From Deltaproteobacteria bacterium (GTDB lineage Bacteria; Desulfobacterota; Binatia; DP-6), in assembly GCA_005879795.1 (NCBI GenBank), contig VBKJ01000140.1:1-36031 (forward strand): a DNA stretch of 36,031 nucleotides. Direction: 5' to 3'. Made by a program: the position numbers and the translations under genes. This document shows, in pieces, positions 1 through 36,031 of the stretch (position 1 is its first letter; each line of letters starts with the position of its first letter). The notes beneath the pieces were generated by a model, which worked only from the letters and a program-made list of their open reading frames with translations, was not told where the DNA came from and ran no database searches.

Positions 1-790
1 GCTGGCGCACGAACGGGAGCGCGAGGAGGCGCGGCAGGGCGACGTCCGCGGGGGCCTGGTACGCCGGCACGCCGATCGTGACCTCCGCCTGCGGGACGTC
101 GAGCCGCAGCGTCCCGTGCAGCCGGTCCCAGAGCGTGAGGCCGCTCGACCAGTTCGTGTCCGTCTCGCGGCGCACGGTGGAGTGATGGATGCCGTGCATG
201 CGGGGCGTGACCACGAGGCGCACCAGCCGGCGCTCGAGCGCGAGCGGCAGGCGCACGTTCGAGTGATGGAACAGGATCGAGACCTGGAGCGCCGTCTGCC
301 AGACCGAGAAGGCGAGCGGGGACACGCCGATCACGAGCACCTGGGCCGCGCGCCAGGGGATCGAGATCGCGACCTCTGCGAAATGAAAGCGCAGCGCCGT
401 CGACGCGTCGAGGTCGCGGTCGACGTGGTGCACCAGATGGAAGCGCCAGAGCCAGGGAACGCGGTGGGTGAGGACGTGCCAGATGTAGATCGTATAGTCC
501 ATGAGGACGACGGCGAGCGGCACCTCGAGCGCGGCGGGGAGCGAGGCCCACTGGAGGAGCCCCCATCGCCTCGCTGCCACGAGCCCCGAGAGCGCGCCGA
601 TCGCCGGCCGTTCGGTCAGGGCGACGGCCGCGGTGCTGAGCGCGACCACCGCGAGGTTGCGCGCCAGGCGCCGCCCCTTGGGCTCGACCGTCGGCCGGAG
701 CGGACGGCGCCCCTCGAGCCAGAGGAGGAGGGCGAAGGTGCCGGCCACCACGGCGCCGGCGAGCCAGAGCGGCAGCGGGCGGCTGGTCAC
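1..790 (-). CDS. Sterol desaturase / fatty acid hydroxylase family protein (3' end outside window)
   Basis: Translating the minus strand from a GTG at 790 gives at least 263 residues with no stop before the window edge. The protein begins with hydrophobic segments and carries the histidine boxes of membrane di-iron hydroxylases: HVLTH (HX3H), HLVHH (HX2HH) and, near the C-terminus, HGIHH followed by a DTNWSSGLTLWDRLHGT stretch typical of the family. These enzymes are membrane-bound and hydroxylate or desaturate sterols, fatty acids or other lipids; the substrate cannot be told from sequence. The GTG overlaps the stop of the upstream methyltransferase (GTGA), so the two are probably translationally coupled. 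The family call is firm; the exact reaction is open. Confidence 0.85.
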   Translation of the reverse strand, partial: MTSRPLPLWLAGAVVAGTFALLLWLEGRRPLRPTVEPKGRRLARNLAVVALSTAAVALTERPAIGALSGLVAARRWGLLQWASLPAALEVPLAVVLMDYTIYIWHVLTHRVPWLWRFHLVHHVDRDLDASTALRFHFAEVAISIPWRAAQVLVIGVSPLAFSVWQTALQVSILFHHSNVRLPLALERRLVRLVVTPRMHGIHHSTVRRETDTNWSSGLTLWDRLHGTLRLDVPQAEVTIGVPAYQAPADVALPRLLALPFVRQ

Positions 791-1410
791 GACCCGCGCG
801 GCGAGGCCGTGCCGCGGTACATCTCCGCCATGATGCGCGGCTCGCCCTGGATCGCGTAGCGGTCGAGGCGGGTGATCGCGAAGCCCGCGTCGCGGATCAG
901 CGCGTCGATCGGGCGATTCAGGTTGCAGCCGACGCCGATCCGGCGCTGGATCGGGTTGAAGCGATCCTGCCAGCGGGCGACGCGCGCGTCGTCGCTCCGC
1001 CCGTGCTCGAGGAAGACGAAGACGCCGCCGGGCTTGAGGACGCGGCGCACCTCGCGCAGCGCGGCCAGCGCGTCGGGGATGCTGCACAGGGTCCAGGTGC
1101 TGACCGCGCAGTCGAAGCCCGCGTCGGGGAACGGCAGCCGCTCGGCGGTGAGGTGCACGCGCGCGACCGGAAAGGGCGCCGCTTTGATGCGCCGCGCGGT
1201 GCGCGCCGGCAGCAGGTCGGCCACGTCGAGCGCGGTGAGGCGCGTCACGCCGGGCGGATAGTGCCGGAGGTTCAGCCCGGTGCCGAAGCCGATCTCCAGG
1301 ACCTCCCCGCCGGCCGCCGCCAGCGCCTCGTCCCGCTCCCGCCCAAACCGCGGCCTGCCGAGCGCCCAGTCCATGAAGCGCGGGAAGACGTGCCTCGCGT
1401 AGAACCCCAC
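787..1410 (-). CDS. Class I SAM-dependent methyltransferase
   Basis: A 207-residue Rossmann methyltransferase. Motif I reads VLEIGFGTGLNLRHYPPG (about residues 36-53), the acidic post-I position is in TALDVAD, and the later PDAGFDCAVSTWTLCSIPD and RVLKPGGVFVFLEHG segments match the UbiE/Methyltransf_11 type. Proteins of this shape (short, with a C-terminal NRPIDALIRDAGF stretch) often resemble METTL7-like or phospholipid/quinone methyltransferases, but the substrate is not readable. It lies 48 bases after a PspC-domain gene and overlaps the downstream sterol-desaturase gene by four bases. The pairing with a lipid-modifying oxygenase suggests a lipid substrate; that is inference. Confidence 0.85.
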   Translation of the reverse strand: MGFYARHVFPRFMDWALGRPRFGRERDEALAAAGGEVLEIGFGTGLNLRHYPPGVTRLTALDVADLLPARTARRIKAAPFPVARVHLTAERLPFPDAGFDCAVSTWTLCSIPDALAALREVRRVLKPGGVFVFLEHGRSDDARVARWQDRFNPIQRRIGVGCNLNRPIDALIRDAGFAITRLDRYAIQGEPRIMAEMYRGTASPRGS

Positions 1411-1458
1411 CGCGCCTCTACATATAGTCCCCCCCGCACGGGCTCACCACCCGGCCGG

Positions 1459-1797
1459 TCACGCAGGCGGCGGCGCCGGGCGCACCGCCGGCAGCTCGCG
1501 CGCGGGGCGGTACGGCATCACCACCCAGAGCACGAGGTAGATGACCAGCCCGAGCATGAAGCCGCTCACCAGCGTGCCGAGCACGAAGGCGAGGCGCAGG
1601 ATCGTGACCGAGACGCCGAACTGCTCGCCCAGGCCGGCACACACCCCGGCGATCATCTTGCCCTCGCGCGCGCGGTACCAGGCGCGCGTGAGCGCGCTCC
1701 CGGGCTCGAGCAGGCTCCCGCAGTAGCGGCACTTCACGGCCTCGGCGCGGATCTCCTCGGCGCAGTACGGGCAGCGCTTGGTCCCGACGTCAGGCAT
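1459..1797 (-). CDS. Zinc-ribbon plus PspC-domain membrane protein (copy 1)
   Basis: A 112-residue protein. The N-terminus holds a zinc ribbon, CPYCAEEIRAEAVKCRYCG, two CxxC knuckles. The remainder is a PspC domain: GKMIAGVCAGLGEQFGVSVT followed by LRLAFVLG and a hydrophobic span of about 25 residues ending in LVLWVVMPY. PspC-domain proteins sit in the inner membrane and, in the phage-shock system, sense envelope stress; the zinc-ribbon version is a common variant of unknown role. It overlaps the anti-sigma gene by eight bases and has a sister copy at 2791-3216 on the other side of the sigma/anti-sigma pair, so it is probably part of the same envelope-stress unit. Confidence 0.85.
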   Translation of the reverse strand: MPDVGTKRCPYCAEEIRAEAVKCRYCGSLLEPGSALTRAWYRAREGKMIAGVCAGLGEQFGVSVTILRLAFVLGTLVSGFMLGLVIYLVLWVVMPYRPARELPAVRPAPPPA

Positions 1798-2266
1798 GGC
1801 GCTCCTGGCGGCGCAGGCGCACCTGCTGCTCGACGAAGATCGGGATCGCGCCGTAGGTGAGCGCGAGCAGGAGGGCGAGCGTCGCGGCGTAGTTGAACAC
1901 GATGTAGGCGCCGAGCGCGGTGGGGAGGATCGCGACGAGGAGGCCGAAAGCGGCCCGCACCAGGTAGAAGTCGAGGAGCAGGATCACCGGCAGCGGCAGC
2001 AGCGCGGCCGCGAGCGCGCGGGCCAGGGTCGGCCAGGCGGCGCGGCGCGCGTTGCGGGCGAGGAGCGGCGCCGCGGCGGCGAGCACGCGCCTCGCGAGTG
2101 CGGGCGGCGGCGCCGGCACGGGCGCCGCCGCGAGCGTCCGCTCGAGGCCCTCGACCGCCGGACTCTCCGCGCGGCAGCGCGGGCACGCGGCCAGGTGGGC
2201 CGCCGCGTCGCGGTCGAGCGCGCGGCCGAAGAGGAGCGTGGTGAGCGTCTCGTCGCAGTCGGTCAT
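1790..2266 (-). CDS. zf-HC2 anti-sigma factor, membrane-anchored
   Basis: A 158-residue protein beginning MTDCDETLTTLLFG and carrying HLAACPRCRAE at about residues 25-35, the HX3CX2C signature of zinc-binding anti-sigma domains. Two or three hydrophobic segments follow (LARALAAALLPLPVILLLDF, AAFGLLVAILPTALGAYIVF, ATLALLLALTYGAIPIF) and a basic tail, so it is an inner-membrane protein with a cytoplasmic sigma-binding head. It starts in an ATGA overlap with the stop of the ECF sigma gene just upstream, the usual arrangement for a sigma/anti-sigma pair. By family knowledge it holds the sigma factor inactive until an envelope or redox signal arrives; the signal is unknown. Confidence 0.85.
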   Translation of the reverse strand: MTDCDETLTTLLFGRALDRDAAAHLAACPRCRAESPAVEGLERTLAAAPVPAPPPALARRVLAAAAPLLARNARRAAWPTLARALAAALLPLPVILLLDFYLVRAAFGLLVAILPTALGAYIVFNYAATLALLLALTYGAIPIFVEQQVRLRRQERHA

Positions 2267-2769
2267 CGTCGGGCGGTCTCGAGCAGGCGGCGCATGGCGT
2301 GGTGGAGCCGGCTCTTCACGGTGCCCCGCGGGCAGCCGAGGATCGCCGCCACCTCCTCCTCGGGCAGATCATGGTAGTAGCGCAGGATGACGGCGCTCCG
2401 CTGCGCCTCGGGGAGCGTGGCGAGGAGGCGGTGGGCGTCGAGGGCCGCGTCGGTCGCCGCGGGCGCGCCGGCGCGGGCGTCCACGGCGGCGGGATCGACC
2501 GGCTCGGGCGGCGGCCGGCGCTGCCAGTCGCGGCAGAGGTTGACGGCGATCTGGAAGAGCCAGGTCGAGAAGCGCCGCGCCGGGTCGAAGCGCCGCGCCG
2601 CGCGCACGACGCGGAGCCACGTCTCCTGGTAGAGGTCCTCGACATCACGCCCCCCGGTGTGCCGGGCGATGAGCTGGTAGAGCGGGCGCTCCCAGCGCCG
2701 GCAGAGCTCCTCCAGCCCGCGCCCGTCGCCGCTCGCGACCGCCGCGATCAGCTCCTCGTCGGTCGCCAT
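2263..2769 (-). CDS. ECF-family RNA polymerase sigma factor
   Basis: A 168-residue protein with region 2 (LYQLIARHTGGRDVEDLYQE, then TWLRVVRAARRFDPARRFSTWLFQIAVNLCRD in pieces) and region 4 (LPEAQRSAVILRYYHDLPEE, then AAILGCPRGTVKSRLHHAMR helix-turn-helix), joined by a Pro/Ala-rich linker. There is no region 1.1 or 3, which defines the ECF (RpoE-like) class. It overlaps the anti-sigma gene by four bases and follows a zinc-ribbon/PspC gene by 21 bases. A promoter with the AAC/CGT pattern recognised by many ECF factors lies upstream at 3238-3266, which suggests autoregulation. The family call is secure; the regulon beyond this operon is unknown. Confidence 0.92.
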   Translation of the reverse strand: MATDEELIAAVASGDGRGLEELCRRWERPLYQLIARHTGGRDVEDLYQETWLRVVRAARRFDPARRFSTWLFQIAVNLCRDWQRRPPPEPVDPAAVDARAGAPAATDAALDAHRLLATLPEAQRSAVILRYYHDLPEEEVAAILGCPRGTVKSRLHHAMRRLLETARR

Positions 2770-2790
2770 CGGCGCCCGCGCGGAGCTGTA

Positions 2791-3216
2791 TCATGCGAGC
2801 GGCCCTCCCGGCACCGCTCCGGCGCCGAGATCGCGCCGGTCGGCGCCGTTGGCGGCGGACGATGGGCGGTCCCGACCCCGCAGGCGGGCGACCCAGTCCT
2901 GCGCCCGCGCGAGGCCCTGCTCGAGGAGCGACGGACCGCTCGGGGTGAACGGGACGATCAGCCAGAGCGCGCCGTAGAGGAGCGGCCCGATCAGGTGCGC
3001 GAAGGTGAGCACGAGAAAGCCGAGCCGGACGCCGGCGACGGGGAGGGCCAGGGCGTGGCCGACGCCGGCCGCGACCCCGGCCAGGCGCCGGTCGGGATGG
3101 TCCCGATACCAGCGCGCCGGGTCGAGCGCCGCGACGCGGCTCCGGCAGTGGGGGCAGCGCACCGCCTCGGCGGAGATCTGCTCGGCGCAGTAGGGGCACT
3201 TGCGGGTTCCCTCCAT
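2791..3216 (-). CDS. Zinc-ribbon plus PspC-domain membrane protein (copy 2)
   Basis: 141 residues. The ATG at 3216 was chosen because AAGGAGG stands seven or so bases before it; a longer upstream reading in this frame is out-of-frame cusA. The protein opens with MEGTRKCPYCAEQISAEAVR and CPHC (zinc ribbon), then DRRLAGVAAGVGHALALPV and a hydrophobic LTFAHLIGPLLYGALWLIVPF stretch characteristic of PspC domains, then a charged, poorly conserved tail. It is the first gene behind the ECF-type promoter and is followed after 21 bases by the sigma gene. It is clearly related to the copy at 1459-1797 but has a longer C-terminus, so the two may form hetero-oligomers or act at different steps. Confidence 0.83.
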   Translation of the reverse strand: MEGTRKCPYCAEQISAEAVRCPHCRSRVAALDPARWYRDHPDRRLAGVAAGVGHALALPVAGVRLGFLVLTFAHLIGPLLYGALWLIVPFTPSGPSLLEQGLARAQDWVARLRGRDRPSSAANGADRRDLGAGAVPGGPLA

Positions 3217-3237
3217 TTGCGTCCTCCTTCCTCGCGG

Positions 3238-3266
3238 TAGTACGCGCGGACGACGCGGGAGGTTCA
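3238..3266 (-). promoter_or_regulatory. Candidate ECF-type promoter for the PspC/sigma/anti-sigma operon
   Basis: On the minus strand, TGAACC (3266-3261) is followed after exactly 16 bases by CGTACTA (3244-3238). An AAC-containing -35 and a CGT-containing -10 separated by 16-17 bases is the pattern of many ECF sigma promoters. Transcription would start near 3232, leaving a short leader that contains the AAGGAGG ribosome site of the gene starting at 3216. The -35 uses the bases of the cusA stop codon. The element is read by eye, not scored. Confidence 0.5.
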
Positions 3267-6200
3267 CGCGCCGGGGACCTCCCGCCCTCGCCAGATGGCG
3301 TAGATGGCCGGATAGACGAGCAGCTCCATGACGAAGGACGTGAAGATGCCGCCGATCATCGGCGCGGCGATGCGCTTCATCACGTCGGCGCCCGTGCCGT
3401 GCGACCACATGATGGGAAGCAGGCCCATGAACATCACGCCCACGGTCATCACCTTGGGCCGCAGGCGCTTCACCGCCCCCTCGATGATCGCCTCCTTCAG
3501 GTCGGCGACCGAGCGCATCAGGCCGCGCCGCCGCCGCTCGTCGAAGGCGAGGTCGAGGTAGAGGAGCATGAAGACCCCGGTCTCGGCGTCGACGCCGAGG
3601 AGCGCGATCAGGCCCACCCAGACCGCGACGCTCATGTTGTAGCCGAGCGCCCAGAGGAGCCAGATCGCGCCCACCGCCGAGAACGGCACGGCGAGCAGGA
3701 CGATCATCGTCTTCGTGACCGAGGCGGTGTTGAGATAGAGGAGCACGAAGACGATGAGCAGCGTGAGCGGCACGAGCAGCGCGAGCCGCCCCCGCGCCCG
3801 CTCGAGGTACTCGAACTGCCCCGCCCAGCCGAGGTGGTAGCCGGGGGGCAGGCTGACGCGCTCGCCGACGACCCGTTTCGCCTCGTCCACGTAGCTCCCC
3901 AGGTCGCGGCCGGCGACGTCGACGAAGACGTAGCCGGCGAGCGCGCCGTTCTCGTCGTGGAGGGAGGGCGGCGCGGTCGAGACGGTCAGGTCGGCGAGCT
4001 CGGCGAGCGGGATCTGCACGCCGTCCCGGCCGGCCACCAGCACGCGCTTCAAGCTCTCCAGGTCGCTGCGCGCGTCGCGCACGTAGCGCACGTTGATGCT
4101 GTAGCGCTCGCGGCCCTCGACGGTCTGCGACACGCTCGCGCCGCCGATCGCGGACTCGATGACGTCCTGCACGTCGCCGAGCGTGAGGCTGTAGCGTGCG
4201 ATGGCATCGCGCCGGACGGTGATGTCGAGGTAGTGGCCGCCCGTCGTGCGCTCGGCGAAGGCGCTGCGGGTGCCGGGGAGGGTGGCGACGGCGGCCTCGA
4301 TGTCATGTCCGATGCGGCCGATCTCCCCCAGGTCGGGGCCGAAGACCTTGATGCCGAGGGAGCTTCGGATGCCGGTCGCGAGCATCTCGGTGCGGGTCAT
4401 GATCGGCATCCATAGGATGTTGGGCATGCCGGGGAAGCGCACCGTGCGGTCGATCTCCGCATTGAGCCGCTCCCAGGTCATGCCGCGACGCCACTGGTCC
4501 TCGGGCTTCAGCGTCACGACGGTCTCGAACATGCTGAGCGGCGCGGGGTCGGTCGGGGTCTCGGCGCGGCCCGCCTTGCCGAAGACGTGCTCGACCTCGG
4601 GGAAGCGCTTCAGCATCCGGTCCTGGGTCTGGAGCGCGGCACGCGCCTGCGTCGCGGACATGCCCGGCAGCGCCGTCGGCATGTAGAGGATCGTGCCCTC
4701 GTTGAGGTACGGCATGAACTCGGAGCCGAGGCGGAAGTAGACCGGGACGGTCGCGACGACGATCGCGACCGCGAGCGCGACGGTGAGCCAGCGCCGGCGC
4801 AGCACGGCCTCGACGAGCGGGTGGTAGAGGCGCATGAGCGGGCGGCTCACGGGGTGCGTCTCCTCGCCGTGGATGGTCCCGACCAGCGCGGCGTTGGCGA
4901 CGCGACGGAGCCAGCCCGGGCGGAAGGTGAAGGGCTCGAGGCGCGTGAAGACGAGCCGCATGGCGGGGTCGAGCGTGATCGCGAGCACGGCCGCGATCGC
5001 CATCGAGAAGTTCTTGGTGAAGGCGAGCGGCGTGAAGAGCCGTCCCTCCTGCGCTTCGAGCGCGAAGATGGGGAGGAACGAGACCGCGATCACCAGGAGC
5101 GAGAAGAAGCTCGGTCCGCCCACCTCCTTGACGGCCGCGATGACGATGTCCCGGAAGTCCCCTGGCCGATTCTCCGCCTGCCAGCGCTCGAGCTTCTTGT
5201 GCGTCTGCTCGACCACGACGATGGCGGCGTCCACCATGGCGCCGATCGCCACCGCGATGCCGCCGAGGGACATGATGTTGGCGGTGAGCCCCATCGCCCG
5301 CATGGGGATGAAGGCGAGCAGCACGGCGATCGGGATGGTGAAGATCGGGATGAGCGCGCTCGGGATGTGCCAGAGGAAGACGAGGATGACCGCGCTCACG
5401 ACGAGGAGCTCTTCCGCCAGCGTGTGACGGAGCGTGTCGATGGCGCGGTCGATGAGCGTCGAGCGGTCGTAGACGGGGACGATCTCGAGGCCGGACGGGA
5501 GCGACTTCTCGACCTCGCGCAGCCTGGCCTTGACGCCGTCGATCACGCGGAGCGCGTTCTCCCCGTGGCGCATGACGACCACGCCCCCCACCGTCTCGCC
5601 CTGGCCGTCGAGCTCGGCGAGACCGCGCCGGAGGTCGGGTCCCAGGTGCGCGCGCGCGATGTCGCGGACGAGGATCGGCGTTCCGTTGCCGTTCGTCCCG
5701 ACCGCGATCTGCTCCACGTCGGCCACCGACTGGACGTAGCCGCGGCCGCGCACGACGTACTCGGTGCCGCTGAACTCGACCAGGCGGCCGCCCACCTCGT
5801 TGTTCGAGCGGCGGATGGCATCGATCACGTCGCGGAGCGGGAGGTGGTGGGCGAGCAGCGTCGCCGGGTCGATCTCCGCCTGGTACTGCTTGACGAAGCC
5901 GCCCACCGATGCCACCTCCGCCACCCCCTCCACGCTCGCGAGCCAGTAGCGGAGCGTCCAGTCCTGGAAGGAGCGCAGGTCGGCGAGCGAGCGCGTGCCG
6001 CTCCGGTCGACGAGCGCGTACTCGTAGACCCAGCCCACGCCGGTGGCGTCGGGCCCGAGGCGCGGGGCGACACCCTCCGGCAGGCGGGCGGCGATGCCCT
6101 GCATGTACTCGAGGACGCGGCTCCGCGCCCAGTAGAGGTCGGTGCCGTCCCGGAAGACGACGTTGACGAACGAGTAGCCGAACATCGACTCGCCGCGCAC

Positions 6201-6443
6201 GTACTTGACGCGCGGCGCGGCGATCATGGTGGTGACGATCGGATAGGTGATCTGGTCCTCGACCAGGTCGGGGCTCCGCCCGGCCCAGTCGGTGAAGACG
6301 ATCACCTGCACGTCGGACAGATCCGGGAGCGCGTCGAGCGGGCTCGTGCGGAGCGACCAGACGCCCGCCGCGCTCGCGAGCGCGACCAGCAGGATGACGA
6401 GGAAGCGGTTCCGCGCGCTGTACTCGATGATGCGGTCGATCAT
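3264..6443 (-). CDS. cusA: CusA-type Cu(I)/Ag(I) efflux RND transporter
   Basis: 1059 residues, a full-length heavy-metal-efflux RND pump of the inner membrane. The start is the ATG at 6443, in an ATGA overlap with the cusB stop; it gives the typical MIDRIIEYSARNRF N-terminus. The proton-relay Asp is D405 in AVAIGAMVDAAIVVVEQ. The three methionines that form the Cu/Ag site in E. coli CusA (M573, M623, M672) have counterparts M588 (ILYMPTALPG), M638 (PLSMFETV) and M687 (TRTEMLATGI), all offset by the same 15 residues. This points to monovalent copper/silver rather than Zn/Co/Ni as substrate. It acts with CusB and CusC encoded directly upstream to move metal from periplasm or cytoplasm to the outside. 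Confidence 0.95.
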   Translation of the reverse strand: MIDRIIEYSARNRFLVILLVALASAAGVWSLRTSPLDALPDLSDVQVIVFTDWAGRSPDLVEDQITYPIVTTMIAAPRVKYVRGESMFGYSFVNVVFRDGTDLYWARSRVLEYMQGIAARLPEGVAPRLGPDATGVGWVYEYALVDRSGTRSLADLRSFQDWTLRYWLASVEGVAEVASVGGFVKQYQAEIDPATLLAHHLPLRDVIDAIRRSNNEVGGRLVEFSGTEYVVRGRGYVQSVADVEQIAVGTNGNGTPILVRDIARAHLGPDLRRGLAELDGQGETVGGVVVMRHGENALRVIDGVKARLREVEKSLPSGLEIVPVYDRSTLIDRAIDTLRHTLAEELLVVSAVILVFLWHIPSALIPIFTIPIAVLLAFIPMRAMGLTANIMSLGGIAVAIGAMVDAAIVVVEQTHKKLERWQAENRPGDFRDIVIAAVKEVGGPSFFSLLVIAVSFLPIFALEAQEGRLFTPLAFTKNFSMAIAAVLAITLDPAMRLVFTRLEPFTFRPGWLRRVANAALVGTIHGEETHPVSRPLMRLYHPLVEAVLRRRWLTVALAVAIVVATVPVYFRLGSEFMPYLNEGTILYMPTALPGMSATQARAALQTQDRMLKRFPEVEHVFGKAGRAETPTDPAPLSMFETVVTLKPEDQWRRGMTWERLNAEIDRTVRFPGMPNILWMPIMTRTEMLATGIRSSLGIKVFGPDLGEIGRIGHDIEAAVATLPGTRSAFAERTTGGHYLDITVRRDAIARYSLTLGDVQDVIESAIGGASVSQTVEGRERYSINVRYVRDARSDLESLKRVLVAGRDGVQIPLAELADLTVSTAPPSLHDENGALAGYVFVDVAGRDLGSYVDEAKRVVGERVSLPPGYHLGWAGQFEYLERARGRLALLVPLTLLIVFVLLYLNTASVTKTMIVLLAVPFSAVGAIWLLWALGYNMSVAVWVGLIALLGVDAETGVFMLLYLDLAFDERRRRGLMRSVADLKEAIIEGAVKRLRPKVMTVGVMFMGLLPIMWSHGTGADVMKRIAAPMIGGIFTSFVMELLVYPAIYAIWRGREVPGA

Positions 6444-7945
6444 GGCTGCACCCGGAGCGTGAACTTCTCGCGCACCGGCGGCTTCCCGGGCCGCGCGATC
6501 TCGACCACCAGCGACCATGGACCGCCCATCGAGAAGCGCGCGGCGCCCTCGTAGACGCCGTCCCCCAGCTCCCGGGTGGGCGCCTCCTCGATCGTCATGC
6601 CCGGCATGTCCATGGTGTAGGAGAACCGGACGGTGGCGCCGGCCACCGGGGCGCCGGCGGCGTCCCGCACCCGCACGCGGATCGCGTTCTCGCCGACGGT
6701 CGCGGTCTCGCGCGCCGGGAAGACGGTGACGCGGAGGTCGCCGACCTGCTTCTCCCCGGCAGGCAGCGCGCCTGGCGGCGCGGGTGCCTCGCCGCCGCCC
6801 ATCTCCATCGGGCGGGCGCTCTCCATCTTGACGCCGCCCATGCCGAGGGCGCCCATCATCCCCATCATGCTCTCCGCCGCCTGGAGCCTGGACTCGGAGT
6901 CGACCAGGAAGTTGCCGCTGGTAACGACGCGCTCGCCGGGCTCCACGCCCGCCAGCACCTCGACCGCGTCGTCGAAGCGGCCGCCCACGCGCACCTCGCG
7001 GGGCAGGAGCCGCCCGTCGCCCCCATCGACGAACACCACCTGGCGCCGGCCCGAGTCGAGCACGGCGGTCCCCGGCACGACCAGGCGCTCGCCGAGCGGC
7101 ACGCGCAGCTCGACGGTGCCGTACATCTCGGGGCGCAGGATCTGGTCGGGCGAGTTGGGCAGCTCGAAGCGGACCTTCGCCGTGCGCGTCTTGGAGTCGA
7201 GCACAGGCGACACCCAGGCGACACGCGCCGTGAAGCGCTCGGCGGGGTAGGCGGTGAGGGCGAGGTCGGCCTGCTGGCCGACCTTCACGAGCGGCAGCTC
7301 GTATTCGTACACGTCGCCGTACGCCCAGACGGTGGAGAGGTCGGCGATCCTGTAGAGCGTCATGCCGGGCTCGACGCGCAGACCCGCGACCGCCGTCTTC
7401 TCGATCACGGTGCCCGAGATCGGCGAGTGGATGGTGAGCGTGCGTCTCGCCTGCCCGCTCTCCTCGAGCTCGCGCACCTGCTGCGGCGAGAGATCCCAGA
7501 GGCGGAGCCGCTCGCGGCTCGCGCGCGCGAGCGAGGCGGCGGACGCCCGCGCCTCGGGAAGCGAGCTCGCCTGCAGCCGCCGCTCGGTCTCGCGCGCCAG
7601 GAGGTACTCGCGCTGCGCGGTCAAGAGATCCGGGCTGTAGAGCGTGAAGAGGGGGTCGCCCCTGCGGACGGGCTGCCCGGTGTAGTTCGCGAACAGCTCC
7701 TCGATGAAGCCGCCCACCTTGAGCGTCACCTGGGCGAGCTTCCGCTCGTCGAAGTCGAGCCGGCCGACGGTGCGGATCACCCTCTCGACCGGGCGGCGCT
7801 CGGCCGTGCCCCAGGTGAGGCCGATCGCCTGCTGCTGCCCGGCGTCGAGGCGGATGGGCGCCTGCGGGAGCTCGACCGGGGGCTCGGCGGCGAACGTGAG
7901 CCGCGTCACCGCGGCGACGGCGAAGAGGGCGAGCGGGCGGTTCAT
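6440..7945 (-). CDS. cusB: CusB-type periplasmic adaptor with Met-rich linker and C-terminal YtkA-like domain
   Basis: 501 residues, starting at the ATG at 7945 (ATGA overlap with the cusC stop). An N-terminal signal segment (MNRPLALFAVAAVTRLTFAA) is followed by the adaptor fold: barrel-sandwich halves around VTLKVGGFIEELFANYTGQ and TIHSPISGTVIEK, a helical hairpin between them, and beta-barrel and membrane-proximal parts up to GNFLVDSESRLQAA. Then comes a linker with eight methionines in about 33 residues (MMGMMGALGMGG and nearby), followed by a roughly 100-residue Ig-like domain resembling YtkA (VRVRDAAGAPVAGATVRF, YTMDMPGM). Ordinary CusB is shorter and ends before this. The Met cluster probably binds Cu(I)/Ag(I); that is inference. 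Confidence 0.9.
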   Translation of the reverse strand: MNRPLALFAVAAVTRLTFAAEPPVELPQAPIRLDAGQQQAIGLTWGTAERRPVERVIRTVGRLDFDERKLAQVTLKVGGFIEELFANYTGQPVRRGDPLFTLYSPDLLTAQREYLLARETERRLQASSLPEARASAASLARASRERLRLWDLSPQQVRELEESGQARRTLTIHSPISGTVIEKTAVAGLRVEPGMTLYRIADLSTVWAYGDVYEYELPLVKVGQQADLALTAYPAERFTARVAWVSPVLDSKTRTAKVRFELPNSPDQILRPEMYGTVELRVPLGERLVVPGTAVLDSGRRQVVFVDGGDGRLLPREVRVGGRFDDAVEVLAGVEPGERVVTSGNFLVDSESRLQAAESMMGMMGALGMGGVKMESARPMEMGGGEAPAPPGALPAGEKQVGDLRVTVFPARETATVGENAIRVRVRDAAGAPVAGATVRFSYTMDMPGMTIEEAPTRELGDGVYEGAARFSMGGPWSLVVEIARPGKPPVREKFTLRVQP

Positions 7946-9216
7946 GGTCGCTCCTCCCGGGGCAGCTCGCCCCCGACGGCCGTCTCGAGGCTGGCGTACG
8001 CCTTCTCGAAGGCGGCGGCCGCCTCGTGGTGCTCGAGATGCGTCGACTCGATGGCGCGCAGGCTGTCGATCAGCGCCGTGAAGTCGAGGTTGCCGGCCGC
8101 ATAGGCGTCGCGCGAGGCGGCGAAGGACTGCTCGGCCTGCGGCAGGTGCGTGCCGGCGAGGAGCTCGCGCTCGGCGGCCGCGGCCGCGAGGGCGGCGAGG
8201 GCCCGCTTCACCGCGGACGCAGCGCGGTCCTCGGCGCGCCGCCGCATCGCCTCCTCGCTCGCCAGGCGCGCGTGCGCTTCGTCCAGCGCGGCATCGCGGC
8301 GGTACTTGAAGGGGAGGGGGACGGTCATGGCGATCATCGCGCCGTACCCGTCGCGGCCGGCACGGTTGTAGAAGCGCTCGAAGGTGAGATCGAAGTCGGG
8401 AAGGTAGCCGCGGCGTGCGAGGGCGACGTCGTCCTTCTCGCGCTCGACGGCCGCGGCACGCGCCGTCAGGTCCGGATGGCTCTCGCGCGCGAGCGCAATC
8501 AGACGCTCGAGCGGCCCGGGTACCCGCGCCGGCCCGGGGTCGATCGGCGTGCCGAGCGGCTCCTCGGGACCGCGCGAGAGGAGCTCGTTCAGGCGCGCCG
8601 CGGCCTGCTCGCGCTCGAGGCGCGTGGTGACGAGCCGGGTCGCGATGTGGGTGCGCTCGACCTCGGCGCGCAGCACGTCGGGCTGCCGGCCCGTCCCGAC
8701 GGCGTAGCGCCCGGCGGCGCCTGCCGCGAGCTCGCGCGCCAGCTCGAGGTCGCGCGTGTAGACGGCGAGGTGGCGGTCGGCGAGCCAGAGGTCCCAGTAG
8801 GCCTGCTTGACGGCCTCGAGGACGGCGAGCTCGGTCATCCGGGCTTCGGCTGCCGCCAGGTCGGCGTCGCGCGCAGCCATGCGGCCCCGGAGCCCGAGCT
8901 TTCCCGGGAACGGGAGGCGCTGCGACAGCTTCAGGATGTTGTTGTCGGCGCCGTCGTAGGGGACGGCGCGCGGCGTGTTCCAGCTCTCGGCTGCGAGCGT
9001 CGGGTCGTCCCAGGCGGCCGCCTGCGCCGGCACGGCCCGCGCCGCGGCCTCGCGCCAGCGGGCCGCCTCCAGCTCCGGGTTGTGTGCGCGCGCGTAGGTG
9101 ACGACGTCGGCGAGCGGGAGCGGCCCCGTCGCGGGCAGCTCGCCGGCGCGGGCGAGCGGGCGGGCGAGGGTCGCGATGGCGGCGGCGATGAGGGGGATGT
9201 GTCGATGCTGTCGCAT
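7942..9216 (-). CDS. cusC: TolC/CusC-family outer membrane efflux protein
   Basis: 424 residues. It has an N-terminal signal peptide (MRQHRHIPLIAAAIATLARPLARA) and two repeated long helical OEP segments, the first around LPLADVVTYARAHNPELEAA and the second around IALARESHPDLTARAAAV, with the strand motif QRLPFPGKLGLRG and its partner TVPLPFKY. There is no lipobox cysteine, so unlike E. coli CusC it is probably not a lipoprotein. The ATG at 9216 has GGAGGAG just upstream. It heads the cusCBA block and provides the outer-membrane channel for the pump; it is separated by 100 bases, including a strong hairpin, from the Cys-rich gene at 9317-9679. Confidence 0.9.
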   Translation of the reverse strand: MRQHRHIPLIAAAIATLARPLARAGELPATGPLPLADVVTYARAHNPELEAARWREAAARAVPAQAAAWDDPTLAAESWNTPRAVPYDGADNNILKLSQRLPFPGKLGLRGRMAARDADLAAAEARMTELAVLEAVKQAYWDLWLADRHLAVYTRDLELARELAAGAAGRYAVGTGRQPDVLRAEVERTHIATRLVTTRLEREQAAARLNELLSRGPEEPLGTPIDPGPARVPGPLERLIALARESHPDLTARAAAVEREKDDVALARRGYLPDFDLTFERFYNRAGRDGYGAMIAMTVPLPFKYRRDAALDEAHARLASEEAMRRRAEDRAASAVKRALAALAAAAAERELLAGTHLPQAEQSFAASRDAYAAGNLDFTALIDSLRAIESTHLEHHEAAAAFEKAYASLETAVGGELPREERP

Positions 9217-9282
9217 GGTGCTCCTCCATGAAGACGGCGCCGGGCAGGGCTTCGCCCGGGGCGGACGCTGCTGCGTCGGGGT

Positions 9283-9307
9283 GCGCCGCGCGAGCCGCGC
9301 GCGGCGC
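9283..9307 (-). other. Strong intercistronic hairpin between the Cys-rich gene and cusC
   Basis: GCGCCGCGCG (9283-9292) and CGCGCGGCGC (9298-9307) form a perfect 10-bp GC stem with a five-base loop, ten bases after the stop of the Cys-rich gene. There is no following U tract on the minus strand, so it is more likely an RNA-stability or attenuation element, or a rho-linked pause, than a classic terminator. It could let the small upstream gene be expressed at a different level from cusCBA. Confidence 0.4.
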
Positions 9308-9316
9308 GGGAGGAGC

Positions 9317-9679
9317 TCAGAGGACGAGCGCGCAGCGCTGGAGGAAGAGCGGGCAGTGCGGCGGCGCGAGCGCGCCCGGGGAGACGAGCGCCAGGGCCGG
9401 CGCCGCGAGGCGAGCGGTCGGCGCGGCCACGGTCATCGTCCCGGTGGCCGCCGTCGGCGCCTTCAGCTGCGGGACGGTCGCGCCCGCGGCCGGCGCCTCC
9501 CCGGGCGCGCAGCAGCAGGGCGCGATGGTGCGCGCCCGCTCGTGCTGACACCGCTTCGCCTCCCGGCAGCAGCGGGCTGCCGAGGGCGCGCGCGGCGCGA
9601 GGCTCGCCCCGACGCTCGAGGCAGCGAGGAGGACGGCCGCGAGGGCGGCGATCACGCGCGGCGCGCCCGGGCGAAGCAT
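9317..9679 (-). CDS. Small Cys-rich secreted protein upstream of cusCBA
   Basis: 120 residues from the ATG at 9679; I do not recognise a family. The N-terminus (MLRPGAPRVIAALAAVLLAA then SSVGASLA) looks like a signal peptide with a cleavage site near residue 26. Eight cysteines follow: CC at 37-38, C44, CCC at 55-57, C109 and C116, with histidines near some of them, separated by a low-complexity Ala/Pro/Thr stretch. Small secreted Cys-rich proteins preceding copper efflux genes are often periplasmic metal-binding or sensing proteins; that role here is inference from position. A consensus-like promoter lies immediately upstream and leaves essentially no leader. An upstream in-frame ATG (MHVQLDSPDPP) is a less likely start because it lies before the promoter's predicted start point. 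Confidence 0.65.
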   Translation of the reverse strand: MLRPGAPRVIAALAAVLLAASSVGASLAPRAPSAARCCREAKRCQHERARTIAPCCCAPGEAPAAGATVPQLKAPTAATGTMTVAAPTARLAAPALALVSPGALAPPHCPLFLQRCALVL

Positions 9680-9685
9680 AGGGGC

Positions 9686-9714
9686 ATTTTCCCGGGGTGG
9701 ATCCGGGCTGTCAA
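9686..9714 (-). promoter_or_regulatory. Sigma-70-type promoter for the Cys-rich gene (and possibly cusCBA)
   Basis: On the minus strand TTGACA (9714-9709) is followed after 17 bases by GAAAAT (9691-9686), a perfect -35 and a 4/6 -10 at ideal spacing in very GC-rich DNA. Transcription would begin at about 9679, which is the A of the chosen ATG, so the message would be leaderless. The spacer is 17, not the 19-20 bases of MerR/CueR-controlled promoters, so no CueR-type control is suggested. Confidence 0.5.
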
Positions 9715-9797
9715 GCTGCACATGCATCGCCTGTCGGTGGTCGTGATGCACGCTGGGGCGGTGGCGCCCGCCGTGTCGGGGCGCTAAGAGCGCTCCC

Positions 9798-10976
9798 GTG
9801 CAGCGCCGCGAGGTCGTCATCGTCGGCTCGGGACCGGCCGGAGCCGCCACGGCGCTGCGCCTCGCCGCCGCGGCGCCCGAGCTCGCCGCGGGCACGGTCC
9901 TGCTCGACAAGGCCCGTCACCCCCGGGACAAGACGTGCGCCGGCGGCGTCATCCCCAAGGCTCTCCGCCTGCTCGCGGAGCTGGGCGTCCCGTTCACGGT
10001 CCCGCACGCGCGGGTGGATTCGGCCGCGGTCGCGGTCCCGGGCCGCAGGGTCGCCGTCGCGGGCTCCGATCTCTGCCGCGTCGTGCGGCGGCGGGAGTTC
10101 GACGCGCGGCTCGCCTGGGCGGCGCGCGAGCGCGGCGTCGAGCTGCGCGAGGGCGAGCGCGTCGTGGGTCTCGCGCGCGACGGCGCGGGCATACGCGTCG
10201 AGACGGACCGTCGTGTCTACTGGGCGCCCGTCGTGGTCGGCGCGGACGGGAGCGGCAGCGTGGTGCGCCGGGGGATCGTGGGCGACGGCGCCGGCGCGGT
10301 GGCGCGCGCCGTCATGTGCGACGTGCCCGTCGCCGACACGCACTGGGACGGCCACGCCGCGCGGCGCTACGAGTTCGACTTCACCTCGTGCGCGACGGGG
10401 CTGCGCGGCTATCGCTGGACGTTCCCCTGCGTCATCGACGGCGTGCCGCACGCGAACGTCGGCGTCTACGGGCTCCCGCCGGTCGACGGCGCGCGCCTGC
10501 GGGACGAGCTTGCCGTCGAGCTCGCGCGCATCGGCGCGGAACCTGCGGGATGGAAGGCGTTCCCCATCCGGACCCATGCGCCCGGCACGCGGGTGGCCGC
10601 GCCGCACGCGCTCCTGGTCGGCGACGCGGCCGGGTGCGACCCGCTCATGGGCGAGGGCATCTCCTTCGCGCTCGAGTACGGGATGCTCGCCGCCGACGCG
10701 ATCGTGGTCGCGCACGCGAGCGGGGACTGGAGCTTTCGCGGCTACGCGCGCGCCGTCGAGCGCGGCCTGCTCGGGCGGAAGCTCCGCCGCCTGCACCTGG
10801 GCGCGCGGCTCTTCTACGGCCCGCGCCACCGCCTCTGGTTCCGCGTTGCCGCCGCGAGTGCGCGCGCGCAGGCGATCGGGCTCGCCTGGTACAACGGCGT
10901 GGACGGGTGGGATCGGCGGGGGGCGCTCAGCGCGCTGGCCGCCCTCGTTGGCCTAGCAACCCGTCCCGCTCGGTGA
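9798..10976 (+). CDS. Geranylgeranyl-reductase-family FAD-dependent oxidoreductase
   Basis: 392 residues from a GTG. The N-terminal dinucleotide fold reads VVIVGSGPAGAATALRLA, with the acidic end of strand two in VLLDKARHPRDKTCAGGV, a stretch typical of the GGR family. The second FAD motif is LLVGDAAGCDPLMGEGISFA followed by LEYGMLAADAI. Members reduce the isoprenoid chains of quinones, chlorophyll or lipids, or act on related polyprenyl substrates. The C-terminus (from about residue 320) is basic and amphipathic, consistent with membrane association. The gene stands alone, convergent with the VOC gene 11 bases downstream and divergent from the cus cluster, so context does not fix the substrate. 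Confidence 0.85.
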   Translation: MQRREVVIVGSGPAGAATALRLAAAAPELAAGTVLLDKARHPRDKTCAGGVIPKALRLLAELGVPFTVPHARVDSAAVAVPGRRVAVAGSDLCRVVRRREFDARLAWAARERGVELREGERVVGLARDGAGIRVETDRRVYWAPVVVGADGSGSVVRRGIVGDGAGAVARAVMCDVPVADTHWDGHAARRYEFDFTSCATGLRGYRWTFPCVIDGVPHANVGVYGLPPVDGARLRDELAVELARIGAEPAGWKAFPIRTHAPGTRVAAPHALLVGDAAGCDPLMGEGISFALEYGMLAADAIVVAHASGDWSFRGYARAVERGLLGRKLRRLHLGARLFYGPRHRLWFRVAAASARAQAIGLAWYNGVDGWDRRGALSALAALVGLATRPAR

Positions 10977-10987
10977 GCGTACCCCGG

Positions 10988-11407
10988 TCAACCACCCGGC
11001 GGCCGGGGGGTCGCGAAATACCATTGTTGGCCTTCCGGGTCGCGCGCCGTGTACATGCGATCGCCCCATTCCATGTCCGCGGGCTCCGCCTCGATCATCG
11101 CGCCGGCCGCACGGGCACGCCCGCAGTGCGCGTCCACGTCGTCGACCAGCACATAGATCCCGCTGTGCCGGGCGGGGAGCCTGCGCGCCGAGGCAGTGCC
11201 CCACTTGGTACTCGCGTGACCCACCATCACGAGGGCGTCGCCCAGGGCCGCCTGGGCGTGGACGTGCTCGGGGTCGTTGGGATCGACCTCGTGGACGCGG
11301 GTTGCGAAGCCGAAGGCCGGCGCGAGGAAGGCGAGGTAGGCGGCGACGTCGTCGACGTAGAGGTAGGGGACGATGCGCTGGGTGGGTCGCGGCGGATTCC
11401 CGGCCAT
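10988..11407 (-). CDS. VOC-superfamily (glyoxalase/bleomycin-resistance-like) protein
   Basis: 139 residues made of two beta-alpha-beta-beta-beta halves: IVPYLYVDDVAAYLAFLAPA with FGFATRVHE opens the first, and GIYVLVDDVDAHCGRARAAG with MIEAEPADMEWGDRMYTARD and PEGQQWYFA forms the second. The EWGDRMYTARDPEGQQW stretch is typical of PhnB/YdeA-like members that bind metal or small ligands. It starts 13 bases after the aldehyde dehydrogenase stop on the same strand and is probably cotranscribed with it, so it might act on a related reactive aldehyde; that is inference. The family's chemistry is too varied to assign a reaction. Confidence 0.8.
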   Translation of the reverse strand: MAGNPPRPTQRIVPYLYVDDVAAYLAFLAPAFGFATRVHEVDPNDPEHVHAQAALGDALVMVGHASTKWGTASARRLPARHSGIYVLVDDVDAHCGRARAAGAMIEAEPADMEWGDRMYTARDPEGQQWYFATPRPPGG

Positions 11408-11420
11408 GTGGTCGGGCGGC

Positions 11421-12857
11421 CTACCCGCCCGCCTCCGCGTAGCCGAAGACGGCCTTCAGCTCGAGGAACTCCTCGAGGCCCGCCTCGCCCCACTCGCGGC
11501 CGTTGCCCGACTGTTTGTAGCCGCCGAAGGCGGCGCCCAGGTCGGGCTGCGCGCCGTTCACGTGGACGTTGCCGGAGCGGATCTTCCTGGCCACCCGGCG
11601 CGCGCGCTTGAGGTCGCCGGAGGTCACGTAGCCCGAGAGCCCGTAGGGCGTGTCGTTGGCGATGCGGATCGCGTCCGGCTCGTCCTCGTATGGGATGATG
11701 GTGAGGACCGGCCCGAAGATCTCCTCGCGCGCGATCGTCATGTCGTTGCGGACGTTGGCGAATACCGTGGGCTTCACGAAGTACCCCTTGCGGATGCCCT
11801 CCGGGCGGCCGGGGCCGCCCGTCACGAGCTCCGCGCCCTCCTCGATGCCCTTCTTGATGAGACGCTGCACCTTCTCGAACTGCGCCTCGCTCGCGAGCGG
11901 GCCGATGGTGGTGCCCTCGGCGAGCGGGTCCCCCACCTTTATGGCCTCGGCGGCGCGCTTCGCCGCCGCGGCGGCCTGGGCCATCCTGGAGCGCGGGACG
12001 AGCATACGCGTGGGCGCGTTGCACGACTGGCCGGTGTTGAGAGCGCAGCCCTGCACGCCGGCCGCGACCGCCTGCTCGAGGTCGGCGTCGTCCAGGATGA
12101 TGTTGGCCGACTTACCGCCGAGCTCCTGCGCGACGCGCTTCACCGTCGGGGCGGCGGCCGTGGCGACGGCGACGCCCGCCCGGGTGGAGCCGGTGAAGGA
12201 GACCATGTCGACGTCCGGGTGCGACGAGATGGCGGCGCCCACGGTCGGCCCGTCGCCGTTCACCATGTTGAAGACGCCGGCGGGGACGCCCGCCTCGTGG
12301 AGGATGTGGGTGAACAGGTAGCCGGACAGCGGCGCGACCTCGCTCGGCTTGAGCACCATCGTGCACCCCGCCGCCAGCGCCGGCGCCACCTTGCAGGCGA
12401 TCTGGTTCACGGGCCAGTTCCACGGGGTGATGAGGCCGCAGACGCCGATCGGCTCCCTGCGCATGAGCGTCGAGCCCCTGAGCTCCTCGAACTTGAAGCT
12501 CCCGAGCACCTTTGCCATCTCGAAGAAGTGGGCGAGCCCGGCCGCGGCCTGCGCCGCGCGCGCGAGCCAGATCGGCGCCCCCATCTCCTGCGAGATGGTC
12601 TCGGCCATCTCCTCGTACTTCGACTGGTAGACCTCGATGATGCGCTGGATGAGCGCGAGGCGCTCCTCGGGGCTGGTCTCCGAGTACGACTCGAAGGCAC
12701 GCCGGGCGGCGGCGACCGCCTTGTCGACGTCGGCGGCCGAGCCGAGCGAGATCCTGGCGATCGCGTCCTCGGTGGCGGGGTCGATGACCGGGAAGTCGTG
12801 CGCCCTCGTGGGCGGCACCCACTTCCCGTCGATGTAGAATTGGCGGCAGTCCTTCAT
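11421..12857 (-). CDS. NAD(P)-dependent aldehyde dehydrogenase
   Basis: 478 residues from the ATG at 12857, preceded by GGGAGGAGAG; a longer upstream reading lacks family similarity. Motifs in order: ITPWNWPVNQIACKVAPALA (cofactor cleft), VLKPSEVAPLSG (Lys binding the cofactor), VSFTGSTRAG, the general-base Glu in VAQELGGKSANI, the nucleophile Cys in GQSCNAPTRMLVPRSR, and EEIFGPVLTIIPY. The family oxidises aldehydes to acids in the cytoplasm. The substrate is not evident; the N-terminus (YIDGKWVPP) and the catalytic surround resemble the broad betaine/aliphatic aldehyde group. It is divergent from rnhB and probably shares a transcript with the downstream VOC gene. Confidence 0.92.
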   Translation of the reverse strand: MKDCRQFYIDGKWVPPTRAHDFPVIDPATEDAIARISLGSAADVDKAVAAARRAFESYSETSPEERLALIQRIIEVYQSKYEEMAETISQEMGAPIWLARAAQAAAGLAHFFEMAKVLGSFKFEELRGSTLMRREPIGVCGLITPWNWPVNQIACKVAPALAAGCTMVLKPSEVAPLSGYLFTHILHEAGVPAGVFNMVNGDGPTVGAAISSHPDVDMVSFTGSTRAGVAVATAAAPTVKRVAQELGGKSANIILDDADLEQAVAAGVQGCALNTGQSCNAPTRMLVPRSRMAQAAAAAKRAAEAIKVGDPLAEGTTIGPLASEAQFEKVQRLIKKGIEEGAELVTGGPGRPEGIRKGYFVKPTVFANVRNDMTIAREEIFGPVLTIIPYEDEPDAIRIANDTPYGLSGYVTSGDLKRARRVARKIRSGNVHVNGAQPDLGAAFGGYKQSGNGREWGEAGLEEFLELKAVFGYAEAGG

Positions 12858-12959
12858 GTCTCTCCTCCCGTGACGTCGCGACGGATGCCCGACGAGTTTC
12901 CTACCCGAGCCGGCGAGCCGCCGCCAGGGGTGCACCAAGGCTCCGGCTGGCGCGCCGCT

Positions 12960-12989
12960 TTGACATCCCGTCCCGCTCTTTGCTACCGG
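12960..12989 (+). promoter_or_regulatory. Candidate promoter for rnhB
   Basis: TTGACA at 12960-12965 is a perfect -35. After 18 bases comes TACCGG (12984-12989), preceded by TGC, giving a partial extended -10. Transcription would begin about five bases before the ATG at 13001. The -10 is poor, so the call rests mainly on the -35 and its distance. Confidence 0.3.
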
Positions 12990-13000
12990 GGCGGGCGGGG

Positions 13001-13702
13001 ATGGGAGCCGAGGGGCGGCGTCCGAGGAAGCGCCGGCGCGGACCCGCGACCGCCGCGCCGCATCTCGAGACGCTCCTCTGGCGGGTCGGCATCCGGCACG
13101 TCGCGGGCGTGGACGAGGTGGGCATGGGACCGCTCGCCGGCCCCGTGGTGGCGGCCGCGGTCGTCTTCCCGCCCGGCACGCGCCTCGACGGCGTCGCCGA
13201 CTCCAAGGTCCTGACCGCCGCTCTGCGCGAGCGGCTCGACGTCGAGATCCGCCGCCGCGCGGTCGCCGTCGGCATCGGCGTGGTCGAGCCCGACGAGATC
13301 GACCGCGTCAACATCTATCGCGCCGGGCTCGCCGCCTGCCGGCGGGCGCTCGAGGCGCTGCCGCTCGTGCCGGGCTTCGTGCTCGTCGACGGGCGCGAGA
13401 TCCCCGACCTCCCCATGCCGCAGAGCGCCTATCCGAAGGGCGACGCGTTCGTGTGCTCGATCGCCGCGGCCTCGATCGTCGCCAAGGTCCATCGCGACGC
13501 ACTCATGCGCGCGCTCGATGCGCGCTTCCCCGGCTACGGCTTCGCGCGCCACATGGGCTATTCGACGCGCGCCCACTTCGCGGCCATCCGCGCGCTCGGC
13601 CCCTCGCCCATCCACCGCCGCTCCTTCGCGCCGGTGCGGGCCGCCGCACGCGGTGAGGCGGATCCACAGCTCGCGCTGGGTCCGCTCCTCGCCGCCGACT
13701 GA
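13001..13702 (+). CDS. rnhB: Ribonuclease HII
   Basis: 233 residues from the ATG at 13001; an in-frame TTG at 12980 would add seven residues. The catalytic start GVDEVGMGPLAGPVVAAAVV contains the paired Asp-Glu, and later FVLVDGREIPDL and AASIVAKVHRDALMRALDAR supply the other two acidic residues and the family signature; HMGYSTRAHFAAIRALGPSP is the usual C-terminal part. RNase HII removes RNA from RNA/DNA hybrids and single ribonucleotides from DNA. The N-terminus has a short basic extension (RRPRKRRRG). It stands alone, divergent from the aldehyde dehydrogenase. Confidence 0.95.
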   Translation: MGAEGRRPRKRRRGPATAAPHLETLLWRVGIRHVAGVDEVGMGPLAGPVVAAAVVFPPGTRLDGVADSKVLTAALRERLDVEIRRRAVAVGIGVVEPDEIDRVNIYRAGLAACRRALEALPLVPGFVLVDGREIPDLPMPQSAYPKGDAFVCSIAAASIVAKVHRDALMRALDARFPGYGFARHMGYSTRAHFAAIRALGPSPIHRRSFAPVRAAARGEADPQLALGPLLAAD

Positions 13703-13741
13703 CGCGTCGCGGGCGGGCAGCGCGGGGGGCGTTTCGCCCGA

Positions 13742-14273
13742 CTACGTCCTCGGTGAGGGAGGTGGAGTGCCTGACACTGCGACCTCGCGATCGAAGACGT
13801 GCTGCTCATGCCGCCACCAGGCGACCGCAAGCACCATCGCCAGCACGAGCCCAATCTGCACGCCAGACGGAACCGAGCTCAAGGGCAGGTCCCCCCGCCG
13901 GTCCAACACGCCGAGTCCCCAGTTGACGAGCAGCACCGCGTAGAACGCCGCCTCGCCCTTTCGGCCCGAGGCCGCGAATGCGCGCGATCTCACGGCGCCG
14001 GTGAACGTCATTATCTTTGATGGCCAGCGCGAGCGGGATCATGACGAGGAGAAACAGCAGCAGGAACAGCGCGCAGGCCGCTGCTCTGAGGGGGGTGAGG
14101 GCCCACATGAGGACGGCCACGAGGGTGAGGGGCAAGGCGACACGTGTCGCGACCATGGGGAGCCAGGCGGCGGACATCACTCGAGCTTCCGCCCACTCGC
14201 GCCAGCGTTCAGCGGGGCGCACGCCGAGCAGGTGGAACCTCAGCCTCGCCGACAGCGGCGGTCGCGTACCCAC
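13742..14273 (-). pseudogene. Small multi-spanning membrane protein, apparently frameshifted
   Basis: Two adjoining minus-strand frames both look coding. The first, from a GTG at 14273, encodes RPPLSARLRFHLLGVRPAER and then a long hydrophobic pair (LPLTLVAVLMWALTPL, ACALFLLLFLLVMIPLALAI), similar in shape to DUF5313-type proteins. Around 14010 the GC-rich third-position pattern moves to another frame, which continues with EAAFYAVLLVNWGLG and SGVQIGLVLAMVLAVAWW to a stop at 13742. A one-base change near AAAGATAATGACG would join them into a four-helix protein of about 177 residues. Alternatively the second frame is a separate 89-residue gene starting at the ATG at 14011 inside that sequence. 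A sequencing error is also possible. Confidence 0.45.
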
Positions 14274-14300
14274 AAACCCATGCTAACGGCCGGTCGGCGC

Positions 14301-14328
14301 TTTTACTAACGCCGGGAACGCCTATAAT
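14301..14328 (+). promoter_or_regulatory. Promoter of the pdh-lip operon
   Basis: A perfect TATAAT lies at 14323-14328, rare in DNA this GC-rich. The -35 is poor: TTTTAC at 14301-14306 with a 16-base spacer is the best candidate. Predicted transcription start is 14334-14336, only 7-9 bases before the pdhA ATG at 14343, and no Shine-Dalgarno sequence precedes that ATG. Confidence 0.5.
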
Positions 14329-14342
14329 CGGTTTCGACCCCC

Positions 14343-15296
14343 ATGGACGCGACCCTGCTCCTCGACCTCTATCGGCAGATGTGCCTCTCCCGGCGCTTCG
14401 AGGAGGCCGCGGCGAAGGCGTACTCGCAGGGGAAGGTGAGCGGCTTCCTCCACCTCTACATCGGGCAGGAGGCGGTCGCGGTGGGCGCCATCTCGGCGGC
14501 GGAGCCGACCGACTACATCGTCGCGACGTATCGCGAGCACGCGCACTACCTCGCGCGCACCGGTGACGCGCGCGGCGCGATGGCCGAGCTCTACGGGTGC
14601 GCGACCGGCTGCAGCGGCGGGCGCGGCGGCTCGATGCACCTCTTCGCCGCCGCCAAGCGCTTCTTCGGCGGCTGGGCGATCGTCGGCGGCCACGTGCCGA
14701 TCGCGGCCGGCGTGGCGTTCGGGAGCAAGTACCGCGGCGAGCCGGACGTGACCCTCTGCTTCTTCGGCGACGGCACGGCCAACATGGGCGCCTTCCACGA
14801 GGGCCTCGCGCTGGCCGGGCTCTGGAAGCTGCCCGTCGTCTTCATCTGCGAGAACAACCAGTACGCCATGGGGACGCCGCTCTACCGCACGCTCTCGGTC
14901 GAGGACGTGGCCGTGCGCGCGCGCGGCTACCCGATGGAGGCGGAGATCGTGAACGGCGACGACGTCCTCGAGATGCGCGAGGCCGTGCGCCACGCCATCA
15001 GCAGAGCCAGAAAAGACAGCCTGCCCTTCTTCCTCGAGGCGAAGACCTACCGCTTCCGCGGCCACTCGGTCGCGGACCCGGCCAAGTACCGCACCAAGGA
15101 AGAGGTGCAGAAGTGGATGGAGCGCGACCCGATCGGCATCCTCGCCGGGCGCATCCGCACCCTCGGCATCGCGACCGACGAGCAGCTCCGAGCGGTCGAC
15201 GACGAGGCCAAGGCGCAGGTGCAGGACGCCGTCCGCTTCGCCGAGGAGTCGCCGGCGCCGGCGCCCGAGACCGTCGAGGAGCACGTCTATGCCTGA
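14343..15296 (+). CDS. pdhA: Pyruvate dehydrogenase E1 component, alpha subunit
   Basis: 317 residues. With PdhB it forms the thiamine-diphosphate enzyme that decarboxylates pyruvate and passes the acetyl group to lipoyl-E2. The ThDP/Mg motif runs from GDG (142-144) to NN (171-172): FFGDGTANMGAFHEG then VVFICENNQYAMGTP. The N-terminal LLDLYRQMCLSRRFEEAA and the GFLHLYIGQEAVAVG stretch are typical, as is TYRFRGHSVADPAKYR, the loop matching the regulated phosphorylation loop of mitochondrial E1-alpha. It is first in a six-gene operon and overlaps pdhB by eight bases. Acetoin or branched-chain dehydrogenase E1-alpha is an alternative, but the adjacent complete set with lipB-lipA favours PDH. Confidence 0.92.
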   Translation: MDATLLLDLYRQMCLSRRFEEAAAKAYSQGKVSGFLHLYIGQEAVAVGAISAAEPTDYIVATYREHAHYLARTGDARGAMAELYGCATGCSGGRGGSMHLFAAAKRFFGGWAIVGGHVPIAAGVAFGSKYRGEPDVTLCFFGDGTANMGAFHEGLALAGLWKLPVVFICENNQYAMGTPLYRTLSVEDVAVRARGYPMEAEIVNGDDVLEMREAVRHAISRARKDSLPFFLEAKTYRFRGHSVADPAKYRTKEEVQKWMERDPIGILAGRIRTLGIATDEQLRAVDDEAKAQVQDAVRFAEESPAPAPETVEEHVYA

Positions 15297-16329
15297 GCCG
15301 CGAGTCATCTCCTTCCGCGAGGCGTTGCGCGAGGCGATGGTGGAGGAGATGGAGCGCGACCCGTCGATCTTCCTGATGGGCGAGGAGGTCGGACACTACA
15401 ACGGCGCCTACAAGGTCTCCGAGGGCATGCTCGAGCGCTTCGGCGAGCGGCGCGTGATCGACACGCCCATCGCCGAGACCGGCTTCGCCGGGGTCGGCAT
15501 CGGAGCCGCCATGATCGGGCTCCGGCCGATCATCGAGTTCATGACGTGGAACTTCTCGCTGACGGCGATCGACCAGGTCATCAACAACGCCGCCAAGCTG
15601 CGCTACATGGCGAACGGGCAGTTCACGCTGCCGATCGTGTTCCGCGGCCCGGGCGGCGCCGCCCACGCGCTCGCCGCGCAGCACTCGCAGGCGCTCGAAG
15701 GGTTCTACGCGCACGTGCCGGGGCTGAAGGTCGTCATGCCCTCGACGCCGGCCGACGCGAAGGGGCTGCTCAAGGCGGCGATCCGCGACGACAATCCGGT
15801 CTGCTTCATCGAGAGCGAGGTGATGTACGCGCTCAAGGGCGAGGTGCCGACGGGCGAGCACGTCATCCCGCTCGGCGTCGCGGACGTGAAGCGCCCGGGG
15901 CGTGACGTGACGCTCGTCACCTGGTCCAAGATGCTGCACACCTCTCTCAAGGCGGCCGAGCAGCTCGCCACCGACGGCATCGAGGCCGAGGTGGTCGACG
16001 TGCGGACCGTTCGCCCCCTCGACGCGGGAGCGATCCTCGCGTCCGTGCGGAGGACGCACCGCTGCGTCGTCGTGCAGGAAGGGTGGCCGTTCGCCGGTGT
16101 GGGAGCCGAGGTCGTCGCGCTGGTCGCGCGCGACGCCTTCGAGGACCTCGACGCCCCGCCCGAGCGCGTGACCAGCCTCGACGTGCCGATGCCCTACGCG
16201 CGCAACCTGGAGGAGCTGGTGCTGCCGTCGCCGGCGCGGGTCGTCGCGACCGTGCGCCGGCTGCTCGGGGCGGAGGAGAGGAGGGTGGGCGCCCCCGTCC
16301 ACCCGGCGCGCGCGCAGCGCGGGCGGTAG
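15289..16329 (+). CDS. pdhB: Pyruvate dehydrogenase E1 component, beta subunit
   Basis: 346 residues. It has the transketolase pyrimidine-binding and C-terminal domains of E1-beta: FREALREAMVEEMERDPSIF, LMGEEVGHYNGAYKVSEGML, RVIDTPIAETGFAGVGIGAA, then RGPGGAAHALAAQHSQALEG and PGLKVVMPSTPADAKGLLKA, and the C-terminal VVDVRTVRPLDAGAILASV. The invariant Glu that activates ThDP is in MGEEVG. The ATG lies inside the end of pdhA, so the subunits are translationally coupled. The C-terminus has a short Arg/Pro-rich tail beyond the usual end. A gap of 125 bases follows before pdhC, with no clear promoter. Confidence 0.93.
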   Translation: MPEPRVISFREALREAMVEEMERDPSIFLMGEEVGHYNGAYKVSEGMLERFGERRVIDTPIAETGFAGVGIGAAMIGLRPIIEFMTWNFSLTAIDQVINNAAKLRYMANGQFTLPIVFRGPGGAAHALAAQHSQALEGFYAHVPGLKVVMPSTPADAKGLLKAAIRDDNPVCFIESEVMYALKGEVPTGEHVIPLGVADVKRPGRDVTLVTWSKMLHTSLKAAEQLATDGIEAEVVDVRTVRPLDAGAILASVRRTHRCVVVQEGWPFAGVGAEVVALVARDAFEDLDAPPERVTSLDVPMPYARNLEELVLPSPARVVATVRRLLGAEERRVGAPVHPARAQRGR

Positions 16330-16454
16330 CCGGCTGCTCGTCGGCGGCTGCGGCCGGTCCCGGAACCCGCCCGCCTCACTCACGCTAGAGCGGCGCGCAG
16401 CCTGCGCCGGCGGTTGCACGAGCGCCGGCCGCGTGGTTCCCTGACCGTTCGCCC

Positions 16455-17753
16455 ATGTCGATCGACGTCACCATGCCCAAGCTCTCCGACACCATGGAGG
16501 AGGGCAAAATACTGAAGTGGCTCAAGCATCCCGGCGACGGCGTGGCGATCGGCGAGATCATCGCCGAGGTCGAGACGGACAAGGCGAACATGGAGCTCGA
16601 GGCCTACGACGAAGGCACGCTCGCCGAGGTGCGGGTGCAGGAGGGCGAGTCGGCGCCGGTCGGCGCGGTGATCGCCGTCCTCGCCGCGCCGGGGGAGGGC
16701 TCGGCCGCGCGGCCGGCGGCGGGAGCCGAGAAGGCCGCGAAGGCAGCGCCCGCCGCGCCCGCTGCGAAAGCGGCGCCCGGCACGCCGCGGGCGGCGCCCG
16801 CGAAGGCCGAGGCGGGTCGTGAGGGCTTCCGGCCGACGGTCGTGCGGCGCCCCGAGCCCGGGGAGAGCCTCGGCGCCAGCGCGGCCGTGAAGGCCTCGCC
16901 ACTCGCCCGGCGGATCGCGCGCGATCACGGCCTCGATCTCGGACAGGTCAGCGGCACCGGCCCCGGCGGACGCATCGTGCAGAAGGACGTGGAGGCAGCG
17001 CTGGCCGCCCGCGGCGGCACGGCCCCCGCGCCCCGGAAGCCGGCAGCGCCCGCCGAGCCGCGCCCGGCGGCGGGAAGCCGCGTCGAGCTCTCGCGCATCC
17101 GGCGCACCACCGCCAAGCGCATGGGCGAGGCGAAGCGCGAGGTCCCGCACTTCTACGCCTCGACCGAGATCGCGATGGACGAGGCGGCGCGGCTGAAGGA
17201 GGCGCTCGCTGCGCTCGAGGGCGAGTACGAGGGCCTCACCTACACGCACGTCGTGCTGAAGGCGGTGGGCCTCGCGCTCACGCGCGTGCCCGAGCTGAAC
17301 GCGTCCTACGACGGTGACGCGATGGCGCTCCACGAGGCGGTCAACGTCGGCGTGGCGACGGCGGTGGCCGACGGCCTCGTCGTGCCGGTGGTGCGCCACT
17401 GCGACCGCGAGCCGCTCGCGGCCATCGTGCGCCAGGCGCGCGCCCTCCTCGAGCGGGCACGCAGCGGGCGCTTCGCGGCGGACGACCTGACGGGCGCCAC
17501 CTTCACCGTTTCCAACCTCGGCATGCTGCCGGTCACGGAGTTCGCGGCGGTGATCAACCCGCCGCAGGCGGCGATCCTGGCGGTGGGGACGATCCGCGAG
17601 ACGCCCGTCGTGCGCGAAGGCCAGGTCGTCCCCGGGCGGATGATGACGGTCACCCTCTCCTGCGACCACCGCATCATCGACGGCGTGCTCGCGGGGCGCT
17701 TCCTGCGTGAGCTGAAGGGGCTCCTCGAGAACCCGCTCGCGCTCGTCCTGTGA
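16455..17753 (+). CDS. pdhC: Pyruvate dehydrogenase E2 component (dihydrolipoyl acetyltransferase)
   Basis: 432 residues. One N-terminal lipoyl domain (MPKLSDTMEEGKILKWLKHP) with lipoyl Lys at K43 in VETDKANMELEA; an Ala/Pro-rich flexible linker to about residue 135; a peripheral-subunit-binding domain (ASPLARRIARDHGLDLGQVS, GTGPGGRIVQKDV); a second linker; and the catalytic domain with AKRMGEAKREVPHFYAS and the active-site CDHRIIDG, H405 and D409. E2 forms the core of the complex and transfers the acetyl group to CoA. One lipoyl domain is the minimal form. The stop overlaps the lpdA GTG. It is the substrate for the LipB and LipA encoded downstream. Confidence 0.94.
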   Translation: MSIDVTMPKLSDTMEEGKILKWLKHPGDGVAIGEIIAEVETDKANMELEAYDEGTLAEVRVQEGESAPVGAVIAVLAAPGEGSAARPAAGAEKAAKAAPAAPAAKAAPGTPRAAPAKAEAGREGFRPTVVRRPEPGESLGASAAVKASPLARRIARDHGLDLGQVSGTGPGGRIVQKDVEAALAARGGTAPAPRKPAAPAEPRPAAGSRVELSRIRRTTAKRMGEAKREVPHFYASTEIAMDEAARLKEALAALEGEYEGLTYTHVVLKAVGLALTRVPELNASYDGDAMALHEAVNVGVATAVADGLVVPVVRHCDREPLAAIVRQARALLERARSGRFAADDLTGATFTVSNLGMLPVTEFAAVINPPQAAILAVGTIRETPVVREGQVVPGRMMTVTLSCDHRIIDGVLAGRFLRELKGLLENPLALVL

Positions 17754-19138
17754 CCCGGTCGGCCGAATACGACCTGGTCGTGCTCGGAGCAGGCCCGGGC
17801 GGCTACGTGGCGGCCATCCGGGCCGCGCAGCTCGGGCTCCGCACCGCGGTCGTCGAGCGCGACCGCCCGGGCGGCGTGTGCGGCAACTGGGGCTGCATCC
17901 CGTCGAAGGCGATCCTGGCCGACGCGGCGCTCTTCGCCGACGTGAAGGACGGCGCCCGGCGCGGCATCCTCGCCGACAACGTGCGCGTCGACTACGCGCG
18001 GGTCATCGCGCGGAGCCGCGAGGTGGCCGACCGGCAGGCGAGGGGCGTCGACCTCCTGTTCAAGAAGAACGGGATCGCATACCACCACGGCGTGGGCCGG
18101 CTCGTGCGCGGCGGCGTGACGGTCGACGGCGCGCGGATGGGCGCGCGCTTCGTCCTCCTCGCCACCGGGAGCCGCGAGCGCACGCTGCCCGGGCTCGAGA
18201 TCGACGGCGAGGTCGTGCTCACCAGCCGCGAGGCGCTCGAGCGGCCGGTGCTCCCGGCGTCGGTCGTGATCGTCGGCGGCGGGGCCGTGGGCGTCGAGTT
18301 CGCGTACGTCTATGCCACTTTCGGGGCCAGGGTGACCGTGGTCGAGATGGAGGAGACCCTGCTCCCCGGTATGGACGCCGACCTCGGACGCGAGCTGGCG
18401 CGCGCCTTCGCGCGCCAGGGGATCGACGTGCTGGTGGGCCACCGCTACCAGAGCCTCGTGCGCCACGAGGGTGGAGCGCGGGTCACGGTGGCGGGCGCGG
18501 ACGGGTCGCGCGCGCTGGAGGCCGCGCAGGTGCTGGTCGCGGTCGGGCGCGCGCCGCTCTCCGACGACCTCGGGCTCGACGAGGCTGGCGTGCGGACGGA
18601 GCAGGGCTTCGTGGTGGTCGACGCGAACATGCGCACGAGCGCCGCTGGCGTGCATGCCATCGGCGACCTCGTCGGGCCTCTGCTGCTCGCGCACGCCGCT
18701 TCGGCGCAGGGGATCGTGGCGGTGGAGACGATGGCCGGGAGGTGCGCCGAGGGGCAGGGGCTCGACCCGACCCGGGTGCCCGCGTGCATCTACTGCATGC
18801 CCGAGGTCGCGGCGGTCGGGCTCGGCGAGGCGGAGGCCCGCGCCCGCGGCCACGAGCTTCGCGTCGGCAAGTTCCCCTTCCGCGCTCTCGGCAAGGCGAT
18901 GGCGAGCGGCCACACGGAGGGTTTCGTCAAGGTGGTGAGCGAGGCGCGCCGCGGCGAGATCCTGGGCGTGCACATGATCGGCGCGGGCGTGACGGATCTG
19001 ATCGCCGAGGCCGGGCTAGCGCGCACGCTGGAAGCGACCACCGAGGAGCTGGTGGCGACGGTGCACGCGCACCCGACCATGGCGGAGGCGCTGCGCGAGG
19101 CGGCGCTCGTCGCGCGCGGCGAGGGGATCAATGTCTGA
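17750..19138 (+). CDS. lpdA: Dihydrolipoyl dehydrogenase (E3)
   Basis: 462 residues from a GTG overlapping the pdhC stop. FAD-binding VVLGAGPGGYVAAIRAAQLG, redox-active disulfide C44/C49 in GGVCGNWGCIPSK, NAD-binding VVIVGGGAVGVEFAYVYATF, FAD motif GVHAIGDLVG, and the C-terminal catalytic pair H441/E446 in HAHPTMAEAL from the partner subunit. It reoxidises dihydrolipoyl groups of E2, producing NADH. The residue after the first redox Cys is Gly where Leu is usual; the spacing is normal. It overlaps lipB by eight bases, so E3 and lipoyl assembly are produced together. Confidence 0.95.
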   Translation: MTRSAEYDLVVLGAGPGGYVAAIRAAQLGLRTAVVERDRPGGVCGNWGCIPSKAILADAALFADVKDGARRGILADNVRVDYARVIARSREVADRQARGVDLLFKKNGIAYHHGVGRLVRGGVTVDGARMGARFVLLATGSRERTLPGLEIDGEVVLTSREALERPVLPASVVIVGGGAVGVEFAYVYATFGARVTVVEMEETLLPGMDADLGRELARAFARQGIDVLVGHRYQSLVRHEGGARVTVAGADGSRALEAAQVLVAVGRAPLSDDLGLDEAGVRTEQGFVVVDANMRTSAAGVHAIGDLVGPLLLAHAASAQGIVAVETMAGRCAEGQGLDPTRVPACIYCMPEVAAVGLGEAEARARGHELRVGKFPFRALGKAMASGHTEGFVKVVSEARRGEILGVHMIGAGVTDLIAEAGLARTLEATTEELVATVHAHPTMAEALREAALVARGEGINV

Positions 19139-19808
19139 TCCGGCCATGCGGCTCGAGGTGGGCCTCCCCGGACGGGTCGAGTACGGGCGCGCGCTCGCCT
19201 GGCAGGAGGCGCTGGTCGCACGGCGGCTCGCCGGCGGGCCCGACGCGCTCCTCCTCCTCGAGCATCCCCCCGTCTACACCCTGGGCCGCGGCGCCGACCC
19301 GCGCTTTCTCGGCACGGCGGCGGGCGACGTGCCGGTCTTCCGGGCCCACCGCGGTGGCCAGGTCACCTACCACGGGCCCGGGCAGCTGGTTGGCTACCCG
19401 ATCATCGGGCTCCGCGCCTTCCGGCCCGACGTGCGCTGGTATCTCGAGATGCTCGAGAGCGTCCTCATCGGCACGCTCGCCGATCTCGGCATCGCCGCGG
19501 GGCAGCGCGCGGGGCTCCGCGGCGTGTGGGTCGGCGAGCGCAAGATCGCCTCGATCGGCATCGCGCTCCGCCGCTGGGTGGCCTGGCACGGCTTTGCGCT
19601 GAACGTCGCCCTCGACGTGAGCGGCTTCGCTCCGATCACGCCCTGTGGCATCACCGGTGTGGAGATGACGTCCGTCGCGCGCGAGGGAGGGCCCGGCGAG
19701 GTGGGTGCCGTCGTGCCGGTCGTCCTCGGGCGATTCGTCGCCACCTTCGGCTATCGGGGGTGGGCGGCGCTCGAGACCGATGCGCTCGGCGGGGAGGCGC
19801 GCCCGTGA
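19131..19808 (+). CDS. lipB: Octanoyl-[acyl carrier protein]-protein N-octanoyltransferase
   Basis: 225 residues. LipB moves octanoyl from ACP onto the lipoyl lysine of E2, the first step of endogenous lipoate synthesis. The signature HRGGQVTYHGPGQLVGYPII is at about residues 73-92; the acyl-thioester Cys is C172 in PCGITGVEMTS and the partner Lys is K138 in VGERKIASIGIA. Length is normal. It overlaps both neighbours (eight bases with lpdA, GTGA with lipA), and the target E2 is encoded two genes upstream. Confidence 0.96.
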   Translation: MSDPAMRLEVGLPGRVEYGRALAWQEALVARRLAGGPDALLLLEHPPVYTLGRGADPRFLGTAAGDVPVFRAHRGGQVTYHGPGQLVGYPIIGLRAFRPDVRWYLEMLESVLIGTLADLGIAAGQRAGLRGVWVGERKIASIGIALRRWVAWHGFALNVALDVSGFAPITPCGITGVEMTSVAREGGPGEVGAVVPVVLGRFVATFGYRGWAALETDALGGEARP

Positions 19809-20680
19809 GCATGGCGGTCGCGCGGCGGCATCCGCCCTGGCTCAAGGTTCGCGCGCCGGGCGGTCCGGGGTTCGCCGAGACGATGGCGACGGTGCGGGAG
19901 CTGGGCCTTCACACCGTCTGCCAGGAAGCGCGGTGCCCCAACATCGGCGAGTGCTGGGGGCACAGAACCGCCACCTTCATGCTGCTCGGCGACACCTGCA
20001 CGCGCAACTGCGGCTTCTGTGCCGTGACCCACGGCCGTCCGCGCGCCGTCGACCCCGGCGAGCCGCTCCGCGTGGCCTCGGCGGTAGCGCGGCTGGGCCT
20101 CCGCCACGTGGTGGTGACGTCGGTCAACCGGGACGACCTCCCCGACGGCGGAGCGGCGCACTTCGCCGCCACGGCGCGCGCCATCGAGCGGCTCGTGCCC
20201 GCGTGTGGGGTCGAGGTCCTGGTGCCGGACTTCCAGGGAAACCTGGCGTCGGTCGCCGAGGTCGGGGCCTCGCCCATCGACGTCTTCAATCACAACCTGG
20301 AAACCGTCCCCCGGCTCTACCGCCGGGTGCGGGCGGGCGCCCGCTACGAGCGCTCCCTCGCCGTGCTCGAGGCCGCCCGTCGCACGGGGGACCGGCTCCT
20401 CACGAAGACCGGGCTGATGCTCGGCCTCGGTGAGACACGCGAGGAACTCGTTAGCGTTTTCGCTGACTTACGCCGTATCGGCTGCGACATCCTGACCCTT
20501 GGTCAGTACCTGCGACCCTCCGCCGAGCACCTGCCCATAGAGCGCTACGTCCCCCCGGAGGAGTTCGCCGTGCTGCGCGCCGAGGCCCTGGCGCTCGGCT
20601 TCCGCCACGTGGAGGCCGGCCCCCTCGTGCGTAGCTCGTACCATGCCTGGTCGCACGTCCCCCCTGCAAAAAACTTGTAA
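19805..20680 (+). CDS. lipA: Lipoyl synthase (radical SAM)
   Basis: 291 residues from the GTG at 19805, chosen for its GTGA overlap and a GGGGAGG eight bases before it; an ATG two codons later is the alternative. LipA inserts two sulfurs into the octanoyl chain. The auxiliary cluster is C39/C44/C50 (CQEARCPNIGEC, CX4CX5C) and the radical SAM cluster C65/C69/C72 (CTRNCGFC, CX3CX2C). The conserved C-terminal Ser of the auxiliary cluster is in VRSSYHA. ETMATVRELGLHTVCQEARC and VTSVNRDDLPDGGA are family signatures. It ends the pdh-lip operon; the last codons and following bases are unusually A-rich. Confidence 0.96.
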   Translation: MSMAVARRHPPWLKVRAPGGPGFAETMATVRELGLHTVCQEARCPNIGECWGHRTATFMLLGDTCTRNCGFCAVTHGRPRAVDPGEPLRVASAVARLGLRHVVVTSVNRDDLPDGGAAHFAATARAIERLVPACGVEVLVPDFQGNLASVAEVGASPIDVFNHNLETVPRLYRRVRAGARYERSLAVLEAARRTGDRLLTKTGLMLGLGETREELVSVFADLRRIGCDILTLGQYLRPSAEHLPIERYVPPEEFAVLRAEALALGFRHVEAGPLVRSSYHAWSHVPPAKNL

Positions 20681-20796
20681 AAATAAGGGACTTCGGAGCG
20701 GCCCGAATCTTGCCTGCCCGGACCATTTCCATTAGCGTGTGCGCTCGTCCGTAGTGGCGGCAGTGGCGGTGGAGGCGGAAGGAGGCGACGAGCAAG

Positions 20797-21405
20797 ATGC
20801 TGAAGCTGTATGATTATCCGGACTGTCCGTTCTGCCAGAAGGTGCGTGTCATGCTGGCGGAGAAGGACCTCGAGTACGAGAAGATATTCGTCGACTTGCG
20901 CAAGCAGGAGCAGAAGTCACCCGACTTCTTGCGCCTGAATCCGTACGGCAAGGTCCCGGTCCTGGTCGACGAGGACGAGGTCATCTACGACTCGACGATC
21001 ATCAACGAGTACCTGGAGGACGAGTACCCCCTCCCCCGGCTGATGCCGGAGGACTCGCAGGGGCGGGCCAGGGTACGTCTCCTCGAGGATTACTGCGACA
21101 ACTCCTTCATCCCCCCGACCACCGCGCTGCTTGCCCAGCTCCGCAAGCCCGACGCGGAGCGGGACCAGCAACGCGTCGAGCAGGCACGCGACGAGCTGCG
21201 CCGGAGCCTCTACTTCCTGGGCGATGCTCTCGGCGGGCACGAGTACCTGGTCGGCAAGGAGTTCACGCTCGCCGACATGGCGTTTGCCCCGCGCATCATG
21301 GTGCTCGGGCGTCTCGGCGTGGAGCTCGAGCCGGCGCTCGCCCCCGTGCAGAGCTGGATCGACCGCATCCGGGCGCGGTCGAGCGTGCGCAGCCTCGGGC
21401 TCTGA
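20797..21405 (+). CDS. Glutathione S-transferase-family protein with CPFC motif (SspA/GrxB-like)
   Basis: 202 residues. The N-terminal thioredoxin fold begins MLKLYDYPDCPFCQKVRVML with a CPFC redox pair at C10/C13, then the cis-Pro motif GKVPVLVDEDEVIYDSTIIN that binds glutathione-like thiols. The all-helical C-terminal domain includes LVGKEFTLADMAFAPRI. A dithiol CPFC in a GST fold is seen in glutaredoxin-2-like and stringent-starvation-A-like proteins, so it could be a thiol reductase or transferase. GGAGG stands before the ATG. It precedes the rubrerythrin block by 172 bases, and a promoter candidate lies between, so it is probably a separate unit, though a shared redox-stress role is plausible. 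Confidence 0.85.
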   Translation: MLKLYDYPDCPFCQKVRVMLAEKDLEYEKIFVDLRKQEQKSPDFLRLNPYGKVPVLVDEDEVIYDSTIINEYLEDEYPLPRLMPEDSQGRARVRLLEDYCDNSFIPPTTALLAQLRKPDAERDQQRVEQARDELRRSLYFLGDALGGHEYLVGKEFTLADMAFAPRIMVLGRLGVELEPALAPVQSWIDRIRARSSVRSLGL

Positions 21406-21487
21406 CGGTGTCCTCCGAGCCGGCTCGGTCGTGACCTGACCGGGTCCGGCGCGCGCCCGGTGCCGACTTTCGCGGCCCGCGGGGTGG

Positions 21488-21516
21488 TTGACACGATCCG
21501 CCCATGATCGTAATAG
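21488..21516 (+). promoter_or_regulatory. Candidate promoter for the rubrerythrin operon
   Basis: TTGACA (21488-21493) is a perfect -35; TAATAG (21511-21516) after 17 bases is a weak -10. The surrounding 21505-21538 stretch is the most AT-rich of the neighbourhood, as expected for a promoter. A leader of about 50 bases would precede AGGAGGG and the rubrerythrin ATG. No convincing Fur/PerR palindrome is visible. Confidence 0.4.
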
Positions 21517-21577
21517 GAATCGTTCGCAAAAGATCACGGGCGGCGGCCGGAATCGCCCCCGCCCTGCAGGAGGGATG

Positions 21578-22003
21578 ATGGCAAAGGCACTCAAGGGCAG
21601 CAAAACACACGACAACCTGAAGACGGCGTTCGCCGGGGAGTCGCAGGCGAACCGCCGCTACCTCTACTTCGCGCGCCGCGCGGACATCGAGGGCTATCCG
21701 GACGTGGGCGGGCTCTTCCGCGACACCTCGGAGGCCGAGACCGGCCACGCCTTCGGGCACCTCGACTTCCTGAAGGAGGTCGGCGACCCGGTGACGGACG
21801 CGCCAATCGGCTCGACCGACCAGAACCTGAAGTCGGCGATCGAGGGCGAGACCTACGAGTTCACCGAGATGTACCCGGGTTTCGCGAAGACCGCGCGCGG
21901 CGAGGGCTTCGCGGAGATCGCGGAGTGGTTCGAGACGCTCGCCAAGGCCGAGAAGTCGCACGCCGGCCGCTTCACCAAGGGTCTCCAGACCCTGGGCCAG
22001 TGA
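21578..22003 (+). CDS. Rubrerythrin (di-iron domain only)
   Basis: 141 residues from the second of two adjacent ATGs (21578), which is better spaced from AGGAGGG; it gives the usual [20 protein letters not shown] start. The four-helix ferritin-like fold carries the di-iron ligands in [46 protein letters not shown] and [11 protein letters not shown] (ExxH motifs). There is no C-terminal rubredoxin domain, so electrons for peroxide reduction must come from another protein, possibly the Fe-S protein next door. Rubrerythrins reduce hydrogen peroxide in the cytoplasm. It is first of a run continuing with the Fe-S protein five bases later. Confidence 0.93.
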
Positions 22004-22007
22004 GCGC

Positions 22008-23282
22008 ATGAGCGTGACGGCGGGCGCGGGGTCGCCGGAGGCTTCCGCTCCGGCGGCCCTGGCCGCCGAGGCGAAGCGGGTCTACGACATCTGCTCCGGC
22101 TGCCGGCGCTGCTACAACCTCTGCCCCTCGTTCAACTACCTGCTCGACACGGCGGACGAGCAGCACGACGGGGACGGCGCGGCGCTCACGCCGGCCGAGG
22201 ACCGGCGCGTCGTCGACCTGTGCTTCGGCTGCCACCTCTGCTACCCGCACTGCCCCTACACACCGCCTCACCGCTGGGCGGTCGACTTCCCGCGCCTGAT
22301 GCTCGGGGCGCGCATCGCGCGCGCGAAAGGCGAGGGCATCCGGCTCCGCGACCGCCTCCTCGGCAACCCCGAGCTGCTCGGGCGGCTCGGCTCCGCCGTC
22401 CCGCGGCTCGCCAACTGGGCGAACCGTAACCGGCTCCTGCGCTGGGGCATGGAGAAGGCGCTCGGCATCGATCGCCGCCGCAGGCTGCCCCGCTATGCGC
22501 GGCGCTTCAGCCGTTGGTTCCGCCGCCAGGCGCCGCCGGCGGACCTCGGCCGGAGCGGCAAGGTCGCGCTCTTCTACACCACGCCGGTCGAGTTCAACGT
22601 CCCCGAAACCGGCGCGGCAGCGGTGCGTGTTCTCTGGCGAAGCGGTGTCGAGGTCGTCTGCCCGCCGCAGGTCTGCTGCGGCATGCCGGCGTTGGACGGC
22701 GGCGACCTCGCCGGTGCGACGCGCCGCGCCCGCCGGAACCTGACCACGCTCGGCCCGCTCGTCGAGGAGGGCTACGACATCGTCGTGCCGGGGCCGAGCT
22801 GCAGCCGTATGCTCAAGCAGGATTACCCGCGCCTGGTGCCCGGCGCGGTGACGGCGCGCGTGGCGGGCCGCGTCTTCGACCTGGCCGAGTACCTGATGCG
22901 GCTCGCGTCCGAGGGCAGGCTCGCGCGCGACTTCCGGGGCGGCCTCGGCAGGGTCGCCTACCAGGCCCCCTGCCATCTCCGCGTGCAGGAGATCGGCTTC
23001 AAGTCGCGTGATGCCCTGCGGCTCGTGCCGGGGACGAGCGTCGAGCTGATCGAGCGTTGCACGGGCATGGACGGGACCTGGGGCTTCAAGCGCGAGTTCT
23101 ACGACGAGTCGTGCAAGGTGGCCCGACCGCTTCTCCGCGACATCGAGCGGGCGGAGCCCGACCTGCTGGTCTCCGACTGCCCGCTGGCGGCCCTCCAGAT
23201 GGAGCAGGCGCGTGGGCAGCGCGTGTATCATCCCGTGGAAGCGCTGCTTGCCGCCTACGAGGGGCGGACCCTCCCGCGCTGA
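22008..23282 (+). CDS. CCG-domain Fe-S oxidoreductase (HdrD/GlpC-like)
   Basis: 424 residues. Two 4Fe-4S motifs at the N-terminus, [12 protein letters not shown] (C29, C32, C35, C39) and [12 protein letters not shown] (C72, C75, C78, C82), are followed by a basic linker and two cysteine-rich CCG-type modules: [25 protein letters not shown] and [11 protein letters not shown] in order, then [10 protein letters not shown]. Such proteins, as in GlpC and heterodisulfide reductase subunits, pass electrons between quinones, ferredoxins and disulfides. The position between rubrerythrin and a DUF3501 gene recurs in several bacterial groups as I recall, and suggests it feeds electrons to rubrerythrin; that is inference. 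There is no signal peptide or membrane span. Confidence 0.85.
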
Positions 23283-23287
23283 CCCGC

Positions 23288-23911
23288 ATGCGTCCCATCG
23301 AGCTCGCAGACTTCCTCGGCCGGGAGCGCTACGGCGCCGAGCGCGACGCCATCCGGCGCCGCATCATCGCCCACAAGCAGGCCCGGCGGGTGGCGGTGGG
23401 CGACCGGCTCTCCTTCCTGTTCGAGGACCGCGCCACGATCTGGTATCAGACGCAGGAGATGCTCTGGATCGAGCGGATCACCGACCTGGACGCCATCCGC
23501 GAGGAGCTCGCGGTCTACAACGCGCTCCTCCCCGGACCCGGGGAGCTCTCGGCGACGCTGCTCATCGAGATCGAGGAGCAACGCCGGCTCAGGGAGGAGC
23601 TGAACCGCCTCGTCGGCATCGACGAGCACGTGACGCTCGAGGTGGGCGGCGAGCTCCGCGTGGCGGCGACCTTCGAGGCGGGGCGGCAGACGGCGGAGAA
23701 GATATCGGCCGTCCAATACGTCCGCTTCCCGCTGGAGGCGGAGGGACGCGGGCGCATCGCGGCCGGGGCCCCGCTCGCGCTCGCGGTGGCGCATCCGAGC
23801 TACCGGGCGCGCACGCTGCTGCCCGAGGCCGTGCGCGCGAGCCTGGCCGCCGACCTGGCCGACCCGGCGGCCGCGGACCGCGCGCTGCGGGAGGTGCGCG
23901 ATGGCGGCTGA
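23288..23911 (+). CDS. DUF3501 family protein
   Basis: 207 residues from the ATG at 23288; longer upstream reading is out-of-frame Fe-S gene. Sequence features matching DUF3501: MRPIELADFLGRERYGAERD, IAHKQARRVAVGDRLSFLFE, then DRATIWYQTQEMLWIERI and a central acidic segment with ATLLIEIEEQRRLREELNRL. No catalytic residues, cofactor site or transmembrane segments are evident; it should be soluble. Members usually stand beside rubrerythrin and a CCG-domain Fe-S protein, as here. It starts five bases after the Fe-S gene and overlaps the Fur-family gene by eleven, so the set is tightly coupled. Its biochemical role is unknown. Confidence 0.85.
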   Translation: MRPIELADFLGRERYGAERDAIRRRIIAHKQARRVAVGDRLSFLFEDRATIWYQTQEMLWIERITDLDAIREELAVYNALLPGPGELSATLLIEIEEQRRLREELNRLVGIDEHVTLEVGGELRVAATFEAGRQTAEKISAVQYVRFPLEAEGRGRIAAGAPLALAVAHPSYRARTLLPEAVRASLAADLADPAAADRALREVRDGG

Positions 23912-24311
23912 GCGGCCGCGCGCGCGCCGCAGCACGCGCCAGCTCTCGGTCGTGCTCGAGGCCGTGCGCAGCTCCGGGGTCGAGCACCCGAGCGCCGACC
24001 GTGTGTTCGCGCGCGTGCGCAAGGTCATGCCGCGCATCAGCCTGGGCACGGTGTACCGCAACCTCCAGCGCCTCGCCGAGGAGGGCCGGATCGGCGTCAC
24101 CTACCTCGAGGGGCGCGTGGCGCGCTTCGACCCCACGCCCTCGACGCACGACCACTTCGTGTGCGAGGGCTGCGGCCGGATCGAGGACCTGGCGCCGAGC
24201 CGCCCCCTCGCCGGGCTGCGCGCCGTGCGCCGCGCCGGCCATCTGGTCACGTCGCACGCGTACGTGCTCTCGGGGCGCTGCCGCGCGTGCCGCACCAGGG
24301 CGGCGTCATGA
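23901..24311 (+). CDS. Fur/PerR-family transcriptional regulator
   Basis: 136 residues. The winged-helix domain contains HPSADRVFARVRKVMPRISL then GTVYRNLQRLAEEGRIG, the Fur recognition helix. The regulatory metal loop is THDHFVCEGCGRIEDL (His/Asp/His and the first CxxC), and the second CxxC is CRAC near the C-terminus, together making the structural zinc site. Being in a rubrerythrin operon and having a His-Asp-His loop, PerR (peroxide-sensing) is more likely than Fur or Zur, but sequence alone does not decide. It probably regulates its own operon. It overlaps DUF3501 by eleven bases and the next gene by four (ATGA). Confidence 0.9.
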   Translation: MAAERPRARRSTRQLSVVLEAVRSSGVEHPSADRVFARVRKVMPRISLGTVYRNLQRLAEEGRIGVTYLEGRVARFDPTPSTHDHFVCEGCGRIEDLAPSRPLAGLRAVRRAGHLVTSHAYVLSGRCRACRTRAAS

Positions 24312-24949
24312 CGCTGCCCGAGGTCATCCCGGTCTTCCCTCTCCCGAACGTCGTCTTCTTCCCGCGCATGCCGCTCCCGCTCCACATCTTCGAGCCGCGC
24401 TACCGCGCCATGGTGCGCGAAGTCGCGCGCGGCGCGCGTCTCATCGGCATGGCGCTCCTGCGCGGCGACTGGCAGCGGGACTACTACGGCCGCCCGCCCA
24501 TCTTCGCGACCGGCACGGTGGGCGAGATGGTGCACGTCGAGGAGCTGCCCGAGGGCCGCTTCAACATCGTGCTGCGCGGGCTGCGCGAGTACGCGATCGT
24601 ACGCGAGCTCGAGCGCGCCGCCTACCGCGAGGCGGTGGTCGCATGGCGCGCGGCCGACCCCGCGCCGCTCCCGCCCGGCCTGCGCGAGGGTGTCGGTGCG
24701 CTGGTGCGCCGTTACCTCGTGCTGCGCGGCAAGGCGGTGGGCGAGGAGGACCTGCTGCGCGGCAGCGTCGACGACGAGACCTTCGTCAACTTCCTCGCCC
24801 AGCACCTCGACGTCGAGCCGCTCGACAAGCAGGCGCTCCTCGAGGCGGCGACGCTCGCCGAGCGCGCGCGTCGTCTCGCCGACGTGCTCGAGTTCCGGCT
24901 CGAGGAGCTGCGCCTCCACCCGGGCGGGACGCCCGGCCGCGCGCACTGA
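24308..24949 (+). CDS. Lon N-terminal-domain (LON substrate-binding) protein
   Basis: 213 residues from the ATG at 24308 (ATGA overlap with the regulator stop). It begins EVIPVFPLPNVVFFPRMPLP then LHIFEPRYRAMV, the hallmark of the Lon N-terminal domain, and continues through IFATGTVGEMVHVEELPEGR and FNIVLRGLREYAIV to a helical part (NFLAQHLDVEPLDKQALLEA). There is no AAA ATPase or protease domain. Stand-alone proteins of this type are widespread and of unknown function; they may bind unfolded proteins. Coupling to a redox-stress operon is compatible with a protein-damage role, but this is only suggestive. Confidence 0.88.
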   Translation: MTLPEVIPVFPLPNVVFFPRMPLPLHIFEPRYRAMVREVARGARLIGMALLRGDWQRDYYGRPPIFATGTVGEMVHVEELPEGRFNIVLRGLREYAIVRELERAAYREAVVAWRAADPAPLPPGLREGVGALVRRYLVLRGKAVGEEDLLRGSVDDETFVNFLAQHLDVEPLDKQALLEAATLAERARRLADVLEFRLEELRLHPGGTPGRAH

Positions 24950-24961
24950 GGAAGACGCGCC

Positions 24962-25564
24962 GTGGAGGCCCCCCGCCTGACGCTCGCCGAGCGCCTCTAC
25001 CTGCCGCAGGTGGTGCAGGGTGTCGCCGTCACGACGCGGCATTTCGTGCGCAACCTGGTCCTCCACACGCTCCATCTCTTCGGGCTCGCGCGCGACAGGC
25101 GGGCCGCCGTGACCACGCAGTACCCCGAGGAGCGCAAGCCCTACAGCGAGGGCTTCCGCGGCGCGCACCGGCTCACGCTCAAGCCCGACGGCTCGGTGCG
25201 CTGCACGGCGTGCTTCCTCTGCGCGACCGCGTGCCCGGCCAGGTGCATCAACATCGAGGCCGGCGAGCACCCCGATCCCGAGGTGGAGAAATACCCCGTG
25301 CGCTATGAGATCGACACGCTCCAGTGCATCTACTGCGGGATGTGCGTGGAGGCCTGCCCGTGCGACGCCATCCGCATGGACACGTTCGTCCACCCACGGG
25401 TATGGGGCTACCGGCGCGAGGACTTCATCGAGACGAAGGCCGTCCTCATGGAGCGCTCCCGCATCCTCGAGGAGCGCGGGCGGGACGCGCTCATGGAGGA
25501 CCTGCAGCGGGCGTACCAGGAGGGGCGGGACATCGGTCCGGCCGTGGAGCCGCCGCGCACGTGA
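24962..25564 (+). CDS. nuoI: NADH-quinone oxidoreductase subunit I (2x[4Fe-4S] ferredoxin type)
   Basis: 200 residues from a GTG preceded by GAGGAAG. An N-terminal amphipathic part (RNLVLHTLHLFGLARDRRAA) and the NuoI-specific QYPEERKPYSEGFRGAHRLT precede two 4Fe-4S motifs, CTACFLCATACPARCI and CIYCGMCVEACPCDAI, with the NuoI-typical RREDFIETKAVLM after them. In complex I this subunit holds clusters N6a/N6b. No other nuo gene is in view, so this copy stands apart from the usual operon and might serve a partial complex or a different electron carrier. A four-base overlap links it to the 74-residue gene. Confidence 0.9.
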   Translation: MEAPRLTLAERLYLPQVVQGVAVTTRHFVRNLVLHTLHLFGLARDRRAAVTTQYPEERKPYSEGFRGAHRLTLKPDGSVRCTACFLCATACPARCINIEAGEHPDPEVEKYPVRYEIDTLQCIYCGMCVEACPCDAIRMDTFVHPRVWGYRREDFIETKAVLMERSRILEERGRDALMEDLQRAYQEGRDIGPAVEPPRT

Positions 25565-25785
25565 TCCTCGTGGCCCTCTGGCGCCGCGGGCTCCTCGAGC
25601 GGGCCGACCGCGAGAAGCTGCGCCACTTCCTCGGGCTCGCCCGCGACCCGCTCGCCCTCTCGCGTCGGTATCCGATGTGGCGCATACTGGGTCCAATGCG
25701 CCTCCTCTTCTCTCCGCGCTACGCGGAGGCGGTGGCGCGCTGGCTCGAGTACCGTATGAACCTCTTCGACGGTGTCGAAGGTTGA
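25561..25785 (+). CDS. Small conserved-context protein of unknown function
   Basis: 74 residues from a GTG in a GTGA overlap with the nuoI stop; not recognised. The sequence (LVALWRRGLLERADREKLRH, FLGLARDPLALSRRYPMWRI, LGPMRLLFSPRYAEAVARWL) is basic and helix-forming, with no cysteines, no signal peptide and no clear membrane span. The overlap with nuoI and the five-base gap to the rhodanese/MoeB gene argue that it is translated, and codons follow the local GC-rich third-position bias. It might be an accessory or docking peptide for NuoI; this is speculation from position. Confidence 0.55.
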   Translation: MILVALWRRGLLERADREKLRHFLGLARDPLALSRRYPMWRILGPMRLLFSPRYAEAVARWLEYRMNLFDGVEG

Positions 25786-25789
25786 AGCG

Positions 25790-27019
25790 ATGGCCAAGAC
25801 CTACAAGCAGATCATGGACGAGGCACGGCAGCTCGTCCCCGAGGTGTCCCCCGAGCAGGTGAAGGCCCGGCTCGACAAGGGAGAGCACCCGGTCGTACTC
25901 GACGTGCGCGAGAAGGAAGAGGTCCGCCAGGGCTACGTGCCCGGCGCGATCTCGCTCCCGCGCGGCTTCCTCGAGATGCGGGTCGAGGAAGCGGTGCCGG
26001 ACAAGAACGCCCCCATCGTCGCCTACTGCGCGGGCGGCACGCGCTCGCTGCTGGCGGGCCGCATCCTGAAGGAGCTCGGCTACGCGAACGTGGTCTCCAT
26101 GCGCGGCGGTTTCACGGCGTGGAAGAACCAGGGCCTGCCGGTGAAGGAGGACCGCCAGTTCACCGCCGAGCAGCAGATCCGCTACAGCCGCCACTTCCTC
26201 CTCCCCGAGGTGGGCGAGGCCGGGCAGGCGAAGCTCCTCGGCGCCAAGGTGCTCTGCATCGGCGCGGGCGGCCTCGGCTCGCCGGCGGCGTTCTACCTGG
26301 CCGCGGCGGGCGTCGGCACGCTCGGCATCGTCGACATGGACGTGGTCGACCTCTCGAACCTCCAGCGCCAGATCCTGCACACCAACGACCGCATCGGCAT
26401 GCCGAAGACCGAGTCGGCGCGGCTCACGCTCGAGGCCCTCAACCCCGACGTCAAGGTGGTCGAGTTCCGCGAGCGGCTGTCCTCCGAGAACGCGCTCCGC
26501 ATCTTCGAGCAGTTCGACATCGTGGTGAACGGCTCTGACAACTTCCCCACGCGCTACCTCGCCAACGACGCGTGCGTCATGCTGAAGAAGCCCCTCGTCG
26601 ACGGCGCCATCTGGCAGTTCGAGGGGCAGGCGACCGTCTTCCACCCGCCGCACGGGCCGTGCTACCGCTGCCTCTTCCCCGAGCCGCCGCCCCCCGGGGC
26701 CGTGCCGTCGTGCGCCGAGGCGGGCGTGCTCGGCGTGCTCCCCGGGATCGTCGGCTGTGTGCAGGCGCTCGAGGCGATCAAGCTGATCCTCGGCCAGGGC
26801 ACGCCGCTCATCGGCCGCATGATGCACTTCGAGACGCTCTCCGGCGAGGTGCGCATGCTCCGGCTCCGCCGTGATCCCAAGTGCGCGGTGTGCGGCGAGC
26901 GGCCGACGGTGACCAAGCTGATCGACTACGAGATGTTCTGCGGGCTCGGGAGCGGGAACGGCGCCGGCCCGGACGGTGGCCACCAGCCCGAGGCGCCCGA
27001 GCCCGCCGCCGCGCCCTGA
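25790..27019 (+). CDS. Rhodanese-ThiF/MoeB fusion (E1-like sulfur-carrier adenylyltransferase)
   Basis: 409 residues from the ATG at 25790 (a GTG at 25772 would add six). The N-terminal rhodanese domain (HPVVLDVREKEEVRQGYVPG) has its active-site C80 in VAYCAGGTRSLLAGRI; the MoeB/ThiF domain begins at about residue 125 with QQIRYSRHFLLPEVGEAGQA, ATP loop CIGAGGLGSP (158-163), then SNLQRQILHTNDRIG and zinc cysteines C291/C294 (CYRC) and C365/C368 (CAVC). Such enzymes adenylate and thiolate sulfur-carrier proteins for molybdopterin, thiamine or cysteine synthesis. Well-known fusions (MoeZ, Uba4/MOCS3) carry the rhodanese at the C-terminus; here it is N-terminal. No sulfur-carrier gene is visible nearby. 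Confidence 0.9.
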   Translation: MAKTYKQIMDEARQLVPEVSPEQVKARLDKGEHPVVLDVREKEEVRQGYVPGAISLPRGFLEMRVEEAVPDKNAPIVAYCAGGTRSLLAGRILKELGYANVVSMRGGFTAWKNQGLPVKEDRQFTAEQQIRYSRHFLLPEVGEAGQAKLLGAKVLCIGAGGLGSPAAFYLAAAGVGTLGIVDMDVVDLSNLQRQILHTNDRIGMPKTESARLTLEALNPDVKVVEFRERLSSENALRIFEQFDIVVNGSDNFPTRYLANDACVMLKKPLVDGAIWQFEGQATVFHPPHGPCYRCLFPEPPPPGAVPSCAEAGVLGVLPGIVGCVQALEAIKLILGQGTPLIGRMMHFETLSGEVRMLRLRRDPKCAVCGERPTVTKLIDYEMFCGLGSGNGAGPDGGHQPEAPEPAAAP

Positions 27020-27224
27020 GCATCACCTTGGCCAGCCTGCGGTTGCTCTGGTAGGAAGGGCGACCGGTCAGTGCAGCGTTGCCACATCTGGCGGCGCTGC
27101 GCCTCCTGCCTTCGACGGAGGGCTCACCCTCCCTGGCACCCGCTTTGCTTCACCCGACGAGCGGGGCTCCGGCGCCTCACGCCTTTCGCCCTTCCGCGAC
27201 GCAGCAAGCCGTTCCAAATCCCAC

Positions 27225-27812
27225 TCAGCCCGCACGAACGGGAGCCGGAGCCCCCGTCCCTCGCGGGCGAACGAAGCGGGCGTAGTGGGTGCCCGCCCGC
27301 GCGTACTTCCGCTCGAAGGCCGTGGTCGGCCGCCCCGCGGGAGGCGTCGCGCCGGTCTGCGGGACGAGTCCCGCGGTCGCCAGGACCGCCGTGAAGTCGT
27401 CGATCAGCGGACGAAGGTCGGAGGCGAGGTGGACGGTGCCGCCCCCCGTCAGCGTTCGCGCCAGCTCGGCCGCGAAGCGCGGGTCGGTCAGGCGGCGCGC
27501 GCGGTGCTGCGTCTTCGGCCAGGGATCGGGAAAGTAGACGTGATACGCGGCGACCGAGGCGTCGGGGACCAGGCGCGCGATGATGCAGCGCGCGTCGCCG
27601 GCGACGACGCGCACGTTCGCGAGCCACCGCGCGGCCGCCTTCTCCATGATCGCTGCCGCGACGTGTGCCGCGCGCTCGATGGCGAAGAAGTTGGTGGCCG
27701 GAGCGGCCGTGGCGAAGGCGAGCAGCAGCTCGCCGCGTCCCGGGCCGATCTCGACCTCGACCGGGCCATCGTCGCCGAACACCGCCGCCCACGACACTCG
27801 CGTCACGCTCAT
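27225..27812 (-). CDS. trmB: tRNA (guanine-N7-)-methyltransferase
   Basis: 195 residues from the ATG at 27812; an in-frame GTG at 27830 would add six residues. SAM motif VEVEIGPGRGELLLAFA, IERAAHVAAAIMEKAA, and the TrmB signature YHVYFPDPWPKTQHRARRL, followed by TAFERKYARAGTHYARFV near the C-terminus. TrmB makes m7G46 in the tRNA variable loop. The N-terminus is shorter than in E. coli, lacking the usual leading extension, which is common in small-genome-style versions. It is convergent with the rhodanese/MoeB gene and divergent from the alcohol dehydrogenase. Confidence 0.94.
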   Translation of the reverse strand: MSVTRVSWAAVFGDDGPVEVEIGPGRGELLLAFATAAPATNFFAIERAAHVAAAIMEKAAARWLANVRVVAGDARCIIARLVPDASVAAYHVYFPDPWPKTQHRARRLTDPRFAAELARTLTGGGTVHLASDLRPLIDDFTAVLATAGLVPQTGATPPAGRPTTAFERKYARAGTHYARFVRPRGTGAPAPVRAG

Positions 27813-27990
27813 GATCGGTGCGCGTTGCACTCGCGCGCAAGGGATGTATATCCGAACGCCTCACTCGAAGCCGAGGAGGGTGCGCGCCACCGTCCGCGCC
27901 GGAGGTGGGGGGCGGGAAGCGCCCTCTTCCTCGGAGCGCCGAGACGGGGTACATGACGCCCATCACTATTGCGCGCGATCGGAGACCCCA

Positions 27991-29067
27991 ATGAAAGCGG
28001 CTGTCTACGACGGAAATTCCACCGCCCTGTCCCTCGAGGAGGTGCAGCCCAACCCGCCCGGCCCGCGCGACGTCATCGTCGAGATCGGAGCGAGCGGCGT
28101 CTGCCACTCGGACCTGTCGATCATGCGCGGCTACGTCCCCGTCCCGCCGGGCATGGTGCTCGGCCACGAGGGCGCGGGACGCGTCGTCGAGGTCGGCCCT
28201 GAGGTGTCGCGCGTGAAGAAGGGCGACCGGGTCATCGCGTCCTTCGTGCCCGCGTGCGGCGCCTGCTGGCACTGCTTGCGCGAGCAGACCGAGCTCTGCG
28301 AGCGCGAGCCCGAGGTCTCGATGCAGGTGCGCGGGACCCGGCCTGACGGCAACCCGTACTTCTGCATGACCGGCCTCGGCACGTTCGCCAAGGTGATGAC
28401 GGTCGACGAGGCGTCCGTGGTGAAGGTCGAGACCGATCTCCCGGACGCGCAGCTCGCGCTCATCGGGTGCGGCGTCACGACCGGCGTCGGCGCGGCGCTC
28501 AACACGGCGAAGGTGAGGCCGGGCTCCACAGTCGCGGTCCTCGGCTGCGGCGGTGTCGGCCAGGCGGTCATCCAGGGCGCGCGCATCGCAGGCGCCGGCC
28601 GCATCATCGCGATCGACCCTCAGGAGCTCAAGCGAAAGACCGCGAAGCAACTCGGCGCGACGGACGTCCTCGACCCGTCGAAGGGCGACCCGGTCGAGCA
28701 GGTGAAAGCCCTCACCGGCGGGCGGGGCGCCGACTACGGCTTCGAGGTGATCGGGCTCCCGGAGACCATCCTGACCACCTACAACCTCGCGCGCCGCGGC
28801 GGCGAGGTGATCATCGTCGGCATGGCGCGCTTCGACGCGCAGTTCACGCTGCCCGCGTTCGGCATCTTCTACGAGGAGAAGACCGTGAAAGGCTGCAAGT
28901 ACGGCTCGGCGCAGGTACGGCGCGACTTCCCGCGCTTCGTCGAGCTGATCGAGACCCGCCGTCTCGACACCTCCGCGATGGTGTCGAAGACCATCAGGCT
29001 CGAGGGCGTGAACGACGCCTTTCGGGCGATGGAAGCGGGCGAGGTGATCCGGAGCGTCATCACCTGA
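27991..29067 (+). CDS. Zinc-dependent medium-chain alcohol dehydrogenase
   Basis: 358 residues, with GGAG before the ATG. Catalytic zinc ligands C38, H60 (GHEGAGRVVEVG) and C161, structural zinc C90, C93, C96 and C104 (CGACWHCLREQTELC), and the NAD fold VAVLGCGGVGQAVIQGARIA with an acidic Asp in IAIDPQELK, which favours NAD over NADP. The full structural-zinc lobe and the CGACWHC spacing resemble the class III/long-chain ADH group, including nitrosothiol- or mycothiol-linked forms, but the substrate cannot be fixed. It oxidises alcohols or reduces aldehydes in the cytoplasm. It stands alone, convergent with polX. Confidence 0.92.
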   Translation: MKAAVYDGNSTALSLEEVQPNPPGPRDVIVEIGASGVCHSDLSIMRGYVPVPPGMVLGHEGAGRVVEVGPEVSRVKKGDRVIASFVPACGACWHCLREQTELCEREPEVSMQVRGTRPDGNPYFCMTGLGTFAKVMTVDEASVVKVETDLPDAQLALIGCGVTTGVGAALNTAKVRPGSTVAVLGCGGVGQAVIQGARIAGAGRIIAIDPQELKRKTAKQLGATDVLDPSKGDPVEQVKALTGGRGADYGFEVIGLPETILTTYNLARRGGEVIIVGMARFDAQFTLPAFGIFYEEKTVKGCKYGSAQVRRDFPRFVELIETRRLDTSAMVSKTIRLEGVNDAFRAMEAGEVIRSVIT

Positions 29068-29092
29068 CGCCTGGGAGCCGCGCGCTCAGGCG
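29068..29092. terminator. Possible shared hairpin between convergent adh and polX
   Basis: CGCCTG (29068-29073) pairs with CAGGCG (29087-29092), and an inner AGC/GCT pair extends it. It begins just after the alcohol dehydrogenase stop and reaches the polX stop, but there is no T tract, so termination would have to be rho-dependent or weak. Confidence 0.25.
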
Positions 29093-30831
29093 GGACGCCG
29101 CGCCCGCGGCGTCCCACCCTTCAGCCCGGCGAGGAACGCCTCCACCGGCCGCGTATTGAGCACGTCCGTCGCGGTCGCCCAGCCGCGGCGGGCCTGCTCT
29201 ACGCCGTAGGTGCGCGGGAAGCCGAGGTGCTTCACGCTGTGCGCGTCCGAGTCGATGACGATGGGAACGCCGGCCTCGGTCGCGCGCCGCACGTGCTCGT
29301 CGCGCAGGTCGAGCCGGTCGGGGTAGGCGTCGAGCTCGAGCACGGTGCCGGTCTCCCTGGCAGCGGCGATCACCGCCTCGATGTCGACGTCGTAGGGCTC
29401 GCGCTTCTGCATCACACGGCCGGTCGGGTGGAAGAGGATGTCGGCGTGCGGGTTGCGCATGGCGCGGATGATTCGGTTGGTCTGCTCCCCGCGCGGGAGG
29501 TTGAAGTGCGAATGGATCGCGATGCCGACCACGTCGAGCCGGGCGAGAGTCTCGTCGTCGATGTCGAGCGTGCCGTCCCGATTGATGTTGACCTCGGCGC
29601 CCGTGAGGACCCGGATGCCGTCGAGCTTTGCGTTGAGGCGTTCGATCTCGCGCATCTGGCGGCGGAGCTTCCTGGCGTCGCAGCCGCCCGTCATGGCGAG
29701 GCTCACGGTGTGGTCGGTGATGGCGATGTACTCGAGGCCGGCGTCCCGCGCCGCGCGGGCCATCGCTTCCAGCGAGTCGGCGCCGTCGGTCCAGTTGGTC
29801 TGCGTCTGGAGGTCGCCGCGCAGATCGCCCGCCTCGACCAGGCGGGGGAGCGTGCCCGCGCGCGCCGCGTCGATCTCGCCCTGGTCCTCGCGCAGCTCGG
29901 GCGGGATCCAGGCGAGGCCGAGGCGGTCGAAGATATCCTCCTCGGTCCGACCCGCGATCCGCCGCGTGCCGCGGAACAGGCCATACTCGTTCAGCTTCCA
30001 GCCCTTCTTCATGGCGAGCTGCCGGAGGGCGACGTTGTGCGCCTTGCTCCCCGTGAAGTAGAGGAGCGCCGCTCCGAAGCTCTCCTCGGGCACGACGCGC
30101 AGGTCCACCTGCAGCCCGTCGCGGAGCTTCACGCTGCACTTGGTCTCGCCCTGGCCGAGCACGCGCGCCACCGCCGCCAGCTTCGCGAAAGCGGCGATCG
30201 CCGCCTCGGCCTTGCGTGCGAGGACCAGGAGGTCGGCATCGCCGACCGTCTCCTTGCGGCGGCGGATCGAGCCCGCGACCTCGACGCGCGTCACACCCGG
30301 CGCGCGCGCGAGCGCCGCGGCCAGCTCGTCGATCACGGGCCGCACGGCGGCGAGCGGCGTGCGCTGCCCGCTCGTCTGCACGAAGGCGAGTGCCTTCAGG
30401 ATATTCTGCTCGCTCTTCTCGCCGAAGTGGGGGAGGGCGCGGACCTTGCCGGCGCGCGCCGCGGCTTCCAGGTCGGCGAGCGTGCGCACACGGAGCCGCT
30501 GGTAGAGGACCTTCACCCCCTTCGGCCCCACGCCCTCGAGCGCGGTCAGCGCGGCCAGATCGACCGGCATGCGGCGGTGGTACTCCTCGCGCAGCTTGCA
30601 CTTTCCCGTTGCGATCAGCTCCTCCAGCTTCTCGGCCATCGAGGCGCCGATACCGGGAATCTCGAGCAGGGCCTTCACGCCGCCCGCGCGGTAGAGCTGC
30701 TCGAGCGGCCGGTCGTGCGACTCGATCGCCTGCGCCGCCTTCTCGTAGGCGCGCGGCTTGAAGGGCACGTCGTCCATGTCGAGATAGGCGGCGATGTCCC
30801 GGAAGACGCGAGCGAGCTCGGCGTTGCGCAT
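29086..30831 (-). CDS. polX: DNA polymerase X family with C-terminal PHP domain (PolX)
   Basis: 581 residues from the ATG at 30831, the family's usual length. The N-terminal helix-hairpin-helix 8-kDa-like domain (LLEIPGIGASMAEKLEELIA, ALTALEGVGPKGVKVLYQRL) precedes the polymerase core with metal Asp D198/D200 (GSIRRRKETVGDADLLVLA) and D243 (QVDLRVV). The PHP domain follows: DLQTQTNWTDG (340-350), D373/H374 (YIAITDHT), E413, H440/H442 (AIHSHFNL), H468 and D529/H531. PolX fills gaps in base-excision repair and its PHP domain usually acts as a 3'-5' exonuclease or phosphatase. The first PHP motif has Gln at 342 and 344, where a metal-binding HxH is expected, so nuclease activity may be altered. 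Confidence 0.94.
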   Translation of the reverse strand: MRNAELARVFRDIAAYLDMDDVPFKPRAYEKAAQAIESHDRPLEQLYRAGGVKALLEIPGIGASMAEKLEELIATGKCKLREEYHRRMPVDLAALTALEGVGPKGVKVLYQRLRVRTLADLEAAARAGKVRALPHFGEKSEQNILKALAFVQTSGQRTPLAAVRPVIDELAAALARAPGVTRVEVAGSIRRRKETVGDADLLVLARKAEAAIAAFAKLAAVARVLGQGETKCSVKLRDGLQVDLRVVPEESFGAALLYFTGSKAHNVALRQLAMKKGWKLNEYGLFRGTRRIAGRTEEDIFDRLGLAWIPPELREDQGEIDAARAGTLPRLVEAGDLRGDLQTQTNWTDGADSLEAMARAARDAGLEYIAITDHTVSLAMTGGCDARKLRRQMREIERLNAKLDGIRVLTGAEVNINRDGTLDIDDETLARLDVVGIAIHSHFNLPRGEQTNRIIRAMRNPHADILFHPTGRVMQKREPYDVDIEAVIAAARETGTVLELDAYPDRLDLRDEHVRRATEAGVPIVIDSDAHSVKHLGFPRTYGVEQARRGWATATDVLNTRPVEAFLAGLKGGTPRARRPA

Positions 30832-30959
30832 CGTGGCCCCACGGTTAGCGCGTCGGCGTCCCGGCCGCCAGGCTCCGGGCCGGAGTCGCCGGAACGGGTC
30901 GAAGCTGCCGGAGGCACCGGGGTTGCAGTCCGTGCGTTCAGGCAGCTTGCAGCCTGCGG

Positions 30960-32179
<1,220 letters not shown>

Positions 32180-32183
<4 letters not shown>

Positions 32184-32902
32184 GCCGATCTCCGGCCTGG
32201 CACGCGGCGCGGCAGCTGGCCATCGTGCGCCACCTGCCCGTCCACCAGCTGCACCAGGCGCCCGGCGTTGGCGGCGATGTCTGGATCGTGGGTCACCAGG
32301 ACGATGGTGATCCCCTCTTCGGCGTTGAGCTGCCGCAAGAGCCCCATGATCTCCTGGCTGGTCCGCCTGTCCAGGTTGCCCGTGGGCTCGTCCGCCAGAA
32401 TCAGGCGCGGGCGATTGACCAGGGCGCGGGCGATGGCGACGCGCTGCTGCTGTCCGCCGGAGATCTGGCCAGGTAGCGACGCTGCATACGGGCCCAGCCC
32501 TACGTGCTCGAGCATCCGGCCCGCCCTGGGGAGCCGCTCCGACTTGCCGACGCCCGCATACACCAACGGCAGCGCCACGTTGTCCAGCAGGGTTGCCCTG
32601 GGCAGCAGGTTGAAGCCCTGGAAGACGAAGCCGATCGCCCGGTTGCGCAGATCGGCGAGCTGGTCCCGGTTCAGGGCGCCGACGTCGCGGCCCTCGAACT
32701 CGTAGGTCCCGCTGCTCTGCGCGTCGAGGCAGCCGAGGATGTTCATGAGCGTCGATTTCCCCGACCCGGAAGGCCCCATGATGGCGACGAATTCCGCCGG
32801 CTCGATGTCGAGGTTCACGTCCGTCAGCACCGGAACGGGCCCCGCCCCAGTCTCGTAGTGCTTGCCGAGGTGCGCCAGACGGATGACCGGTTCGGCCGGC
32901 AT
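32180..32902 (-). CDS. MacB-like ABC transporter ATP-binding protein
   Basis: 240 residues. Walker [20 protein letters not shown]-loop [20 protein letters not shown], signature [18 protein letters not shown], Walker [13 protein letters not shown] and H-loop [13 protein letters not shown]. The [14 protein letters not shown] and [16 protein letters not shown] stretches are typical of the LolD/MacB subgroup. It energises the permease encoded next. Its ATG shares a base with the macA stop (TGATG) and its stop overlaps the permease start, so adaptor, ATPase and permease are strictly coupled. Confidence 0.94.
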
Positions 32903-34083
32903 CAGAACAGCCGTATCTGGAAGGTGCTCGCCGATGGGCTCGCCGGAGCGGCGGCTTCCCGGTCCTCGACCACCACCTGGGCGCCGGGCTCGAGCTCGCC
33001 GGAGACGACCTCGGTGTAGCGGTTGTCGGTGATTCCCGGGACGATGCTGACGCGGCGCAGCTGGCCACGCTGCTGGTCGTTTTCGAGCACGTAGATCGTG
33101 GCCGTCGGGCCCTCGCGCTTTTCCTCCGGACCCCGCTGCGACGCTGCCACCAGGGCAGGCTCCATGGGCCTGAAGCGCAGCGCCGCGTTGGGCACCGCCA
33201 GCACGCCCTGGCGCCGGGCGACGAGGATGTTCACGTAGGCGGTCATCCCCGGCAGCAGGATCTGGTTCGGGTTGTCCACCGCGACGACCACGTCATAGGT
33301 CACCACGTTCTGCTGCGTCACCGGATTGAGCCGGATCAGCTTGACCGTCCCCTGGAACGCGCGGTCGGGGAAGGCATCCACCTTGAAGCTCACCGGCTGC
33401 CCGACCCGGATGTTGCCGATGTCCGCCTCGGCGAAACTCGAATCGATCTGCATCTTGGTGAGGTCCTGGGCGATGAGCAGCAGGGTCGGCGTCTGGAAGG
33501 TCGCCGCGACGGTCTGGCCCACGTCCACCTGCCGGTCCACGACCACGCCCGACACCGGCGAACGGATGACCGTGTAGCCGAGATTGGTCCGGTCCTTCTG
33601 CAATTGCGCCCGCGCCAGCGCCAGCTGGGCCCGCGCCGACTTCGCCGCCTCCACCGCCTGGTCGAGTTCTTGCCTGGAGACTAAAGCCTGGCGCTGCAGT
33701 TGCCGCATCCTGGCCTCGTTGGCGACGGCGAGTTCGAGGGCGGCCCGAGCGTTGGCGACGTTGGCCTCGCTCTGCTGCACCTGGGCGCGAAACAGGGCGT
33801 CATCCAGCTCCACCAGCACCTCTCCCGGGTAGACCCGGTCGTTGAAGTCAACGTGGAGCTTGCTCACCGTACCCGACACCTGGGTGCCCACGCGCACCAG
33901 CACCACCGGGTTCAGAGTGCCGTTGGCCGACACGGCCTGGCTGATGTCCCCCAGCCCCGCTGCCTCTGTCCCGTAGCGCTCGCCCGCCGCGTGCGGGGAT
34001 GCCGTCCGCAAACCGGCCAGCGCAACGCCGCCCAGGAGGATCGGCAACGCGATCTTCTTCCGCAGCAAACGCCTCAAGCCCAT
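32902..34083 (-). CDS. macA: MacA-type periplasmic adaptor (membrane fusion protein)
   Basis: 393 residues with one N-terminal membrane anchor (KIALPILLGGVALAGL). The barrel-sandwich domain is split by a long helical hairpin: VRVGTQVSGTVSKLHVDFND and YTVIRSPVSGVVVDRQVDVG, with a hairpin around VAKSAR-like repeats (QVQQSEANVANARAALELAV, KSARAQLALARAQLQKDRTN). The beta-barrel and membrane-proximal domains follow (GQPVSFKVDAFPDRAFQGTV, VNILVARRQGVLAVPNAALR). It links the inner-membrane ABC pair to a TolC-type channel; none is encoded next to it here, so it probably uses a channel encoded elsewhere or the CusC-like protein. GAGGGG precedes the ATG. Codon use is slightly less GC-extreme than in the upstream genes, which would fit transfer. 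Confidence 0.92.
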   Translation of the reverse strand: MGLRRLLRKKIALPILLGGVALAGLRTASPHAAGERYGTEAAGLGDISQAVSANGTLNPVVLVRVGTQVSGTVSKLHVDFNDRVYPGEVLVELDDALFRAQVQQSEANVANARAALELAVANEARMRQLQRQALVSRQELDQAVEAAKSARAQLALARAQLQKDRTNLGYTVIRSPVSGVVVDRQVDVGQTVAATFQTPTLLLIAQDLTKMQIDSSFAEADIGNIRVGQPVSFKVDAFPDRAFQGTVKLIRLNPVTQQNVVTYDVVVAVDNPNQILLPGMTAYVNILVARRQGVLAVPNAALRFRPMEPALVAASQRGPEEKREGPTATIYVLENDQQRGQLRRVSIVPGITDNRYTEVVSGELEPGAQVVVEDREAAAPASPSASTFQIRLF

Positions 34084-34242
34084 TTCAGCCCCTCCGCGGT
34101 CCCCGCAACCGCCCGCCGCGATCCGCCCCCGAGCGACGGCAGCGGAACCCTGGCGGAGTGGTCAGGGCTGGGAATGGCCCTCGCCCGACGCAGCGTCTGT
34201 GGCTGACGACGCCTGGACATGCTCGAAACTTCCCCTAAAAGC

Positions 34243-34278
34243 AAAAAAGCCCGCCGGCCGAGACCGGCGGGCTTTTTT
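34243..34278. terminator. Perfect rho-independent terminator
   Basis: AAAAAAGCCCGCCGG (34243-34257) and its exact reverse complement CCGGCGGGCTTTTTT (34264-34278) form a 15-bp stem with a six-base loop and T tracts on both strands, so it works bidirectionally. It lies 24 bases past the stop of the minus-strand Gly/Ala-rich gene, whose transcript it should end, insulating it from the macA operon beginning at 34083. Confidence 0.92.
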
Positions 34279-34301
34279 CACTCAGCGGTCGCTGGCGTAT
34301 C

Positions 34302-34598
34302 TCAGAACGCCAGTCCGATGCCGGTCCCGATGCCAACCGCGGCAGCGCCACCGCCGCCGACAGCGGCCCCTACGCCCGTACCCACGGCGACGGCGCCCCC
34401 GCCCCCGCAGCAGCCGCAGCACCCGCAGTCCGACGCGACCGCCGCAGCGGCCGCGGTGCCGACGGCCGCCGCGCCTCCGCCACCCCCCGCCACCGCGGCG
34501 CCGGTCCCGGCGCCCACCGCCGCCACGTCCGCCAAGCTGAGGGTACTACCCAGGAAAGTCATGGATGCAACCAGAAGTGCCTGTGCGAATCGTTTCAT
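34302..34598 (-). CDS. Secreted Gly/Ala-rich protein with central Cys cluster and internal duplication
   Basis: 98 residues. The ATG at 34598 was chosen over 34604 because AGGAG lies seven bases before it. A signal peptide (MKRFAQALLVASMTFLGSTL then SLA|D) precedes two similar Gly/Ala/Val segments: GTGAAVAGGGGGAAAVG (31-47) and GVGAAVGGGGAAAVG (75-89). Between them is a DCGCCGCC cluster with five cysteines (58, 60, 61, 63, 64). I do not recognise a family. The composition suits an amphipathic or membrane-inserting peptide of bacteriocin-like or glycine-zipper type, and the cysteines could bind metal or form disulfides. It has its own ribosome site and terminator and sits beside a MacAB exporter. 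Function unknown. Confidence 0.65.
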   Translation of the reverse strand: MKRFAQALLVASMTFLGSTLSLADVAAVGAGTGAAVAGGGGGAAAVGTAAAAAVASDCGCCGCCGGGGAVAVGTGVGAAVGGGGAAAVGIGTGIGLAF

Positions 34599-34619
34599 GC
34601 TCATGCTCCTTTCCGAAAG

Positions 34620-34644
34620 AGTGAACCTTACAACAGTGAACCTT
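34620..34644. repeat. Direct repeat upstream of the Gly/Ala-rich gene
   Basis: AGTGAACCTT occurs twice, at 34620-34629 and 34635-34644, separated by ACAAC (15-base period). It lies 22-46 bases upstream of the minus-strand ATG at 34598, where a regulator or RNA polymerase would sit. On the gene's own strand it reads AAGGTTCACT twice. An operator for a tandem-binding regulator is plausible; the regulator is unknown. Confidence 0.5.
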
Positions 34645-35054
34645 CGCCTTTCGACGCCACCAGCAGTGGCGAAGGCGGCCCTCGATCGAGAGGCCGAGTG
34701 CGTCCTCCCGTCCTCTCTGCGAGCGTGATCATCACTCTACGCACGGACATCATTTTGCCGGCGGGAGGAACGAGAACAAGTCCGTTGAAACCCTGAAAAT
34801 GGGGTAGGGTAATCACCTGGGAGCGCAGCTGGGATCAGGCCACCGCCTCGTCACCTTGACGCAGCGTGGTTGCCCCTTTTGATCGAGGAGCACTGGCGCC
34901 GGAGAACGCGGGCTCACGAGATGTTGGGCGGGAGAACATCTGCCCGCGGTCGAGCAAGCGGGGCCATGGTACGGATGCACGTAGCGAGGGCGCACGCCGC
35001 CGGCCGTCCCGACGGCTGTATTGCGCAAGTCGGCGGACGAAGCCATAGCTACAG
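34645..35054. other. Long intergenic region without a convincing gene
   Basis: About 400 bases hold no ORF with coding-like composition; short readings in several frames lack a ribosome site. It contains a small hairpin (CGCCAC 34655-34660, GTGGCG 34666-34671), a 10-base palindrome CTCGATCGAG (34681-34690) and a promoter-like pair TTGAAA (34785-34790), 17 bases, GGTAAT (34808-34813) on the plus strand, 290 bases before the next gene. This could be a long leader or a small RNA; I see no conserved RNA fold that I can name. Confidence 0.35.
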
Positions 35055-35080
35055 CTAGTGTGGTGTCCACACCACACTAG
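35055..35080. promoter_or_regulatory. Perfect 12-bp inverted repeat before the RsbR-type gene
   Basis: CTAGTGTGGTGT (35055-35066) and its exact reverse complement ACACCACACTAG (35069-35080) flank a two-base CC spacer. The site ends 22 bases before the ATG at 35103 and just before AGGAGGG (35089-35095). The tiny spacer makes it a poor RNA hairpin but a good dimer-binding operator, so repression at or just after a transcription start is the likeliest role. Confidence 0.6.
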
Positions 35081-35102
35081 ACCGCAACAGGAGGGCGAAG
35101 TC

Positions 35103-36031
35103 ATGAGAGCGTATCGCTCGCCCGTGCCGGCTGCCCCTGCCCGCCCGCGGTTGGCGCCCGCGAGGACCGGCCGGCGCTCTGCCGAGCCGGACGCACCTCC
35201 GCCGGCCCGGACCTCGGCGGCGGTGCTTCTGCGTGAGATCGTGGCGCACCTGCGGCAGTGTCGCGTTCAACTTCGCGACGAATGGGTGCGGCGCATCATC
35301 GAGGCGCGGACCCTCACGGCGATGAGCCAGGAGGAGATCTTCGCGGAAGCGACGTCCATATTTGACAACTACCTCGATGCCCTGGAGACCGGCACCCTCG
35401 AGGCGGTGCAGGCCTACGCCGGACAGCTGTCCGAGCGCATCGTGCCGCGCGGCGTGGAGACGCGCGAGGTGGTCGGCATCGTGCTGCTCCTGCGCGACGT
35501 GCTGGCCCGCTCACTGTTCGCCAACTACCGCGCCGACTTCCCGCTGTTGAACCGGGTCCTCGACGCCTACGAGCCCGCCGCAAACCGCATCGCGACGACC
35601 GTGGCGGCGGGGTTCGTGCACGAGCGCGAGCGGGTGATCCGCGAGCAGCAGGAAGCCATCCGCGAGCTGTCCACGCCCGTGTTGCCGGTGCGCGAGCGGC
35701 TGCTCATCCTGCCGATCATCGGGCTCATCGACGGCCAGCGCGCCCGCCAGCTGACCGAGCAGCTCCTGCGCGCCATCCGCGCCAACCGCGCCAAGGTCGT
35801 CGTCATCGACATCACGGGCGTCCCGGCCATGGACGCCGACGTGGCGAACCACCTGGTGCGAACCGTGGATGCGTCGCGGCTCCAGGGCGCCAAGGTGATC
35901 GTCACCGGCCTGTCGCCCGAGATCGCCCAGACGCTCGTCACCATCGGCGTCGACCTGAGCAAGATGAACACCGTTGGGGACCTGCAGGGCGGCATCGAAG
36001 AAGCGGAGCGGCTGCTCGGGTACCAGGTGGT
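35103..36031 (+). CDS. RsbR-type STAS-domain stressosome protein (C-terminus outside window)
   Basis: At least 309 residues; the ATG at 35103 has AGGAGGG seven bases upstream. A Pro/Ala/Arg-rich tail (1-40) precedes an all-helical RsbRD/N-terminal sensor domain (about 43-180: LREIVAHLRQCRVQLRDEWV, MSQEEIFAEATSIFDNYLDA, VLLLRDVLARSLFANYRADF). A linker helix REQQEAIRELSTPVLPV leads into the STAS domain: LPIIGLIDGQRARQLTEQLL, VVVIDITGVPAMDADVANHL and AKVIVTGLSPEIAQTLVTIG. This is the RsbR/RsbS arrangement of stressosome scaffolds. The two threonines phosphorylated in B. subtilis RsbR (as I recall T171 and T205) correspond here to G211 (LIDG) and A245 (PAMDA), so the RsbT switch sites appear missing. 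Confidence 0.88.
   Translation, partial: MRAYRSPVPAAPARPRLAPARTGRRSAEPDAPPPARTSAAVLLREIVAHLRQCRVQLRDEWVRRIIEARTLTAMSQEEIFAEATSIFDNYLDALETGTLEAVQAYAGQLSERIVPRGVETREVVGIVLLLRDVLARSLFANYRADFPLLNRVLDAYEPAANRIATTVAAGFVHERERVIREQQEAIRELSTPVLPVRERLLILPIIGLIDGQRARQLTEQLLRAIRANRAKVVVIDITGVPAMDADVANHLVRTVDASRLQGAKVIVTGLSPEIAQTLVTIGVDLSKMNTVGDLQGGIEEAERLLGYQV

Follow-up and report, generated by a model that had tools for sequence, protein, structure and literature searches.

A rare, fast-evolving Gly/Ala peptide encoded beside MacAB in Binatia as a candidate secreted beta-sheet protein

The locus raises the question of whether a short open reading frame for a Gly/Ala-rich protein is a gene and, if so, what its product would do beside a MacAB-type exporter. 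The frame lies in a 36,031-nt stretch of DNA (the window) from a Deltaproteobacteria bacterium of the GTDB lineage Binatia, DP-6 (contig VBKJ01000140.1, assembly GCA_005879795.1). Our preferred reading, to which we give a probability of about 0.4, is that the gene encodes a fast-evolving, Sec-exported peptide that may act as a beta-sheet, either in self-assembled form or within the outer membrane. The features of the locus are collected in Table 1.

Table 1. Features of the locus, with positions given in the window
Feature	Position	Strand	Remarks
Gly/Ala peptide gene	34302..34598	-	98 aa; G005 homologues share start context and stop
Ribosome-binding site GGAAAGGAG	34606..34614	-	Identical in 3/3 copies
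Probable Sec signal peptide	34530..34598	-	Cut after LSLA, LSWA in G005; by eye on alignment
Strand unit 1, AAVGAGTGAAVAG	34485..34523	-	Tiny/bulky alternation
Strand unit 2, AAAVGTAAAAAVAS	34431..34472	-	Tiny/bulky alternation
Variable linker, D-CGCCGCC-GGGG	34395..34430	-	Cys cluster 34407-34427; acidic or mixed Cys/acidic in G005
Strand unit 3, AVAVGTGVGAAVG	34356..34394	-	Tiny/bulky alternation; low-confidence beta-hairpin in model
Strand unit 4, AAAVGIGTGIGLAF	34305..34346	-	Low-confidence beta-hairpin in model; Phe end in 3/3 copies
Terminator	34243..34278	-	Hairpin with perfect 16-bp stem and runs of A and T
Conserved upstream box GGTRATTNCCYTACC, imperfect dyad	34803..34817	-	Possible regulator site
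MacA-like membrane-fusion protein	32902..34083	-	393 aa; orthologues 81-82% in G005 and G004
MacB-type ATPase	32180..32902	-	
MacB-type permease with periplasmic domain	30960..32183	-	
STAS-domain protein	35103..36031	+	Divergent from peptide gene; cut by contig end; orthologue near G005 locus

The gene and its relatives

Three copies of the gene are compared here: one in the window's own genome (G000) and two tandem homologues, 63 and 64% identical to the window copy, in a genome of a different genus of the same family (G005). These two genomes gave the only true matches in a protein search of seven same-family genomes (2/7). A further match in G006 (E 0.007) was rejected, being a partial, charged stretch within a 291-aa frame. 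In 148 genomes of the class, a single-protein search matched four at E <=0.001, of which G000 and G005 are true; the matches in the other two (G055 and G096) are partial and fall within open frames of 496 and 656 aa. A profile search of the same number of class genomes matched three, two of them genuine (again G000 and G005); the third, in G109 (E 9.6e-4), covers part of a 494-aa frame and contains charged residues. The same pair was recovered with a degenerate DNA pattern for the C-terminus (2/145 class genomes). Among 395 genomes of the phylum, the one match was G000 itself, G005 presumably not having been drawn into that set.

Wider searches were negative. The peptide was absent from the 28 genomes behind related MacA loci, in a search that carried no positive control. 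An alignment-based scan of genome contigs returned 111 pattern stretches and confirmed none, and here low-complexity filtering may mask relatives. Plasmids yielded zero matches, as did the sequences of solved structures in the PDB at E <=10. No family in Pfam, NCBIfam or PHROGs matched the window copy at E <=1; Pfam was likewise negative for the two G005 copies at E <=0.01, and NCBIfam for all three copies at E <=1. These results agree with the preliminary description, which could match the protein to no named family. In addition, a non-exhaustive literature search found no paper on this peptide. Within the collections sampled, the distribution of the gene is narrow and lineage-restricted, and the family is real, rare and unnamed.

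The expression signals are shared by the copies. The start codon is the second in-frame ATG, 7 nt past GGAAAGGAG; the in-frame ATG two codons earlier was rejected, as the ribosome site is too near to it. The start region, GGAAAGGAGC(A/G)TGAGCATGAAACG, has zero mismatches in all three copies, and the pattern does not occur elsewhere in the seven family genomes at <=3 mismatches. The signal peptide, as judged by eye, consists of MKRF, a hydrophobic core and LSLA, with D as the next residue. The 3' hairpin has an MFE of -37.2 kcal/mol over a 67-nt stretch (z -5.5) and, being palindromic, is possibly a bidirectional terminator. A simple scan did not pick it up as a terminator, probably owing to the T-run being part of the stem, and gave no sigma-70-type promoter either. 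Thus, the position first given for the frame was exact, and its description as a real gene with a signal peptide, its own ribosome site and its own perfect terminator held up, the signal peptide by eye.

Both G005 copies have their own conserved upstream region and their own strong 3' hairpin. The latter (L005:1159-1255 and L005:1807-1880) have long, similar GAGTTGCCC-type arms and, unlike the window's terminator, lack a T-run.

The MacAB neighbourhood and export

Genes for MacA, an ABC protein and MacB lie downstream of the peptide gene on the same strand, so that the location beside a MacA/ABC exporter, as first described, is correct and recurs in G005. MacAB thus adjoins the peptide gene consistently (2/2 genomes with the gene), in two genomes only, and this could reflect simple inheritance of one ancestral locus. 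In G005, the genes for MacA (81% identical to its counterpart in the window), ABC and MacB follow both copies, and an additional secreted-looking protein of 208 aa intervenes. This protein (L010:8608-9234), which is placed between the second peptide copy and macA, has a signal-like start and no Pfam match; it is mostly present at the end of a contig of G004 as well and is missing from the window. The MacA orthologue in G004 (82%) sits 598 bases from a contig end, a distance too short to show whether the peptide gene accompanies it.

The best-surviving alternative makes the peptide an exported bioactive molecule, bacteriocin-like or a signal, that Sec would deliver to the periplasm and MacAB would carry outward. 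The adjacency on one strand in both genomes favours this reading, and tandem copies combined with fast change would fit an arms race. There is also a precedent, since an excerpt of one report describes MacAB-TolC as exporting the Sec-delivered enterotoxin STII from the periplasm (PMC8277102). The peptide resembles STII-type substrates in its signal peptide, its small, Cys-containing form and the MacAB next door; however, its cysteines are not conserved in the homologues. The ATPase in the window scores, below cut-off, on models for bacteriocin and darobactin export, but such scores are those of any MacB/LolD relative. Furthermore, the peptide gene is parted from macA in the window by its own terminator, no immunity gene was recognised, and none of the three copies matched a known bacteriocin family in NCBIfam or Pfam.

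Related MacA loci also speak against the cargo reading. In other genomes of the collection, the nearest MacA proteins are 48-64% identical for the first 30 loci and mostly carry beta- or gammaproteobacterial titles. At the 22 loci inspected, of 80 fetched, no G/A-rich peptide is encoded upstream of macA; instead, the upstream frame is an outer-membrane efflux protein in 5/5 tested. A scan of fetched loci for short, G-rich secreted frames returned the G005 copies only, the window copy itself falling just under its hydrophobicity cut. Taken with the absence of any family match, these findings leave the cargo reading doubtful, and export of the peptide by MacAB is best described as possible.

Several other features of the neighbourhood were observed. 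Unlike most of the best-matching MacA loci (<=64% identity), the window has no outer-membrane-factor gene in view beside its MacAB genes (30960-34083). Genes of the STAS/RsbR, response-regulator and kinase types lie near the locus, in an order that differs between the two genomes. The STAS protein in the window has an RsbRD-like N-terminal match just under Pfam's cut-off; its gene is divergent from the peptide gene, whereas its G005 orthologue is downstream of macB. There (L010:12386-16461), a response regulator, RsbT-like ATPases and the RsbR/STAS gene are found. An inverted repeat (35055-35080) lies some 20 bp ahead of the STAS gene start in the window; it has 12-bp arms and a 2-bp spacer (CTAGTGTGGTGT-CC-ACACCACACTAG) and is possibly an operator.

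Strand units of the mature peptide

The mature peptide has 75 residues, comprising four predicted strands of 12-14 residues that are arranged as strand 1, GGGG, strand 2, linker, strand 3, GGGG and strand 4. The pattern common to the strands is A-A-V-G-T-G-T-G-V-A-L-A-L. The protein was first described as built from a duplicated segment: the two halves are indeed alike, but the unit repeats four times and each half is a pair of strands around a Gly run. The likeness of the halves exceeds that expected from composition (P 0.0005 for the window copy; 0/2000 shuffles in both G005 copies) and persists with the tiny and bulky classes held fixed (P 0.009 for the window copy, then 0.001 and 0/2000 for the G005 copies).

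Within the strands, tiny residues (G/A) alternate with bulkier ones in all copies, which is the signature of a beta-strand. The lag-2 autocorrelation of residue size gives z values of 3.7, 4.9 and 4.3 in the three copies. Consistent with this, the class switches at 34/50, 40/48 and 40/49 neighbouring pairs, compared to 23-26 in within-strand shuffles (0/5000 as high), with strand boundaries set by eye. As a control, 26 G/A-rich stretches of 72 residues were taken from the fetched DNA; the six from these genes took the top ranks, and z peaked at 1.5 among the remaining 20, in what is a small set. The window copy is richer in Ala and follows the alternation less strictly. A Fourier test at 180 degrees is strong for the window copy only (0/2000; P 0.97 and 0.52 for the G005 copies), and we suspect that phase shifts between strands weaken the signal in G005. 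The lag test is unaffected by such shifts. A single-sequence model of the mature window peptide has a mean pLDDT of 47.7, with a hairpin in the second half only, and is taken as a hint, no more.

The peptide could instead be a small inner-membrane protein with two glycine-zipper helices, one span per half, and a polar linker between them. Each half indeed offers about 30 uncharged residues, with charged residues confined to the start of the mature part and to the linker, and the Kyte-Doolittle maxima over 19 residues (1.35-1.80) are compatible with membrane helices. However, the strong period-2 pattern is present in all three copies, none of which has a significant signal at 100 degrees, the helix angle. 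The GGGG runs would fall mid-helix, and beta is the only secondary structure in the low-confidence model. A helical form is therefore unlikely.

In the preferred, beta-sheet reading, the peptide would cross the inner membrane through Sec and be cut by signal peptidase at LS(L/W)A, before D. The mature chain would then form four short beta-strands, with one face of tiny G/A residues and an opposite face of V/T/L/I/F; oligo-Gly turns would pair the strands, and the polar, fast-changing linker would join them. Less well supported is the next step, in which the peptide would be a sheet material that self-assembles outside the cell or on its surface, like silk or chaplins in principle. Of similarly limited support is the alternative that its oligomers form a beta-sheet in the outer membrane; the chain ends in ...GIGLAF or ...GVALAF. 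The neighbouring MacAB may carry the peptide beyond the periplasm or shield the cell against it. A sheet-forming peptide of just 75 residues would make a compact natural beta-repeat, and a new candidate for a MacAB export substrate or partner; without sheet formation, the peptide would rank as a minor, lineage-restricted one of the envelope.

Known systems offer partial parallels. The chaplins of Streptomyces are short, secreted, hydrophobic, amyloid-forming proteins. The peptide is likewise small, hydrophobic, predicted to be Sec-secreted, probably beta-forming and multi-copy, but it has no match to the chaplin domain in Pfam (window copy, E <=1; G005 copies, E <=0.01), carries Gly/Ala/Val repeats and Gly runs in its place, and comes from a different lineage. 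With silk-like Gly/Ala beta repeats it shares the tiny/bulky alternation, the richness in Gly and Ala and the uncharged strands; however, it is bacterial, has 75 residues and only four units, and the resemblance is one of kind, with no sign of common descent. With outer-membrane beta-barrel strands and the anchors of trimeric autotransporters (YadA) it has in common the four short strands, the Gly-richness and the C-terminal Phe. This Phe follows an alternating strand in 3/3 copies, which by itself argues weakly for a barrel or an anchor. Against these systems, the peptide has no Pfam anchor or barrel match, no aromatic belts and no charged or polar pore-facing residues, and is only 75 residues long.

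A more elaborate version would make this a silk-like family of surface peptides in Gram-negative bacteria. Here, the four alternating strands would form the sheet, the triplet-repeat linker would swap between Cys-rich and acidic forms and so re-tune cross-linking or metal binding between paralogues, export or assembly would involve MacAB, and control would be by stress (STAS/RsbR-type). This combination is quite unlikely.

Selection on the frame and the linker

That the frame drifts, kept open by chance in high-GC DNA, has to be weighed, as the window copy compared with those of G005 gives a dN/dS of 0.95-0.99. The values for the neighbours MacA, ABC, MacB and the STAS gene are 0.40, 0.38, 0.31 and 0.38, with similar dS, and a non-synonymous change is 2.3-2.8 times as likely in the peptide gene as in MacA (odds ratio; P 0.0003 and 1e-6). 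Two other frames score below the annotated one over the full alignment (ratios of 0.61-0.72), so that codon positions do not single it out. Taken together, these ratios mean that the classical coding test gives the gene no support. The narrow distribution also suits drift. The antisense Pro/Ala frame was rejected as the gene, having no conserved start and crossing the terminator in the window, although other frames are compatible with the codon statistics taken alone.

Other kinds of change argue against drift. The ribosome site, signal peptide and stop are all conserved. Indels in the gene are of 3, 9 and 12 nt, all multiples of three and in the linker only, whereas upstream indels relative to the window copy are of 1, 1, 2, 7 and 14 nt. 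The gene also differs less than its own upstream DNA (63/291 vs 71/195, P 0.0004; in the second such comparison, 67/300 vs 78/195, P 3e-5). Further support came from residue chemistry. Of the 62 core codons outside the linker, 18-19 differ between the window copy and those of G005, yet in none of the three copies does this core encode Pro or a charged or polar (N, Q, H, Y, W, C) residue. When neutral change relative to the window copy was simulated, under six settings, about 6-9 such residues were expected and zero was reached in <=1 per 1000 runs (P about 0.001 or less); the same test between the two G005 copies alone is weaker (P 0.015-0.05). Drift is improbable on this evidence, and our conclusion is that of a real gene in which selection holds chemistry, not sequence. 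The case is thus one of a secreted peptide that is near-free in sequence and fixed in residue chemistry, for which dN/dS alone would say drift.

The linker is where the copies depart most from the preliminary description. Its five cysteines are present in the window copy as CGCCGCC, but the cluster is not conserved: the G005 linkers read R-GCDCDDDDES-GA and G-DDEDESS-G. As Asp/Glu stands in its place in the homologues, the cluster was rejected as a conserved core or defining feature. The Cys counts of 5, 2 and 0 in the three copies depart from the conserved Cys pattern of metallothionein-like proteins. The linker is encoded by runs of TGC/GGC or GAC triplets, which could slip, and is the sole site of indels. 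A conserved metal site is unlikely in a segment that is variable, built of triplet runs and the only place of insertion and deletion.

It is consequently very improbable that CGCCGCC is the centre of a dedicated metal-binding (metallothionein-like) or disulfide-linked peptide, even though five of seven residues there are Cys and the Asp/Glu and Cys of the G005 linkers are all possible ligands, since thiolate and carboxylate clusters prefer different metals. The metal-binding lead first raised for this peptide falls, with one homologue free of Cys and the other holding two. The linker fits better as a polar, exposed and mutable loop, in which, on the beta-sheet reading, the exact ligands would be irrelevant.
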